Shown piece by piece: positions 1 to 64,000 of a stretch of DNA of 64,000 bases; the first letter of the stretch is position 1, and every line of letters begins with the position of its first letter. The stretch is from Parvibaculum sp. (GTDB taxonomy: Bacteria > Pseudomonadota > Alphaproteobacteria > Parvibaculales > Parvibaculaceae). The stretch spans positions 186,001 to 250,000 of the forward strand of contig JAUSMV010000005.1 of the NCBI GenBank assembly GCA_030645235.1. The letters are read 5' to 3'. Below the pieces are notes generated by a model. The model ran no database searches. It had not been told where the DNA came from and saw nothing but the letters and a program-made list of their open reading frames with translations. Made by a program: the position numbers and the translations under genes.

Positions 1-986
1 AAGTCATAGCCTTCGTCAAACGCGGCCTGACAGATCTCTCAATTTCCCGCTCCAAAGAAAAACTCGACTGGGGCATCGACGTACCGGGCGACAACAAGCA
101 CGTCATGTACGTCTGGTTCGATGCGCTGACCAATTACATCACCGGGCTCGGCTATCCCGACACTGAAGCAAAACTCTTCAAGCGCTTCTGGCCTGCGGAT
201 GCCCATATCATCGGCAAAGACGTTGTGCGCTTCCATGCGATCATCTGGCCCGCCATGCTCATGGCCGCCAAGATCGAACTCCCCAAACGCGTCTTCGGTC
301 ACGGTTTTCTCTATAACCGCGGCGAGAAAATGTCGAAGTCACTGGGCAATGTCATTGACCCATTCTCGATCACCGATGCATACGGCGTCGATCCCGTGCG
401 CTATTTCTTCTGTCGCGAAGTGCCTTACGGTGCCGACGGAGCCTATAGCCATGAAGCCATCGTCAACCGCTGCAATGCCGATTTGGCCAATGACATCGGC
501 AATCTCGCACAACGCTCGCTTTCCATGATCGGCAAAAACTGCGACGGCAAAGTTCCGTTCCGTAGCTCCTTCAGCGACGAAGACAACGAGTTGCTCCGCT
601 CCGCCGCCGGCCTGCTCGAAACTGTCCGTGGACAGATGGAAAAATTCGAGATCCACAATTATCTGGCCTCGGTCTTTCAGGTCGTCAGCGACGCCAACCG
701 CTATTTCGCTGGCCAAGAACCCTGGGCTCTGAAAAAGACCGACCCCGAACGCATGGCGACAGTCCTCTACGTGACGATTGAAGTCGTGCGTTACGCCGCA
801 ATCCTCTTGCAGCCTGTCGTGCCTGCCTCCGCCGCCAAGCTTCTCGATCTTTTGGGCGTGGACGAGGGCGATCGCAGCTTTGAAGACCTCGACGGCTCGC
901 CGCTGAAACCCGGCACGCCACTCCCCGTACCGACAGGTGTGTTCCCTCGCCTCGTCGATGTGACGGAAGCAACAGCTAAAGAGTAA
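1..986 (+). CDS. metG: Methionyl-tRNA synthetase, 3' part (5' end outside window)
   Basis: Charges tRNA-Met with methionine in the cytoplasm. The reading frame is open from position 3, so the N-terminal half of the Rossmann domain with the HIGH signature lies before the window. About 327 residues remain. The KMSKS loop is at positions 327-341, preceded by the [14 protein letters not shown] segment typical of class Ia MetRS. It is followed by the helical anticodon-binding domain, including the QEPWALKK stretch. The protein ends without an added EMAP/Trbp111 dimerisation domain, as is common in alphaproteobacteria. tatD starts 11 bases downstream, so the two are probably co-transcribed. Identification is firm; only the start is unknown. 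Confidence 0.96.
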
Positions 987-997
987 GTGAGCCTCCC

Positions 998-1801
998 GTG
1001 AAACCCGTCCTCGTAGATAGCCATTGTCACCTCGACTTCCCTGACTTCGCGTCCGAAGTCGATCAGGTCGTTGCGCGCGCGGGCGAAGCGGGCATCGGTC
1101 TCATGGTGACGATCTCCACCAAGGTCAGCGAGTTCGACCGCATTCTCGCCATCGCCGAACGCTTCCCCAATGTCTATTGCTCGGTCGGCATCCACCCGCA
1201 TGAAGCCGCAACCGAACCAGACACCGACGCCGCGCGCCTCATCGAACTTGCCAAACACCCCAAGGTCGTCGGCATCGGCGAAACAGGTCTCGACTATTTC
1301 TACGAGCACAGCCCGCGCGAACCGCAACAGCGTTGCTTCCGCGCCCACATCACCGCCGCGCGCGAAACAGGTCTGCCACTCATCGTCCATACGCGCGACG
1401 CCGACGATGACACGGCTTCGATCCTGTCCGAAGAAATGGGGAAGGGCGCTTTTACCGGCCTCCTCCATTGTTTCACATCGAGCGAGAAGCTCGCGCGTCA
1501 TGCCCTTGGCCTCGGCTTCTACATTTCGCTCTCCGGCATCCTGACGTTTAAGAGCGCCGCCGAATTACAAGTGACCGCCGCAGGCGTACCGCTCGACCGT
1601 CTGCTGGTCGAAACCGATGCGCCATATTTGGCTCCCGTACCCAAACGCGGCAAACGTAATGAGCCGTCTTTTGTCGTCCACACGGCTGCCAAACTCGCCG
1701 AGCTTAAGAACGTTTCCGGTGACGAGTTGGCGCTTCAGACATCTGAAAACTTCCTGCGGCTCTTTTCCCGCGTGCCGCGCGAGGCTGTGTTCCGCCCATG
1801 A
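998..1801 (+). CDS. tatD: TatD family metal-dependent hydrolase (DNase)
   Basis: A 267-residue TIM-barrel amidohydrolase-type nuclease. Visible metal ligands are the SHCHLDF motif near residue 9, the glutamate in GIGETGLDY, His in IVHTRDAD, His in LLHCFTSS, and Asp in VETDAPYLAP near the C-terminus. E. coli TatD has 3'-5' exonuclease activity on DNA and RNA; the exact substrate here is inferred. It sits between metG and an MBL-fold hydrolase, an arrangement common in alphaproteobacteria, and its stop overlaps the next start (ATGA at 1798-1801), pointing to translational coupling. Confidence 0.93.
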   Translation: MKPVLVDSHCHLDFPDFASEVDQVVARAGEAGIGLMVTISTKVSEFDRILAIAERFPNVYCSVGIHPHEAATEPDTDAARLIELAKHPKVVGIGETGLDYFYEHSPREPQQRCFRAHITAARETGLPLIVHTRDADDDTASILSEEMGKGAFTGLLHCFTSSEKLARHALGLGFYISLSGILTFKSAAELQVTAAGVPLDRLLVETDAPYLAPVPKRGKRNEPSFVVHTAAKLAELKNVSGDELALQTSENFLRLFSRVPREAVFRP

Positions 1802-2613
1802 AAATGCGCGTCACCATTCTCGGTTGTGGTTCCTCCGGCGGCGTGCCTCGCATCGGCAACGTCTGGGGTGCCTGCGATCCAAAGGAACCGCGCAACCGTC
1901 GCCGCCGTTGCTCGCTTCTCGTTGAGCAATGGGATCAGGACGAAAGCCAAAAGACGACAGTACTCGTCGATACATCACCCGACATGCGCGATCAGTTGCT
2001 CGACGCCAACGTCAAATGGATCGACGGCGTGTTGTTCACACATGATCACGCCGACCAGTCCCACGGCATCGACGACCTGCGCATGGTGGCGCTCAATGGT
2101 CGCCGTCGCGTCGATGTGTGGATGGATGAACCGACATCCAAAACGCTGACGACGCGATTTGACTATTGTTTTCAACAACTTCCGGGCACCGGCTATCCGG
2201 CCATTCTGAACGAGCACCGGATCGGCGCCTTTGGCGAGCCTATAATCGTTTCAGGAGCAGGCGGAGATATCGTGGCCATTCCCTTCGACCAGGATCACGG
2301 ACCCATCCGTTCCCTCGGTTTCCGTTTTGGTCCTTTGGCCTATTCAAGTGACTTAGTCGGGCTGCCAGCCTCGAGTTTTGAGCTTATCCGCGGTGTAGAG
2401 TACTGGATCCTCGATGCGCTGCGTTACGCGCCGCACCCGACACATGCGCATCTCGATCTCGCGCTGGAATGGCTTGATTTTGCTCAGGTTTCGCGCGGAA
2501 TCCTGACAAATATGCATGTCGATCTCGACTACCGCACATTGATCAACGAGCTGCCGCCGCATATCACGCCGGCTCATGATGGTATGGTGATAAACCTCAA
2601 TTTAGTTCCATAA
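1798..2613 (+). CDS. MBL-fold metallohydrolase, PhnP-like
   Basis: A 271-residue metallo-beta-lactamase-fold hydrolase. It begins with ILGCGSSGGVPRIG, the N-terminal signature of PhnP-type cyclic phosphodiesterases, and carries the HxHxDH-related motif THDHADQSHGIDD at residues 81-93. Further metal ligands are probably in FDQDHG and near YSSDLVG. Related proteins hydrolyse 1,2-cyclic phosphodiesters such as 5-phosphoribosyl 1,2-cyclic phosphate, but no phn genes are visible here, so the substrate is open. It is coupled to tatD by a 4-base overlap and followed by a hairpin terminator at 2643-2678. Confidence 0.85.
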   Translation: MKMRVTILGCGSSGGVPRIGNVWGACDPKEPRNRRRRCSLLVEQWDQDESQKTTVLVDTSPDMRDQLLDANVKWIDGVLFTHDHADQSHGIDDLRMVALNGRRRVDVWMDEPTSKTLTTRFDYCFQQLPGTGYPAILNEHRIGAFGEPIIVSGAGGDIVAIPFDQDHGPIRSLGFRFGPLAYSSDLVGLPASSFELIRGVEYWILDALRYAPHPTHAHLDLALEWLDFAQVSRGILTNMHVDLDYRTLINELPPHITPAHDGMVINLNLVP

Positions 2614-2642
2614 TATACATTATCGGATAAATTGACGTAAAG

Positions 2643-2678
2643 TTTTGGGCGCAAACCCCTTCGAGTTCACGCCCAAAA
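2643..2678. terminator. Bidirectional hairpin terminator between the MBL gene and ridA
   Basis: A 9-base stem (TTTTGGGCG at 2643-2651 with CGCCCAAAA at 2670-2678) has an 18-base loop and ends in an A-run on one side and a T-run on the other. It lies between convergent genes, so it could serve both. Confidence 0.6.
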
Positions 2679-2729
2679 AACATCATGAAATCAATGCACT
2701 CACTCAAAGTGCTAAACCAAAGCTCCAGG

Positions 2730-3077
2730 TCAAAGCGCGGCGTGAACCTGCACTTCGACTTTCCATTCCGGACGCACCAGCGGCGATTGAACGCAAGCGC
2801 GCGCGGGCGGATTTTGCTGGTCAACCCAGGCATCCCAGACTTCGTTGAAGGCCACATAGTCGCCGATGTCGGCCAGAAAAATCTGTGCAAACAACAACTT
2901 AGACTTATCGCTGCCGGCATCCTTCAACAACGCATCGATCTGCGCGAGCACAACGGTTGCCTGGCCTTTGATATCGGCGGGACCGTCAACGGCCACCTGA
3001 CCTGCAAGAATAATCCGGTCGCCATGCACGACACCTTCGCTCATACGCTTGCCGGGGCTTAACCGCTTGATCGCCAT
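2730..3077 (-). CDS. RidA family (Rid/YjgF/UK114) protein
   Basis: A 115-residue protein of the Rid superfamily, which includes enamine/imine deaminases that remove reactive 2-aminoacrylate. The conserved parts are the LSPGKRMSEGVVHGDRIILAGQVA start, the KGQATVVLAQIDALL helix and the VQSPLVRPEWKVEVQVHAAL end. The arginine in LVRPEWKVEVQ matches the position of the substrate-binding arginine in active RidA. The ATG at 3077 was chosen because AAAGGAA lies just upstream; the open frame extends further but looks non-coding. It stands alone, so the physiological substrate is not indicated. Subfamily is uncertain. Confidence 0.85.
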   Translation of the reverse strand: MAIKRLSPGKRMSEGVVHGDRIILAGQVAVDGPADIKGQATVVLAQIDALLKDAGSDKSKLLFAQIFLADIGDYVAFNEVWDAWVDQQNPPARACVQSPLVRPEWKVEVQVHAAL

Positions 3078-3196
3078 AAATATATTCCTTTGAAACGCCC
3101 TGAGGGGCCCTGAGACGGCGTTTGATAGCAGCCCCCTGCCTGCCCCCGCAACGGACAAATGCGCCCACACACGAGCCTCTCATAGCTACTCGAACC

Positions 3197-3380
3197 AATC
3201 AGCATTTCTTGCAAGAGATTCGAGGTTTCCATGCAGAGATCGTTAGTCAGTTCGTTGAGTGTCCGCGTGTGACGGGGGAAAGCCAATCCCCAGGTGAGGA
3301 TTAGAATCGGGGATTAAAATTCAGGACGCCGCCGGGGATCAGAATTTAGGATGCCGCAAAAAAATTTATGCCCGCTTTTG
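3197..3380 (-). repeat. Dispersed repeat A, copy 1 (ABC-F-derived core)
   Basis: About 184 bases between ridA and the HU gene. The core at 3197-3261 matches copies at 36835 and 44290. Read on the minus strand in frame it gives LNELTNDLCMETSNLLQE, recognisable beside the ABC-F signature LDEPTNDLDMETLDLLQE that copy 2 encodes. The other half holds repeated GGGGAT motifs and an AAATTTATGCCCGC end resembling the tails of the other copies. No complete gene can be read through it. Confidence 0.7.
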
Positions 3381-3414
3381 CGCCCGTCTGTCCGAAATAT
3401 ACCCGCCGACCCAA

Positions 3415-3447
3415 AACACAAAAGGCGACCCTTGCGGAGTCGCCTTT
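3415..3447 (-). terminator. Rho-independent terminator of the HU gene
   Basis: A perfect 9-base stem (AAAGGCGAC at 3421-3429 with GTCGCCTTT at 3439-3447) is followed on the minus strand by a T-rich run. It lies 34 bases past the HU stop codon. Confidence 0.8.
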
Positions 3448-3480
3448 CGCACCAATCAGATGATCGGAAAGTCAGCCGGA

Positions 3481-3870
3481 TCAGATGGCTTCCTTGAGGT
3501 CTTTCGCGACGCGGAAAGCGACCTTCTTGGAGGCTTTGATTTTGATGGCTTCGCCTGTGGCAGGGTTGCGACCCATGCGGGCAGCGCGCTTGCGAACGGC
3601 GAGAATGCCAAGGCCGGTGATGCGAACCTTGTTGCCCTTCTTCAGGTTTTTGACCGTCAGTTCAACAAAGGATTCAAAGAACGCCGCAGCGGCTTTCTTC
3701 GACATGTCATGTGACTCAGCCAGCTCGGCGATGATCTTCGAGAGCGGGATGGTCGCTTGCGCCGGAGCCTTTTTAGCAGCGGCAGGAGCTTTTGCAACGG
3801 CGGGTGCCTTTGCAGCAGCTTTTGCAGCGGGCTTCTTTGCAGCAGTTTTGGCAGCGGGTTTTGTGGCCAT
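3481..3870 (-). CDS. HU-family DNA-binding protein with Lys/Ala/Pro-rich N-terminal tail
   Basis: A 129-residue nucleoid protein. Residues 1-42 are a low-complexity tail of KPAAK/KAPA repeats resembling histone H1 or AlgP-like tails. From about residue 43 the HU/IHF fold follows (IPLSKIIAELAESHDMSKKAAAAFFESF), with the DNA-binding arm around RMGRNPATGEAIKIKASKKVAFRVAKDLK. The ATG at 3870 was chosen because the tail begins there; a weak upstream start at 3906 would add 12 residues. The tail is about 40 residues longer than classical 90-residue HU and should raise non-specific DNA affinity. A terminator follows. Confidence 0.9.
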   Translation of the reverse strand: MATKPAAKTAAKKPAAKAAAKAPAVAKAPAAAKKAPAQATIPLSKIIAELAESHDMSKKAAAAFFESFVELTVKNLKKGNKVRITGLGILAVRKRAARMGRNPATGEAIKIKASKKVAFRVAKDLKEAI

Positions 3871-4063
3871 GATTCGTGATTCGTCCTTGGTGAAAGCTGT
3901 CACCATCTTTCACAAGTTTGCGCAAAACACCAAGAAATAGCTGCGCCCCAACGCTTTTTTCGATCATGCAAATGCGCTTTATGCACAGATTTCCGCACCA
4001 AAGCGCAAAAAAGCCCGTCTTTATTGGACAATTGCGCTCACGCTGCCTAACTTCAGCACCCAG

Positions 4064-4069
4064 TATAAT
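4064..4069 (+). promoter_or_regulatory. Candidate -10 box (TATAAT) for the YcbL-type hydrolase
   Basis: A perfect TATAAT lies 18 bases before the chosen ATG at 4088. No good -35 sits at the usual distance. If used, it would give a very short leader and supports the 4088 start over 4070. Confidence 0.35.
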
Positions 4070-4087
4070 GTGGATGCGCGACGCAAA

Positions 4088-4738
4088 ATGACCCTCAAGG
4101 CAGCGATTCTCCCCGTCACACCGTTCCAGCAAAATTGCACTTTGCTGTGGAACGAAGACACGATGCGCGGTGCTGTGAGCGATCCCGGCGGCGATCTCGA
4201 CCGCATCATGCAAGCCGTCGAAGAGCTTGGTGTGACGCTCGAAAAAGTGCTGCTGACACACGGACATCTCGATCATGCCTCTGCCGCAGGCGAGCTGGCA
4301 CGACGTCTCAACATTCCGATTGAAGGCCCGCATCGCGACGATCTGTTTCTGATTTCAGACCTCGCAAAGCAAGGCGCCAAATATGGCTTTCCCGCTTATG
4401 AGGGATTTGAGCCGACGCGCTGGCTCGAAGACGGCGACAAGGTTGAAGTCGGCGGCCTCACATTTGATGTGCGCCATTGCCCCGGCCACACGCCCGGCCA
4501 TGTCATATTTTTCAACAGTGAAGCGCGCCTTGCGATTGTCGGTGACGTGTTGTTTCAGGGCTCCATCGGCCGCACAGATTTACCGCGCGGCGACTATCAA
4601 TCGCTCGTCACAGCGATCCGTGAAAAGCTCTGGCCGCTCGGCGATGATGTGACATTCGTTCCCGGTCACGGCCCGCTCTCAACCTTTGGAGCGGAACGCC
4701 GCAGCAATCCTTTTGTGGCCGACGAAAACTACGCCTGA
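4088..4738 (+). CDS. MBL-fold hydrolase, YcbL/glyoxalase II-like
   Basis: A 216-residue single-domain metallo-beta-lactamase protein. The metal motif THGHLDHAS is near residue 60, with further ligands in CPGHTPGHV, IVGDVLF and VPGHGP. It matches the YcbL branch of glyoxalase II enzymes, which hydrolyse glutathione thioesters such as S-lactoylglutathione; it lacks the C-terminal helical domain of classical GloB. The start at 4088 removes seven poorly conserved codons from the longest frame. A short decayed copy of its 3' part lies 1.3 kb downstream at 5898-5942. Confidence 0.85.
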   Translation: MTLKAAILPVTPFQQNCTLLWNEDTMRGAVSDPGGDLDRIMQAVEELGVTLEKVLLTHGHLDHASAAGELARRLNIPIEGPHRDDLFLISDLAKQGAKYGFPAYEGFEPTRWLEDGDKVEVGGLTFDVRHCPGHTPGHVIFFNSEARLAIVGDVLFQGSIGRTDLPRGDYQSLVTAIREKLWPLGDDVTFVPGHGPLSTFGAERRSNPFVADENYA

Positions 4739-4897
4739 GAACACACAATTCAGGCTCTCCCCGCTGCGACCCCACGATAAATCACTCAGCACACGGTCCG
4801 TTTTGACGGGCCAGTGCTTTTATCTTGCGGCACCTTTGCGGTTCCGCTTAGCTGGCAACAGCCAAAAAATACAAATCTCAGCACCGGAACATTCCTG

Positions 4898-5857
4898 ATG
4901 AACTTTACTTTTATCCGCCTTGTTGCTTTGTCCGTTCTTCTCGCGCCGCTGGGGGCCTGCAAAAACGTCGATCCGGCAACACTTCAGGAAGCTGCTATTC
5001 CGCAGTTCAAATCCGTCGCGACGGATCAAAACTCAGCACTCATCAAAAGTGGCTCTGTTGAATCAGATGATGGTTTCGGTGTGATTAAAGGCGCGGCCTA
5101 TCCCATCTCGGTCGACGGACAAAGAATCAACCCCCAAGACTACGCGCGCTACTCCATCTCGATCGAAGTACAATCGGCCGTCCCCGTTGATCCCGCGCGG
5201 AACTCCGTCAGGATCACACCCGGCACACACTCGATATTGGTGGGATACAAGAGCCTTAACCGTTATGTCGACGGAGTCGCAGCAGTGGTGCTCGATGCCA
5301 AACCCGGTATCACCTATGTCGTCATGGGGCAAGACCGCTACAAGCCAGATCTCCTAAACCCAATGGATATCACACACAATTATCTCTACATCGTGGAAGA
5401 AAGAACCAGCAAGGTCGTCACAGATGAAGTGACTGACGTTCCCCGCCGCAACACCAACACCTATTCGGAGCCAAGCGGCACCGGCCTAGCTACAATTCGG
5501 GGAAACACGATTAACGGGAGTGATATTAAAAACTGCTATCCGATGGCGATCGACGGCAAATACACCAAATGGTTATCCGGCACCCTCGCCGATCGTCCCG
5601 ATTACCAACGGGATTTCAAGGTCACTCCCGGTCGCCACGCCCTTGGCATCGGCATCGCCTATGGCCTGAATACAACCGCCGGAGAAAACGTATTCGATTT
5701 CCAACCGAACACGACTTATCAGATCGGTTGCGAGACCAGCAAGAAGCGCTATGACTCTGACTCTGTAAATGTCTTTACGGTCTGGATCGAAAATGCCGCA
5801 ACCAAAGAGATCGTCCTCCCGAAATCTGATCTGCCTTTCAGAAACTTACCCAAATAG
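4898..5857 (+). CDS. Putative lipoprotein with two tandem repeat domains
   Basis: 319 residues; not assigned to a named family. The N-terminus (MNFTFIRLVALSVLLAPLGAC) is a lipoprotein signal with LGAC lipobox, so it is probably anchored in a membrane facing the periplasm. Two halves share a layout: residues about 55-150 (VIKGAAYPISVDG ... VRITPGTHSILVGY ... PGITYVVMGQD) and about 200-315 (TIRGNTINGS ... FKVTPGRHALGIGIAYG ... PNTTYQIGCE ... VWIENAATKEIV). Each looks like a beta-sandwich carrying a TPG(T/R)H turn. The start at 4898 has GGAA upstream and begins the signal; the longer frame from 4814 is not coding-like. It lies between the YcbL gene and a remnant of that gene. Confidence 0.75.
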   Translation: MNFTFIRLVALSVLLAPLGACKNVDPATLQEAAIPQFKSVATDQNSALIKSGSVESDDGFGVIKGAAYPISVDGQRINPQDYARYSISIEVQSAVPVDPARNSVRITPGTHSILVGYKSLNRYVDGVAAVVLDAKPGITYVVMGQDRYKPDLLNPMDITHNYLYIVEERTSKVVTDEVTDVPRRNTNTYSEPSGTGLATIRGNTINGSDIKNCYPMAIDGKYTKWLSGTLADRPDYQRDFKVTPGRHALGIGIAYGLNTTAGENVFDFQPNTTYQIGCETSKKRYDSDSVNVFTVWIENAATKEIVLPKSDLPFRNLPK

Positions 5858-5897
5858 CGATCATCGGAATAACCTGCCGGTAACGCCTTGAACCTGC

Positions 5898-5942
5898 TGC
5901 GCGGCGACTATCAATCACTCGTCACGGACAATAGCGAAAAGC
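5898..5942 (+). pseudogene. Decayed duplicate of part of the upstream YcbL-type gene
   Basis: A 45-base stretch aligns without gaps to 4585-4629 of the hydrolase gene: an exact 18-mer (GCGCGGCGACTATCAATC), one mismatch, an exact 8-mer, a diverged 10-base block, then another exact 8-mer. In the parent gene this encodes RGDYQSLVTAIREKL. No open frame continues on either side. Confidence 0.6.
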
Positions 5943-6033
5943 TATGTTCGCGTGGCTGGAATGCAATAGAGTTCAAATCCAATGATCAACCTGATCAGGA
6001 ATTGACCCGCCACGGCATTTGGTAAGCGACGAC

Positions 6034-6846
6034 ATGAAGACTCCGGACAACCTCAATCAGATCGACGCGCTGCTAGAGATCATGGCGCAGTTGCGCAATC
6101 CTGACGGCGGATGCCCGTGGGATTTGGAGCAGAACTTCGCGACCATCGCGCCCTATACAATCGAAGAAGCCTATGAAGTCGCTGATGCGATTGAACTGGG
6201 CGATATGGGCGAGTTGCGCGACGAGCTGGGCGATCTTCTGTTGCAGGTGGTTTTTCACGCGCAAATGGCAAAAGAAGCCAACGAGTTTCGCTTTGAAGAT
6301 GTTGTGCGCGCGATCTGCGAAAAAATGATCCGTCGCCATCCGCATGTCTTTGGCGATGAGACGGCGCGTTCTGCCGGTACCGTCAAAGGGCGCTGGGAAG
6401 AAATCAAAGCAGAAGAACGCGCGGCCAAAGGCAAAGCCACAAAGCAAAGCCTGCTCGATGATGTGCCGCTCAACCTCCCCGCCCTCACCCGCGCGCTAAA
6501 GCTACAAAGCCGCGCGGCAAGCGTCGGGTTTGATTGGCCGAGCACGGCGAATGTTCTGGATAAACTCAACGAGGAAATGCTGGAACTGTCGCATGAGTTA
6601 GCCAAGGGCGGCGACAAGGACCGGCTCGAAGATGAGTTTGGCGACATTCTGTTTGTTTATGCAAACCTTGCCCGTCATCTCAAGATTGATCCCGAAGCGG
6701 CGCTGCGCCGGACCAATGCAAAATTCCGCCGCCGCTTTGGACGCATTGAAGAGAAGCTCGACGCTCAGGGACGCACGCTGACGCAATCCAATCTCGATGA
6801 GATGGACGCGATGTGGAATGAGGCGAAGCGGGAGGAACGGGAGTAG
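6034..6846 (+). CDS. mazG: Nucleoside triphosphate pyrophosphohydrolase MazG
   Basis: A 270-residue MazG with two all-alpha NTP-pyrophosphatase modules. The first carries CPWD, the metal-binding EExxE-type helix EEAYEVADAI and ELRDELGDLLLQVVFHAQMA. The second carries NEEMLELSHEL and LEDEFGDILFVYANLARHL. It hydrolyses (d)NTPs to monophosphates and diphosphate, cleaning the nucleotide pool. In many alphaproteobacteria mazG follows hflX; here it is convergent to that operon and separated from it by about 2 kb of repeats and hypothetical genes, suggesting an inserted segment. The ATG at 6034 is preferred; an in-frame TTG at 6019 is possible. Confidence 0.93.
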   Translation: MKTPDNLNQIDALLEIMAQLRNPDGGCPWDLEQNFATIAPYTIEEAYEVADAIELGDMGELRDELGDLLLQVVFHAQMAKEANEFRFEDVVRAICEKMIRRHPHVFGDETARSAGTVKGRWEEIKAEERAAKGKATKQSLLDDVPLNLPALTRALKLQSRAASVGFDWPSTANVLDKLNEEMLELSHELAKGGDKDRLEDEFGDILFVYANLARHLKIDPEAALRRTNAKFRRRFGRIEEKLDAQGRTLTQSNLDEMDAMWNEAKREERE

Positions 6847-6857
6847 TTACTTTTTAC

Positions 6858-6908
6858 TGAACCCTCCCCTTGAGGGTAATTATCACCTTGACATAGTAGA
6901 CACTAAAT
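6858..6908. repeat. Left boundary: partial repeat B plus 31-bp inverted repeat
   Basis: 6858-6876 is an exact 19-base inverted match to the outer end of repeat B at 8311-8329. Next to it, 6878-6908 is a 31-base inverted match (two mismatches) to 8152-8182. Together they bound the segment carrying the membrane-protein gene. Confidence 0.7.
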
Positions 6909-7062
6909 CTGTCACAGAAGCCTTTGAGGCCGAGAGTCTTCTGTGAATATTTATGCAATGGACAGACGGGATAAATACTCTTTTTAGGAGGGTAATTAGG
7001 CCAATTGTACCACAGAGCATTCTTGAGGGTTTTAGGTGAGGGTGTGGGCGGCGATGGCCGCT
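6909..7062. other. Non-coding stretch downstream of the membrane-protein gene
   Basis: It includes an inverted repeat CACAGAAG/CTTCTGTG at about 6914-6945 that could act as a terminator-like hairpin. No gene is supported. Confidence 0.3.
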
Positions 7063-7929
7063 TTAATGATAATCATTTCCTGTTTCCTGAGCATTCAGGT
7101 CCACACTGAAGGGCGCATTTCCACAATCACGAAAATAGAAAGTTGTCCAACGTCTGCCGCCGAAAACATCTTCATATTCAATTCGTCCCCAGAAATGAAC
7201 AGTGTGCGTTCCTGCCCTGATGCAAAGTTGAGCGAATGTGTTGACGGTGAGATTTTGCGGGTCTTTAACTATTATATCATCGTACATCTTATCTCTGGGT
7301 CCGAGGGAACCTACAGATTCGAACGCGGGAGGTTTAGTCAAATCAACGGTTGTTCCTATTGGTGTAATTTGAGCCTGCACGGAAATAGTCACATGCTTGG
7401 CGGGGGTTTCTCCCATATTTTCATAATGAAGTTCGACACACGAGATATTCCCATTAGCGGCATTTTTGGTTTTAAGTCTGACCTTGGAAACGAAGATATA
7501 CGCCCGCAATTGGCGCTCGCTGGAGAGTTCAGACTTGCGAATGGCGGTTTTCGTGGCAAACCAAAGGCCAATAGTCGAAAGAGTCAGCATGAGAGTAAAG
7601 GCGGCAATGGGGTCTTCAAACGTCTTGACAATAAACTTCTCGACTGGAGGCAGCAAAAAGCGGCAGACGACACCACCACCGCATGGATGTTCGCTGGCAT
7701 AAGTCTTTTGTTCGGATGCTTCGCGTTTGGCTTCCAGAAAGATAACTACGTCGGCATAACTATAACTGCCATTTTTGGGACTCTGAGTTTCTTCTTCCTG
7801 TGGGGGGCAGTACTGAGCGCGAGCGGTGGATTGTGACCCAGGAAGACATGGCAACACTGAGATCATAAGTACAAAAAACGCGGCAAGGCTCCAACCAGAC
7901 CAGTGCCAGTCAATGAATTTCTCGAACAT
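7063..7929 (-). CDS. Hypothetical membrane protein
   Basis: 288 residues, no named function. An N-terminal hydrophobic segment (WSLAAFFVLMISVLPCL, near residues 12-30) could be a signal or membrane helix. A second helix lies near residues 112-130 (AAFTLMLTLSTIGLWFATKT). The C-terminal half has RQLRAYIFVSKVRL and YENMGETPAKHVTISVQ, a layout I recall from small hypothetical membrane proteins of proteobacteria and phages; that link is from memory. The purine-rich AAGGGGAAGCGGGG precedes the ATG. A 266-codon frame on the other strand covers the same bases, but family-like motifs appear only on this one. It sits within inverted repeats, so it may be horizontally acquired. Confidence 0.6.
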   Translation of the reverse strand: MFEKFIDWHWSGWSLAAFFVLMISVLPCLPGSQSTARAQYCPPQEEETQSPKNGSYSYADVVIFLEAKREASEQKTYASEHPCGGGVVCRFLLPPVEKFIVKTFEDPIAAFTLMLTLSTIGLWFATKTAIRKSELSSERQLRAYIFVSKVRLKTKNAANGNISCVELHYENMGETPAKHVTISVQAQITPIGTTVDLTKPPAFESVGSLGPRDKMYDDIIVKDPQNLTVNTFAQLCIRAGTHTVHFWGRIEYEDVFGGRRWTTFYFRDCGNAPFSVDLNAQETGNDYH

Positions 7930-7997
7930 CCGCCCCGCTTCCCCTTAAATATTCTTTCCAACCTTACGCCCTCATCTTCAGAGCGCAAAAGGGAATA

Positions 7998-8142
7998 TCA
8001 CGGGGAACCGTCTCCATACTGAGCTTCAGTATCAAAACCTTTTTCGACACTGGTTGGCACAGCAATTTTGGTAGTGGTGTCGTATTCACACCGATAACTG
8101 ACTTCCTGCTCACCCCCTAAGCCATTTTCTATTGTTAAATAG
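7998..8142 (-). pseudogene. Coding-like 3' gene remnant
   Basis: Minus strand, one frame reads about 48 codons with protein-like composition (NGLGGEQEVSYRCEYDTTTK, then IAVPTSVEKGFDTEAQYGDG) to a TGA at 7998-8000. There is no start codon, and the frame runs back toward the inverted repeat and repeat B. It looks like the 3' end of a gene truncated when the repeats arrived. Function is unknown. Confidence 0.35.
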
Positions 8143-8151
8143 AAGCACCAA

Positions 8152-8182
8152 ATTTAGTGCCTACTATGACAAGGTGATAATT
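8152..8182. repeat. Right 31-bp inverted repeat of the 6.9-8.3 kb segment
   Basis: The reverse complement of 6878-6908 with two mismatches. It directly abuts repeat B. Confidence 0.7.
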
Positions 8183-8183
8183 G

Positions 8184-8329
8184 CCCCCTTGAGGGAGGGT
8201 CAAAAAATCTCCTTGGATTTTTTGGGGCGGGGGAACGAAAGACACAGCAAATTCAGAACCTGACGAGAGACCGCGCCCCCGCCCCAAACGGCGAAGACGC
8301 CGTTTGACCCTCCCTCAAGGGGAGGGTTC
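8184..8329. repeat. MITE-like palindromic repeat B, copy 1
   Basis: About 146 bases with terminal inverted repeats (CCCTTGAGGGAGGGTCAAA left, TTTGACCCTCCCTCAAGGG right). Inner arms are TTTTTTGGGGCGGGGGAACGA and CCCCCGCCCCAAACGGCG. A second copy with the same arms but a different centre lies at 48181-48332. No transposase is encoded, so it would be non-autonomous. Confidence 0.75.
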
Positions 8330-8425
8330 AAGGGTAGAGTTCACTCAGCTACTTTTACTGTTTCGCCCAAAGCCCTCCCCCTCTGGGAAGAGCGGAAATA
8401 AGACGCCATGACGAGGACCATAGAG

Positions 8426-8902
8426 ATGCGATTTCTAAGTGCTTTTATCTTTGTCTCGGTGACAATCTGGACAACGCACTCACTGTCTGCGCCTCTGGAT
8501 GAGCCAAAGGATGAATTGCTCATAGCCTTTGCAAATAACGCTGTTCTCATTGCTGAGAGCAAGAAGGAACCCATTGCCGTTCGCATTTACGGTCTACAGA
8601 ACTTCGGTGAGTGCGACGGTACCGGCGATAATTGTCCGAAGACATCGCTCTACATTGCCGTATCCGAATTTGGCGAATATCCGGACCAGAAACTTTACAA
8701 ACTGGATGAAGCGAATATTTGGAAATTCATCCACTTCATCAGTTTCCCGAAGTATGACCACGAAACGTCGTTCGTGAAATTTCTTGTCGAGCGAACTGAT
8801 CGTGTTCGGCGATCTTCCGAATCCCCGCAATGGATGGAGACAAAGAAACTGATCGAAGTTTCGGTCAATCCCCACGCGTCGGATACGCGCGAGCAGGAGT
8901 GA
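8426..8902 (+). CDS. Hypothetical secreted protein
   Basis: 158 residues, family not recognised. The N-terminus (MRFLSAFIFVSVTIWTTHSLSA) is a convincing Sec signal peptide with an SxA-type cleavage site, so the mature protein is probably periplasmic. The mature part has two cysteines (ECDGTGDNC) that could pair. The ATG at 8426 was chosen because GAGGA precedes it and the signal begins there; 8408 would add six residues. It lies alone between repeat B and the IMPase-like gene in the accessory stretch. Confidence 0.6.
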   Translation: MRFLSAFIFVSVTIWTTHSLSAPLDEPKDELLIAFANNAVLIAESKKEPIAVRIYGLQNFGECDGTGDNCPKTSLYIAVSEFGEYPDQKLYKLDEANIWKFIHFISFPKYDHETSFVKFLVERTDRVRRSSESPQWMETKKLIEVSVNPHASDTREQE

Positions 8903-8937
8903 TTATTTTTTCTGAACCCTCACCCCGCCATTTTTTA

Positions 8938-9777
8938 TTATTTCGCCTTGCGGATCGCTTCGGCGAAATGCTGCCAGCTTGCTTCGTCGCGCGCGGCCAG
9001 ATGCGGCGCACCGAGCGTCGCGGGACGGTAATCAATCTCACTATCCAGACCACGCAACACGCCGCCCGCTTCGCGCAGAATGAGCGAGCCGGGCGCATGG
9101 TCCCACGGCATCATGCGATTATACGTTACGAGATCGTGCTGCCCGCGCGACAGGTCTGAATAATCAAACGCCGAACAAAAATTGTAAGTCTTGCGCGGCA
9201 CCGTATCGGCAAACAGCTCAACGCGGTCGCGCCAGGTCTCATTCATAAAGCGCACGTTGAACGCGCCTTTGACCTTCTCAACATCAAGCGATGCCCGACC
9301 GGACGCAAGACGCTCCGCCTTGCCCCTGGCGTGCAAATAGGCGCCACCGCCCTGCTCCGCCATCACCATCTCGTCGGCAACAGGCAGATAAATCCATGCC
9401 TGACGCACATCACCGCCTTCGACAAACGCGATCATCACGCCGAATGTATCTCGGCTCGCCACAAAATTTGACGTGCCGTCCACCGGATCAACCGTCCAGT
9501 AAGGCGCATCGCTTTCAACGATTTTCAGAAGATCCGGCGCGGCGGCGGTCGCTTCCTCGCCAAGCACGCGCGAGCCTGCGACCAGCGCTTCAAGCCGTGG
9601 CGTCAGCCACAACTCAGCTTGCCGATCGGCAACAGTTACAAAATCGCCTTTGGATTTTTCTTCAATGTCACCGGCGGTCAGCATCTTGAAACGCGGCATG
9701 ATTTCCAACGCAGCCACTTCGCGGATCATCTCTGCAACGGTGGTCATGCGTTCAGGGGGCATGCGGTCCGACATCAA
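8938..9777 (-). CDS. Inositol monophosphatase family protein
   Basis: A 279-residue Mg-dependent sugar-phosphate phosphatase fold. Metal-site motifs are visible: GEEATAAAPD (GEE), TVDPVDGTSNFV (the DPxDGT signature) and PWDHAPGSLILREAGG near residue 230. Family members act on myo-inositol-1-phosphate, histidinol phosphate, or 3'-phosphoadenosine phosphates; the sequence does not decide which. The start overlaps the hflX stop, so it is probably the last gene of the hfq-hflX transcript. A second ATG at 9774 is equally possible. Confidence 0.88.
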   Translation of the reverse strand: MMSDRMPPERMTTVAEMIREVAALEIMPRFKMLTAGDIEEKSKGDFVTVADRQAELWLTPRLEALVAGSRVLGEEATAAAPDLLKIVESDAPYWTVDPVDGTSNFVASRDTFGVMIAFVEGGDVRQAWIYLPVADEMVMAEQGGGAYLHARGKAERLASGRASLDVEKVKGAFNVRFMNETWRDRVELFADTVPRKTYNFCSAFDYSDLSRGQHDLVTYNRMMPWDHAPGSLILREAGGVLRGLDSEIDYRPATLGAPHLAARDEASWQHFAEAIRKAK

Positions 9778-11153
9778 TCGACAACCCGCTCCGGCAATGT
9801 GTGACGTGCCGCAATTTCAGGAAAGCGCTTTTCCAACCGGCCAATTTCAGCGTCAGGTAACACAACCTCAAGCGTCACCATGCCGTCATCTGTCGTCTCG
9901 CGCTGACGCACCTGTCCGTTTTCGTAAAGCCAGGCCAGCGCCTCGCCTTCCGACGGCAAAAGGTTAAAGGTCAGTGGTGTGCCTTCATCAATGACATAGG
10001 TGTCGATGAGCGCGAGGAGGTTATCAATGCCCTCCCCTGTTAAAGCAGAAATCGCGACCTTCTGGGCTTCGCGCGAGGCGGAATTGACAATGGCATCGTG
10101 CTGCTCAGGATCAAGACAATCGATTTTGTTCAGCACTTCGATGAGCGGGCGCGGTGTGCCCTGAACTTTTGTGCCGATCAGACCGAGCGACGTCAACACG
10201 CTTTCCACGTCTGTTTTCTGAATGTCACTTTCTTCATGCGCCGCATCACGCACATGGAGCACAATTTCGGCTTCCAGCACTTCTTCAAGCGTCGCACGGA
10301 AAGCGGCCACCAGATGTGTCGGCAGATCGGAAATGAAACCCACAGTGTCCGAAAGAATGATCTTTCGTCCGCTCGGCAGCTTCACCGCGCGCATGGTCGG
10401 GTCGAGCGTCGCGAACAGAAGGTTCTCGGCGAACACATCGGATTGCGTGAGCCGGTTGAACAAAGTCGATTTGCCCGCATTGGTATAGCCCACCAGCGCG
10501 ACAATCGGATAAGGCACCTCGCGCCGCGTCTTGCGATGCAACTCGCGTGTACGCTTCACACTGTCGAGTTGCTTCTCGATTTTGGTGATGCGTTCCTGAA
10601 TGACGCGCCTGTCCGCTTCGATCTGCGTTTCGCCCGGACCGCCGAGAAAGCCGAAACCGCCGCGTTGGCGCTCCAAATGGGTCCAGCTCCGCACAAGGCG
10701 GCTCTTTTGATAATTGAGATGCGCCAGCTCAACCTGCAGCGCGCCTTCTTTTGTATTGGCACGCTCGCCGAAGATCTCAAGAATGAGACCCGTGCGATCA
10801 AGGATTTTGAGGCTCCAGGCCTTTTCCAGATTGCGCTGCTGCACGGGCGAGAGATGCCCGTCCACGATCACCAGCTCAACCTCAAGCTCTTCCAGCAGGC
10901 CTTTGAGTTCTTCGACCTTGCCCTCGCCGATCAGCGTGGCGGGCTTCACTTCGACAAGCTGCACGACACTGGTGCCGACAATGTCCAGATGAATGGCCGC
11001 AGCAAGGCCCACAGCCTCTTCAAGCCGCGCTTCCTGACTGCGAATGACACGACCGCTCTTGCGCGCGTCATGCTCGGCTGATTTCAGCCAAGGCACGAGC
11101 ACATAAGCGCGTGTCGCAACACGCGATGGTCCGCTGGATGTCTCTTTACTCAA
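9774..11153 (-). CDS. hflX: Ribosome-associated GTPase HflX
   Basis: A 459-residue GTPase with the HflX N-terminal domain (VVQLVEVKPATLIGEGKVEE), the glycine-rich linker RQRGGFGFLGGPGETQIE, and G-motifs GYTNAGKST (G1), DTVGFISDLP (G3) and NKID (G4). HflX splits stalled ribosomes under stress. The start codon is TTG with no clear Shine-Dalgarno; instead, tandem repeats resembling an anti-Shine-Dalgarno lie just upstream (11167-11196 on the opposite strand). It follows hfq by 61 bases, the usual alphaproteobacterial order. Confidence 0.95.
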   Translation of the reverse strand: MSKETSSGPSRVATRAYVLVPWLKSAEHDARKSGRVIRSQEARLEEAVGLAAAIHLDIVGTSVVQLVEVKPATLIGEGKVEELKGLLEELEVELVIVDGHLSPVQQRNLEKAWSLKILDRTGLILEIFGERANTKEGALQVELAHLNYQKSRLVRSWTHLERQRGGFGFLGGPGETQIEADRRVIQERITKIEKQLDSVKRTRELHRKTRREVPYPIVALVGYTNAGKSTLFNRLTQSDVFAENLLFATLDPTMRAVKLPSGRKIILSDTVGFISDLPTHLVAAFRATLEEVLEAEIVLHVRDAAHEESDIQKTDVESVLTSLGLIGTKVQGTPRPLIEVLNKIDCLDPEQHDAIVNSASREAQKVAISALTGEGIDNLLALIDTYVIDEGTPLTFNLLPSEGEALAWLYENGQVRQRETTDDGMVTLEVVLPDAEIGRLEKRFPEIAARHTLPERVVD

Positions 11154-11166
11154 ACGCCAATTCTCT

Positions 11167-11196
11167 ATCTCAAAGGAGGCCCGATCTCAAAGGAGG
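11167..11196. repeat. Tandem 13-bp direct repeat between hfq and hflX
   Basis: ATCTCAAAGGAGG occurs twice (11167-11179 and 11184-11196). On the hfq-hflX mRNA it reads CCTCCTTTGAGAT, similar to the 3' end of 16S rRNA. On the plus strand the second unit is a perfect Shine-Dalgarno placed nine bases before an ATG at 11207. Confidence 0.65.
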
Positions 11197-11214
11197 TCAA
11201 ACCTCAATGGAGAC

Positions 11215-11457
11215 TTACGCCTCTTCGCCGCCCGGCTCAAACAGCTGAACAGGTGTGGCGGGCATGATCGTAGATATGGCGTGCTTATACACTAATTGCG
11301 AGTGGCCATCCCGACGTAACAACACACAAAAATTGTCGAACCACGTCACGACGCCCTGAAGTTTCACACCATTCACCAAAAAGATGGTGAGGGTGACTTT
11401 GTGCTTACGCACATGATTCAAGAACGTATCTTGCAAGTTATGAGTTTTCTCACTCAT
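11215..11457 (-). CDS. hfq: RNA chaperone Hfq
   Basis: An 80-residue Sm-like protein that forms a hexameric ring pairing small RNAs with mRNAs. The Sm1 core ([27 protein letters not shown]) and the Sm2 motif YKHAIST are intact. Distal and proximal RNA-binding residues (Q8-type QDTFLN, YKHA) are in place; the C-terminal tail is short, as usual in alphaproteobacteria. It lies upstream of hflX and 201 bases downstream of an aminotransferase gene, so it probably has its own promoter in 11458-11658. Confidence 0.97.
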
Positions 11458-11658
11458 GGGTAAACCCCATTTGTCGCATTGGGTTGGGCCAGCGCGGCCG
11501 CACCGACCGGCCTCATCATATTGTCTTTGCCCTCAAAGAGCGAAAGTGCGGCAACCCCTACATTCATGTGTTTTGGGGTTATGCTGCAAGTGCGAAATGA
11601 ACCCAAACGACTTTTACGGACAGTTTTCTGACCCAAAAGCACATGTAATGACAAAAAC

Positions 11659-12516
11659 TTAGCTGATTTGGGCGACCGCGTCATAAGCACCACGCAAACG
11701 AAGCGTCACGGAGCCCGGCTCGCCATTGCCAATTGCCAATCCGTCCACCCGCACCACCGGCGTAATGATCGCCGTGGACGCACTGATAAAGGCCTCGCGC
11801 GCCGTGCGGGCCTCCTCAACCGTGAAGGGCCGCTCGATGATCTCAATACCCTCGCGGGCCGCCGCTTCGAGCAACACACGGCGCGTCACGCCCGGCAAAA
11901 TATCGGCGCTCAATGCCCGCGTGATGACGCGGCCTCTAGCATCCACAATCCATGCATTGGTTGACGAGCCTTCGGTGATGAACCCGTCGGCATCAACGAG
12001 CCAGGCCTCATAGGCGCCCGCCTCGCGCGCCGCCTGCTTGGCCAGGATATTGGCGAGCAGGGACACAGACTTGATGTCACGTCGCGCCCAGCGCTGGTCA
12101 GGCATGGTGATAACGCCCACGCCCTTCTCAACCGATAGCATGATTTTGGCAAGGCTCAGACGCTTGGCGGTGATAACGAGCGAAGGCCGCACCGATGGCA
12201 CGGGAAACGGATGGTCGCGCTTCGCGACGCCGCGCGTCACCTGCATATAGACCATGCCGAATGAAATACCATTCCGGCGGATTACTTCGCGCATGACATG
12301 GCGGAGCGCGCCGAGCGCCATCGGCATGGCGATGCGCAATTCGCCGAGCGAGCGCTGCAACCGCTCCAGATGATAGTTCTCATCCATCAGGTGCCCGTCA
12401 CGCACGCCGCAGACTTCATAGATGCCATCAGAAAACTGATAGCCACGGTCCTCGATGTGAACACCCGCCTCCGCATGACGAAGGTAGCGACCATTGACGT
12501 AAGCAATGCGGGACAA
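11659..12516 (-). CDS. D-amino-acid aminotransferase (class IV PLP enzyme)
   Basis: A 285-residue fold-type IV aminotransferase. Markers are the N-terminal EDRGYQFSDGIYEV motif typical of D-alanine aminotransferase, the PLP lysine in RRDIKSVSLLANILAKQAA near residue 145, and EGSSTNAWIV near residue 180. It probably interconverts D-amino acids and 2-oxo acids, supplying D-Glu or D-Ala; branched-chain or 4-amino-4-deoxychorismate specificity cannot be excluded. It lies 20 bases after ntrX, suggesting co-transcription with the ntr operon. Confidence 0.85.
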   Translation of the reverse strand: MSRIAYVNGRYLRHAEAGVHIEDRGYQFSDGIYEVCGVRDGHLMDENYHLERLQRSLGELRIAMPMALGALRHVMREVIRRNGISFGMVYMQVTRGVAKRDHPFPVPSVRPSLVITAKRLSLAKIMLSVEKGVGVITMPDQRWARRDIKSVSLLANILAKQAAREAGAYEAWLVDADGFITEGSSTNAWIVDARGRVITRALSADILPGVTRRVLLEAAAREGIEIIERPFTVEEARTAREAFISASTAIITPVVRVDGLAIGNGEPGSVTLRLRGAYDAVAQIS

Positions 12517-12536
12517 AGCAGCTCTCCGGTGTCGTC

Positions 12537-13931
12537 TTAAGCGAGCAGATCAGCACGGTTTGTCGTCGCCACGCCGAGTGATTTCAATTTGCGGTGCAGC
12601 GCCGACCGCTCCATACCGATGAAAGCCGCCGTGCGCGAGATATTGCCGCCGAAGCGACTGATCTGCGCCATCAGATATTCACGCTCAAACGTCTCACGCG
12701 CTTCACGCAGCGGCAGCGCCATAATGTGCTCGCCGCCCGACCCGCTCACCGTGATCTGTGCCGATGACCCGACTTCGGCAGGCAACATATCGGCCGTCAC
12801 AGTGGCCGACGGATCGCCTGATGTCAGGATCAGCAGACGTTCCACATTGTTGCGCAACTGGCGGATATTGCCCGGCCAGTCATGCGCCTGCAGCGCAGCC
12901 ATCGCATCTTCCGAAATGCTGCGCGCCGGCAGACCTGTCGATTTGGAAATCTGGCCCATGAAATGATCGACCAGCATGGGAATGTCTTCGCGCCGCGCCG
13001 AGAGCGGCGGCACATTGATCGGCACCACGTTCAGGCGATGGAACAGATCTTCGCGGAAGCGGCCTTTGGCAATTTCATCATTGAGGTCGCGGCTCGACGA
13101 AGAGACGACACGCACGTCCACCTTCACCTTGGGACCACCACCGACGCGCTCAAATGTCTGCTCGACCAGCACGCGGAGAATTTTGCTCTGCGTTTCAAGC
13201 GGCATTTCAGCGACTTCATCGAGAAACAAAGTGCCGCCATGCGCCTGCTCGAACACACCCACTTTGCGCGGGCCGGTTGCTGTCGCCTCTGTGCCGAAAA
13301 GCTCGGTCTCCATGCGTTCAGGGGCCATCGTCGCGGCATTGATCGCCACGAAAGCATGTGATGCGCGGCGCGAACGCGCATGGAGAAGCCGGGCGACCAC
13401 TTCTTTGCCGGAACCGGACGGGCCGGTGATAAGCACGCGGCTGCCTGTGGGCGCCACTTTATCCACGGTCTGGCGCACATGCGCGATGACCGGCGAACCG
13501 CCCACCAGCATCGTATCGTCACCGATACGCGTCTTGAGTTCGGTATTCTCACGGCGCAGACGGAAGGCTTCCATCGCGCGGCGCACAATCAGGATCAGGC
13601 GGTCAGCTTTGAACGGCTTTTCAATGAAGTCGTAAGCGCCCTTCTTGATCGCCGACACAGCCGTCTCGACATTGCCGTGACCGCTGATGATCACGACCGG
13701 CAGATCAGGATGGCGCTCATGGATCACGTCAAGCAGTTCAAGCCCGTCAAGGCGGCTACCCTGCAACCAGATATCCAGCACAAGCAAACTAGGCCGCCGT
13801 GCTTCAATAGCCGCAAGCGCGCCGTCGCTGTCGCCTGCAACGCGCGTGTCATAACCTTCGTCATTCAGAATGCCCGCAACGAGTTCACGAATATCCGCTT
13901 CATCATCAACAATCAGAATCTCAGACGCCAT
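12537..13931 (-). CDS. ntrX: Response regulator NtrX
   Basis: 464 residues: a receiver domain (phospho-acceptor Asp in LLVLDIWLQGSRLDG near residue 53), an AAA+ domain with Walker A GPSGSGKE and FLDEVAEMPL, and a Fis-type helix-turn-helix (ISRTAAFIGMERSALHRKL). The GAFTGA loop that contacts sigma-54 is replaced by a different segment (ELFGTEATATGPRKVG), as known for NtrX, so it probably does not activate sigma-54 directly. It partners with NtrY in control of nitrogen, redox and envelope genes. Its start overlaps the ntrY stop by 11 bases. Confidence 0.95.
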   Translation of the reverse strand: MASEILIVDDEADIRELVAGILNDEGYDTRVAGDSDGALAAIEARRPSLLVLDIWLQGSRLDGLELLDVIHERHPDLPVVIISGHGNVETAVSAIKKGAYDFIEKPFKADRLILIVRRAMEAFRLRRENTELKTRIGDDTMLVGGSPVIAHVRQTVDKVAPTGSRVLITGPSGSGKEVVARLLHARSRRASHAFVAINAATMAPERMETELFGTEATATGPRKVGVFEQAHGGTLFLDEVAEMPLETQSKILRVLVEQTFERVGGGPKVKVDVRVVSSSSRDLNDEIAKGRFREDLFHRLNVVPINVPPLSARREDIPMLVDHFMGQISKSTGLPARSISEDAMAALQAHDWPGNIRQLRNNVERLLILTSGDPSATVTADMLPAEVGSSAQITVSGSGGEHIMALPLREARETFEREYLMAQISRFGGNISRTAAFIGMERSALHRKLKSLGVATTNRADLLA

Positions 13932-16206
13932 TCATAGCCTCATTTCCGCTTTTCGTTTCGCTCGCCACATGATGAACACGCGGGAACGTAAGGCGCACCA
14001 GCGCCCCGCCCTCCCAATCATCTGTCACGGGTACATCTTCCAGTTCCAAAGTTCCGCCATGGTCTTCCATCACCTTGTTGACAATGGCGAGACCAAGACC
14101 CGTGCCCTTAGTCCGCGTCGTCATGTAAGGCTCGGTGAGGCGTGTCCGGTTGGCTTGCGGCAGGCCGCAACCTGTATCGCGCACTTCAATCGTGATGAAT
14201 TCCGGCTCTTCGGTGAGGCGCACAAGAATACGTCCGGCATCACCATCTTTTGAGCCACCCTGCGGTTCATCATCGGCATCGTGACCGCGAATGGCTTCAG
14301 CCGCATTTTTCAAAATGTTCGTCAGCGCCTGACTGAGCAAACGCCCGTCGCAATCAAGCCAGACAGAGGTCAGCGGCAAGTCGAGGATATATTCGATTTC
14401 AGGGTGCCCGATGCGCTGCAAAAACGCCGCCTGACGCACGATCTCGTTCATCTCAATGGATTTAATCACCGCTTCCGGCATGCGCGCGAAGGACGAGAAC
14501 TCATCGACCATGCGCCCGATGTCGCCGACCTGCCGGATGATTGTTTCCGTGCATTGCAGGAACACTTCCGGATCGGTCAGAATTTCTTTGCTGTATTTGC
14601 GGCGCAGACGCTCCGCTGACAACTGAATGGGCGTCAGCGGGTTTTTGATTTCATGCGCAATGCGGCGTGCGACATCGGCCCAGGCCGAGGTGCGCTGGGC
14701 ATCAACAAGCTCCGTGATGTCGTCAAAGGTCAGAACGAAACCGCCGACGCCGCTATCCGTCACTTCACGCGTCACGCGAATGTTGAGGGTGCGATCAACC
14801 CCGCCGCGATGAATGACGATCTGCGCCCGCGCACGGCGTTCCGAATGGCTCTGTGCTTCGATAAACATCCCGGCCATTTCCGGCACGATGCCGGCGATAT
14901 CATGGCCAACAACATCGGACTCTTCGAGATCGAAAAACCGCAGAGCCGCACGGTTGGCATGGTTGATGATGCCTTCATTATCCAGACCAAACACACCGGC
15001 GCTGACACCCGACAGCACGGCTTCGGTAAACTGACGGCGCTGGTCAAACTGGTAATTCGCCTCAATGAGTGCGTTGCGCTGGCTTTCAAGCTGGCTCGTC
15101 ATGCGGTTGAAGGCGCTGCTCAGCATATCAAGCTCGTCGCCCGTATCACCGGGGACAACACGCGCGCTCAGATCACCGGCATAAATCTTCTCAGCCGCAT
15201 CCACCAATTTACCAATGGGATCGACAATACGGTTCGACGCCCAAAGACCAAGCCAGATGGCCGCCAGCAGCGTAACGAGCGCCACCGCGACATAAATCAG
15301 AGCGAAGGTGATCTGAAAGGCGCTGCGCCTTTGCTCAAGATTCTCATATTCGTGCACGGCTTCGCGCGTCTGCGCCAAATGATCAAGCACACGGGCATCC
15401 ACCGGACGGGCCACATAAAGAAAAGCATCGTCAACGGTCTTGAGCTTCACAAGAGCCCGGATCTGATCGACAGAGTCGACTGTGAACAAAATCGCCTGAC
15501 CGGCTTTGGCCGCCGCAAACTGCTCAGGCGTCGGCAAGCCGATCGTCGGGGTCCCCGCAACCGAGGCGCGCGCCAGAACCCTGCCCGCCTCATTGATCAC
15601 ATAGGCATCGGGGATAGAGCGCAGCGCGGCCTGCGTGCCGACAAGCTCCTGAAACTGGGTCGGATTTGTCGAGAGATAGAGTGAATCGCGGTCAAGGTCG
15701 GTCACCATCGCAACCGCATCGCCGCGCAGGACATGCTGATGCTCGCTCAGATAGGCCTCGGCAACCGTCTGGGCATTGGAAATGATGATTTGGGTGCGCT
15801 CGCTGAACCAGGCATCGAGACCACGGTTGAGGGTCACAGCCGCAAAAACCGCGACAATGATGGCGGGCATAACCGCCACAATGGAGAACATGGCAACAAG
15901 GCGGGCATGGAGCTTGGAGCCCGCCGCCCCGCTCACCCGCGCCATGATGATGCGAATGACACGCCAACTGATCAGCGCGAACAAAACCAACACTATGGTG
16001 AGGTTTGCCAGCAACAGAGAGATGACCAGTCCGCGGCTGGGTTTCAGCGGCGTCAGGCCCGTCAGTGTCATGTAGGTGAAAGTGCCAAGGAAGACGGCGA
16101 CAATGACAAGGCCGACCGCCAGCGCTCCGGAGAAGCCGCGGCGCGACAGAAGGCGCCACAGGCGAACCTCCCAGCTCACCGTGCCAAGGCGTTCGACTGT
16201 CGTCAT
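13921..16206 (-). CDS. ntrY: Sensor histidine kinase NtrY
   Basis: 761 residues. Three hydrophobic helices lie in the first 110 residues, then a periplasmic sensor region, a further helix near residue 300, a HAMP domain (IVDPIGKLVDAAEKIYAG), a PAS domain, the HisKA phospho-acceptor HEIKNPLTPIQLSAERLRRK, and an HATPase_c domain with ILKNAAEAI and DTGCGLP. It phosphorylates NtrX. The ATG at 16206 was preferred over a TTG at 16227 because GGGAA lies six bases upstream. The 194 bases between it and ntrC probably hold a promoter. Confidence 0.95.
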   Translation of the reverse strand: MTTVERLGTVSWEVRLWRLLSRRGFSGALAVGLVIVAVFLGTFTYMTLTGLTPLKPSRGLVISLLLANLTIVLVLFALISWRVIRIIMARVSGAAGSKLHARLVAMFSIVAVMPAIIVAVFAAVTLNRGLDAWFSERTQIIISNAQTVAEAYLSEHQHVLRGDAVAMVTDLDRDSLYLSTNPTQFQELVGTQAALRSIPDAYVINEAGRVLARASVAGTPTIGLPTPEQFAAAKAGQAILFTVDSVDQIRALVKLKTVDDAFLYVARPVDARVLDHLAQTREAVHEYENLEQRRSAFQITFALIYVAVALVTLLAAIWLGLWASNRIVDPIGKLVDAAEKIYAGDLSARVVPGDTGDELDMLSSAFNRMTSQLESQRNALIEANYQFDQRRQFTEAVLSGVSAGVFGLDNEGIINHANRAALRFFDLEESDVVGHDIAGIVPEMAGMFIEAQSHSERRARAQIVIHRGGVDRTLNIRVTREVTDSGVGGFVLTFDDITELVDAQRTSAWADVARRIAHEIKNPLTPIQLSAERLRRKYSKEILTDPEVFLQCTETIIRQVGDIGRMVDEFSSFARMPEAVIKSIEMNEIVRQAAFLQRIGHPEIEYILDLPLTSVWLDCDGRLLSQALTNILKNAAEAIRGHDADDEPQGGSKDGDAGRILVRLTEEPEFITIEVRDTGCGLPQANRTRLTEPYMTTRTKGTGLGLAIVNKVMEDHGGTLELEDVPVTDDWEGGALVRLTFPRVHHVASETKSGNEAMNGV

Positions 16207-16400
16207 ATCGCGTTCCCAGTCCGGCAACTCACCCGGTATTGAACGAGAAGAATCCTATACGACAACGACCTACCCCACCTTTATCCGTGCCATAAACGCA
16301 ACAACCTGCATTTCGCAGGGCGCATAGTGGCCTGAAAAGCACGGGCGATCAATCTGAATGTTGCAACTTTGTCACGATAAGTTTTGAGGTCGCGGAGACC

Positions 16401-17843
16401 CTATTTAAGCCCCCGCACCACCTGAACTTCCAGCTCGCGCAACTTCTTGCGCAAGGTATTGCGGTTGATCCCAAGAAGATGAGCCGCCTTGATCTGATTG
16501 CCGCGCGTCGCCGCCAGCGTCATCCCAAAGAGCGGCTTTTCAACCTCCCGAAGAATACGGTCATAGAGGCCGGGAGCCGGCAAATCATCGCCCGCCGCCG
16601 AAAAGAGACGGTTGAGCGCTCTTTCTACCGACGAGGTCAAAGGCTCATCGGTCGGCGCATCCAGCGAAGGACGCCCGAAATCCGGTTCGGCAAGCTCGGC
16701 TTCAAGAACGGACGCACCGATGGCCTCCTCCGTGTAAAGAGCGGCGAGACGACGGACGAGGTTTTCAAGCTCGCGGACATTGCCCGGCCAGCGATAACGC
16801 TTGATGAACTCCATCCCCTCGCTGTCGATGGTCTTGGGCGGCAGCCCCTCGGCTTCAGCCTGGCTAAGAAAATGGCGCACCAGATCCGGAATATCCTCGG
16901 TCCGCTCGCGCAAAGGGGGCAACCGGATCGGCACAACGTTCAGCCGGAAGAACAAATCCTCGCGGAAAAGCCCCAGATTAATGAGCTGGCGCAAGTCGCG
17001 GTTGGTGGCGGCGACAATGCGTACGTCGGTCTTGATCGGTGTACGTCCACCGACGGTGGTATATTCACCCTGCTGCAGCACACGCAAAAGTCGCGTCTGA
17101 GCTTCCATCGGCATATCACCGATTTCGTCGAGGAAGAGCGTCCCGCCTTCGGCCTGTTCAAAACGACCTGTCGCGCGCTGGCTTGCGCCTGTGAAGGCAC
17201 CTTTCTCATGGCCGAATAATTCGCTTTCGATCAGCTCACGCGGAATAGCCGCCATGTTGATCGCGACGAACGGACCGTTGCGGCGCTTGCCATAGTCATG
17301 AAGCGCACGCGCCACCAGTTCTTTGCCCGTGCCGCTCTCGCCGGAGATCATCACCGTAAGATCGGTCTGCATCAGGCGCGCGAGCACGCGGTAAATATCC
17401 TGCATCGCAGGCGAACGACCGATAAGCGGGATCTTGTCGTCTTCCGGTACTGTCGAGCGCGGCACAGCGCTTTCACGCGGCGCGGTCAGCGCACGATCAA
17501 CAACGCGGATAAGCTCATTGAGATCGAACGGTTTGGGGAGATATTCATAGGCACCGCGCTCCGCAGCCGTGATCGCGGTTTTGAGCGTGTTCTGTGCGCT
17601 CATCACAATGATCGGCAATTCAGGACGCATACGTTTGATACGGGGGATAAGATCAAACGCATTCTCATCCGGCATCACCACGTCGGTGATGATGAGATCG
17701 CCCTCGCCTTGTTGCACCCAACGCCACAACGTTGCTGCATTGCTGGTTGCACGTACATCATAGCCAACACGCCCAAGTGCCTGATTGAGCACGGTACGGA
17801 TTGCCGCATCATCATCCGCCAGCAGAATAGTGCCGCTCGCCAT
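16401..17843 (-). CDS. ntrC: Nitrogen regulator NtrC
   Basis: A 480-residue sigma-54 activator. It has a receiver domain with phospho-acceptor Asp in [14 protein letters not shown] (near residue 54), an AAA+ domain with GESGTGKE, an intact GAFTGA loop ([20 protein letters not shown]) and FLDEIGDMP, and a Fis helix-turn-helix ([20 protein letters not shown]). It activates nitrogen-scavenging promoters when phosphorylated by NtrB. It starts 13 bases after the ntrB stop. Confidence 0.97.
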
Positions 17844-17856
17844 TAAACTCTATCTC

Positions 17857-18981
17857 CTAATACGCAGTCGAAAGGGGTGACGCGTCGCCCGTATGCATGG
17901 GCAAAAGAACGCGGAATACAGTACGCCGTGGCTGGCTCTCACATTCGACGATGCCGCCATGGTCGCCGATAATTTTGGCAACAAGCGCAAGACCGAGGCC
18001 TGTGCCTGACGATTTTGTGGTGACGAAGGGATCGAACATATGCGGCAGTAAATCTGCTGAAACGCCCGGACCATCATCAATCACACAAATTTCAAGGGGC
18101 AGGCTCACACGGTCACGGCTGCCCGGCATGGAGAGACGCACACCGGGGCGATATGCCGTGGTGAGGATAATTTCGCCTTCCGGTCCGCCGATAGCTTCGG
18201 CTGCATTTTTCACAAGATTGAGAAGCACCTGAATAAGCTGGTCTTTATCGCCAAGCACAGGCGGCAATGACGGATCGTATTCCTCATGGAACTTGATGCC
18301 TTTGCCAAAACCGCTCATCGCCAATTGCTTCACATGACCCAACACAACATGAATGTTGACCGGCTCACGCGGCACAGGACGCTCGTCAGAAAACACTTCC
18401 ATACGATCAACGAGCTTACAGATACGGTCGGTTTCATCGCAGATAAGGCGCGTCAGCGTGCGATCGTCAGCCGTTGCATTCAACTCAAGGAGCTGCGCAG
18501 CACCACGTATCCCCGACAAAGGATTTTTGATCTCATGTGCAAGAATCGCCGCCATGCCGGTCACTGAACGCGCGGCGCTGCGATGCGTGAGCTGGCGGTC
18601 CATCTTATGCGCCATCGTGCGCACTTGCAGGATCAGCAGCACCCGACCCGGATATTCATTGACAGGCGTCACCTGAATATCGACAGCGCGATCACCGGCC
18701 TTGGCCGTGCCGATCTCAACACCATATTCATTGACCGACACGCCATGCTCGATCACTTGCGCAACAAGCGCCAAAACGGGACTACCAAAAGCCACGACTT
18801 CACTCAACAGGTGATTGACAAGAACCGCCGCGCTCGCCGCAAAGAAGTGCTCGGCACTGTCATTGACATATTCAATGCGCATATCCCGATCGACCATGAT
18901 GACCGGGTGTGGCATCGCGTTGAGAATGGCGGATGCCTCCGGCAGCATGGGCGTCGGGTGTTGAATGGCGGTACGAACCAT
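17857..18981 (-). CDS. ntrB: Nitrogen sensor kinase NtrB
   Basis: A 374-residue cytoplasmic histidine kinase: a PAS domain ([20 protein letters not shown]), HisKA with [20 protein letters not shown] (phospho-His near residue 150), and HATPase_c with [12 protein letters not shown] and [10 protein letters not shown]. It responds to PII proteins and controls NtrC phosphorylation. Its ATG overlaps the dusB stop (bases 18979-18983), the classic dusB-ntrB-ntrC arrangement. Confidence 0.96.
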
Positions 18982-20006
18982 CAGGCGGCCTCGCTCGAAA
19001 GAGGGGCGATTAGCGCGCCTTGTGTCGCGCGCTCATAGAAATGATCAATCGCGGCAAGGACCGCTTGTGGTTCCCGCAGACGTACAACCTCATTGCGCAC
19101 ACTCATCGCATCATCAGGAAAAACGCGGGAGGCTTCTTCGAGATACCAAACAAGATGCTTACGCGCAGTACGCATACCCAGTTCATTGCCATAAAGCGAA
19201 AGCATGTCGCGGTAATGCGCAGCGACGATGCAGCCCTGTTCGGCCCAAGTCGGGGCGGGGATTTCTTTGCCCGTTTCCAGATAATGCGCGACCTGACGCA
19301 AAAACCAAGGACGGCCCTGCGCGCCTCGCCCGATCATCACACCGTCGGCACCCGACTGCGCGAGGATCGCTTTAGCGTCTTCGCAACTCATCACATCGCC
19401 ATTGGCGACAACGGGAATGGAAACCGCTTTTTTAACTTCGGAGATGAAGCCCCAGTCGGCGCGACCTTTATAAAACTGACAGCGGGTGCGGCCATGGACC
19501 GTCACCATCTTGACGCCTGCCGCCTCAGCACGCCGCGCCAGTTCCGGCGCATTGCGTGTGGTGTCGTCCCAGCCGGTACGCATCTTGAGGGTCACGGGCA
19601 CAGAAACGGCTCCGACAGTTGCCTCGATGAGCGTCAGCGCATGGTCGAGATTACGCATAAGAGCCGACCCCGAAAGACCGGACGTCACGGTCTTGGCCGG
19701 GCAGCCCATATTAATGTCAATAATGTCGGCCCCCGCCGCTTCGGCGAGCTTTGCCCCTTCGGCCATCCAATAAGGTTCACGGCCTGCGATCTGGATCACG
19801 AGGGGGTCAACATCGCCCTTCCCCGCCGCGCGGCGGACCACATCGGGGCGCTCGCGGACCAATTCGTCACTCGCCACCATTTCAGACACAACCAGCCCCG
19901 CGCCAAGATTGTGAGCGCAGCGGCGGAACGGAAGGTCTGTAATCCCGGCCATAGGCGCCAGAAGAACCGGCGTCTGAAGCGTGTGGGAACCAATAGATAT
20001 GGTCAA
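18981..20006 (-). CDS. dusB: tRNA-dihydrouridine synthase (DusB/NifR3)
   Basis: A 341-residue FMN enzyme that reduces uridine in the tRNA D-loop. The FMN-barrel opens with [14 protein letters not shown]; the catalytic cysteine is in [19 protein letters not shown] and GDV follow. The TTG at 20006 was chosen because the domain begins at once after it and nothing upstream is conserved. The same frame stays open to 20924, but that part only mirrors ispDF on the other strand. The start remains uncertain. Confidence 0.93.
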
Positions 20007-20147
20007 AATATAGGCACCAAAAAAGACTGCACAAATTTTCAACAATTTACTGCAGGTGCGAAGAGCTTGCAAGCGGTTCTGTAGAAGAACTCCAAAACGC
20101 CGCATTTCTGGCTTGCACCCGCTCAAACCGGATGCCACCAACGCTGC

Positions 20148-21296
20148 ATGACAAATGCGGCGCTCATCGTGGCCGCCGGACGGGGCACGCGCGCCGGACC
20201 GGGGGGGCCGAAGCAATACCGGACCCTTGGCGGCATGACCGTCCTGCGCCGGACCCTTCTGGCTTTCGTGAACCACCCGGACATCAACATTATACAGGCG
20301 GTCATACACCCCGACGACCTGGGCGCTTATACGGCGGAGGCTGCGGGCCTGCCCAAGCTGCTTCCGCCCTGTTTTGGCGGTGAAACACGACAGGCTTCGG
20401 TCAAACTGGGTCTTGAAGCTCTTGGCAAAACAGCCCCCGCCTGCGTCCTCATCCATGACGGCGCACGCCCGCTTATATCCCCCGACATTATAGAGCGCAG
20501 CATTGCGGCCCTCAGCACCCATCAAGGTGCACTCGTCGCCCTGCCCGTCACCGACACCTTGCGCACAGCCAAGGATGGCTTGGCAGGAACAACTGTACCG
20601 CGCGACGGACTTTGGCGGGCCCAAACGCCGCAAGCCTTCCGCTTTGATACTATTCTCGAAGCCCATCGCAAGGCCCAGGGCACGGAACATACCGATGATG
20701 TGACCATTGCCACAGCAGCGGGAATAGATGTCACGATCATCGAAGGACATGAGAGCAATTTGAAAATCACAACCGCTGATGATCTGAAGCTTGCCGAACG
20801 CCTGCTGGGGTTGAGCGGCGAGAGCCGCACGGGTTCGGGATACGACGTTCATCGCTTTGGCGAGGGCGATCACGTCTGGCTTTGCGGGATAAAAGTTCCG
20901 CATACGCATGGTCTGGTCGGACATTCGGATGCGGATGTCGGCTTACACGCGCTGACGGACGCCATTCTCGGTGCCATCGGCGACGGCGACATCGGCCAGC
21001 ACTTCCCGCCAAGTGACCCGCAATGGAAAGGCGCATCATCGAATCTCTTTCTCGCCCATGCCGCAAAACTCACAAGCAACAAAGGCGCGCGGATCGTTCA
21101 TGTCGATGTGACATTTATTTGCGAGCGCCCGAAAATCGGGCCGCATCGTGACGCCATGCGCGCCCGTGTGGCTGAAATTCTCAACCTCACAACTGATCGG
21201 GTGAGCATCAAGGCGACAACAACCGAAGGTTTAGGTTTCACCGGACGTTCCGAAGGCCTTGCGGCACAGGCCCTTGCCACAGTGAGATTTGACTGA
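20148..21296 (+). CDS. ispDF: Bifunctional IspD/IspF of the MEP isoprenoid pathway
   Basis: A 382-residue fusion. Residues 1-225 are IspD (MEP cytidylyltransferase), with [10 protein letters not shown] nucleotide loop and HDGARPLIS. Residues about 228-382 are IspF (MEcPP synthase), with zinc motif [22 protein letters not shown] and [12 protein letters not shown]. The two steps flank IspE in isopentenyl diphosphate synthesis. The fusion is typical of alphaproteobacteria and some epsilonproteobacteria. It is divergent from dusB and shares one base with the pgpA start (TGATG). Confidence 0.97.
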
Positions 21297-21748
21297 TGCT
21301 GGTCAAATGTATTGCTACATGGTTTGGCTCAGGCCTGCTGCCCAAAGCACCCGGCACATGGGGCACATTGGCAGCGATCCCCTTTGCTTTTGTCATAACG
21401 GCCCTCTTCGGTCCGTCTATATTGCTCCTCGCCTCTATCCTCGCTTTTGTGATCGGCATTTGGGCGGCGGGCGCTCACGCAAAAGCGATCGGCAATCCTG
21501 ATCCGTCAGAAGTGGTGATCGACGAAGTGGCGGCCATTTGGCTTGTGCTCACTTTTGTCCCCGTGACGTTTGTGGGGTGGTTCATCGCTTTCGTCGTCTT
21601 CCGTTTTTTCGATGTGGTAAAGCCGTGGCCGGTGAGTTTGGCCGACGCGAAACTCAAAGGTGGCTTCGGCATCATGGCCGATGACATCATTGCGGCGCTC
21701 TATACGCTGCTTATCCTCTGGTTGATGCAATTCTATCTTGGAACCTGA
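21296..21748 (+). CDS. pgpA: Phosphatidylglycerophosphatase A
   Basis: A 150-residue integral inner-membrane phosphatase that dephosphorylates phosphatidylglycerophosphate to phosphatidylglycerol. Family marks are TWFGSGLLPKAPGTWGTLAAIP at the start, DPSEVVIDEVAAIWL with the conserved acidic residues, FRFFDVVKPWPV and GGFGIMADDIIAAL. Several hydrophobic helices are visible. Translation is coupled to ispDF by a one-base overlap. Confidence 0.93.
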   Translation: MLVKCIATWFGSGLLPKAPGTWGTLAAIPFAFVITALFGPSILLLASILAFVIGIWAAGAHAKAIGNPDPSEVVIDEVAAIWLVLTFVPVTFVGWFIAFVVFRFFDVVKPWPVSLADAKLKGGFGIMADDIIAALYTLLILWLMQFYLGT

Positions 21749-21754
21749 ATTGAA

Positions 21755-22249
21755 ATGTCACTGTTTCCCCGCCCGCTCGTCCAAATGGCTGAACTGCTGC
21801 TCGGTGATTGCCGCGACGCGAAACTCAAAATCGTAACGGCCGAGTCATGCACAGGCGGGCTAATCGCGGCGCTGCTGACCGAAATCCCCGGTTCATCCGA
21901 TGTCGTGGAGCGTGGTTTCGTCACCTATTCCAACGAAGCCAAACGAGACAGCCTTGGTGTGCCCGGTGATTTGATCGCGGATTTCGGCGCCGTGAGTGAA
22001 CCTGTCGCCCGCGCCATGGCCGAAGGAGCCATCAACAATTCACGCGCGCATTTATCTGTGTCGGTCACAGGCGTTGCCGGACCCGGCGGCGGCACGGTCC
22101 TGAAACCTGTCGGCCTTGTGCATTTTGGCGCGGCCCGGCGCGGCAAGAGCATTATCCACGAATCCCAACGCTTCGGTGACTTGGGCCGCGAAGAGATCCG
22201 CATTAAGAGCGTGGCCTTCGCTCTCGACATGCTACGTCGATTGATCTGA
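21755..22249 (+). CDS. pncC: Nicotinamide-nucleotide amidase (CinA C-terminal domain)
   Basis: A 164-residue stand-alone CinA_C domain. The signature TAESCTGGLIAALLTEIPGS holds the catalytic serine, and VSVTGVAGPGGG follows. It deamidates NMN to NaMN in pyridine-nucleotide salvage. The N-terminal MoeA-like domain of full CinA is absent, as in many alphaproteobacteria. It follows pgpA by six bases. Confidence 0.92.
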   Translation: MSLFPRPLVQMAELLLGDCRDAKLKIVTAESCTGGLIAALLTEIPGSSDVVERGFVTYSNEAKRDSLGVPGDLIADFGAVSEPVARAMAEGAINNSRAHLSVSVTGVAGPGGGTVLKPVGLVHFGAARRGKSIIHESQRFGDLGREEIRIKSVAFALDMLRRLI

Positions 22250-22410
22250 GAATTATTCTGCATACCGCTCAGTTGAAAAATGGCGTAACTCCTTAAAATT
22301 TTATCGATTGCTAATGAGGCATTAACCGAGAGTGCCAATCCCTTAAGTGCGGATTTAACAGGCTGATGGTCCTATTCAGACTCAACCTGTTCGCCATAAG
22401 GAATGCGGCA

Positions 22411-24081
22411 ATGCTTGGCTCTCTAAAATTCAAGTTCGGAAGCATGTCACTCGGTTATTTGCTTCTTGTCCTTGCGGCATCCGGTGCCGGTGCATGGGGC
22501 GCAACCTCCATCGACAGCGCGATGAACCAAGCCTCTATGACCGCCACGGCGCTTCGCAACCATATGCAGGCCGACATGATGCATGACGCGCTACGCGCCG
22601 ACGTGCTGGGTGCCCTTCTCGCCGCCAGCGAACATCAGAGCCTCGACAGCGTCAACGCGGATGTTAAAGAACACGCGCAGGTATTTGAAGACGCCCTTGC
22701 CGCCAACCGCGCGCTCGACCTTCAGGCCGATATCAAGACAACTATGAAAAACCTCGATGCACCGCTCGCCTCCTACATTGCGGCGGCTCAGGAAATCGTT
22801 GATCTTGCCGGTCAAGACGGCGAAATCGCCAAGCGCGCGCTCCCCGCTTTTCTCGATGCCTTCTCAGTCCTCGAAGACGCAATGGGCGCTGCCGGTGACA
22901 AAATTGAAGCCTCGGTCGGCACATCACAAGCTCAGGCAAGCAGCACGGCGACACTCGCTAAAACTGCACTGGCCGTTGTGACGCTCATCGCACTTATCGT
23001 GTCGGTTGCGCTTTTTTACATGAACTGGACCGGCATCATCACGCCGATCACACGCCTTGCTGAAGTAATGGGCTGGCTCAAAGACGGCAATAACGACGTC
23101 ACCGTGCCGGGGATTACGCGCACAGACGAAATCGGCGACATGGCCGTTGCGGTTGAAAACTTCCGTAAAGCCGGTATCGAACGCATCCGCCTTGAAACCG
23201 AAGCCGCCTCTACCCGCGCCGAACATGAACGTCATGCCAATGTCATTGAGGAGGCAACAAAATCCTTCGCCGCTGATGTCGAAGAACTGATCGGCTTTGT
23301 GGCCAGTGCCGCTGTGGAACTTGAAACCTCGGCCGGACAGCTCACCAACACCGCCGCGCAGAGCGTGGACCGCGCCTCGACCGTTGCTGCCGCTTCTGCG
23401 GAATCCGCCTCAATCACCGAGACGGTTGCGGCTGCCGCCGAAGAACTCTCAGCCTCAATTACCGAAGTTGCAAAGCGCGTTCGTGACTCAGAAACGGCAT
23501 CACGCAATGCCGCCAATGAAACCAAAATCAGCGCGCAGGAAATGCAGCAACTTGCCGAGGCCACCAAGCGCATCGGTGAAGTGACGAGCCTGATTACCGA
23601 AATCGCCGCGCAGACGAACCTGCTGGCGCTCAACGCCACTATCGAAGCGGCCCGTGCCGGCGAAGCCGGTAAAGGCTTCGCGGTTGTGGCCTCGGAAGTG
23701 AAAACACTGGCGACCCAGACAGCACGCGCCACCGAGCAAATCTCCTCACAGATCAATGACGTGCAAGCCGCAACCGACCGCGCCATTGCCGCTATTGCCC
23801 GCATTGAAAACACCGTGGCTGAAGTCGAATCCATCAGCACGGCAATTTCGGTTGCAACGGAAGAACAGGATGCAGCGACACGCGAAGTGACACGCGGCAT
23901 TTCTGACGCCTCCAACGGTGTGCGCGAAATCTCGTCTCACATTGAAAGCGTCTCAAGTTCGGCCCAGGATGCCGGTCACGCCGCCAAAGACGTGCTGGAA
24001 GCCTCAGGCTCACTCTCCACCAATGCCGTGGCGCTGCGCGACCGCATTGCCGGCTTTATCGAAACTGTACGGGCGGCTTAA
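22411..24081 (+). CDS. Methyl-accepting chemotaxis protein
   Basis: 556 residues. An N-terminal membrane helix (near residues 14-32) is followed by an all-helical sensor domain of about 150 residues, a second membrane helix near residue 195, a HAMP domain ([17 protein letters not shown] ... [15 protein letters not shown]) and a long coiled-coil signalling domain. The hairpin tip is [20 protein letters not shown]. It should relay a periplasmic signal to CheA/CheW; the ligand is unknown and no che genes are in the window. The ATG at 22411 is preceded by AAGGA and matches the start of the hydrophobic segment. Confidence 0.93.
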
Positions 24082-24108
24082 CGCTTCCGCGTGCTCTGTC
24101 GTGGGCGA

Positions 24109-25047
24109 CTAGAGCGCGTCGGTATTGAGCGGAGCCCCTGTCACCCGCCTGAAGGCATCGAGGTAGCGAGCACTCGTTTCCGCGACAACTTCAGGCGGCA
24201 GTGGCGGCGGCGGTGCCTCGCCATTCCACTTGCCCGCTTTGCGCAGACCATCGAGATAATCGCGCAACTGCTGCTTATCAAAGCTCGGCTGTCCCCGCCC
24301 CGGCGCATATTGATCGGCGGGCCAGAAACGCGAGCTGTCAGGCGTCATCACCTCGTCGATGAGGATGATCGTGCCGTCCGGCTGATGGCCGAATTCAAAC
24401 TTCGTATCCGCAATGATAATCCCGCGCGCTTCCGCCGCCGCCTGCCCACGCGCATAGATGGCGCGCGTCAGACGCTCAAGCTCGGCAGCCGCTTTATCCC
24501 CGACAACAGCGCGCATCTGCGTGATGGTGATATTCTCATCATGACCCGTTTCGGCTTTGCTGGCGGGTGAGAAAATCGCCGGATTGAGCTTGTCGCTTTC
24601 ACGCAAACCTTCGGCGAGCTTCTCGCCTGCAAGCGTGCCGCTCTGGCTGTACTCCTTCCATGCCGAGCCGGAAATATAACCCCGGATCACGCATTCAATC
24701 GGGAAGACGGTCGTGCGCTTGCAAAGCATGGAGCGGCCCGCAAGCGCGGCACGATGACCTTTCAAGGCGGGCACGGCGGCGATGATTTCATCAGCATTGG
24801 CGGAGATGAGATGATGCGCGACTGTGCCTTCCAATTGTCTGAACCACCACGCACTGATCTGCGTCAGCACCGCGCCTTTGAACGGAATGGCTTCGTTCAT
24901 CACCACATCAAAGGCGCTCATGCGATCGGTCGCCACGAGCAACAAGCGGTCAGCATCGACCTCATAAATATCGCGCACTTTGCCGCGCCCAAGCCGCTTC
25001 AAAGGCAGGTCGCTGGTGGTCATGGCCAAGGTCGGAGCAAGGGTCAT
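24109..25047 (-). CDS. purC: Phosphoribosylaminoimidazole-succinocarboxamide synthase
   Basis: A 312-residue SAICAR synthase of purine biosynthesis that joins CAIR with aspartate using ATP. Recognisable stretches are [50 protein letters not shown] and IADTKFEFG with [13 protein letters not shown]. The roughly 300-residue length matches the longer, yeast-like type. The start at 25047 was chosen because GAGGA precedes it. It is convergent with the chemoreceptor and divergent from the lipase. Confidence 0.95.
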
Positions 25048-25206
25048 TGCGGTCCTCGATAGGGGCATTCGGTTTCAGACGGGCCAGATTGATACCCTTT
25101 TCCGAGGCGGAAACAAAGGCGGGGAAATCTTATATTTGGACGGGGTGCCATTGAACTGGTTAGGCTCGCAAACCATTTGCGGGACTGGGTTTGGGAGAGG
25201 CTCATC

Positions 25207-26373
25207 GTGACATCGGGATTTTTGTACAAATGGGGCGTGGTGGCGGGGCTGTTGCTCCTGCTGACAGCTTGCGCCAAGCCTACACCGCTCAACGCGCCCG
25301 ACGGCGTGGAACTGACGCCGCTCTCGTCCTATTCGACGCTGGAAAGCCGCGTTCTGCTGTGGATGAGCGGCGTTGAAGACGTCAGCGTTTCGCAGGACGT
25401 TGACCTCTACCGCATGGTCTATCGCACCCGCAATGGCGCGGGAAAAGAGATCGCCGTGAGCGGACTTCTCGCTCTGCCGCGCAACACAAAGCCAACGCAT
25501 TTGGCGAGCTTTCAACACGGCACAACAACGAGCCGCGACGCGGTTCCCTCCGCTCCTGACGGCACGGGGATTGCCGCTGCGGTGCTCTTTGCGGGCAACG
25601 GCTATGCGCTGATCGCGCCGGATTATATCGGTCTTGGCGTATCCGATGAGCGCCATCCCTATCTCGTGGCCGACGATGCAGCGCGCGCTGTCACCGACAT
25701 GATCGACGCGGCGCGTAAGATCGAAGGCGTGCCCGGTGGCCCTGTATTTCTCAGTGGTTTTTCGCAAGGCGGCGCAGCGAGTGTGGCAGCGACAAAAGCG
25801 CTCGAAGCGCGCGGCGAAAAAGTGATGGGCGCCGCGCCCGTGGCCGGTGCTTACGACTTGCGCAACATCTCGCTCAAAGCCGCAATGAAAGGCGGCGCGA
25901 AGCAACATTCGCTTTATCTCGCTTACATCGCCTGGGGTTATTCGGATCGCTACGGACATCCTCTCACCTCGGTTTTGACGACGGACTATGCGGCGAAGGT
26001 GACTGAGCTTTTCAGCACCCCGCATAAGCCTGATGAATTTATTGAATCTCTGCCTGCGAACCCGCGCGACATGTTCACGCCCGCGTTTCTCAGCGCCTTC
26101 GACAATGACGGGGAACATTGGTTCCTCACCGCGCTTGCCGACAACGATCTGAGCAATTGGAAACCGGCAACGAAGATGCGGCTCTATTACGGATCAGCGG
26201 ACGCCGATGTGGTGCCCGAAGAAGCATTGAGCGCGACAAAGAAGATGCGGGAAATGGGAGCGGATGTGACGGCGGTGGATGTTGGCCCCGTGGGGCACGA
26301 CCCGTCTATGCTGGGTGCTGCGCCGAAAATTCTCGCCTGGTTGCAAGAACTAGATCAGGGCCAACCGAACTGA
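25207..26373 (+). CDS. Secretory lipase-like alpha/beta hydrolase, predicted lipoprotein
   Basis: 388 residues. A GTG start (with GGGAGAGG just upstream) opens a lipoprotein signal ending in LLTAC. The alpha/beta-hydrolase triad is visible: nucleophile in FLSGFSQGG near residue 180, Asp in YYGSADADVVPEE and His in VGHDPSM. The sequence resembles the secretory lipase (LIP) family with APDYIGLGVSDERHPY; the true substrate is not indicated. Its last 19 bases overlap the convergent sulfotransferase gene. Confidence 0.82.
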   Translation: MTSGFLYKWGVVAGLLLLLTACAKPTPLNAPDGVELTPLSSYSTLESRVLLWMSGVEDVSVSQDVDLYRMVYRTRNGAGKEIAVSGLLALPRNTKPTHLASFQHGTTTSRDAVPSAPDGTGIAAAVLFAGNGYALIAPDYIGLGVSDERHPYLVADDAARAVTDMIDAARKIEGVPGGPVFLSGFSQGGAASVAATKALEARGEKVMGAAPVAGAYDLRNISLKAAMKGGAKQHSLYLAYIAWGYSDRYGHPLTSVLTTDYAAKVTELFSTPHKPDEFIESLPANPRDMFTPAFLSAFDNDGEHWFLTALADNDLSNWKPATKMRLYYGSADADVVPEEALSATKKMREMGADVTAVDVGPVGHDPSMLGAAPKILAWLQELDQGQPN

Positions 26374-27137
26374 TGACGCCACGCATCCGGAATAAGCGTA
26401 CTCGCACGCTCAATTTGAGATGACGTAAAAGCCGTCTTCCACTCGTCAGTTGTGCCCGTTCTGAAATGCGCCGCCATTGTTTTGTCAGGGAGCTGAAAAT
26501 TCAAACGCGTTACGTCGATCTGCAGGAAGTCCAGAATTTCTAAAATAAAATCTGCTTCACGGCCCTTAAACTGCTGGTACTCGGTCAACAGGAACCGTCC
26601 GGGAAACACATCGACGGCACGCAACCAATCCGCTGTCCACCGGATCACACTGGGCAGGAAATTTTCGATCTGCCACGAGACCCGGCCCTCAAAATCCATC
26701 GCATGATATTCGGGCGTGGGCACAGGCGTAACGCGGAATAAACGCTCAGAAAGGCCTTCCCGATAACGACGATCTACATGATGAGTCCAACTTAATGTCA
26801 CCGAACGCGGGTCGCGCAAATGCACAATCCAACGCGGGACAAATGCATTAAGGAGCTGAAGGTTTGTCGGGTGGGCGTCGATGTGGACAGCCGCTACACG
26901 TTGGCCTTTTCGTAACTCAATGAGACCTTCAAGGGTCAGACGATCTTCCGGAAAATACCGCAAGGAGACGATCTCGTTACCAAGACCGGCTCTCCGCAGC
27001 GTTTCGTTCATATAAACGGTGCCAGATTTGGGAATTGAAACGATGAGCGCACTTGGGAAAATTTCAACGGGCGCATCTGGTGCATCAGAAGCGTTTTCCG
27101 GATCAATTACTTCAGATGCCAAGTCCAGTCCTCCCAT
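26355..27137 (-). CDS. Sulfotransferase-like protein
   Basis: A 260-residue protein with the two PAPS-binding motifs: the 5'-phosphosulfate loop SIPKSGTVYMNETL near residues 33-47 and the 3'-phosphate motif VHLRDPRSVTLSW near residue 106. Family members transfer sulfate from PAPS to hydroxyls or amines; the acceptor is unknown and no PAPS synthesis genes are nearby. GAGGG lies six bases upstream of the ATG. It sits beside tRNA-Glu, a common landing site for acquired DNA, but no integrase or att duplication was seen. Confidence 0.78.
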   Translation of the reverse strand: MGGLDLASEVIDPENASDAPDAPVEIFPSALIVSIPKSGTVYMNETLRRAGLGNEIVSLRYFPEDRLTLEGLIELRKGQRVAAVHIDAHPTNLQLLNAFVPRWIVHLRDPRSVTLSWTHHVDRRYREGLSERLFRVTPVPTPEYHAMDFEGRVSWQIENFLPSVIRWTADWLRAVDVFPGRFLLTEYQQFKGREADFILEILDFLQIDVTRLNFQLPDKTMAAHFRTGTTDEWKTAFTSSQIERASTLIPDAWRHQFGWP

Positions 27138-27176
27138 TTTTGTCCCTCATCCAATCTTATAGATGATTTACAAAAA

Positions 27177-27251
27177 TGGTACGCCCTAGGGGAGTCGAAC
27201 CCCTCTTTCCAGAATGAAAATCTGGCGTCCTAACCGATAGACGAAGGGCGC
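27177..27251 (-). tRNA. tRNA-Glu (TTC)
   Basis: Folds as a full cloverleaf: a 7-bp acceptor stem with a G-U at the end, a D-arm, an anticodon stem CCAGA/TCTGG with loop TTTTCAT giving anticodon TTC, a T-arm AGGGG/CCCCT around TTCGACT, and an encoded CCA. Confidence 0.95.
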
Positions 27252-27375
27252 ACAACGGGTCCAAGCATCGGACCCTGAGCGCTGGGTCCGAAGACCACTG
27301 ACGGGGCTTATAAGGGGCGAATTGCGCTCTGACAAGACTGTTCGTCGCGCTATTTTGTCTTTTTGGCTGAGCTTT

Positions 27376-29172
27376 TCAGCGCACCGCGTCCCGCGTGGCA
27401 ACCGCGTCCTCAATGTTGAGCTGAACGCCCCTTTTTCCTTGCCAATCATCGGCTTTGAGCCGTCCTGCGACATGGACCGGACCTGTGCCGCGATCGAGCA
27501 AAGCCTTACCGAGCGGCGTCTCAGCGGCCCTGAAAGCGATGGCTTTGAGCTTTGACCCATCCTCGCCCGCCAGCGTGCAACGGACATGGCCCTTGCCGAC
27601 AATGTCGGCATAGACCACCCGCACCGAGGGCACAGCAAAACGGGGTTCGGGATTGCCCGACCCGTAGGGACCGGCCTGCTCCAGCATTTCATACATCTCA
27701 CGATTGGCCCCGCGCACGGCCAGCGCGCCATCGAGACGGAGCGCACGCGATTCTGTGGCAAGCGAGACTTCATCGGCGACGCGAGCCGTCAGAAATTCCA
27801 TGAAAGCTTCGAGTTTGTCTTCGGAAATGGTGAGACCCGCCGCCATCGCGTGACCGCCACCATTCACCAGATGACCCGCCTCAAGCGCGGCGGTGACGGC
27901 GCGTCCGAGATCCACCCCCTGAAGAGAGCGGCCCGAACCCTTGCCCTCGCCTTTCGCATCAAAGGCAATGACGATGGCGGGACGGTCGTATTTTTCTTTA
28001 AGCCGTGCTGCAACAATCCCGATGACTCCGGGGTGCCAACCCTGGCCCCATGCAAAGATCACAGGCGGCGGCGCGTTCTTTCGAGTGGTTTCTTGCAAGA
28101 GATCGAGTGATTTCGAGGCAAGTTCGAGTACTTCGCTCTCTATGGCCTGACGCTCCTTGTTGAGCACATCAAGCTCCAAAGCGATGGCCTCTGCCTCCGA
28201 CTTATCCCCGGTGGTAAGCAACCTTGCACCGAGATCGGAACGCCCGACGCGACCACCGGCATTGACACGCGGACCGAGGAGAAAGCCTAAATGATATGTC
28301 CCCGGTTTGCCGTCGAGACGCGCAACGTCGCCGAGCGCCGCGAGACCAACATTTCCCCGCTTTGCCATAACGCGCAAACCCTGCGTCACGAACGCGCGAT
28401 TGAGACCGACAAGCGGAACCACATCGCAGACCGTGCCGAGCGCGACAAGATCGAGCATCGCCATCAAGTCCGGCTCATTACGTGTGGTGTAGAAGCCGCT
28501 GGCGCGCAATGCCCGGTTGATCGCGACGATGAAGAGGAAGGCGACACCGACAGCAGCGAGCGTGCCGAGACCACTCGTATCGTCGAGACGGTTGGGATTG
28601 ACCAGCGCAAAGGCGGGCGGCAGAGAAGGTTCAGCCTGATGATGGTCGATGACGACAACCTCAAGCCCGGCATCCTGCGCCACGCCGAGCACACGATGAG
28701 CCATAGTGCCGCAATCGACCGTGACGATGAGTTTGATGCCTTCATCGCGCAGCGTCATCAGCGCAGGCGCGTTAGGGCCGTAACCTTCGCGGATGCGGTC
28801 AGGAATATAGATACGCAAATCCTGCCCGACGGCCTGGAAGAATTTTTGCAGCACCGCTGATGATGTTGCTCCGTCCACATCATAGTCGCCGAATACAGCG
28901 ACACGCTCACCGGCGATAATGGCGGACGCAATGCGCGAGGCGGCTTTGTCCATGTCCGTGAGGACGGACGGATCGGGCAGCAGGGTTTTGAGCGAGGGGG
29001 AGAGATAGGCGGCAACGTCATCGGGCGCGATGTCGCGACCGGCCAGAACACGGCCAATGATTTCCGGCAGACCCTCACGCTGGGCAATGGCCAGCGCCAA
29101 ACGATCATCGGCGAGACGGCTCACCCAGGCACGGCCTGTGAGAGAACGTTCGACGCCGAGGAAGGGTTTCAT
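27376..29172 (-). CDS. recJ: Single-stranded-DNA exonuclease RecJ
   Basis: A 598-residue 5'-3' ssDNA exonuclease used in recombination and mismatch repair. DHH-family motifs are seen in order: VFGDYDVDGATSS, IVTVDCG, VIDHHQAE, ALGTVCDVVPL, then the DHHA1 part GGGHAMAAGLTI and the C-terminal OB-like region. The ATG at 29172 was chosen because the longer frame starts inside a REP palindrome. The gene also contains a 21-base exact match to repeat A copy 3 at 28089-28109. Confidence 0.95.
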   Translation of the reverse strand: MKPFLGVERSLTGRAWVSRLADDRLALAIAQREGLPEIIGRVLAGRDIAPDDVAAYLSPSLKTLLPDPSVLTDMDKAASRIASAIIAGERVAVFGDYDVDGATSSAVLQKFFQAVGQDLRIYIPDRIREGYGPNAPALMTLRDEGIKLIVTVDCGTMAHRVLGVAQDAGLEVVVIDHHQAEPSLPPAFALVNPNRLDDTSGLGTLAAVGVAFLFIVAINRALRASGFYTTRNEPDLMAMLDLVALGTVCDVVPLVGLNRAFVTQGLRVMAKRGNVGLAALGDVARLDGKPGTYHLGFLLGPRVNAGGRVGRSDLGARLLTTGDKSEAEAIALELDVLNKERQAIESEVLELASKSLDLLQETTRKNAPPPVIFAWGQGWHPGVIGIVAARLKEKYDRPAIVIAFDAKGEGKGSGRSLQGVDLGRAVTAALEAGHLVNGGGHAMAAGLTISEDKLEAFMEFLTARVADEVSLATESRALRLDGALAVRGANREMYEMLEQAGPYGSGNPEPRFAVPSVRVVYADIVGKGHVRCTLAGEDGSKLKAIAFRAAETPLGKALLDRGTGPVHVAGRLKADDWQGKRGVQLNIEDAVATRDAVR

Positions 29173-29209
29173 TGGCGGGGTCCACAAAGAGAGCAAGTTA
29201 GTAAGTAAG

Positions 29210-29250
29210 ACCCTCACCCAACCCTCTCCCGCAAGCGGGAGAGGACTAAG
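29210..29250. repeat. REP-like palindrome between glpX and recJ
   Basis: The core CTCTCCCGCAAGCGGGAGAG is a perfect palindrome, preceded by ACCCTCACCCAACC. This is a common bacterial REP style. It occurs once here, in the short gap between two same-strand genes. Confidence 0.7.
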
Positions 29251-29264
29251 AAGGTGAAAAGTTC

Positions 29265-30224
29265 TTACTGCGTCTTGTGCAGTGTCTTGACCCAACGGAC
29301 TGTACCGGTCTTGGAGCGCATCACGACCGAGTGCGTGGTGAAGCCGCCACGGACCTGACGGATGCCTTCGAGGATGTTGCCATCGGTGACGCCGGTTGCC
29401 GCGAAGATCACATCGCCCGAGGCCATTTCTTCCATCGTGTATTTCTTATTGAAATCCGTCACACCCATTTTAAGCGCGCGGGCTTTCTGGTCTTCGCTGT
29501 CTGTGACAAGACGGCCCTGCATCTGGCCGCCGATGCAGCGGAGAGCTGCGGCTGCGAGCACGCCTTCGGGTGCGCCGCCGATGCCCATATACATGTCGAT
29601 GCCGGTGGTCGGATCGGTCGTGTAGATAACGCCCGCAATGTCACCATCGGTGATGAGCGTGACGCGCGCGCCGGTTGAACGCACAGCTTTGATCATCTCG
29701 TCATGGCGGGGACGGTCGAGAATGCAAACGCAGATTTCATTCGGTTGCACGCCTTTGGCTTTGGCAAGACGACGCACATTATCATCAGGCTTCGCATCAA
29801 GATCGACAGTGCCTTCAGGATAGCCGCCGCCAATGGCGATCTTGTCCATATAAGTGTCCGGCGCATGCAAGAGCGTGCCGCCTTCGGCCATGGCGAGAAC
29901 GGCGAGCGAATTGGACATGGCTTTGGCGCAGAGCGTTGTGCCTTCAAGCGGGTCGAGTGCGATGTCCACTTTCGGACCCTTACCGGTGCCGACTTTTTCG
30001 CCGATGAAAAGCATCGGAGCTTCGTCGCGTTCGCCTTCGCCGATGACGATGGTGCCGTCAATGTCGAGCTTGTTGAGTTCGGTGCGCATGGCATCGACGG
30101 CGGCCTGGTCTGCGGCCTTCTCGTCGCCACGTCCGGCGAGCTTTGCTGAAAGTATCGCGGCGCGTTCCGTGACACGTGTCACTTCCAGCGTCAGCATTCT
30201 GCTCAAACCCTTATTCTCAGCCAT
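29265..30224 (-). CDS. glpX: Class II fructose-1,6-bisphosphatase
   Basis: A 319-residue GlpX-type enzyme removing the 1-phosphate of fructose-1,6-bisphosphate (and often sedoheptulose-1,7-bisphosphate) in gluconeogenesis. Metal and substrate motifs are GEGERDEAPMLFIGE, DPLEGTTLCAK, GDIAGVIYT and GIGGAPEGVLAAAALR. It lies 51 bases after hom, the usual hom-glpX-recJ order of alphaproteobacteria. Confidence 0.95.
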   Translation of the reverse strand: MAENKGLSRMLTLEVTRVTERAAILSAKLAGRGDEKAADQAAVDAMRTELNKLDIDGTIVIGEGERDEAPMLFIGEKVGTGKGPKVDIALDPLEGTTLCAKAMSNSLAVLAMAEGGTLLHAPDTYMDKIAIGGGYPEGTVDLDAKPDDNVRRLAKAKGVQPNEICVCILDRPRHDEMIKAVRSTGARVTLITDGDIAGVIYTTDPTTGIDMYMGIGGAPEGVLAAAALRCIGGQMQGRLVTDSEDQKARALKMGVTDFNKKYTMEEMASGDVIFAATGVTDGNILEGIRQVRGGFTTHSVVMRSKTGTVRWVKTLHKTQ

Positions 30225-30275
30225 TGGTCTTTCCTTCGTGAGACTATCCGTCTCATCGTCTGTGGTTATCTGATT

Positions 30276-31586
30276 TTAACGTGAGCCGCTTTTTTCAATC
30301 CGGATCACGAGCGGTGTGCCCGCTACTTCCTTGTGGTTTTCTAAATGTATGAGCGCCTTGCGCATCGAACCTTCTTCGGTCTCATGCGTGAGGAAGACAA
30401 CCGGCATGCGACCGCTCGCGGTTTCCTTGCCTTCGCCGCGCTGAACGATACGTTCGATCGAAACATTGGCATCGGCGAGCGCACGCGTTATCTCCGCCAT
30501 GCTGCCGGCACGGTCAACGGCGCTGAAGCGGAGATAGTAAGCCGACTTGCTCTTGCTGGGCGACGCTTTGGCAGGCGGTTTCAAATGACTGGTCGGCACA
30601 ATGAAAGGCGGCATGACGAGACCGCGCGCGATATCCACCAGATCAGACACAACGGCAGACGCGGTCGGGCCTTCGCCTGCGCCGCGACCTTCGAGCACGA
30701 GGAGACCAACGCGGTCGCCTTCAATCGCCACCGCGTTGAACACGCCCGACACAGCGCCGAGCGGCGAGCCTTCGGGCACCAGCGTCGGATGCACGCGCTG
30801 CTCGATACCGTCAACCCCCAGCGTCGCGATGCCGAGCAACTTTATTTTGTAGCCGAAGTCTTTGGCGAATTTGAAATCGGCGGCCGTGATCTGCGTGATG
30901 CCCTCGATTTCGACATTTTCAAATGAGACTTCACGGCCAAAGGCAAGGCTCGCCAGGATTGCGAGCTTGTGTGCGGCGTCCACGCCACCCACGTCGAATG
31001 CCGGATCGGCTTCGGCATAACCCAGGGCTTGTGCATCTATCAGCACGTCACCAAAATCACGGCCCGTCTTTTCCATCTCGGTGAGAATGTAATTGCAGGT
31101 GCCGTTGAGAATGCCCGTGACCGAGGTGATCTCATTGGCCGCCAGACCTTCACGCAAGGCTTTGATGATCGGGATACCACCGGCAACAGCAGCTTCGTAA
31201 TTGAGCGCCACACCGCGCTGTTCAGCGACACGGGCAAGTGCGATGCCGTGGCGTGCGATCAGAGCTTTGTTGGCCGTGACGACATGCTTGCCGTTGGACA
31301 ATGCCTGCTCAACAACTTCGCGCGCGATGCCTTCGGACCCGCCGATGACTTCGACAACGACATCAATGTCGTCCGCATTAGCAAGGGCGCGGGCGTCTTT
31401 TTCCCAACGCACACCTTTGAGATCAATGCCGCGATCTTTTTTCTCATCGCGCGAACTGACGGCGACAAGTTCCACCGTGCGGCCTGAAGCCGCCGACAGA
31501 AACTCGCGACGGTCGGCGAGAATCTTGACCACGCCGACGCCGACGGTGCCAAGGCCCGCGACGCCGATACGAAGGGGTTTGCTCAC
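30276..31586 (-). CDS. hom: Homoserine dehydrogenase
   Basis: 436 residues: an NAD(P)-binding Rossmann fold with GLGTVGVGVVKIL, the catalytic region (AVAGGIPIIKALREGL, GILNGTCNYILTEM), and a C-terminal ACT domain (LRFSAVDRAGSMAEITRALA) for feedback inhibition. It reduces aspartate semialdehyde to homoserine for threonine and methionine. Its start overlaps the aminotransferase stop by four bases. Confidence 0.96.
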   Translation of the reverse strand: MSKPLRIGVAGLGTVGVGVVKILADRREFLSAASGRTVELVAVSSRDEKKDRGIDLKGVRWEKDARALANADDIDVVVEVIGGSEGIAREVVEQALSNGKHVVTANKALIARHGIALARVAEQRGVALNYEAAVAGGIPIIKALREGLAANEITSVTGILNGTCNYILTEMEKTGRDFGDVLIDAQALGYAEADPAFDVGGVDAAHKLAILASLAFGREVSFENVEIEGITQITAADFKFAKDFGYKIKLLGIATLGVDGIEQRVHPTLVPEGSPLGAVSGVFNAVAIEGDRVGLLVLEGRGAGEGPTASAVVSDLVDIARGLVMPPFIVPTSHLKPPAKASPSKSKSAYYLRFSAVDRAGSMAEITRALADANVSIERIVQRGEGKETASGRMPVVFLTHETEEGSMRKALIHLENHKEVAGTPLVIRIEKSGSR

Positions 31587-32845
31587 GGGCGGCCTGCCTT
31601 CGTATTGGGATGGGGGACCACATTGCTCTTAATGCCAACACGGTCTTCGTATTCGGCGATGATCTGATCGGCATTCGCCATCATGCGCTTCACACCACGC
31701 GCGGCCTGACGGATGCGGTGTTCGTTTTCGACAAGACCGATACGGACATGACCATCGCCATACTCGCCAAAGCCGATGCCCGGTGCGACGGCGACGTCGG
31801 CCTGTTCCATCAACAGCGTCGAGAAGCCGAGTGAGCCGAGGTGACGGAATTTTACGGGGATCGGCGACCATGCAAACATGGATGCAGGCGGGCTTGGAAT
31901 ATCCCAGCCGGAACGCGCCATGCTGTCAACGAGCACATCGCGGCGGCTCTTATAGGTCTGACGGATTTCTTCGACGCAATCCTGCGGGCCATTAAGCGCG
32001 GCGGTCGCGGCAACCTGAATGGGCGTGAACGCGCCATAGTCAAGATAGGACTTCACACGGCCAAGCGCATTGACGAGGCGCTCATTGCCCACCGCAAAGC
32101 CCATGCGCCAACCAGGCATGGCATAGGTCTTGGACAGCGATGTGAACTCAACACTGCGCTCTTTTGCGCCCGGCACCTGAAGGATCGACGGCGGCGGATT
32201 GCCGTCGAAATAGATTTCCGCATAGGCGAGATCCGAAATCACGAAGATGTCGTGCTTGTTCGCAAAGGCGATGATCTCGCGATAGAAGTCGAGGCTCGCG
32301 ACCTGCGCTGTCGGGTTCGACGGATAGGACACGACAAGGGCCACGGGCTTGGGCACCGAATGGCGCACGCCGCGTTCCAGCATGTCCATAAAGCCTTCAG
32401 GGCTTTCAAACGGCACCGAGCGGATGACGGCACCGGAAATAATAAAACCGAAGGCGTGGATCGGATAGCTCGGGTTCGGGCACAGAATGACATCGCCCGG
32501 CGCGGTGATGGCCTGCGCAAGATTGGCGAGACCTTCTTTAGAACCGAGTGTCGCGATGACTTCCGTGTCAGGGTTCAGCTTCACACCGAAACGGCGCTCA
32601 TAGTAAGCCGCCTGCGCCTTGCGAAGTCCGGGAATGCCGCGTGAAGAGGAATAGCGGTGCGTCTTGGGATCGCGCACGGCCTCAATCATTTTTTCGACGA
32701 TATGGGGCGGCGTCGGCATATCGGGATTGCCCATGCCGAAATCGATAATGTCGCGACCTTCGGCGCGCGCCTTTGCCTTGAGCTTGTTGACGCTCTCGAA
32801 AACGTAAGGGGGCAAACGCTTTATGCGATGAAATTCTTCGCTCAT
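31583..32845 (-). CDS. Class I/II aminotransferase, AlaC/DapL-like
   Basis: A 420-residue PLP aminotransferase. The PLP lysine is in SLSKTYAMPGWRMGF; other marks are GNPDMPTPPHIV, YSSSRGIPGLR, SYPSNPTAQV and the arginine in VRIGLVENEHR. It groups with glutamate-pyruvate (AlaC-like) or LL-diaminopimelate aminotransferases. Linkage to hom suggests aspartate-family or alanine metabolism, but the substrate cannot be fixed from sequence alone. Confidence 0.88.
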   Translation of the reverse strand: MSEEFHRIKRLPPYVFESVNKLKAKARAEGRDIIDFGMGNPDMPTPPHIVEKMIEAVRDPKTHRYSSSRGIPGLRKAQAAYYERRFGVKLNPDTEVIATLGSKEGLANLAQAITAPGDVILCPNPSYPIHAFGFIISGAVIRSVPFESPEGFMDMLERGVRHSVPKPVALVVSYPSNPTAQVASLDFYREIIAFANKHDIFVISDLAYAEIYFDGNPPPSILQVPGAKERSVEFTSLSKTYAMPGWRMGFAVGNERLVNALGRVKSYLDYGAFTPIQVAATAALNGPQDCVEEIRQTYKSRRDVLVDSMARSGWDIPSPPASMFAWSPIPVKFRHLGSLGFSTLLMEQADVAVAPGIGFGEYGDGHVRIGLVENEHRIRQAARGVKRMMANADQIIAEYEDRVGIKSNVVPHPNTKAGRP

Positions 32846-32969
32846 GGCCTATTCCTGAAACGGGGAAACTTATTCCCTAAGACGCGCCCTTATAACGCCA
32901 AACCGGAGACTGGGCCACGCCAAAAGGGCTGAAAACGGGGGCTCAGAGGGGAGTTTTGAGGAGGTGAGC

Positions 32970-32991
32970 GTCTGAGGCCGGAGCCTCAGAC
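32970..32991. other. Perfect 9-bp hairpin with CGGA loop
   Basis: GTCTGAGGC (32970-32978) pairs with GCCTCAGAC (32983-32991) around CGGA. It lies in a 210-base gap downstream of a lipoprotein gene. There is no T-run on either side, so it is not a standard terminator. Confidence 0.45.
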
Positions 32992-33055
32992 TGTCTCAAG
33001 GCGAATTTGTGGCGGAAAGTGCCGCTTTGCCGGAGCTTTTATAAAGCCTGACTCT

Positions 33056-34054
33056 TTAGGGAGCAGATGGCTTTGACACTTCGACCTTGGTGGTCGGGGC
33101 GGCCGTGACCGGTGCCTCGGCATTCGGGTCTACGACCTCCTCCGCCGGTTCGGCCTTGGCGGTTGCCCCGGCGTCCTCATCCACTTCCTCAACGATGGTC
33201 TTCACAGCGGCAAAGGATTTGTGACCGCCACGCGACGGCATCGGGATGATGCCGTTGACGATGGGGGCCGGTGCGGGCGCGGCTTCAAGCACAGGAGCAG
33301 TGGCAGGTTCGGCAGAGGCCATCAAAGTAGGGGCCGGTTCTTCGATCTTGTTCAGAAGCGCGGCTGTGCCCGCTGTCGGGGCAACGGGTGCCGGTTCGGC
33401 AGCGGCGACCTTGGCCGGTTCCGGCGGAAGGTTCGGAGCAACATAGGGTGTGGCCAAAGGTTGGGTGGCCGGTGCAGCGGCAGCAACTTTCGCGGGTTCC
33501 GGTTCCGGCGCGACAGCGGGCGCCGGTTCTTCAACAGGTTCCGGTTCGGCGGCAGCGACAGCAACGGGTGCTGCAACGGCAGCAACTTTAGCCGGTGCGG
33601 GTGTGGCAACAGGAACCGGCTTTGGCGTTTCCGGCTCCGGCGAAATGGAAGCCGTTTCTGTGGCGGATTCAGCTGCTCTGGCGATCTCGGCCTGACGTTC
33701 GGGCGAAGGCTTGGCCGCCGTCGAGGTGGCCTGACCGGCACGCAGCGCACTGTCTTTATCCTGAGCCGCGGCGCGATCTTTTGCCAGCTCGTCGGCAATG
33801 GCTTTCTGATCGGCGGCGCTTGTCGAGGCCGGACGCGTATCAGGCGTGTCGGCAAGTTCGGGAAAGCCTTTGGTCCCTTCAGGTGTCGGCGCGGCACCCT
33901 CGGCGCCATAAACCGCTGCGGGCTTCAATGCATCAGGCGTGGCCGAACAGGCGGCCAGTCCCATAGCCACGGCGGCCATCAGGGCAGTTGTCACAGCAAC
34001 CTGCCGCGACGGAAAATTACGGTTCTGCTCGAAGGTCGTTTTCAGCTTGGACAT
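33056..34054 (-). CDS. Pro/Ala-rich predicted lipoprotein
   Basis: 332 residues. The N-terminus (basic, then TTALMAAVAMGLAAC) gives a lipoprotein signal with LAAC lipobox after about 30 residues. A KGFPELADTPDTRP segment near residue 65 resembles a motif I recall from other alphaproteobacterial envelope proteins; this is a weak link. The rest is a disordered stretch of PEP/APA/AAE repeats and an acidic C-terminal third. It may span part of the periplasm. The ATG at 34054 is preceded by GGGACC. It is divergent from phaC. Confidence 0.72.
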   Translation of the reverse strand: MSKLKTTFEQNRNFPSRQVAVTTALMAAVAMGLAACSATPDALKPAAVYGAEGAAPTPEGTKGFPELADTPDTRPASTSAADQKAIADELAKDRAAAQDKDSALRAGQATSTAAKPSPERQAEIARAAESATETASISPEPETPKPVPVATPAPAKVAAVAAPVAVAAAEPEPVEEPAPAVAPEPEPAKVAAAAPATQPLATPYVAPNLPPEPAKVAAAEPAPVAPTAGTAALLNKIEEPAPTLMASAEPATAPVLEAAPAPAPIVNGIIPMPSRGGHKSFAAVKTIVEEVDEDAGATAKAEPAEEVVDPNAEAPVTAAPTTKVEVSKPSAP

Positions 34055-34134
34055 GAGGTCCCATTTCCTGACGGTTACCAGCCTGCGCAACAGACACATC
34101 ACGCAGCAACTTTATCAGCTCATCTTATCGCATT

Positions 34135-34164
34135 TTGATAGGCCTGAGGGCCAGACTCTATAAT
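34135..34164 (+). promoter_or_regulatory. Candidate sigma-70 promoter for phaC
   Basis: TTGATA (34135-34140) and a perfect TATAAT (34159-34164) are 18 bases apart, with expected transcription start near 34171. A small hairpin AAACCC/GGGTTT (34231-34246) lies just before the phaC GTG. Confidence 0.55.
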
Positions 34165-34255
34165 ATAGATTGATGAGACAAAATCGATAGTCACGGGCTT
34201 TTGGCCGCAAGCGACTATGAGAGATTAGGGAAACCCTGACGGGTTTTGGAAAAAA

Positions 34256-36217
34256 GTGCAGAAGCAGAAGAAAATCTCACCCGCGCCCGAGATGACCCCA
34301 GCGCCGAAAGCCAAAAAACCCGCTGCCAAACGCCGGGCAAAAACTGATTCTGCATCCCCCAAAAAACCGGCGCCCGAAGCGGCCAAAGCCGAAGAACCGA
34401 AGGCGGCCAAAAAGCACGCTGATATCCCGACTAACAAAACCTATCCGATACCCGACTTCGGTGCCTTTGCCATCAATCTCATTCAGGCGGCAACCCTCGG
34501 CCAGAAGGCGGCGCGTCTTCTCATCAAAGGCGAGGAGAGCGACGGCATGGGCGGCGCGAAAGAAGACGCCAAGCGCATCGGCAAAGCGATCCTCGATGTC
34601 GCCTCTAGCTATATCAAAAATCCGCTCAAGCTCGTCGAAGCGCAGAACCAACTCTGGAACAGCTATATCGACCTGATGCAGGCGACAACACGGCGCCTCT
34701 TCGGACAGGATGCCGAACCCGTTGTGAAGCCTGCCCGCTCCGACAAGCGCTTCAAAGATCCCGATTGGCAGAACAAAGTCGTCTTTGATCTGATGAAACA
34801 ATCCTATCTGCTGATGAGCCAATGGCTCGACCAGCAGGTGCAACACACCGAAGGCGTGGACGAACACACACGCAAGAAGGCCGAATTTTACGTCAAGCAA
34901 CTGACCGACGCTTTCTCACCGTCAAACTTCCTGCTGACGAACCCCGAAGTGCTCCGCACCACATTGCAGAGCAACGGTGAAAATCTCGTGCTCGGCATGC
35001 AGCATCTGCTGGAAGATGTGGAGCGCGGCCACGGCAAAATCCAGATTCAGCAAACCGACATGAAAGCCTTTGAGCTTGGCCGCAACATTGCGCTGACACC
35101 GGGCAAGGTCGTGTTCCAGAACGATCTCATTCAGCTTTTGCAATATGAGCCGACGACCGAGAAGGTGCATAAGCGTCCGCTGCTGATCTTCCCGCCCTGG
35201 ATCAACAAATATTACATCCTCGATCTCACGCCGGAAAAATCCTTCGTCAAATGGGCCGTCGCGCAAGGCTACACGGTCTTCGTCGTAAGCTGGGTCAATC
35301 CCGATGCGCGCCAGTCGATGAAGTCGTTTGAGAGCTATATGTTTGAAGGCGCTTACGCGGCACTCGACGCTGTGGAAAAAGCGACCGGTGAAAAAGAAGT
35401 CAACGCCATCGGCTATTGCATCGGCGGCACGATGCTGTCCTCTACCCTCGCCCACATGGCGGCCAAGGGCGATGATCGCATCAAATCAGCGACCTTCTTT
35501 GCAACACAAGTCGATTTCACCGAGGCGGGCGACCTCAAAGTCTTCATCGACGAGGAGCAGATCAACACGCTCGAAGAACAGATGGAAGCGCATGGCGGTC
35601 TGCTCGAAGGATCGAGCATGGCCTCCACCTTCAACATGCTGCGCTCGAACGATCTGATCTGGTCCTACGTGGTCAACAACTACCTCCTGGGCCGCGAGCC
35701 TGTGCCGTTTGATCTGCTCTACTGGAATGCCGACGCAACGCGTATGCCCGCCAAGATGCATTTGTTCTATCTGCGCGAGTGCTATCTGAAAAACCATCTG
35801 GCTGAAGGCGTGATGGAACTCGGCGGCGAGCGCCTCGACCTCAGCAAAGTCAAAATCCCGATCTATCTGCAATCAAGCCGCGAGGATCATATCGCGCCTT
35901 ATAACTCCGTGTACAAAGCAACGCGCCTCTTCGGCGGTGACGTGAAATTCATCGTGGCAGGCTCAGGCCACATTGCAGGCGTCATAAATCCGCCGTCCGC
36001 CAATAAATATCAGTACTGGACATCGGACGCGCATCCGCAAAAGGCAAAAGAATGGCTTGAGGGCGCGACCGAAACACCCGGCTCGTGGTGGCCCGATTGG
36101 GAAGCCTGGCTCAATCCGAAATCGGGTCCGATGGTGAAAGCCCGCAAACCAGGTGACGGAAAACTCAGGGTGCTGGAAGATGCGCCGGGGTCTTATGTGC
36201 TAGTGAAAGGGGAGTAG
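34256..36217 (+). CDS. phaC: Poly(3-hydroxyalkanoate) synthase, class I
   Basis: A 653-residue polymerase joining hydroxyacyl-CoA into PHA granules. The first 60-70 residues are a Lys/Pro/Ala-rich tail. Then comes the PhaC N-terminal domain (FLLTNPEVLRTTLQSNGENLV) and the alpha/beta-hydrolase core with catalytic cysteine in IGYCIGGTMLSS, Asp in SSREDHIAPY and His in GSGHIAGVINPP. It starts with GTG; an ATG at 34292 would remove 12 residues. The roughly 650-residue length is longer than the usual 590-600 because of the tail. No phaA, phaB or phaP lies adjacent. Confidence 0.95.
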   Translation: MQKQKKISPAPEMTPAPKAKKPAAKRRAKTDSASPKKPAPEAAKAEEPKAAKKHADIPTNKTYPIPDFGAFAINLIQAATLGQKAARLLIKGEESDGMGGAKEDAKRIGKAILDVASSYIKNPLKLVEAQNQLWNSYIDLMQATTRRLFGQDAEPVVKPARSDKRFKDPDWQNKVVFDLMKQSYLLMSQWLDQQVQHTEGVDEHTRKKAEFYVKQLTDAFSPSNFLLTNPEVLRTTLQSNGENLVLGMQHLLEDVERGHGKIQIQQTDMKAFELGRNIALTPGKVVFQNDLIQLLQYEPTTEKVHKRPLLIFPPWINKYYILDLTPEKSFVKWAVAQGYTVFVVSWVNPDARQSMKSFESYMFEGAYAALDAVEKATGEKEVNAIGYCIGGTMLSSTLAHMAAKGDDRIKSATFFATQVDFTEAGDLKVFIDEEQINTLEEQMEAHGGLLEGSSMASTFNMLRSNDLIWSYVVNNYLLGREPVPFDLLYWNADATRMPAKMHLFYLRECYLKNHLAEGVMELGGERLDLSKVKIPIYLQSSREDHIAPYNSVYKATRLFGGDVKFIVAGSGHIAGVINPPSANKYQYWTSDAHPQKAKEWLEGATETPGSWWPDWEAWLNPKSGPMVKARKPGDGKLRVLEDAPGSYVLVKGE

Positions 36218-36220
36218 GCT

Positions 36221-36730
36221 TTGCCTGCATTGCAAGGGCTAACTCTTCGGTTATTATTCGGCCTTTGCCTGATGTTTTCGCTCGCTGCTTGCGAACGATG
36301 GGGCACGTCCGAGGAAGCTGAGCAGATCTACAAAGACCACACGGAAGTCTTCCATCAGATTTACGAGATCACCGAACAAGACAAGGCACTCAAGAACATC
36401 TCTCCTGACTATGATCCTTATGGCGATATTAAATTTCTCGAAAACTCAGATAAGTTCACGGATAGCACCAAAGCAAAGTACGCCGAAATACTGCACCTCA
36501 TGAAAATTGCAGAGCTTGAGCGTGTACGTGTAGTACGGCTTGAACCGGACAAATCTGACACGGCAGAAATCGTAAACTTCATAGTTTTTGCGCGAGGCAT
36601 TCTTGACAATACCGAAGCGATATTTGTCAGACGCATAGAGCCCGCCGCGCCCTACCGCTCATCTTTCATTCAGGACGACAATTGCAAAGAGGTTGATCCC
36701 CCTTATTGGTATGTCTGTCACTCTCGTTAA
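36221..36730 (+). CDS. Hypothetical lipoprotein
   Basis: 169 residues, family not recognised. A TTG start with GGGGAG upstream opens a lipoprotein signal ending in FSLAAC near residue 24. The mature part is charged and mostly helical, with a late cysteine pair (DDNCKEVDPPYWYVC). It follows phaC by three bases and may be co-transcribed with it. Confidence 0.6.
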   Translation: MPALQGLTLRLLFGLCLMFSLAACERWGTSEEAEQIYKDHTEVFHQIYEITEQDKALKNISPDYDPYGDIKFLENSDKFTDSTKAKYAEILHLMKIAELERVRVVRLEPDKSDTAEIVNFIVFARGILDNTEAIFVRRIEPAAPYRSSFIQDDNCKEVDPPYWYVCHSR

Positions 36731-36834
36731 TATGACGTCATAGATGCGCGACGGACTTTGGGTCAAAAGTGAGCTTGCGCATGACGATCACAAAACGGGG
36801 ATAAACGGCTTTTCAGGCTCGCAACAGGCTCGAA

Positions 36835-36972
36835 AATTCCAGCGATTCCTGCAAGAGATCGAGCGTTTCCATGTCGAGATCGTTCGTCGGTTCATCGAGG
36901 GTCGCGAGCAAGCCCTCGGAAAGTAATTATCGGGTGGGGATAGAGGCGGAAATAAATTTTATACCCACTTGA
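36835..36972 (-). repeat. Dispersed repeat A, copy 2 (best-preserved ABC-F core)
   Basis: On the minus strand 36897-36847 reads DEPTNDLDMETLDLLQE in frame, the Walker B and D-loop of an ABC-F ATPase; the frame runs back to LLATL and forward to a TGA. The tail 36920-36972 (AGTAATTATCGGGTGGGGA, ending ATACCCAC) matches copy 3. The region 36731-37090 holds no gene apart from this element. Confidence 0.75.
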
Positions 36973-37114
36973 ACGGCTTTTCATGCGGGCTTGATTTCAC
37001 GCAACCCGACTCTCAAAAATACCGGCTACGAATCCTTGGACGTGACGCGTAGGGTTTGCGCTCCACTTCCTCAGTCGCCGGAGCTTTGCCCTGTCGCTTT
37101 CCATCACGCTTCTC

Positions 37115-37933
37115 GTGTTACTCGCCGCGCTGTTGCATGCGGTTTGGAATGCGCTTGTCAAAGCGACCGCCGACCGGCTGTCGATGATGGCCTATGTGGC
37201 GGGCAGCGGCGGGTTGCTGATGTTGCCCCTCTTGCCCTTCACGCCGTTTCCGAGTTGGGAAGTTTGGAAGATCATCTTCCTCTCGCTCGCACTGCACACG
37301 GGCTACAAAGTTTTTCTCGTCAAAGCCTATACGCATGGCGATATGGGTCAGGTCTATCCGCTCGCGCGCGGCTTTGCACCGGCGATTGTGACCTTTGTCG
37401 GCTTCATGTTTTTGGGCGAGCAACTCCCTCCCCTCGCAACGCTCGGCGTCGCGCTCATCATCATCGGCATTGTGAGTTTGGCGTGGCGCTCACGCACGGG
37501 AGCCAAAGGCGCAGGCGATCCGCGCGCGATTTTTTATGCGCTCGGCACATCGGTTTTTATCGCCGCCTACACATTGAATGACGGACTGGGCGGACGCGTT
37601 GCCGAAAGTGCGAGCGCCTATGTCATATGGCTCTTTGCGCTCGACGGCGTGTCGATCACCGCGATTGCTCTGTGGCGGCGCGGATGGGTCTTGCTTCAGC
37701 CCAAACGCGAATGGCTCTACGGCATGGGTGGCGGTGCAATTTCAATCGTCGCCTATTGGCTCGTCATCTGGGCCATGAGCATCACACCGCTCGGCCCCGT
37801 TGCCGCGCTGCGCGAAACAAGCGTCGTGTTCGGCGCACTGATTTCGGGACTGGTGCTGAAAGAAGGACTGGGTCCGCGCGCGATCATCGCGGCTTGCGTC
37901 GTGACGGCGGGCGTTATGCTGTTGAAGATGTGA
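37115..37933 (+). CDS. EamA/DMT family transporter
   Basis: A 272-residue inner-membrane protein with about ten hydrophobic helices in two EamA repeats (residues about 5-125 and 135-272). Landmarks are LLHAVWNALVKATADR, YPLARGFAPAIVTFVGFMFLGEQL and LRETSVVFGALISGLVLKEGLGPRAI. Relatives export amino acids or metabolites. The annotated start is a GTG; a CTG at 37091 preceded by GGAG would give the N-terminus MSLSITLLV and may be the real start. Confidence 0.85.
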   Translation: MLLAALLHAVWNALVKATADRLSMMAYVAGSGGLLMLPLLPFTPFPSWEVWKIIFLSLALHTGYKVFLVKAYTHGDMGQVYPLARGFAPAIVTFVGFMFLGEQLPPLATLGVALIIIGIVSLAWRSRTGAKGAGDPRAIFYALGTSVFIAAYTLNDGLGGRVAESASAYVIWLFALDGVSITAIALWRRGWVLLQPKREWLYGMGGGAISIVAYWLVIWAMSITPLGPVAALRETSVVFGALISGLVLKEGLGPRAIIAACVVTAGVMLLKM

Positions 37934-37942
37934 GGGAGCATC

Positions 37943-38422
37943 ATGAGTTTTCACATTCGCGATTTTGATCCGGCACGAGACAAAGAAGCGGCCCTCTCTT
38001 TCATCAGAGGGTCGCAAGCGTATGAACGTCAGGTGGAGCCCGATCGCAGAACCGACCCGCAGGTGGCGGACGAGTATTTTCCTGTACTCATGCAAAACGT
38101 CGCTGACAAACGCGGGCGTATTTTTGTGGCCGAGCATGACAGCAAAGCAATCGGTTGGGCGGCAATTATTGTTGAAGAAAACATGCTCTTCGTTGTGAAA
38201 GAACAACGGACCTATGGCTACATCACTGAACTCTATGTCGATGAGAAAAGCCGGAGCCTTGGTGCCGGACGTGCGCTGATAGCTGCCTGCGAAGACGAAG
38301 CACGGCGGTTAGGTCTCGGTCATGTGATGATCGGTGTTCTGACGCGAAGTGAGCGCACGGCAGAGGTTTATGCGCGCGCTGGGTATCAGCCTTACACATC
38401 AGAGTTGCGGAAATATTTGTGA
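37943..38422 (+). CDS. GNAT family N-acetyltransferase
   Basis: A 159-residue acetyl-CoA-dependent acetyltransferase fold. Motif A is visible as LYVDEKSRSLGAGRALIAACEDEARRL, and the C-terminal part (GHVMIGVLTRSERTAEVYARAGYQPY) matches motif B. The substrate is unknown. It follows the transporter by nine bases. Confidence 0.82.
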   Translation: MSFHIRDFDPARDKEAALSFIRGSQAYERQVEPDRRTDPQVADEYFPVLMQNVADKRGRIFVAEHDSKAIGWAAIIVEENMLFVVKEQRTYGYITELYVDEKSRSLGAGRALIAACEDEARRLGLGHVMIGVLTRSERTAEVYARAGYQPYTSELRKYL

Positions 38423-38446
38423 GACTCCGCTCGCAACGACGACGAA

Positions 38447-39403
38447 TTACAAATTCACACCCGTGCCTTCATCAAGGCCGACCATGATGTTGAGGCATTG
38501 CACGGCCTGCGCGGATGCGCCCTTGCCGAGATTGTCCAGCAGCGCGACGAGGCGGACCTGTTTGCGCATTTCATTGCCGAAGACAAAGAGTTTCAACTGG
38601 TTCGTACCGTTGAGACCTTCAGGGTCTAAACCCTTCATTGCGGCGGCTTCGTCCAATGTGGCGACCGAGACAAACCGTTCGCCTTCATAGGCGTCGGCAA
38701 TGGCTTCATAGACACTAGCAACAGACGGACCACCACCGGGAATGGCCCAAAGCTGGAGCGGCACTTCGACGATCATGCCCTGCGCATAACGACCGACAGC
38801 GGGCGCGAAGAGCGGCCGGTGAGTCAATCCGCCATAGGTGCGGATCTCTTCGACATGCTTATGCTCAAGACCCATCGCATAGATACGGTAATTGTCGTGG
38901 CTGTAATTGGCCGACGTCTCGTCTTCAAACTCAGCAATCATCGACTTGCCGCCGCCGGAATAACCCGACACAGCATTGATCGTTACCGGCCATGACTTGG
39001 GCAGGAGACCCGCATCGGTCAGCGGTTTGATGAGCGCGATAGCGCCGGTCGGATAGCAACCGGGATTGGTGACGCGATTGGCACCGGAAATAATCTGCCG
39101 CTGCTCGGCCCCCATTTCAGGAAAGCCATAGGTCCAGCCATGCGTCGTGCGATGCGCGCTCGAAGCGTCGATCACGCGCGTCAGCGGATTGGTGATGAGG
39201 GTCACTGCCTCTTTGGCGGCATCGTCCGGCAGGCACAGAATCACGATGTCGGCAGCGTTCAGCGCATCGCGCCGCGCATTGGCATCTTTGCGGTTGGCTT
39301 CCGACAGACGGATAAATTCGAGATCCGTGCGGCCATCAAGCCGCGTGCGAATTTGCAGGCCCGTTGTACCCACTTCCCCGTCGATAAAAACTTTCGTGAC
39401 CAT
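38447..39403 (-). CDS. argC: N-acetyl-gamma-glutamyl-phosphate reductase, type 2
   Basis: A 318-residue NADPH-dependent reductase of arginine synthesis. It has the short type-2 N-terminus VFIDGEVGTTGLQIRTRL, the catalytic cysteine in RVTNPGCYPTGAIAL and GYSGGGKSMI. The ATG at 39403 was chosen for the GGAG seven bases upstream. It follows the rpsI terminator, matching the alphaproteobacterial order rplM-rpsI-argC. Confidence 0.95.
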   Translation of the reverse strand: MVTKVFIDGEVGTTGLQIRTRLDGRTDLEFIRLSEANRKDANARRDALNAADIVILCLPDDAAKEAVTLITNPLTRVIDASSAHRTTHGWTYGFPEMGAEQRQIISGANRVTNPGCYPTGAIALIKPLTDAGLLPKSWPVTINAVSGYSGGGKSMIAEFEDETSANYSHDNYRIYAMGLEHKHVEEIRTYGGLTHRPLFAPAVGRYAQGMIVEVPLQLWAIPGGGPSVASVYEAIADAYEGERFVSVATLDEAAAMKGLDPEGLNGTNQLKLFVFGNEMRKQVRLVALLDNLGKGASAQAVQCLNIMVGLDEGTGVNL

Positions 39404-39440
39404 TTGACGCTCCACTGACTGAGCCAACAATATAACAAAG

Positions 39441-39474
39441 AAAAAGGGCGCTTCGATTTTTTCGAAGCGCCCTT
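39441..39474 (-). terminator. Rho-independent terminator of rplM-rpsI
   Basis: A perfect 13-base stem (39444-39456 with 39462-39474) around a 5-base loop is followed on the minus strand by TTTTTCTTTG. It lies 23 bases past the rpsI stop. Confidence 0.9.
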
Positions 39475-39496
39475 GATCGAAATCGCGATGAAGCGA

Positions 39497-39970
39497 TTAG
39501 CGCTTGGAGAACTGGAAGCTACGGCGGGCCTTGGCCTTGCCGTACTTCTTACGCTCAACCACACGGCTATCGCGTGTGAGGAAGCCGTCTTTCTTGAGGA
39601 CGCCGCGCAGTTCGGGCTCGAAATAAGTGAGCGCGCGCGAGATGCCGTGACGAATGGCGCCGGCCTGACCGGAGAGACCGCCACCGAGGACCGTCGCTGT
39701 GATGTCGAACTGCTTTTCGCGTGCGGCGCACACGAGCGGCTGGTTCAGGATCATGCGGAGAACCGGACGCGCGAAGTAGCGTTCCAGATCACGGCCGTTG
39801 ATGATGATCTTGCCGGAGCCGGGCTTCAGCCAAACGCGGGCGACCGCGTTCTTGCGCTTGCCGGTGGCATAGGCGCGACCGAATTTGTCGAGCTTGGGGA
39901 GACGCACTTCGGGGGCTTCAGTACCTGCAACGGCACCCTTCAGTCCTTCGAGCGAATGAATTTCTGACAT
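39497..39970 (-). CDS. rpsI: 30S ribosomal protein S9
   Basis: 157 residues. The core [21 protein letters not shown], the [19 protein letters not shown] loop and the C-terminal [11 protein letters not shown] tail, which reaches the P-site tRNA, are intact. An N-terminal extension of about 30 residues is typical of alphaproteobacteria. Its start shares one base with the rplM stop. Confidence 0.97.
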
Positions 39971-40434
39971 CAGGCCACCTTCACATTCTTACGGTTCTGC
40001 GACGCGAAGTCGATCTTCTGGGGCTGCTGCGCTTCATGCGGATGCTCGGCACCGGCATAGATGTGCAGATTGGCCATCTGGCGACGCGCGAGCGGGCCAC
40101 GGGCGATCATGCGCTTCACGGCAAGTTCGATGACGCGCTCGGGGAAACGGCCTTCAAGCAAACGCTTGGGCGATGTTTCTTTGATACCGCCCGGATAACC
40201 GGTGTGGCGGTAGTAGCGCTTGTCGTCGTATTTCTTGCCGGTGAAGGCCACTTTGCCAGCGTTGACAACGATCACGTTGTCACCATCGTCCATGTGGGGT
40301 GTGAAAGTCGGCTTGTGCTTGCCACGCAGACGGTTCGCAATGAACGACGCGAGGCGGCCAACGACGACGCCATTGGCGTCAATCACGATCCACTTCTTTT
40401 CGATTTCGCTGGCTTTCGCGGAATAGGTTGTCAT
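39970..40434 (-). CDS. rplM: 50S ribosomal protein L13
   Basis: 154 residues with [61 protein letters not shown] and [15 protein letters not shown]. It binds 23S rRNA in the large subunit. It is the first gene of the rplM-rpsI operon; the 134 bases upstream probably hold the promoter. Confidence 0.97.
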
Positions 40435-40568
40435 GCGAAAAGTCCTAATCAGGTTCAGGGGTCTAGAATTGACGCGTGTTTAGGCGAGGCGCGCAGTTCT
40501 GTCAACGCAAACCGGTAAAAAAGGCTGGTAATACGGCACTTTATCGCAGCGGTATCATTATACCGCAA

Positions 40569-40997
40569 TCACGCATCACGCGGCGGGATCGAGTAAGTCG
40601 AGGTCACATGGGCCACAGGACCGTCGAGGCCCGGCTGGGTGATGAGCACCTCGCCGACCGCTAAGCGCTTGCCAAGCTTCAACAATTTGGCTTCGGCGAA
40701 GATGTCCGAGGGGCCGGGTTTGCGTAAGAAATTGATGTTGAGGTTCGTCGTGACCGCAAGCGCGACGGGTCCGATATGGCCGAGGATGACGGCATACATG
40801 GCGTAGTCGGCCAGACTCATCATGGACGGACCCGAGACCGTGCCGCCCGGACGGAGGTTTCGCTCCGTGACCGGCAGGCGCAGGCGCGCCGTCATGGGAC
40901 CGATTTCGACGATCTCGGACTGGCCGTCGCGGAGCTGCGGGAAGACCCTGTCGAGGAACTCGGTGACTTCGGCGGCGGTCATAACGGGCTGTTGCAT
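40569..40997 (-). CDS. PaaI-family hotdog thioesterase
   Basis: 142 residues. The hotdog fold is marked by LRPGGTVSGPSMMSLADYAMYAVILGHIG and AVTTNLNINFLRKPGPSDI, with the DYA(M)Y active-site helix. PaaI-like proteins hydrolyse aromatic or aliphatic acyl-CoA. The start at 40997 was chosen because upstream residues are unlike the family and run across the divergent acetyltransferase promoter. Confidence 0.82.
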   Translation of the reverse strand: MQQPVMTAAEVTEFLDRVFPQLRDGQSEIVEIGPMTARLRLPVTERNLRPGGTVSGPSMMSLADYAMYAVILGHIGPVALAVTTNLNINFLRKPGPSDIFAEAKLLKLGKRLAVGEVLITQPGLDGPVAHVTSTYSIPPRDA

Positions 40998-41079
40998 TGT
41001 CGCGTCTCGCTCTGATTTGTCGGATACTTCGTGGCAGGACGCGCGGCGAACGGCAAGTGAGAAGTGGAATACGAAGAAA

Positions 41080-41640
41080 ATGAAAACGCACAGCATCACC
41101 ACCCCTCGGCTCATCCTGCGTCAATGGCGTGACGAAGATCTCGAACCCTTTTGGGCGATGGGACAAGACGCGGAGGTGATGGAGTTTCTGTTGCCTTATG
41201 CCGACCGCGCGGACAGCGACGCGAATGCGGTTCGTTTGCGCAATCATATCGATGCCCATGGCTTCGGCTTCTGGGCACTTGAAGCGTCGGGCGTCGCGCC
41301 TTTTATCGGCTTTGCCGGAATCCTGAATGTGAATGACGCCAATCCGTTTTATCCGGCGGTGGAGATCGGCTGGCGGCTCGCACGACCACATTGGGGCAAG
41401 GGTTATGCGAGCGAGGCCGCAGAAGCGGCGCTCACTTTCGGCTTTGAAACATTAAAGCTCGACGAGATCATCGCCTTCACGGTGCTTGCCAATATCCGTT
41501 CGCAAGCTGTGATGCATCGCATTGGCATGACCCGTAATCCGGCGGATGATTTTGACCATCCGCGCGTGCCGGACGGCTCGCCGCTGAAGCGCCATGTTCT
41601 TTATCGCATTGCGGCGGACGCACGGCACTTGGACGATTGA
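41080..41640 (+). CDS. RimJ/RimL-type GNAT acetyltransferase
   Basis: A 186-residue protein-acetyltransferase-like GNAT. It begins ITTPRLILRQWRDEDLEPFW, the RimJ/RimL opening, and has the acetyl-CoA motif VEIGWRLARPHWGKGYASEAAEAAL and TVLANIRSQAVMHRIGM. The substrate may be a ribosomal-protein N-terminus or a small amine. The start at 41080 is where the fold begins; the longer frame from 40822 is a shadow of the opposite gene. Confidence 0.85.
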   Translation: MKTHSITTPRLILRQWRDEDLEPFWAMGQDAEVMEFLLPYADRADSDANAVRLRNHIDAHGFGFWALEASGVAPFIGFAGILNVNDANPFYPAVEIGWRLARPHWGKGYASEAAEAALTFGFETLKLDEIIAFTVLANIRSQAVMHRIGMTRNPADDFDHPRVPDGSPLKRHVLYRIAADARHLDD

Positions 41641-41698
41641 CGCTCGTATGGCTATGATCCCCTGAACGCTCCGCAACGAGAGCGACGGAGGACGGACG

Positions 41699-42520
41699 AT
41701 GAACCAGACGGCAGAAAAGCCAAGCCCTGACGACGCACTCGTGCTGCGCACCGATGCGGACGGCGTATGCGTGCTGACGCTCAATCGCGGGGCGCAGCGG
41801 AACTGTCTGTCGATTGGTTTAATGTCGGCTTTGAGCGACGCCTTAAGCGACGTGGCGACAGACAAATCTGTGCGCGTGGTTGTCATCGCGGCCAACGGCC
41901 CTGCTTTCTCATCCGGTCATGATTTGAAAGAACTCACAAGCCATCGCGCCGACGCCGACAAGGGCCGCGCGTTTTTCAGCCAGACAATGAAAGCCTGCAG
42001 CGCGTTGATGCAGCAGATTGTCAATTTGCCCAAACCCGTCATCGCGCGCGTCCATGGCATTGCGACGGCGGCGGGTTGTCAGCTTGTCGCAAGTTGCGAT
42101 TTGGCGATTGCGGCAGACGGCGCGAAGTTTGCGACGCCCGGTGTCAATATCGGCTTGTTCTGTTCAACACCGATGGTCGCTCTGTCGCGCAACGTCACAC
42201 GCAAACATGCGATGGAAATGTTGCTGACGGGCGAGATGATCAGCGCCGCGCGCGCCGCCGAGATGGGACTGATCAATCAGGTCGTCGCCGCTGAGGCGCT
42301 TGACGCGACGGTGCATGACCTTGCCGTCAAGATTGCAACCAAGTCGGCGCTGACGGTTAAGATCGGCAAGGAAGCTTTTTACGCCCAACTCGAAAAGCCT
42401 TTGGGCGAAGCCTATGACTATGCGAGCGAAGTGATGGTGACAAACATGCTCGCGCGCGATGCGGAAGAAGGGATCGGCGCGTTCATCGAGAAGCGTCATC
42501 CCCATTGGGAAGATCGGTAG
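41699..42520 (+). CDS. Enoyl-CoA hydratase/isomerase family protein
   Basis: A 273-residue crotonase-fold protein. The oxyanion segments FSSGHDLKEL and HGIATAAGCQLVASCDLAIA are present. The usual catalytic Glu pair is not obvious (CSTPMVALSR follows), and the sequence resembles ECHDC3-like members, so hydratase activity is not assured. GGAGG stands eight bases before the ATG. The next gene follows after 13 bases. Confidence 0.85.
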   Translation: MNQTAEKPSPDDALVLRTDADGVCVLTLNRGAQRNCLSIGLMSALSDALSDVATDKSVRVVVIAANGPAFSSGHDLKELTSHRADADKGRAFFSQTMKACSALMQQIVNLPKPVIARVHGIATAAGCQLVASCDLAIAADGAKFATPGVNIGLFCSTPMVALSRNVTRKHAMEMLLTGEMISAARAAEMGLINQVVAAEALDATVHDLAVKIATKSALTVKIGKEAFYAQLEKPLGEAYDYASEVMVTNMLARDAEEGIGAFIEKRHPHWEDR

Positions 42521-42533
42521 AGGGACACGACAA

Positions 42534-42965
42534 ATGAAACCACTGGAACATTTGCGCTATAGCCCCGAATTTCTCAAAAATATTTTGAGCGATACGAAAG
42601 TCATCGCGCTGGTCGGCGCGAGCGCCAACACCGCGCGCGACAGCCATGAAGTGATGCAATATCTGCAACGTCGCGGCTATCGCGTGATCCCCGTCAATCC
42701 GGGACTGGCAGGACAGAAGCTTCTGGGCGAGACGGTTTATGCAACGCTGAAAGACATTCCCGACAAGATTGATCTCGTTGATGTGTTCCGCAATTCAGCC
42801 GCAGCAGGACCCGTTTGCGATGAAGCCATCGCCATCGGCGCGAAATATATCTGGATGCAACTCGGCGTAACCAACGAAGAAGGTGCCGCGCGCGCAGAAG
42901 GCAAGGGCATTAAGGTTGTGATGAACCGCTGCCCGAAAATTGAAATCCCCCAACTCTTTCGCTGA
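42534..42965 (+). CDS. CoA-binding domain protein (YccU-like)
   Basis: 143 residues with a Rossmann-type CoA-binding fold: VIALVGASANTARDSHEVMQ, RRGYRVIPVNPG, IDLVDVFRNSAAAGPV and KYIWMQLGVTNEEGA. The catalytic role is unknown. It sits between an enoyl-CoA hydratase-like gene and metY, with short gaps suggesting one transcript. Confidence 0.85.
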   Translation: MKPLEHLRYSPEFLKNILSDTKVIALVGASANTARDSHEVMQYLQRRGYRVIPVNPGLAGQKLLGETVYATLKDIPDKIDLVDVFRNSAAAGPVCDEAIAIGAKYIWMQLGVTNEEGAARAEGKGIKVVMNRCPKIEIPQLFR

Positions 42966-42992
42966 GACCAACTCCTCCCAAAAGGTTATGTC

Positions 42993-44270
42993 ATGTCTGA
43001 CTTCAAATTCGATACGCTTGCCGTTCACGCAGGCGCAAAGCCTGATCCGACGACCGGCGCACGCGCGACACCGATCTTTCAAACAACATCATTTGTCTTT
43101 GATGATGTGGAACATGCCGCATCACTGTTCGGCCTTCAGGCCTTTGGCAATATCTATACGCGCATCACCAACCCGACGACAGCGGTGCTGGAAGAACGCG
43201 TGGCGGCCCTTGAAGGCGGCGTTGCAGCGCTTGCCGTCGCATCCGGTCACGCAGCGCAAATGCTGGTGTTCCATACGCTGATGATGCCCGGCGACCGCTT
43301 TGTCGCAGCGACACAACTTTACGGCGGCTCGATCACGCAGTTCGGTCATTCGTTCCAGAAGTTCGACTGGCATGTCGATTGGGCTGATGCGACGGATGCA
43401 GCGAATATCAAGAAAGCCATCGGGCCGAAAACAAAAGCGGTCTTCATTGAAAGCATGGCGAACCCGAGCGGGCGCATTATCGACATTGCCGCGATTGCAG
43501 CAGTGGCGCATGAAGCGGGCATTCCGCTCATCGTCGATAACACGCTGGCCTCGCCCTATCTCATCCGTCCGATTGAACATGGCGCGGATATTGTCGTGCA
43601 TTCGGCGACAAAGTTTCTCGGCGGGCACGGCAATTCGATGGGCGGCATCATTGTTGATGCGGGCAAGTTTGATTGGTCCAAGGGAAATAAATTCCCAACA
43701 CTGACGGAACCGACGGCCTCCTATCATGGCTTGAAAATATACGAGACCTTCGGCGCGATTTCATTTGCGATTGCCTGCCGCGTGCTGGGCCTGCGCGATC
43801 TCGGCCCTGCGATTTCGCCCTTCAATGCCTTCATGATCATCACCGGCATTGAGACTTTGCATTTGCGGATGCAACGCCATTCAGACAGCGCGCTAAAAGT
43901 CGCAAAGCATTTGAAAGCGCATCCGAAAGTCACATGGGTGTCTTATGCCGGACTTGAAGATGATCCGAGCCATGCTTTGCAGAAGAAATATGCACCCAAG
44001 GGGTCGGGCGCGATCATGACGTTCGGCATCAAAGGCGGCTATGATTCGGGTGTGAAACTCGTCAACGGCATCGAGCTTCTGAGCCATCTCGCCAATATCG
44101 GTGACACGCGAAGCCTTATCATTCATCCGGCTTCAACCACACATCGTCAGCTGTCGGATGAACAGAAAAAGTCGGCGAGCGCGGGTCCGGATGTGGTCCG
44201 TCTGTCCATCGGTCTGGAGGACGCGGACGACATTATCGCGGCGCTGGATAAAGGTTTGGCGGGAGCCTAA
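42993..44270 (+). CDS. metY: O-acetylhomoserine sulfhydrylase
   Basis: A 425-residue Cys/Met-metabolism PLP enzyme joining O-acetylhomoserine and sulfide to homocysteine. It opens with FDTLAVHAGAKPDPTTGARATPIFQTTSF, and the PLP lysine is in VVHSATKFLGGHGNSMGG. The C-terminal RLSIGLEDADDIIAAL is typical. Length (about 425) and the early insert fit MetY rather than the shorter MetB or MetZ. A weak hairpin at 44272-44287 follows, then repeat A copy 3. Confidence 0.92.
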   Translation: MSDFKFDTLAVHAGAKPDPTTGARATPIFQTTSFVFDDVEHAASLFGLQAFGNIYTRITNPTTAVLEERVAALEGGVAALAVASGHAAQMLVFHTLMMPGDRFVAATQLYGGSITQFGHSFQKFDWHVDWADATDAANIKKAIGPKTKAVFIESMANPSGRIIDIAAIAAVAHEAGIPLIVDNTLASPYLIRPIEHGADIVVHSATKFLGGHGNSMGGIIVDAGKFDWSKGNKFPTLTEPTASYHGLKIYETFGAISFAIACRVLGLRDLGPAISPFNAFMIITGIETLHLRMQRHSDSALKVAKHLKAHPKVTWVSYAGLEDDPSHALQKKYAPKGSGAIMTFGIKGGYDSGVKLVNGIELLSHLANIGDTRSLIIHPASTTHRQLSDEQKKSASAGPDVVRLSIGLEDADDIIAALDKGLAGA

Positions 44271-44289
44271 AAGGCTCGAAAGAGCCTCT

Positions 44290-44477
44290 AATCAGTTGGA
44301 ATTTCTTGCAAGAGATCGAGTGTTTCCATGCAGAGATCGTTGATCAGTTCGTTGAGTGCACCGACCTGACGCGCGAAAGCCTATCCCCGGGTGGGGATAG
44401 GCTTTATTTTTGAAAACTTATCCCGCAAAAGTAATTATCGGGTGGGGAGTAGGATAAAAATAAATCTATACCCACCC
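44290..44477 (-). repeat. Dispersed repeat A, copy 3
   Basis: 188 bases. The core on the minus strand reads LNELINDLCMETLDLLQE, sharing the NEL and DLCM changes with copy 1. It contains a palindrome CCTATCCCCGGGTGGGGATAGG-like hairpin at 44380-44403 and the tail AGTAATTATCGGGTGGGGA at 44430-44448 shared with copy 2. The rest of 44478-44538 is a pyrimidine-rich stretch without a gene. Confidence 0.7.
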
Positions 44478-44538
44478 TTTTCCGCCCCCCCCTCCTTCCT
44501 GTTCGCGCCTACGCGCGCGGTGTGGAGAGGTGAAGCGA

Positions 44539-45585
44539 TTACGGATTAAGCCGCCGCGCATGGATCAGGGCTGTTGTAAACACGATCATCGCACCGGCCT
44601 GATGCGCGGCGCCGAGCGGAATGGGAACGACCATGAGCAAAGCCCAGATGCCGAGCGCGACTTGTGCCAGCACGGACCAAAGAAGCCAGTCGGCACTTTG
44701 ACGCGCGAGCACGCTGCCGGAGCGGCGCACGGCAAACCAGTGCCACGCGACGAGGCCGGTGAGCAAATAAGCGACCATGCGGTGATCGAATTGTGCGGTC
44801 AGCATGTTTTCAAAAAAGTTGCGCCACCAGACGTGATGGGCCATGAGACCTTCAGGAATGATCGCGCCGTCGATGAGCGGCCATGTGTTGTAAATGTAGC
44901 CGGCCTTGAGACCCGCGACGAAAGCACCGAGCATCATTTGCACGAAGACGAGCGGCACGAGCCAGAGCGCGGCTTTGCGCAGAGACGGATTGACCGTGAT
45001 GACGGGGGCCGCGCGCCACAGGGCGAGCGCCACCCACATCATATAAGCGTAGATCAAGGTCGCCAATCCAAGGTGGGCGGCAAGACGATACTGGCTGACG
45101 TCAACGCGGTGCGTGAGACCGCTCTTGACCATCCACCAACCGAGCGCGCCCTGCGCACCGCCAAGCACGAACATCGCGAGAAGATGCGGCATCAATGCAC
45201 GCGTGATGCGACCACGGGCGGCAAACCAGAGGAAGGGCACGAAGAAGGCAACGCCGATGAAGCGGCCGAGAAAACGATGCGCCCATTCCCACCAGAAAAT
45301 TTCTTTGAACTCTGAGAGCGTCATACCTTTGTTGACGAACTCATATTGCGGGATCTGCTTGTAGTTCTCGAATGCGTCGTTCCATGCCGCATCGCTCATG
45401 GGCGGGAGCGCACCGGCAACGGGCTTCCATTCGGTAATGGACAGACCTGACTCGGTGAGACGCGTGAGGCCACCCACCACGACCATTAAAAAGACAAGCG
45501 CGGACACAGCAAAGAGCCAGAGAGCGATCTGACGATTGGCGGCGGCGCTGGGCAAATTTGCCCGTGTCATATTTGCTTGAGTCAT
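44539..45585 (-). CDS. ctaA: Heme A synthase
   Basis: A 348-residue inner-membrane protein with eight hydrophobic helices that oxidises heme O to heme A for cytochrome oxidase. Landmarks are GGLTRLTESGLSITEWKPV, conserved histidines in EWAHRFLGRF, LAAHLGLA, QFDHRMVAYL and LGAAHQAGA, and GLKAGYIYNTWPLIDG. It is type-2 CtaA as in alphaproteobacteria and mitochondria. The ATG at 45585 begins the family N-terminus; a second at 45570 is possible. Confidence 0.95.
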   Translation of the reverse strand: MTQANMTRANLPSAAANRQIALWLFAVSALVFLMVVVGGLTRLTESGLSITEWKPVAGALPPMSDAAWNDAFENYKQIPQYEFVNKGMTLSEFKEIFWWEWAHRFLGRFIGVAFFVPFLWFAARGRITRALMPHLLAMFVLGGAQGALGWWMVKSGLTHRVDVSQYRLAAHLGLATLIYAYMMWVALALWRAAPVITVNPSLRKAALWLVPLVFVQMMLGAFVAGLKAGYIYNTWPLIDGAIIPEGLMAHHVWWRNFFENMLTAQFDHRMVAYLLTGLVAWHWFAVRRSGSVLARQSADWLLWSVLAQVALGIWALLMVVPIPLGAAHQAGAMIVFTTALIHARRLNP

Positions 45586-45737
45586 GGCAGAGAGTGATAG
45601 CGCAATTTTGGGACGAATGACCAGCGACAGACTGACGCCCTGCCCCAAACGGAACCGCGTACATTCCACACAATTACTGTATCATCCGCCGCGCGAAGGA
45701 ACCGCCTTTGCCAAATCAATGAGAAACATTCCCCAAA

Positions 45738-46256
45738 ATGACCACGACCTATATCGACGCCTGGCGCAAGAGCGATCCGAAACTGGAGGCTGCCGCGACG
45801 GCGTTTTGGACCGAGCTGAATTTACTGCCGGAAGGCGCAACGGCGGCGGAGCGATTAAAAGAACTTGCCGTGCTCGCCTATGACGGCGCAACGCTGATCG
45901 GGGTCTCGACACTCAAGATCAATTTTTTCGATCAACTGCGACAGAAATTTGCCTTTGCGCGCGAAGCCATCCGGCCCGAATACCGTCTGCAATCCGTCGG
46001 ACGGGATCTGATGCTCGCCACGCGCGAGGTCATTGAGCCCTATGCGCTGGCTCATCCCGAAGAAGAGATCGCGGGCATCGGCGCTATCTATCAGGCCCCC
46101 GGTATCGGCAAGCGCGGCATCGGCCGCAAGACACGTCTGGCGCTGATCGGCTATACAGCAAAGAACGAACAGGTGCGCATCGGCTGGTTCAGCCACTTCA
46201 TCGTGCCGCCGAACCTGACACCGCCAAAACCACGTACAGGCGGGGGCGCTGAATAA
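45738..46256 (+). CDS. Tandem paralog family, copy 1 (GNAT-like, function unknown)
   Basis: 172 residues, no assigned family. Shared layout of all four copies: YIDAWRKSDPKLEA start, a beta-strand pair LAYDGATLIGVSTL, a strand FAFAREAIRPEYRLQSVGRDLM, a helix ending YALAHPEE, IAGIGAIYQAPGIGKR, and a final WFSHFIVPPNL. The third block looks like a degraded acetyl-CoA motif (R-x5-G-R). I infer a divergent GNAT fold, but catalysis is not shown. It is the first of four overlapping genes and is divergent from ctaA. Confidence 0.7.
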   Translation: MTTTYIDAWRKSDPKLEAAATAFWTELNLLPEGATAAERLKELAVLAYDGATLIGVSTLKINFFDQLRQKFAFAREAIRPEYRLQSVGRDLMLATREVIEPYALAHPEEEIAGIGAIYQAPGIGKRGIGRKTRLALIGYTAKNEQVRIGWFSHFIVPPNLTPPKPRTGGGAE

Positions 46257-46777
46257 TGGCCGTCACCTTCGTCACGGCCTGGAAGAAAAATGATCCGAAG
46301 CTCGAAGCCGATGTGATCGCGCTGTGGCGCGGGATGAACGTGTTGCCGAAAGGCGAGAGCACGGACAAACGGGTCAAGCAGATTGCTATTCTCGCTTATG
46401 ATGATGACCGGCTTGCCGGTATTTCATCGCTTGAGGTGCAGGCTATTCCGCAGCTAAGACAAAAATTTGCCTTTGTGCGTGAACTGATCCATCCCGATTA
46501 TCGCAAAAATCTGATTGCGCGCACGTTGGTCAAGCACACGCGCGAAATGATCGAGGCCTATGCACTCGCTCATCCCGAAGAAGCGATTGCGGGCCTCGCC
46601 GCCGTATTTCAAACGCCGCATCTGGGTAAGCGCGCCATCGGCCTTGAAAGCGGCATGGGATTGATCGGCTATACGGATAAGCATGAACAAATCCGCGCCG
46701 GTTGGTTTGAACATTTTATGGTACCGGCAAATCTGACGCCACCGTCAGAGTTCCCAGAATTGGATATAGTAGAATGA
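46256..46777 (+). CDS. Tandem paralog family, copy 2
   Basis: 173 residues. It aligns end to end with copy 1: AWKKNDPKLEADVIALWRGM, LAYDDDRLAGISSLEV, FAFVRELIHPDYRKNLIARTL, AYALAHPEEAIAGLAAVFQ and AGWFEHFMVPANLTPP. The GR after the motif-A-like R is altered to AR, so an acetyl-CoA site is doubtful. The start shares one base with copy 1's stop, indicating coupled translation. Confidence 0.7.
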   Translation: MAVTFVTAWKKNDPKLEADVIALWRGMNVLPKGESTDKRVKQIAILAYDDDRLAGISSLEVQAIPQLRQKFAFVRELIHPDYRKNLIARTLVKHTREMIEAYALAHPEEAIAGLAAVFQTPHLGKRAIGLESGMGLIGYTDKHEQIRAGWFEHFMVPANLTPPSEFPELDIVE

Positions 46778-47292
46778 GTGTTGAATATATTGATGCATGG
46801 CGCAAAGATGATCCGCGTCTTGAAGCCGATGCGCGGCGCATCTGGTCTGAGCCCGGCGTGTTGCCCGAAGGCAAGGGAACGGAAACGCGGATGAAGGAAC
46901 TCGCTCTCGTCGCTTATGAAGACGGACAGCTTGCGGGGCTGACGACACTCGATGTGCGCGTGTTTCCTTATGTCCGACAGAAATTTGCATTCATTCGCGG
47001 ATTTATCCTGCCAGCGTTTCGCATGAAAGCCGCCGGACGCGACATCATGCTCGAAACACACAAGATGATCGAGACCTGGGCGCTCAAGAATCCGGGCGAG
47101 AAACTTGCGGGGCTGGCCGCCATTATTCAGGTGCCCGGCGTCGGTGATCATCCGGTTGGCCGGAGCACAGGCATGGTGTTGGTCGGCTACACTGATCGCA
47201 ATGAGCAGGTGCGCATTGCGTGGTTCGATCATTTCCGTGTGCCGCTCAATCTCCCGACCCTCGCCCCCGAAAATCTGACCGGAGAAAAATGA
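46774..47292 (+). CDS. Tandem paralog family, copy 3
   Basis: 172 residues with the same block order: YIDAWRKDDPRLEADARRIW, VAYEDGQLAGLTTLDV, FAFIRGFILPAFRMKAAGRDIM, LKNPGEKLAGLAAIIQVPGV and RIAWFDHFRVPLNLP. It overlaps copy 2 by four bases (ATGA). Composition matches its neighbours, so the family is not obviously foreign. Confidence 0.7.
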   Translation: MSVEYIDAWRKDDPRLEADARRIWSEPGVLPEGKGTETRMKELALVAYEDGQLAGLTTLDVRVFPYVRQKFAFIRGFILPAFRMKAAGRDIMLETHKMIETWALKNPGEKLAGLAAIIQVPGVGDHPVGRSTGMVLVGYTDRNEQVRIAWFDHFRVPLNLPTLAPENLTGEK

Positions 47293-47783
47293 TGGCCGTT
47301 GATTATGTCGTGGCTTGGCAGAAGAGCGATCCGGCGCTGGAAGCAGACGCGATCCGCGCATGGTCAACGACAGGCGTCCTGCCGAAAAGCGACGGACCCG
47401 AAGTCCGCATAAAACAACTGGCATTGGTTGCTTATGAGGACGGAGCGCTTGCCGGACTATCGACACTGAATATCCGGCCCTATGAACCGCTCAAGCAAAA
47501 GTTTGCTTTCATGCGCGGGTTCGTCATGCCTGATTTTCGTATGCATGAAGTCGGTCGCGACCTGATGGTTGAAACGCTGAACATGATTGAGCAATGGGCT
47601 TTTGAGCATCAGGACGAAAAAATAGCCGGTATGATGGCTGTCGTTCAGATACCGGGTGTCGGCAGAGAACCGGCGGGCAAGAAAATAAAAGCCACGCTGA
47701 TCGGCTATGTGAACGGCAATCAGCAGCTACGGCTCAGATGGTTTGATCATTTCCGTGTGCCACCGAACATGACGGACTTCTGA
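47289..47783 (+). CDS. Tandem paralog family, copy 4
   Basis: 164 residues: YVVAWQKSDPALEADAIRAW, VAYEDGALAGLSTLNI, FAFMRGFVMPDFRMHEVGRDLM, DEKIAGMMAVVQIPGVG and RWFDHFRVPPNM. The start at 47289 overlaps copy 3's stop (ATGA) and has GGAG close upstream. It looks closest to copy 3. The last intact copy before a fifth, decayed one. Confidence 0.7.
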   Translation: MMAVDYVVAWQKSDPALEADAIRAWSTTGVLPKSDGPEVRIKQLALVAYEDGALAGLSTLNIRPYEPLKQKFAFMRGFVMPDFRMHEVGRDLMVETLNMIEQWAFEHQDEKIAGMMAVVQIPGVGREPAGKKIKATLIGYVNGNQQLRLRWFDHFRVPPNMTDF

Positions 47784-47807
47784 AAATCACATTTGGAAAA
47801 ATGGGAT

Positions 47808-47866
47808 GAAGCCTATGCCCTATTGCATGGTTTGATCACTTCATGGTGCCGCCGGTTGACGGATAG
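47808..47866 (+). pseudogene. Remnant of a fifth tandem paralog
   Basis: Shortly after copy 4, bases 47808-47828 read EAYALLH (compare EAYALAHPEE of copy 2) and, one base out of frame, 47822-47866 read IAWFDHFMVPPVDG to a stop (compare RIAWFDHFRVPLN). The two ends of the gene are joined with the middle lost. Confidence 0.6.
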
Positions 47867-47953
47867 CGCCTTTGGCGGCGAATAGGTCGCGTCCCGAGAC
47901 CTTTGCCTGAGCGCGTCCGATCGAATAAAAAGACCCATCAACCGGAGAGCCCC

Positions 47954-48172
47954 ATGCCCCATCTGTCCTTAAGCATCCGCAAGCTGATCGGCACCCTGTT
48001 CCTGCTGACCTTTCTGTTTTTCTACTCAATGCTGATTATGACCATCGCGGTCAGCGGTCACGTGCCGGAAAACGGCGTTGTGCAGTTTTTCTTCTATCTG
48101 ATCGCAGGCACGATCTGGGCGCTGCCCTTCCGCTGGGTCTTTATCTGGATGCTACGGCCTGATCCTGAATAA
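47954..48172 (+). CDS. DUF2842 small membrane protein
   Basis: 72 residues with two hydrophobic helices (LIGTLFLLTFLFFYSMLIMT near residue 10-30 and FFFYLIAGTIWALPFRWVF near 45-63), ending in WMLRPDPE. This matches the alphaproteobacterial DUF2842 pattern; function is unknown. GGAGAG precedes the ATG at 47954 and the upstream 17 codons of the frame are unlike the family. Repeat B copy 2 and a terminator follow. Confidence 0.8.
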   Translation: MPHLSLSIRKLIGTLFLLTFLFFYSMLIMTIAVSGHVPENGVVQFFFYLIAGTIWALPFRWVFIWMLRPDPE

Positions 48173-48180
48173 GAAACTTC

Positions 48181-48332
48181 AACCCTCCCCTTGAGGGAGG
48201 GTCAAAAAATCATCTTTGATTTTTTGGGGCGGGGGAACGAAATCCGCCGAGAGTTCAAACATTGCGTTGGGCACCATGCCCCCGCCCCAAACGGCGAAGC
48301 CGCCGTTTGACCCTCCCTCTAGGGGAGGGTTC
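48181..48332. repeat. MITE-like palindromic repeat B, copy 2
   Basis: About 152 bases with 26-base terminal inverted repeats (48181-48206 and 48306-48331, one mismatch), each itself nearly palindromic. The inner arms match copy 1 at 8184-8329; the central 50 bases differ. Confidence 0.8.
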
Positions 48333-48346
48333 AAAAAAGTAGAAAC

Positions 48347-48380
48347 AAAAAAAGGCCCGGTCAGAAACCGGGCCTTTTTT
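48347..48380. terminator. Bidirectional terminator
   Basis: A long stem (AAAAAGGCCCGGT with ACCGGGCCTTTTTT) around a CAGAA loop has A and T runs on both sides. It can end the DUF2842 transcript on plus and the 31-codon ORF on minus. Confidence 0.9.
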
Positions 48381-48397
48381 GATGCGCTCGCGGGTTT

Positions 48398-48493
48398 TTA
48401 GAAGAAATAACCCGTCTGGGTCTTGTTCAGAACGAGAACAACAACGAGAAGAGCGATGATCGGAATGGTGGCCATGAGCTTGCTCCAAGACAT
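48398..48493 (-). CDS. 31-residue predicted membrane microprotein
   Basis: The ORF begins MSWSKLMATIPIIALLVVVL and ends VLNKTQTGYFF. One hydrophobic helix (residues 8-22) is flanked by a basic N-terminal side and a short aromatic tail. An AGG lies five bases before the ATG, and a strong terminator begins 17 bases past the stop, so the unit has the structure of a real gene. Family unknown. It is downstream of tRNA-Pro in the same direction. Confidence 0.6.
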   Translation of the reverse strand: MSWSKLMATIPIIALLVVVLVLNKTQTGYFF

Positions 48494-48600
48494 TTGCCTG
48501 AGCGCCGAACCTGCCCCAGACTTTCGCTAGAATTATAGAACCCCAAGATTATAGAACCAACGTGCCTGTCTGACGACAGAAACACGCTGGTCCCGATAGA

Positions 48601-48677
48601 TGGTCGGAGCGGCCGGATTCGAACCGACGACCCCTTGTCCCCCAGACAAGTGCGCTACCGGGCTGCGCTACGCTCCG
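48601..48677 (-). tRNA. tRNA-Pro (GGG)
   Basis: A full cloverleaf: acceptor CGGAGCG/CGCTCCG, anticodon stem CTTGT/ACAAG with loop CTGGGGG giving GGG, T-arm with GGTTCGAATCC, and encoded ACCA. Confidence 0.96.
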
Positions 48678-48839
48678 ACAAAACCGGATGAAAGAGAGCG
48701 GAAACCGCCCCTTCAGAGGCGCGGAATATAGACGCGGGTTTCGCCTGCGGCAACGCCCGAATGACCATATTTCCGCGGCTTTTTTGCAGAAAACCGACCT
48801 ATTCGCAAATGAGTGGCAAATGATGCCCGTTTGCGTGAC

Positions 48840-49355
48840 TTATTCCTCGTCAGCCTCGTCTTCCCAAAGGCTTTCGTCGATTTCTTCTTTCAAAGTCTCA
48901 AGGTCTTCAAGCAGTCCCTGAAGTGTTGCGCGGACCTCAGCGGATAATGTGCTGTCCGCGGGTGCATTCTGATGCGCACTGCGGCGCACGGACTCGCGCG
49001 CCTGCTCGGCCAGCGACGAATCAACTGTGCCTTTGCCGGTTTCGGAGACGAACTTGACGCCCTGTTCCCGAAAGACTTTTTGCACGCCTTTGATCGTGTA
49101 GCCGTCATTGTAGAGGAGTGTGCGGACGCCGCGCAGCAGGTCCACATCTTCGGGGCGATAATAGCGACGCCCGCCGCCGCGTTTCAGCGGGCGGATATGG
49201 GTAAACTTGCTCTCCCAGAACCGAAGAACGTGTTGCGGCACATCAAGATCGGTCGCGACTTCGCTGATCGTCCGGAATGCGTCAGGTGATTTTGTTATAG
49301 ACAATACAGGTCCTTGGCTCCGCTCCTCCACCCGATTTCTCAACCAAGATGGCAT
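48840..49355 (-). CDS. MerR family transcriptional regulator
   Basis: 171 residues. The MerR helix-turn-helix starts near residue 27 ([25 protein letters not shown]) and continues with [25 protein letters not shown], then the wing [14 protein letters not shown]. The C-terminal 70 residues are acidic and lack effector cysteines. This is the MerR protein regularly found after ihfA in alphaproteobacteria; its effector is unknown. GGAG precedes the ATG. Confidence 0.88.
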
Positions 49356-49372
49356 GACGGGTTCTCCGATGC

Positions 49373-49690
49373 TTATTCGGCGGCGGCCGCTTTGCCGCTC
49401 AGAGCCGAGTTGATCAGTTCCTTGAGCACATGGCTCGGACGGAACACAAGCACACGGCGCGGCTTGATGGGCACTTCTTCGCCCGTCTTGGGATTGCGGC
49501 CCATGCGCCCGCCCTTCTGGCGCACGGAAAACGAGCCAAAGGACGACAATTTCACGGTATCGCCCCTGGACAGGCTATCGCCGATCTCAAGCAGCACCGA
49601 CTCCACTAACTCTGCCGACTCGTTGCGCGACAGGCCGACTTCCTGATAGACGGCCTCGCTCAAATGAGCCCGCGTTATGGTATCCCCCAT
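49373..49690 (-). CDS. ihfA: Integration host factor, alpha subunit
   Basis: 105 residues of the HU/IHF fold with [55 protein letters not shown] and [17 protein letters not shown]. It bends DNA as a heterodimer with IHF-beta. The start at 49690 was chosen for GGAGGG eight bases upstream. It is 125 bases after fabH and 17 before MerR. Confidence 0.95.
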
Positions 49691-49815
49691 AGCGTACCCT
49701 CCATGTTCAGTCAAAGCCTAGGCTGGACCGATTAACCCGTCAATATCAATAGGATGCGCGGAACTTCTAAAGTGTAAAACTGTTTTATACCGGCACAACA
49801 ATTTGAACCATGTGC

Positions 49816-50793
49816 CTACCAGCGCACCATCACCGAACCCCAGGTGAAGCCGCCACCCATGGCTTCGAGCAAAACCAGATCACCACGCTTCACACGTCCG
49901 TCGCGCACCGCGCCGTCAAGCGCCAGAGGCACAGAGGCCGCCGACGTATTGCCGTGCTCGCCGACAGTGACGACTATTTTTTCAGGCGGCAGGCCGATGC
50001 GCTTGGCCGTGCCGTCGAGAATACGTTTATTGGCCTGATGGGGAATGAACCAGTCGATGTCGTCAATGGTCATGCCCGTCGCGGTGAGTGATTCCTTGAT
50101 TGTGTCGGCAATGTTCACAACGGCGTGGCGGAAGACTTCGCGGCCTTCCATACGGACATGACCGATCGTACCGGTTGATGACACACCGCCATCAACATAG
50201 AGCTTGTCGCGGTGGCGGCCATCGGAATGAAGATGCGTTGTGAGAATGCCGCGATCGGCATTCGTGCCCTCGCCTGTCGCGCCCTGCACGATCACGGCAC
50301 CCGCGCCGTCACCAAACAAGACGCAGGTGGTACGGTCGGTCCAGTCAAGAAGGCGCGAGAAGGTTTCAGCGCCGATGACAAGAACGGTCTTGGACTGACC
50401 GCAGCGGATGAACGTGTCGGCAATCGTGAGCGCAAAGACAAAGCCGGAGCAGACAGCCTGCACGTCAAAGGCCACACCATGATGGAGACCAAGTTCAGCC
50501 TGCACGGTGACGGCCGTGGCGGGAAACGTATTATCCGGCGTGGTCGTCGCCATGATGATCGTGTCGATCTCCTGCACGTCGATGCCCGCATGAGCAATCG
50601 CGGCGCGCGCGGCATGCAAAGCGAGGTCGGATGTTTTTTCACCATCCGCCGCGATGTGACGCGCATGGATACCGGTGCGCTCGACAATCCACTCATCCGT
50701 CGTATCGACGATGGTTGTCATTTCCTGATTGCTCAAACGGCGTTCCGGCAGGTAGCTGCCGACACCGGTAATAACGCTACGAATAATACTCAC
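49816..50793 (-). CDS. fabH: 3-oxoacyl-ACP synthase III (FabH)
   Basis: A 325-residue thiolase-fold enzyme starting fatty-acid synthesis from acetyl-CoA and malonyl-ACP. The Cys-His-Asn triad is visible in [23 protein letters not shown] and [10 protein letters not shown]. Its start overlaps the plsX stop by four bases. Confidence 0.96.
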
Positions 50794-51878
50794 GATAAAG
50801 CAGCCTCAGCATCGTCGGTTGTTGATTGAGTGACCTCTGAACCAGACGACGGTTTCAGCCCGTCGAGTGCGCCCAGATCGGCCATGATTTTTTGTACGAG
50901 ATCGGCAGCGGCGACATCGACAGCAACGTCGATGGCATAGGCGAAACCTTCAGCATTCGTGCCGCCATGGCTTTTGACGACGAGACCATTGAGGCCCAGA
51001 AACACAGCACCGTTCGACGTATTCGGATCAAGCTTTGCTCTGAGCGCCTTAAACGCGCCCATCGCCAGAAGATAACCAAGCTTTGAGAGAAGCGAACTAT
51101 TAAACGCATTGCGCAGGAACTCGACGATGAGACGCACTGTGCCTTCAGCAGTCTTCAACGCGATATTGCCGGTGTAACCGTCGGTCACGACAACATCGGT
51201 TGTGCCTTTGGAAATATCATCGCCTTCAACAAAGCCGTGAAACGACATGGGCAGTTTCAGATTGCGCAATATCTGCGCGGCTTCTTTGACCTGCTCAGTG
51301 CCTTTGACTTCTTCCTGACCGATATTGAGAAGGCCAACAGTCGGGCGCTCGACGCCGAAAAGAATGCGCGCAAAGGCTTCGCCCATGACGGCGAATTGCA
51401 CGAGCTGAAATGCATCGGGTCCGATGGTGGCACCGAGATCGAGCACGACGCTTTCACCGCGCGCGGTCGGCCACAAAGCGGCAAGCGCGGGACGCTCGAC
51501 ATGGGGCATGGTTTTCAAAATGACTTTGGCCATCGCCATCAGCGCGCCGGTATTGCCGGCCGACAGCGCCACCTGCGCACGCCCCTGCTTCACCGCGTCA
51601 ATGGCGAGCCACATGCTCGACGTCTTGCGGCCACGGCGCAGCGCCTGGCTCGGCAACTCTTCCATCGAAATGGCGACATCTGTGTGAACGATTTCGCTGA
51701 CCGCAGCGACGCGCGGAAATTTATCAAGCACGGGACGCATAACGGTTTCGTCACCGAAGATCACAAAGCGCACACCCGGATGACGCAAAGCTGCAATATC
51801 CGCCCCGCCGATTGTGGTCGCAGGACCGTGATCGCCACCCATCCCATCCAAAGCTATGGTCAACACGCCTGTCGTCAA
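50790..51878 (-). CDS. plsX: Phosphate acyltransferase PlsX
   Basis: A 362-residue enzyme making acyl-phosphate from acyl-ACP for phospholipid synthesis. Key marks are [43 protein letters not shown] and [17 protein letters not shown]. The TTG at 51878 with GAGG five bases upstream is preferred; a GTG at 51908 is possible. It is coupled to fabH. Confidence 0.95.
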
Positions 51879-52008
51879 TTCGGCCTCACTTCCCCAGTCC
51901 AATTCCACCCGTCACGGCCCCCAAGCCCGGACAGGCCCCCAGCGCCCCGAAGATAGCGGGTTGCACGAATGAGACAACTCAAACGTGAGCCCCTAAACGC
52001 TTGGTACA

Positions 52009-52563
52009 TCAATCTTTTTTCTTGAGTTTTTCTAACGCGGCAAATGGATTCGGTCGGATTTCTGCCACTTCCGCAGGGGCATCCGCCGCCGGAACAAAGA
52101 CCGCGCCCGGTTTTTTGGGATAGGGGTCGATGGCAATCGACAACTCTTCCGACATAGCCTCGCCAATGTCGATCTGGCCGTTTTCGATGGGCTCAGGCGG
52201 ATCTTCGCTTTGCACATCAACGATGATCTCGGCTTTTGCCGCCGCCGCGACATCGCGCTCAATCATCTCGGCGGGGAGAAAATGGAGCGCGAAGCGATGT
52301 TTCACAAACGCATCAATCGGCTCCAGCGTGGCGATGCAGGCCTGAACCACATCGGCTTCAAACTTGCCTTCAAGCGAAAGCCCGTGACGCCGCCACGGCT
52401 TGACGCTGATCTCGCCTTTAAAACTGCGCAATTCGAGAAGATCAAAGCGCTCCGCCAATGCCGCGCGTTCGCTCTCGCTGACATCAAAGCGAATAACGGT
52501 GCCGTTTTGCGGCACATCAGCGACGGCGAGGATTTTGCTGAATTCAGGTGCGGGCGTGGTCAT
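52009..52563 (-). CDS. DUF177 (YceD-like) protein
   Basis: 184 residues of the DUF177/YceD family, often placed before rpmF-plsX in bacteria. Conserved patches are VVQACIATLEPIDAFVKHRF (one cysteine) and a long acidic C-terminal half. Function is uncertain; a link to 23S rRNA accumulation is reported for plant and E. coli members. Its start overlaps the chaperone stop by four bases; 130 bases separate it from plsX. Confidence 0.82.
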   Translation of the reverse strand: MTTPAPEFSKILAVADVPQNGTVIRFDVSESERAALAERFDLLELRSFKGEISVKPWRRHGLSLEGKFEADVVQACIATLEPIDAFVKHRFALHFLPAEMIERDVAAAAKAEIIVDVQSEDPPEPIENGQIDIGEAMSEELSIAIDPYPKKPGAVFVPAADAPAEVAEIRPNPFAALEKLKKKD

Positions 52564-53117
52564 GCGACATTCTCTTTTTCGAAGGGCGGCACCTTACCGT
52601 TGAGGAATTCGCCCGTCGCAGCAGCGGCCAGATCCGCATCGGCGTGTCGCACATAGGCGACCATGCGGGAAAGCACATCGTCAGCGGTCTCAGCACCGGC
52701 ATAGAGATTACGCTGAAGGGCGGCGCTCAAAAGCGTGTTATCGGGCGAATCAAGCCCCTCGTCATAAGCGGCAACGCGACCATAAAACGCCTGGGCCATG
52801 CCTTTGATCTCCTTGCCGACCTTAAGATCGCTGATGCCGATTTCGCGTAATGTCTGGTCCATATCATCAAACAGAATGTCAAAAACCTTCTGGCTGAGCG
52901 CCATTGCCCGTCCGGCATCTGCTTCAACGACCTTACGCAGGCGGCGGAGCACCAAAAACGCATGCAAAGCCACCATTTCGAAGCGGCCTTCGAGCGTATC
53001 AGGCACGCCGCCATCGAGATAATGGGCGGGCAAGCGGGCTTGCGAGACCAGCGCGGCATAGATAGCGTAGGCTTCCTGATCTTGCTCGCTTCGTCCGAAA
53101 ATTCTTTTCCACATCAT
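52560..53117 (-). CDS. Ubiquinol-cytochrome c chaperone (CBP3-like)
   Basis: A 185-residue all-helical protein of the CBP3/Ubiq_cyt_C_chap family, which helps assemble the cytochrome bc1 complex. Typical segments are AIYAALVSQARLPAHYLDGG, VPDTLEGRFEMVALHAFLVL, LFDDMDQTLREIGISDLKVG and MAQAFYGRVAAYDEGL. GGAG stands eight bases upstream of the ATG at 53117. It is divergent from bamE. Confidence 0.88.
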   Translation of the reverse strand: MMWKRIFGRSEQDQEAYAIYAALVSQARLPAHYLDGGVPDTLEGRFEMVALHAFLVLRRLRKVVEADAGRAMALSQKVFDILFDDMDQTLREIGISDLKVGKEIKGMAQAFYGRVAAYDEGLDSPDNTLLSAALQRNLYAGAETADDVLSRMVAYVRHADADLAAAATGEFLNGKVPPFEKENVA

Positions 53118-53284
53118 GCCGTTACTCCATCCCGCCGTTTTGGCTCCCGTTGCAGCCAATCCGGCCTAAGCCCTGAATTCCGGCTCGTTATCGCATATCG
53201 GCCCGCAAGAAGCCGATTGAATTTAACGACAGGCAAGGGTAGGTCAACGTCTGAACTATTTGGGTCTCAGGAGGGTCCGCCAAT

Positions 53285-53794
53285 ATGACTTCCAATCGCC
53301 TGCGGCGTCGCGCCGGTCTTCTGGCAGCTGTCGCCGTTCTTGCCATATCGAGCCCCGTGATCTCTGCCTGTACGCTGGTCGAGCCTGTGAAGGCCAGTCG
53401 CGGCTATATCGTCGATGAGGACAACCTGAAGAAGCTGAAGCCCGGCATCACCACGCTGGCGCAGGTCGGCGAATATATGGGCTCACCCTCCACCATTTCG
53501 ACCGATGACGGCGTGGCCTGGTATTACATCACCGTCAAGACCCAGACCTTCCTCTTCTTCGCGCCCGAAGAAGAAGAGCGCACCGTCGTTGCCGTCTATT
53601 TCGACAAAACGGATGTCGTGCAGGAAGTGCTCTATTACGGGTTGCAGGACGGTCAGGTCGTGGACCTCGTGACGCGCACCACACCAACACGCGGCAAGGA
53701 ACTCACCATTCTCGGTCAGCTCTTCGGCAATCTCGGCCGCTTCAACAAAGACAGCGCGCCCAAATCAACAACGCCGAAACCCGGCGGTAACTGA
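53285..53794 (+). CDS. bamE: Outer membrane assembly protein BamE
   Basis: A 169-residue lipoprotein of the SmpA/OmlA family and a subunit of the BAM complex. The signal ends in ISACTLVEP; the fold follows with DNLKKLKPGITTLAQVGEYMGSPS and WYYITVKTQTFLFFAPEEEERTVVAVYF. A 50-residue C-terminal tail is longer than in E. coli. Terminator follows. Confidence 0.92.
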   Translation: MTSNRLRRRAGLLAAVAVLAISSPVISACTLVEPVKASRGYIVDEDNLKKLKPGITTLAQVGEYMGSPSTISTDDGVAWYYITVKTQTFLFFAPEEEERTVVAVYFDKTDVVQEVLYYGLQDGQVVDLVTRTTPTRGKELTILGQLFGNLGRFNKDSAPKSTTPKPGGN

Positions 53795-53819
53795 ACGCCT
53801 GAACACGTTTTCGACAAAG

Positions 53820-53852
53820 AAAAGGCCCCGCAAATTTGCGGGGCCTTTTTTA
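53820..53852. terminator. Bidirectional terminator between bamE and hppA
   Basis: AAAAGGCCCCGCAAA pairs with TTTGCGGGGCCTTTTT, with A and T runs on either side, between convergent genes. Confidence 0.92.
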
Positions 53853-53872
53853 TTGAGCGTATGTCTTAAGCC

Positions 53873-55993
53873 TCAGACCTGATGCGCGAGGACAGCGAGG
53901 AGCAGGAGCGCCACGATGTTCGTGATCTTGATCATCGGGTTCACAGCCGGACCGGCTGTGTCCTTGTACGGATCGCCGACCGTGTCACCGGTCACTGCGG
54001 CCTTATGGGCCTCGGAACCTTTGCCACCATGATGACCGTCTTCGATGTACTTCTTGGCGTTGTCCCAAGCACCGCCGCCCGATGTCATCGAGATGGCAAC
54101 GAAGAGACCTGTCACGATCACGCCGAGGAGCATCGCGCCCACGGCTGAGAAGGCTGCTGATTTGTCAGCAACGCTCAGGATCACGAAGTAGAGAACGATG
54201 GGTGACAACACCGGCAGAAGCGACGGGATAATCATTTCCTTGATCGCTGCTTTGGTAAGCATGTCCACCGCACGGGCATAATCAGGCTTCGATGTGCCTG
54301 CCATGATGCCCGGATCGGCCTTGAACTGACGACGCACTTCAACCACCACGGCACCCGCCGCGCGGCCCACCGCCGTCATGCCCATTGCGCCGAAAAGATA
54401 GGGCAACAGACCGCCGAGGAAGAGACCCACCACCACATAAGGATTGGAGAGGGAGAAGTCCGGAACAACGCCCGCGAAATACGGGTAAAGCTCCGGCGAA
54501 GCGGCAAAGAAGTTCAGGTCCTGCGTATAGGCCGCAAAGAGAACCAGAGCACCAAGACCGGCAGAGCCAATGGCATAACCCTTGGTGACGGCTTTGGTCG
54601 TGTTGCCAACGGCATCGAGCGCGTCGGTTGTTTTGCGCACGTCGTCAGGCAGCTTTGCCATTTCGGCAATGCCGCCCGCATTGTCCGTGACCGGACCAAA
54701 GGCGTCGAGCGCCACAACCATGCCTGCGAGGGCAAGCATTGTGGAGACCGCAATGGCAATGCCGAAGAGACCGGCAAGGCTGTAGGTGACCAGGATGCCA
54801 ACCACGATGATGAGCGCTGGCAGAGCCGTTGCTTCCATCGAAATCGCCAGACCCTGAATGACGTTGGTGCCGTGACCTGTCACAGACGCCTGGGCAATGC
54901 TCTTCACAGGACGGAAATTGACGCCCGTGTAATATTCCGTCACCCAGATGATCAGGCCCGTAATCACGAGGCCTGCGACACCGCACATATAGAGATCCCA
55001 GCCGGTGAACGATTGTTCGCCGACGGTGAAGCCTGTGCTGAAGCCGATGACATTATCGGTCACAAAATAAAGCGCGATCAGCGACAGAACGGCCGAGGCC
55101 ACAAAGCCCTTATAAAGCGCGTTCATGATGTTATTGCTCTTGCCCAAGCGGACAAAGAACACACCAATGATCGAGGTGATGATGCACGTGCCGCCAATGG
55201 CCAGCGGATAGGTCATCAGGCTGAGGACGTTGTCGCCCAGAAAGAAGATTGAGGCGAGAACCATCGTGGCAACAAGTGTCACCGCATAGGTTTCAAACAA
55301 GTCAGCCGCCATGCCCGCGCAGTCGCCGACATTGTCGCCGACATTGTCGGCAATGGTGGCAGGGTTACGCGGATCATCTTCCGGAATACCGGCTTCGACT
55401 TTGCCGACGAGATCGCCGCCGACATCCGCACCTTTGGTAAAGATGCCGCCGCCGAGACGGGCGAAGATCGAAATGAGCGAAGCACCGAAGCCCAGGGCAA
55501 CAAGCGCGTCGATCACTTCACGCGAATTCGGCGCCAAACCCAGATGGGCTGTGAGGATACCGAAATAAACCGCAACCGAGAGAAGCGCCAGACCGGCGAC
55601 CAACATGCCGGTGACTGTGCCCGCACGGAAGGCGAGCGAGAGGCCAGCCGCGAGGCTGACACTGGAGGCCTGCGTGGTGCGGACATTCGCGCGCACAGAC
55701 ACAAGCATGCCGATGTAACCGGCCGCACCCGAAAGCGTTGCGCCGATCAAAAAGCCGACGCCGACTTTGATACCGAGAAGATATGAAATGAGAACAAAGA
55801 TAACGGCACCGACGGCACCGATGGTCATGTACTGACGGCTAAGATAGGCGCCCGCGCCTTCCTGAATAGCCGCTGCAATTTCTTGCATACGGGCATTGCC
55901 CGCATCTGCTGCCAGAACGGATCGTCCGGCCAAAATCCCGTAAAGAATGGCAAGACCACCGCAACCGATGATCGCCCACAATGTCGTACTCAT
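53873..55993 (-). CDS. hppA: Proton-translocating membrane pyrophosphatase
   Basis: A 706-residue integral membrane pump with about 16 helices that uses PPi hydrolysis to move H+. The substrate motif [39 protein letters not shown] and [14 protein letters not shown] are intact. [17 protein letters not shown] has lysine where K+-dependent enzymes have alanine, pointing to the K+-independent type. The ATG at 55993 is preceded by AGGA; the longer frame is not conserved. Confidence 0.95.
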
Positions 55994-56180
55994 AGTGCTG
56001 TTCCTATTGTCTTTGGGAACACGAACCATTCCGACAACTTCAGAAATGGTCCCTCCCCCTCCCATATGAAGCATAGTTGGCAGGAACGATGCCAAAAGCA
56101 GCAAGGGAAAGCAACCGGACCTGAGAACAAGTGCCGGAATTTCAAAACAGATGAAATTTGCGGTCTATCTCAGACGCACA

Positions 56181-57149
56181 TCAGAAGTGACGAAAGCCCG
56201 CACGTTTAAAGGATAAAGCGCTGCCTAGGGCATCAAACGCATTGATCCCCTCTCCTTTGGGCACCAGTTTTCCGATACGCGTGGCCGTTACGCCTGATTG
56301 GTTCGCAGCCGAATCAATCGCCGACGCAACGTCAGGCGATGCCGAAAACAACAGTTCGTAATCATCGCCGCCGGTCATAATGGTTTCAATCAAAACGGGC
56401 TTCGCATCAAGGCACACACGCGCTGCCGCCGACAGCGGCAATGACGCAACGTCAATGCGGGCACCAGTGCCCGATTGCTGACAAAGATGCCCGAGATCGG
56501 CCATCAGCCCGTCCGACACGTCGAGCGAGGCATGAGCGAGACCGACGAGACGCTGACCGAAAGCAACGCGGGGCTGCGGCACATGATAGCGGGCAAGGAG
56601 GTCGGGTGAAGCGGGCAACTCACCAAGCGCGACGAGGAGCCCTAGCGCGCCATCGCCGATCGTGCCCGTGACCCAGAGATCATCGCCGACCTTACCGCCG
56701 GAGCGACGAAGCATTTGGCCCTGCTCCACTTCGCCGATGGCCGTAAGCGTGAAGGACAGCGGACCCGGCGTTGAGACCGTATCGCCACCCCAGAGGGAAA
56801 TGCCGAAAGTAGATTGGTCGTCCGCAAGACCACGTGCGAAAGAGGCGATCCATTCAACAGGAGTCGAAGCAGTCCATGCGGTTGTCAGCAGATAGCCGCG
56901 CGGCGTAGCGCCCTTGGCGGCCAAATCAGAGAGGTTCATCCGCAGAAGCTTGCGCGCCACATCGGCAGCAGGATCAGCGGGGAGAAAGTGGACGCCCTCG
57001 ACAATGGCATCGACCGTGAGCACAAGCTCTTTGCCTGCCGTCGGCACATAGCTCGCGGCATCGTCACCCAGGCCATAGGCACCGGGGGCACCTGAGGCGA
57101 GCGGCGCGAAATAATCGGCAATGATCTGAAACTCATCCGGACGCGGCAT
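56181..57149 (-). CDS. thiL: Thiamine-monophosphate kinase
   Basis: A 322-residue PurM-fold kinase that phosphorylates thiamine phosphate to the diphosphate. Marks are YGLGDDAASYVP, VDAIVEGVHFLPADPAADVARKLLRMNLSDLAAKGA, LWGGDTVSTPG and LDVSDGLMADLGHLC. It starts 18 bases after nusB. Confidence 0.95.
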   Translation of the reverse strand: MPRPDEFQIIADYFAPLASGAPGAYGLGDDAASYVPTAGKELVLTVDAIVEGVHFLPADPAADVARKLLRMNLSDLAAKGATPRGYLLTTAWTASTPVEWIASFARGLADDQSTFGISLWGGDTVSTPGPLSFTLTAIGEVEQGQMLRRSGGKVGDDLWVTGTIGDGALGLLVALGELPASPDLLARYHVPQPRVAFGQRLVGLAHASLDVSDGLMADLGHLCQQSGTGARIDVASLPLSAAARVCLDAKPVLIETIMTGGDDYELLFSASPDVASAIDSAANQSGVTATRIGKLVPKGEGINAFDALGSALSFKRAGFRHF

Positions 57150-57167
57150 GATCCCCGCCCCTGCCCG

Positions 57168-57665
57168 TCAGGCCTTGCGAACGGTCGCGCCGAGGCGATC
57201 CAGCACCGCGTTGACGACGCCCGGCTCATCACCCTCGAAGAAGGCGTTGGCGACATCGACATATTCGTTGATGACAACTTTGACAGGAATATCCTTACAG
57301 CGGCGCAGCTCATAGACACCGGCGCGCAGGACCGCGCGCATGGTCGAGTCGATGCGGGCAAGCGTCCAACCCTTCGCCAAGGCGCCGTTGATCGACTGAT
57401 CGATGTCACGCTGCTCGCGCACGACGCCACGGATCACATCGGAAAAATGCGCCTCGTCGACTTCCGGGAATGTCTCGCCTTCGATCTCTTTGCCGAAACG
57501 GTGATGCACAAACTCTTCGACAATATCGTCAAGCTCGGTACCGACCATGTCCATCTGATAGAGCGCCTGCACGGCCCCGAGACGAGCAGCAGACCGCGCG
57601 CTCATCGTTGTGGAAGCCCCGGGGGGAACAGAACCGGCCGGGGGAGTGGAAGGAGCCGTGGACAT
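57168..57665 (-). CDS. nusB: Transcription antitermination factor NusB
   Basis: A 165-residue all-helical protein that with NusE binds boxA RNA for rRNA antitermination. Core: SARSAARLGAVQALYQMDMVG, DIDQSINGALAKGWTLARIDSTMRAVLRAGVYEL and VVINEYVDVANAFF. A 25-residue Pro/Ser-rich N-terminus precedes the fold. The ATG at 57665 is preferred to a TTG at 57683. It lies 27 bases after ribH. Confidence 0.94.
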   Translation of the reverse strand: MSTAPSTPPAGSVPPGASTTMSARSAARLGAVQALYQMDMVGTELDDIVEEFVHHRFGKEIEGETFPEVDEAHFSDVIRGVVREQRDIDQSINGALAKGWTLARIDSTMRAVLRAGVYELRRCKDIPVKVVINEYVDVANAFFEGDEPGVVNAVLDRLGATVRKA

Positions 57666-57692
57666 CAACAATTCAACTTTCAAAGAAACAGC

Positions 57693-58148
57693 TCAGGCGC
57701 CAAGCAGGCGCCTGAGGTCTATCATATCAAGGCAGGCATCGGCAGCGCCGCCGCCTTTATTCTTTTGGTCAACCTTGGCACGGGCCCAAGCCTGAGCCTC
57801 GTTTTCAACGGTCTGGATGCCGTTGCCAAGCGCCAAAGAGCGGCTGACCGCGAGATCCATCAAAGCACGGGCGGATTCATTCGATACTATATCATAATGC
57901 GTCGTCTCGCCGCGAATGACGCATCCGAGCGTGACAAAACCGTCAAACTTCTTGATCTGGCCGCCATGGGCCATCGCATCGAGTGCGAATTTCACAGCCG
58001 CCGGAATTTCCAGCACGCCGGGAACGGCGACGCGCGTATAGCTCGCGCCGCGCGCCTCGATGGCGGCAATCGCGCCACGCGCCAGCTCATCGGCAAGATC
58101 ATCATAAAAGCGGGCCTCAACAATGAGGACATGGGCCTGAGTTGTCAC
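57693..58148 (-). CDS. ribH: 6,7-dimethyl-8-ribityllumazine synthase
   Basis: A 151-residue enzyme condensing ArPP-type uracil and dihydroxybutanone phosphate. Marks are [15 protein letters not shown] and the catalytic His in [22 protein letters not shown]. Its start overlaps the ribBA stop by four bases. Confidence 0.95.
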
Positions 58149-59296
58149 GCGATGCTCTCCTTGGTCTTGGCCGCTTTCAGGGCCGAGGACTTGCCTGTGA
58201 TGGGACGCTGACCGGCGATGGAAAGGCCATAACCTTCGAGACCGACAATGCTGCGGTCTGTGTCCGACAGCAAGATCATTTCATGGACACCAAGATCGAG
58301 CAGGATTTGCGCGCCGACGCCATATTCGCGCAGACGGCGCGGCATGGTCTGATCGCCGCCTTCGCCTTTACGCAGGAGCAGGTCGGACACGACAGTCGCC
58401 TGCGTATCGCGGATGAGCACAATGACGCCGCGCCCCTCTTCTGAAATAATCCGCATGGATTCCTTCAGCACGTCAGCACGTGCGCCATGGGCCCCCAATA
58501 CGTCATCAAACACATTGGTGGCATGCATACGCACGAGCACGGGTTCCGGCGTTGAAATGTCGCCCTTCACAAGGGCGATGTGTTCGGCATATTCAACCGT
58601 GTTGAGATAGACCATCATCTTGAACTCGCCGCCATAGTTGCTCTCAAGCTCTGTTTCGATGGCGCGATGAATGAAGTGATCGTAGCGGCGGCGATAGGCG
58701 ATGAGATCGGCAATGGTGCCGATCTTGAGACCATGGAGCTGCGCAAACTGCACGAGATCCGGCAGGCGCGCCATGGTGCCGTCATCATTCATGATTTCGC
58801 AGATGACGCCGGCGGGATAGAGACCGGCGAGACGCGAAATATCGACCGCCGCTTCCGTGTGACCGGCGCGCACGAGGACGCCGCCGTCTTTGGCAACGAG
58901 CGGGAAGACGTGGCCCGGCGAGACGATGTCGTTCTGGCCCTTGGTCGGATCAATGGCGACAGACACCGTATGAGCACGGTCATGGGCTGAAATACCGGTC
59001 GAGATGCCTTCGCGGGCTTCGATCGAGACGGTGAAAGCCGTCTGGTTGCGCGACTGATTGTTCGACGACATAAATTCAAGATTGAGCTGCTTGGCGCGGT
59101 CGCCTGTCAGCGTGAGGCAAACAAGGCCACGACCATATTTCGCCATGAAATTCACGGCTTCGGGCGTGCACATTTGCGCGGGGATCACAAGGTCGCCTTC
59201 GTTCTCGCGGTCTTCCGCGTCAACAAGAATGAACATCTTGCCGTTGCGGGCGTCCTCGATGATTTCCTCGATGGTGGAAATATATTCTTTGTACAC
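58145..59296 (-). CDS. RibBA: DHBP synthase with degenerate GTP cyclohydrolase II domain
   Basis: 383 residues. The N-terminal DHBP synthase domain (residues 1-205) is intact: [24 protein letters not shown] and [14 protein letters not shown]. The C-terminal half matches GTP cyclohydrolase II by position, but the zinc cysteines of the ECLTGD...CDCG segment are absent ([21 protein letters not shown]). So it probably makes only 3,4-dihydroxy-2-butanone 4-phosphate, as reported for some rhizobial RibBA. No stand-alone ribA is in the window. Confidence 0.9.
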
Positions 59297-59301
59297 GATG
59301 G

Positions 59302-59928
59302 CTATTCCTTCTTGGCCAGTCTGGCGACGTAGCGCGCCAGCATGTCAATTTCAAGATTAATGCGTTGTCCGACGCGGGCCTGTCCCCATGTCGTGACCGA
59401 TTGCGTATGCGGGATGATGTTGACGCCGAAGCGCGTGGCACCGGAATTTGAACCAGTTACAACGTCTTCGACGGTGTTAACCGTGAGCGAGGTGCCATCG
59501 AGCGTGACGGAGCCTTTGGCCGCGATGAATTGTCCCAGACCTTCCGGCGCTTCAAATGTGAAGCGTTTGCTATCACCGTCCGGTTGAATATCAATGATAG
59601 TGCCGACACCATCGACATGGCCGCTGACGATATGACCGCCAAGCTCGTCGCCCGCTTTGAGGGCGCGCTCAAGATTGATCGGCGTGCCTGCAGCCCATGA
59701 GCCGAGTACGGTGCAGTTCAGTGTTTCGGCGGAAGCGTCAACCGCAAACCAGTTGGCACCGTTGTCGGTTCCCTTTTCAACAACCGTAAGGCAGCAGCCG
59801 GAACAGGCGATGGACGCGCCGAGCAACATGCTGTCAGGGTCGTAAACCGTCTCAATCACGAAGCGCGTATCGCCGCGTTTTTCAACAGAGCGCACACGGC
59901 CCACATCACTGACAATTCCTGTGAACAT
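59302..59928 (-). CDS. ribE: Riboflavin synthase, alpha chain
   Basis: A 208-residue trimeric enzyme making riboflavin by dismutating two lumazines. It starts MFTGIVSDVGRV, and two lumazine-binding repeats are visible (GCCLTVVEKG ... LERALKAGDELGGHIVSGHVDG, then SVTLDGTSLTVNTVE). It lies between ribBA and ribD with gaps of five and one bases. Confidence 0.95.
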   Translation of the reverse strand: MFTGIVSDVGRVRSVEKRGDTRFVIETVYDPDSMLLGASIACSGCCLTVVEKGTDNGANWFAVDASAETLNCTVLGSWAAGTPINLERALKAGDELGGHIVSGHVDGVGTIIDIQPDGDSKRFTFEAPEGLGQFIAAKGSVTLDGTSLTVNTVEDVVTGSNSGATRFGVNIIPHTQSVTTWGQARVGQRINLEIDMLARYVARLAKKE

Positions 59929-59929
59929 T

Positions 59930-61036
59930 TCAGCTCCGCATCACATAACTGGAGAGTGTGTCGCCACCAAGATCAAGACGACGGGTCAATGACATTTTGG
60001 GCGCGTCATCCACATTCTCAATGCCGAGTGAGGCAATGGCCGGATAACCGTCGCCGCCGATGATGGATGAGGAGCGGAACCACTCAACACGATCAACGAG
60101 GTTGACCCGCACGAGCGAGGACGCAAGCCGCGCACCGCCTTCGACGAGGACACGCGTGAGGCCGCGCGCGGCGAGAGCGTGCATGGCAGCTTTCATATCC
60201 ATGAGACCATTGTCAGACGCTACGATGTCAATCACCTCAACGCCGCAATCGATAAAGGCCTTGCGTCGTCCGAGGTCGCCGCCCGCAAAAGTCAAAATCC
60301 AAACGGGAACCTTGCGGGCATCACGCACGAGCTTTGACGTGAGCGGCAGACGCAGGCGACCGTCCGCAATGATGCGGATAGGAGAACGATCTTCAAGACC
60401 CGGCAGACGACAGGTCAAAGTCGGATCATCCACAATCGCCGTCGCGCTGCCGATCATAATAGCATCATGGGTAGCGCGCAGAAGATGTCCGCGTTCACGC
60501 GCAGCTTTGCCGGTGATCCATTGGCTGTGGCCGGTTTTACTCGCTGTTCGTCCGTCAACGGAGCTTGCGATCTTGAGCGTGACCAGCGGGCGCTCTTCCG
60601 TGACTTTGAGAAAGAAGCCCTGATTGAGATAAAGCGCGCGGGCCATACCGACGCCTTCAACAACTTCAATGCCCACTTTTTCCAACATTGCAAAGCCGCG
60701 ACCGGCGACGCGGGGGTCTGGGTCGGCGACAGCCGCAACAACGCGGGCAATGCCCGCAGAAATCAACGCCTCGGCACAGGGGCCGGTCCTACCTGTGTGT
60801 GAGCAAGGTTCGAGCGTGACATAGGCGGTAGCACCACGCGCTTTATCGCCGGCATGGGTGAGCGCTTCTGTCTCGGCATGGGGACGGCCACCGGGCTGGG
60901 TGAACCCACGCCCGACAACAATACCGTCACGGACAATGACACAGCCGACCGCCGGATTGGGCGCAACGCGACCAAGACCGCGCTCTGCGAGCGTCAGCGC
61001 CATCGTCATAAAATCTGCGTCAGTGGCAATTGCCAT
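59930..61036 (-). CDS. ribD: Bifunctional riboflavin deaminase/reductase RibD
   Basis: 368 residues. The N-terminal deaminase domain has zinc motif HAETEAL and LEPCSHTGRTGPCAEALI; the reductase domain starts near residue 148 (RPLVTLKIASSVDGRTA) and has VLVEGGARLASSL. It converts the early pyrimidine intermediate in two steps. It is first in the rib operon after nrdR. Confidence 0.95.
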   Translation of the reverse strand: MAIATDADFMTMALTLAERGLGRVAPNPAVGCVIVRDGIVVGRGFTQPGGRPHAETEALTHAGDKARGATAYVTLEPCSHTGRTGPCAEALISAGIARVVAAVADPDPRVAGRGFAMLEKVGIEVVEGVGMARALYLNQGFFLKVTEERPLVTLKIASSVDGRTASKTGHSQWITGKAARERGHLLRATHDAIMIGSATAIVDDPTLTCRLPGLEDRSPIRIIADGRLRLPLTSKLVRDARKVPVWILTFAGGDLGRRKAFIDCGVEVIDIVASDNGLMDMKAAMHALAARGLTRVLVEGGARLASSLVRVNLVDRVEWFRSSSIIGGDGYPAIASLGIENVDDAPKMSLTRRLDLGGDTLSSYVMRS

Positions 61037-61092
61037 CGGGTCCCCGAAAGTCAGTTCAGGGCACCCGATTTCAGCTCTGGTCGGAAGACGGT

Positions 61093-61569
61093 TCAGTCGT
61101 TGTCTGTGCCGTCGCCGCCCGGGCCGCTGAGTTCGCCCAGAAATTCCTCAAAGTCTTTTGCTTCATGGAAGTTCTTGTAGACCGAAGCAAAGCGCACATA
61201 AGCGACCGCGTCGATAGAACTCAAACCTTCCATCACGAGCTTGCCGACGACCGTGGACGGGATTTCACTCTCGCCCATGCTCTCAAGGCGGCGCACGATG
61301 CCGGACACCATACGCTCAACCCGCTCTTGCTCAACTGGGCGTTTGCGCATCGCGATTTGCACGGAACGCATGAGTTTATCGCGTTCAAAGGGCACACGAC
61401 GGCCATTTGTCTTGATAATTGTCAACTCACGCAACTGCACCCGCTCAAATGTAGTGAAGCGCCCGCCGCAAGCGGTGCAGAACCGACGACGCCGGATCGA
61501 GGTATTATCCTCGGTCGGACGTGAATCCTTAACTTGCGTGTCTTCATTGCCGCAATACGGACAACGCAT
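61093..61569 (-). CDS. nrdR: Transcriptional repressor NrdR
   Basis: 158 residues: a zinc ribbon ([18 protein letters not shown] ... [13 protein letters not shown]) and an ATP-cone domain ([19 protein letters not shown]). It represses ribonucleotide reductase genes in response to (d)ATP. It follows glyA by 38 bases and precedes ribD. Confidence 0.96.
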
Positions 61570-61607
61570 ACCTTTGGCCCCCAGCCTAAATCAAACTCAA
61601 ATAGCGG

Positions 61608-62927
61608 TTACTTCGGACCGCCATAGATCGGAAAACGTCCGCACAGTTCGACAACACGACCACGCACAGACGATTCCACCGCCGCATTTCCATCTTCGCC
61701 GTTTTCCGCCAGGCCCGACAAGACTTCATTGATCAGTTTGCCGACAAGCTGGAATTCCGCAACACCAAATCCACGGCTCGTTGCCGCCGGTGTGCCCAGA
61801 CGCACGCCCGACGTAATGGTCGGTTTTTCAGGATCGAACGGAATTCCGTTTTTGTTGCAGGTTATGTTGGCACGTTCGAGCGCCGCCTCTGCGATCTTGC
61901 CATTGAGCTTTTTCGGACGCAGATCGACAAGCATCAGATGCGTGTCCGTGCCGCCCGACACAATGGCGAGACCGGCTTCGGCCAATGTTGCGGCGAGTGC
62001 CCGCGCATTATCGACGACACTCTGTGCATAAATTTTGAAATCGGGACGCAGCGCTTCACCGAAAGCAACGGCCTTGCCTGCAATAACATGCATGAGCGGG
62101 CCGCCCTGAATGCCGGGGAAGATTGCTGAATTGATTTTTTTGCCGAGATCTTCGTTGTTCGACAGGATCATGCCGCCGCGCGGGCCACGCAGCGTCTTAT
62201 GCGTTGTGGTCGTAACGATATCAGCATAAGGCAGCGGGCTCGGATGGACACCACCGGCCACGAGGCCTGCAAAATGGGCCATATCAACCATCAGGAATGC
62301 ACCAACACTATCGGCGATGTCGCGAAAGGCTTTGAAGTCTATGACGCGGGGATAAGCGGAACCACCGGCAATGATGAGTTTGGGCTTGTGCTGTTTTGCA
62401 AGCGAGGCGACTTCATCAAGATCGATCTGGTGATCCTGAGCGCGCACGCCGTATTGAACGGCGTTGAACCACTTGCCGGACTGGTTCGGCGCGGCACCAT
62501 GGGTGAGATGGCCACCGGCGGCGAGGCTCATGCCGAGGATCGTGTCGCCCGGTTTGATCAGCGACATCATCGCGCCCTGATTGGCCTGCGAACCGGAATT
62601 GGGCTGAACGTTCACATAAGCGCAGTTGAAAAGTTTTTTCGCGCGCTCAATCGCCAGTTCTTCGGCAATATCCACGAACTCGCAGCCGCCATAATAGCGT
62701 TTGCCGGGATAACCTTCGGCATATTTATTGGTCATCACCGAACCCTGCGCCTCCATGACGGCACGCGAGACGATGTTTTCAGACGCAATCAGCTCAATCT
62801 GGGTCTGCTGGCGATGAAGCTCTTTGTCGATCGCCGCCTGAATATCCGGATCACTCTTGGCCAAACTATCCGTGAAAAAACCAGAGGCAACAGCCCGACC
62901 CGCGACCGCATTGCTTGACGACATCAA
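61608..62927 (-). CDS. glyA: Serine hydroxymethyltransferase
   Basis: A 439-residue PLP enzyme interconverting serine and glycine with tetrahydrofolate. Marks are [35 protein letters not shown], the PLP lysine in [16 protein letters not shown] and [14 protein letters not shown]. It is first in the glyA-nrdR-rib block. Confidence 0.96.
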
Positions 62928-63435
62928 CTAGACCTTCTCAAACGGAAATATACCTGACGGACCTGAAACGACATCTGAGTGCGAAAGGTCCAACCACAGC
63001 CGAAACGACCCCACTCCGGCGTCTGTCCCGCTGGCTGGCGTCTTACCACATATCGCGGCTCAGGGCCAACCGGCCACAACAGGTTCCGGAGATGAAATAT
63101 CCGTTTTGTGTAGTCGCCAGTTGTTCAATTGACGGCTCAATACTCAGCTGAAATACATGAGCAGAAGGGGAATGGTGCGGGTTACTTGAAATAATAATGT
63201 GAGTTTTAGCTACTGTCTAGGAAATGGCTACTTAGATCGTAATTACACTATTAGATCTTAAGTTTACTTCCACTGTAAACAAAGCAGTTCACTCAGAATC
63301 ATCCTAGTCTGCAAGAACATCTGGGCTAAACTACTTGAATATAACCTCTCACTATCCCTAGGATGACGAGCCTTCCGCGTAATAATACAAACAGCAAGAT
63401 GACGACCGTAAGGGTTTGCGAGGGACCCCGCAGCA
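62928..63435. other. 508-bp intergenic region between glyA and the MucR-like gene
   Basis: Divergent promoter region. The half next to the MucR-like gene (63180-63400) is notably AT-rich. A perfect 9-bp inverted repeat TCATCCTAG (63299-63307) / CTAGGATGA (63358-63366) spans 50 bases. No ORF or RNA gene is supported. Confidence 0.5.
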
Positions 63436-63888
63436 ATGAGTGATCAAGACATCAAGTCCGGAACGGAAATGCCTCACCTGCTAAAACTGGTCAGTCAGAT
63501 TGTGTCGGCCTATGTCAGCAACAATACGCTGACCCTGAGCGACCTCCCGGATTTTATTCGCAGCGTCCATGACACTCTGAACGAGCTGGAAAGTGGAGGC
63601 GAACGTACGTCGAACCGTGACCTCACGCCCGTTGTACCCATCAAAAAATCAGTGACACCCGACTACATCATCTGTCTGGAAGACGGCAAAAAACTAAAAA
63701 TGCTGAAACGCTATCTGCGTTCGCAATATGGCATGTCACCGGAAGATTATCGTGCGCGCTGGGGCTTGCCGCCGGACTATCCGATGGTCGCGCCCAACTA
63801 TGCTTCGCAGCGCTCGCGACTTGCCAAGCAAATTGGCCTTGGCAAAGCAGCAACAAGCGGCAGCATGCGCGCCCGTAAGAAAAAATAA
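63436..63888 (+). CDS. MucR/Ros family transcriptional regulator
   Basis: 150 residues. The conserved domain is near residues 75-112 (PDYIICLEDGKKLKMLKRYL, RSQYGMSPEDYRARWGLP). Zinc-finger ligands are reduced: only one cysteine, and the LKRHL and THY histidines are Tyr and Gln, so it probably folds without zinc, as reported for some rhizobial Ml proteins. It should act as an H-NS-like AT-rich binder and repressor and may be autoregulated by the AT-rich leader. Confidence 0.88.
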   Translation: MSDQDIKSGTEMPHLLKLVSQIVSAYVSNNTLTLSDLPDFIRSVHDTLNELESGGERTSNRDLTPVVPIKKSVTPDYIICLEDGKKLKMLKRYLRSQYGMSPEDYRARWGLPPDYPMVAPNYASQRSRLAKQIGLGKAATSGSMRARKKK

Positions 63889-63890
63889 GT

Positions 63891-64000
63891 TCAGACGATA
63901 ATACCGCCACCCGATGACGAGCCCGGACCCTTAGGCGGCTCGTCGCCAGCATCCGCAATATAGCCTTCCCGCACCAGACGTTGCTTGAGCTTTGCCAACG
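63891..64000 (-). CDS. 3' end of an unidentified gene (5' part outside window)
   Basis: Only 35 codons are present: LAKLKQRLVREGYIADAGDE, then PPKGPGSSSGGGIIV and a stop. The Gly/Ser-rich tail looks like a disordered C-terminus. The family cannot be judged from this. It converges on the MucR-like gene, with two bases between their stops. Confidence 0.55.
   Translation of the reverse strand, partial: LAKLKQRLVREGYIADAGDEPPKGPGSSSGGGIIV

Follow-up and report, generated by a model that had tools for sequence, protein, structure and literature searches.

An evenly spaced dispersed repeat with a core resembling uup Walker-B DNA, a possible chromosomal landmark in a Parvibaculum genome

The chromosomal sites matS, Noc, SlmA and KOPS are sequence-specific and occur in tens, and they are shorter than the element described here, regional or polar. 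REP/BIME repeats are located in convergent spacers and are bound by gyrase and IHF; regular spacing is, to our knowledge, not a feature of REP sequences. In the accessible part of one account, REP sequences are high-copy extragenic repeats made of palindromes of 20-40 bp with GTAG/CGTC tags (PMC3733652). The DUS of Neisseriaceae and the USS of Pasteurellaceae are described, in the available sections of the source, as dispersed motifs with dialects that occur both within and beyond coding regions, as well as at terminators (PMC3630211). Rickettsia palindromic elements (RPEs) lie in frame inside unrelated protein genes, according to the portion of the article available (PMC10969869). Literature searches, largely outside subscription papers, gave no paper on a uup-derived or evenly spaced repeat. 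The repeat described here has a core of about 39 nt that is nearly invariant and is found at no fewer than 94 separate places in one Parvibaculum genome (G000), uup included.

The window is a stretch of 64,000 nt of this genome, positions 186001-250000 of contig C36, and holds three copies on the minus strand. One protein encoded in the window has among its nearest named relatives those of two Parvibaculum MAGs (83 and 86% identity) and of a Hyphomicrobiales MAG (86%); the genome is taken as a Parvibaculum. The 61-nt core of copy 2 (36839-36899) contains a 39-nt weight-matrix site at 36844-36882 with a score of 56.6. It is of the GAC ('DLD') form and its translation is the nearest to Uup among the window copies; the in-frame minus-strand reading given for it in the preliminary description, LDEPTNDLDMETLDLLQE (also given as DEPTNDLDMETLDLLQE), was confirmed, as were the diverged copies 1 and 3 with the translations LNELTNDLCMETSNLLQE and LNELINDLCMETLDLLQE. 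Copy 1 has its core, 'NELTNDLCMETSNLLQE', at 3199-3259 (minus strand; matrix site 3204-3242, score 66.5) and is of the TGC form with the CCTCGAAT variant. The core of copy 3, 'NELINDLCMETLDLLQE', is at 44296-44356 (minus strand), and its matrix site at 44301-44339 ties for the highest score, 74.1. Boxes or hairpins adjoin all three cores and were read from the sequence, on the minus strand. Copy 2 has an upstream box, TATCCCCACCCGATAATTA, at 36923-36942 and a downstream box, TTTATCCCCG, at 36797-36806, copy 1 a hairpin-like upstream box (AATCCTCACCTGGGGATT) at 3283-3305, and copy 3 an upstream hairpin, AGCCTATCCCC...GGGGATAGGCT, at 44378-44403. The GGGTGGGGA tail reported earlier for copies 2 and 3 is present, but it is part of this upstream TATCCCC/GGGGATA box or hairpin. 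All three copies noted at the outset are real; a partial fourth one, ...ASKSLDLLQETTRK... at 28088-28126 on the minus strand (score 30.0), had been overlooked. It lies in frame within recJ (27376-29295, minus strand; TIGR00644 above cut-off; the start is that of the ORF listing and the true one may be further downstream).

Other repeats were also seen in the window. Four adjacent ORFs of 172-187 amino acids at 45738-47783 carry direct repeats (families D1, D3, D4 and D5) every 518 bp and form a tandem gene array. Another pair of dispersed repeats (CCCCTTGAGGGAGGG... / ...CGCCGTTTGACCCTCCC) is found at 8185-8331 and 48187-48334, 40 kb apart and 86-94% identical, and a sequence like it adjoins the copy of the present repeat at C36:135193. 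Inverted arms of 59 nt at 6853-6911 and 8149-8207, 78% complementary and 1237 nt apart, surround overlapping ORFs and are possibly a small mobile element.

The figure of 94 places was obtained from the pattern searches with four added places and one weight-matrix find, minus three chance rows (31, 26 and 23) that were removed from a set of 93. The 28-mer CATGGAAACACTCGATCTCTTGCAAGAA with up to three mismatches was found at 67 places in G000, 49 of them exact, and the reversed 28-mer at none. The 16-mer of the right half, GATCTCTTGCAAGAAA, with at most one mismatch gave 87 places in G000 against none for its control; in 26 further genomes of the genus it had no match. The dispersal proposed in the preliminary description thus extends over the whole genome in both searches. 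The exact 28-mer was absent from a wider collection of genome contigs, in which G000 itself is possibly not included. The shared orientation noted earlier holds for the three window copies but not genome-wide, where 29 places of the 28-mer are forward and 38 reverse; on contig C55 the copies are divided 13/13, with no strand bias. Strand polarity of the sites was considered, and neither the order of strands nor GC skew at the loci gave evidence of it. The TGC form of the core is present in 58 of 93 rows. Two copies (L082 and L083, at about 1282.3 and 1437.3 kb of contig C58) contain one more 21-nt core unit, placed in tandem, and the tandem-unit copy within addB has a second in-gene copy 0.76 kb away.

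A 39-nt weight matrix applied to 804 kb of G000 sequence gave 19 matches above 8 bits, all scoring at least 30, while the reversed control gave no match above 8 bits. The scan recovered a full copy missed by the patterns, at C58:670246, so that a few more copies are to be expected elsewhere. No weak sites of intermediate score were found in the 804 kb, which favours copying over stepwise selection as the origin of the core.

The copies outside genes usually have an outer box. GGGGATA or TATCCCC was looked for 10-180 nt upstream, in a set without the second register of the tandem copy and without C58:670246, and was found at 67 of the 82 copies that lie outside genes and at 5 of 11 in-gene copies. 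The background was 51 of 4336 windows of equal length (1.2%) in 740 kb of G000 sequence, true copies included, and a control window 430-600 nt upstream had the box in 0 of 93. Downstream, the corresponding numbers are 40 of 82 and 1 of 11. The upstream distance within genes is 69 nt in tlyA and in the SDR gene, 92 nt in recJ (where the box still lies inside the gene), 114 nt in hemH, and 133 and 174 nt in the TamB-like gene; with such variation box and core are unlike a single copied block. The copy at mdh has GGGGATTT and TTATCCCC upstream.

The gene context was determined with our own codon-based gene caller for 94 rows, one of which is the second register of the tandem copy. In the 76 intergenic rows the neighbouring genes are convergent in 44, tandem in 27 and divergent in 5; the remaining rows are within a gene, on its own strand (10) or on the opposite one (4), or at an edge (4), and several of the rows called inside are frames open upstream of the gene. 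The list of in-gene copies was compiled by frame inspection and family scans, and comprises about 11 places: uup, tlyA, recJ, prmC, exbD, a TamB-like gene, hemH, queD, addB (two) and an SDR gene. The repeat had been described as dispersed and intergenic, which is correct for most rows but not for these. The TamB-like gene was named by inspection and has just a weak GspN-type match in the family scan, the queD product is above the cut-off of the PTPS family and below that of the QueD model, and the addB_alphas match covers a fragment and is under its cut-off. The in-gene copies are on either strand.

The copies are more evenly spaced than expected by chance. For 92 sites on four large contigs (copies less than 1 kb apart merged, the C22 copy excluded), the coefficient of variation of the gaps was 0.609 compared with 0.952 under uniform placement, a null not limited to the available spacers; a value this low was obtained in 1 of 20,000 simulations (P=5e-5). 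The 82 sites not counted as in-gene gave 0.657 (P=1e-4), and the result was similar before C58:670246 was added. The mean spacing is about 35-40 kb per site. The ten in-gene sites are remote from other copies, with a geometric mean of 23.6 kb to the nearest one, where random points gave 9.5 kb (P=0.0019; P=0.008 for the nine sites without uup). Three gaps of 96-105 kb contained no site even at a low matrix threshold, and the spacing is thus over-regular but not strictly periodic. Weak sites filling the large gaps were sought and none was found in gaps 1-3; gap 4 holds the full copy at C58:670246.

The likely source of the core is uup. A typed 61-nt consensus agrees with the Walker-B DNA of the uup gene of G000 at 58 of 61 positions. 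This gene (C58, about 540.5-542.3 kb) has PF16326 above cut-off together with ABC_tran and ABC_tran_CTD, and in NCBIfam it matches the Uup model best, with 611 bits, under the cut-off of 900. Among five uup genes compared, the Leu-Gln codons are TTG CAA in the G000 gene only, CTA CAG in that of G003, and CTG CAG in those of G012, G001 and G008. The repeats of G000 carry TTG CAA, as their own uup does, and copying from uup to the repeat is therefore likely; the reverse direction is possible for this short segment. Further upstream in uup, CTTATCCTCGCCCGGGCATT aligns by inspection in register with CTATCCCCGCCYGGGGATT of the repeats. The uup gene itself lacks the TGC form, which in that gene would replace the second Asp of DLD. 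Copy 2 also resembles an EttA-type gene (39 nt at 85%) and a YheS-type gene (33 nt at 88%) of the same genome, and the likeness to ABC-F genes seen at first reading is thus upheld. The uup core was also considered as unusually constrained DNA and is no outlier, since identical-codon windows reach 0.80 near the core and 0.87 elsewhere. One further ABC-F gene, on a contig of 3630 bp (L010, C71), is unlike the others of the genome; this contig may be contamination, the assembly being rated 3.31% contaminated.

The repeat is also present in a sister genome, G003. The pattern TCGACATGGAARCACTCGA with up to two mismatches gave 65 matches in G000, 24 in G003 and 0 to 5 in each of the remaining 25 genomes, where some matches are uup itself (seen for G012, G001 and G008). 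One of the 24 places examined in G003 is uup. Flanking alignments show that 19 of the other 23 have a G000 copy at the orthologous place, the flanking genes being mostly 70-88% identical; four have no such counterpart, and among these L262 at the least may match by chance. Conversely, where both flanks of a G000 site were in the sampled G003 sequence, a scan with a G003-trained matrix detected a copy at one of eight sites and none at seven. Many G000 sites may therefore be recent, and the family predates the split and has since grown in G000 or shrunk in G003. The genomes also differ in single genes: copies are found inside prmC and queD in both, with the G003 frame open through the site, but inside tlyA in G000 only. 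The copy at the exbD locus of G003, clipped by the contig end, aligns with that of G000. One in-gene copy of G003, in an apparent alanine racemase gene (named by inspection; L264, contig C93 at about 6.7 kb), has no G000 counterpart that could be found. A core lies 5' of a rimP-like gene (named by inspection) in G003 (L233, about 9277) and in G000 (L040), and the open frame at the latter would append a Ser-rich extension to the rimP-like protein.

Copies at shared sites are species-typical and not site-typical. Over 63 nt, the identity of 18 usable orthologous pairs was 0.53 and that of non-orthologous cross pairs 0.50, compared with 0.73 within G000, 0.58 within G003 and 0.81 between G000 copies and their own uup; the clipped G003 copy (L271), the uup pair and the side match C58_358689/L253 were left out of the pairs. 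Unit 2 was chosen by the search pattern while unit 3 is unselected in G003, and in unit 3 the values were 0.43 for orthologues, 0.42 for cross pairs, 0.77 within G000 and 0.51 within G003. In the 5' third the orthologues are slightly closer than cross pairs (0.38 against 0.30), and agreement within G003 is 0.29. The likeness to uup in G003 is confined to about 24 nt (0.94 in unit 2, 0.31 in the 5' third). Homogenisation is strong in G000, whereas in G003 it is weak except in the central unit. Other Parvibaculum loci, restricted to rows with the gene end in view, had no core by eye at mdh (G004, G001), recA (G001, G010, G012), an fdx-type gene (G004, G013, G018) and truA (G012). The G000 matrix was also negative there, yet it was negative at three of four G003 loci too, so that a different dialect is possible at these loci.

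The preliminary description proposed a gene fragment that had become a spreading repeat. The origin stands, since the 58 of 61 matching positions and the synonymous codons of the local uup point to uup DNA, but a fragment that spreads passively would not be expected to show in-gene places, species-typical shared copies and over-regular spacing. The regular spacing, with copies inside genes that fall in long gaps and have upstream boxes themselves, argues either for selection on the site or for target immunity. Target immunity would account for the spacing if the repeat were a selfish, MITE- or RPE-like non-autonomous mobile repeat with a captured uup fragment, whose insertions are tolerated in convergent spacers; this is the main alternative and we regard it as unlikely. 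The spacer is longer in G000 than in G003 at six of seven compared sites, by 65 to 494 nt (at C58:736759 by 318 nt, with G003 contiguous), the tlyA product exceeds that of G003 by 7 residues, and GGGGATA/TATCCCC boxes flank many copies on one or both sides, all as a mobile element would predict. The excess lengths vary widely, however, and at another site it is G003 that has the longer spacer. Fixed ends or target duplications were not recognised, with no clean duplication visible by eye in seven comparisons of G000 and G003 sites. In prmC and queD, which align gap-free across the core to solved homologues, the core replaces sequence and adds none, and both the varying distance between box and core inside genes and the species-typical orthologous copies speak against insertion of a unit. 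Neutral ectopic gene conversion, by which decayed and functionless uup fragments would be homogenised with uup and with each other, agrees with the codons of the G000 uup in the G000 repeats, with a likeness to uup that extends past the part common to G003, and with the absence of weak intermediate sites. It predicts neither the over-regular spacing and the remote in-gene copies, nor the boxes inside genes, nor a dominant TGC form that is absent from uup, and is given a quite low probability.

A transformation-type uptake signal with species dialects, like DUS/USS, would explain the species-typical sequence at shared sites, the copies inside coding genes and the positions at gene ends, but is improbable with about one site per 35-40 kb instead of thousands per genome, a core of about 39 nt, and enriched 8-mers in the window (copies masked) that are not core words. 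An RNA element at gene 3' ends, that is a terminator, a processing site or an sRNA, is highly improbable. Hairpins adjoin the core and the location is often between convergent genes, but single-sequence folds of the core are not consistent (mean z -0.9 in G000 and -1.2 in G003), both orientations occur between genes and the in-gene copies are on either strand. Rfam searches of 8 loci at E up to 0.5 gave 9 matches, none over the core; those off the core carry miRNA, whalefall-1, sRNA and leader names only.

The reading preferred here over a selfish element with immunity and over neutral conversion, at a little short of an even chance, is that the repeat is a functional DNA site, spread by ectopic copying from uup and recognised by a putative binding factor. 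The evidence suggests that it acts as a DNA landmark and is not plain junk. The core would be a putative sequence-specific binding site whose two half-sites resemble each other and lie 21 bp, or two helical turns, apart. By inspection, half-site-like boxes are CTCTGCATGGAAA and CTCTTGCAAGAAA in G000 and CTCGACATGGAAA and TCCGACAGGAAA in G003, both boxes differing similarly from one genome to the other, and on this pattern the pair could be protein half-sites. The core would be recognised by a chromosome-scale factor with a role in topology, segregation or something comparable, and selection would retain about one site per few tens of kb. Species-typical shared copies and the lack of weak intermediates argue for copying among sites; ectopic copying, whether by gene conversion or by template switching, would create new sites and homogenise them, with uup and the other sites as templates, in-gene copies would persist where the reading frame tolerates the core, and uup itself would be one of the sites.

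Taken as a whole, the proposal is that of a new chromosome-scale spacing element, in which Walker-B DNA of uup doubles as a putative binding site and has seeded about a hundred even copies, homogenised genome-wide, in frame in housekeeping genes with a separate GGGGATA box, and with a recognition dialect that, like the synonymous codons of uup, is not the same in the two sister species. This full proposal is tentative and rather less likely than not. If the sites are functional, a piece of the coding DNA of a housekeeping gene has turned into a landmark used across the genome, and the family would offer a test case in the creation, spacing and dialect switching of dispersed sites. Even if selfish or neutral, it is a strong example of bacterial ectopic copying at dozens of loci.

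Several features of the described systems are found in the repeat. Species dialects like those in the available account of DUS/USS are seen here in the two genomes compared; DUS/USS are short motifs with thousands of copies, whereas about 100 copies of a 39-nt uup-derived core with over-regular spacing are present here. The in-frame presence in protein genes is shared with RPEs. These are, in the part of the source available, insertions of about 150 bp, while the present core is derived from uup and adds no length in queD and prmC; nor is it palindromic on inspection or consistently folded. High copy number and a mostly extragenic location (44 of 76 rows convergent) recall REP/BIME as far as these are covered by the accessible account, but about 11 places are in genes, and no palindrome or tag of the kind given there was seen on inspection of 75 aligned rows. 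Compared with matS, Noc, SlmA and KOPS, the sites described here are genome-wide, show no strand bias on contig C55 (13/13), and have a binding factor that is putative.
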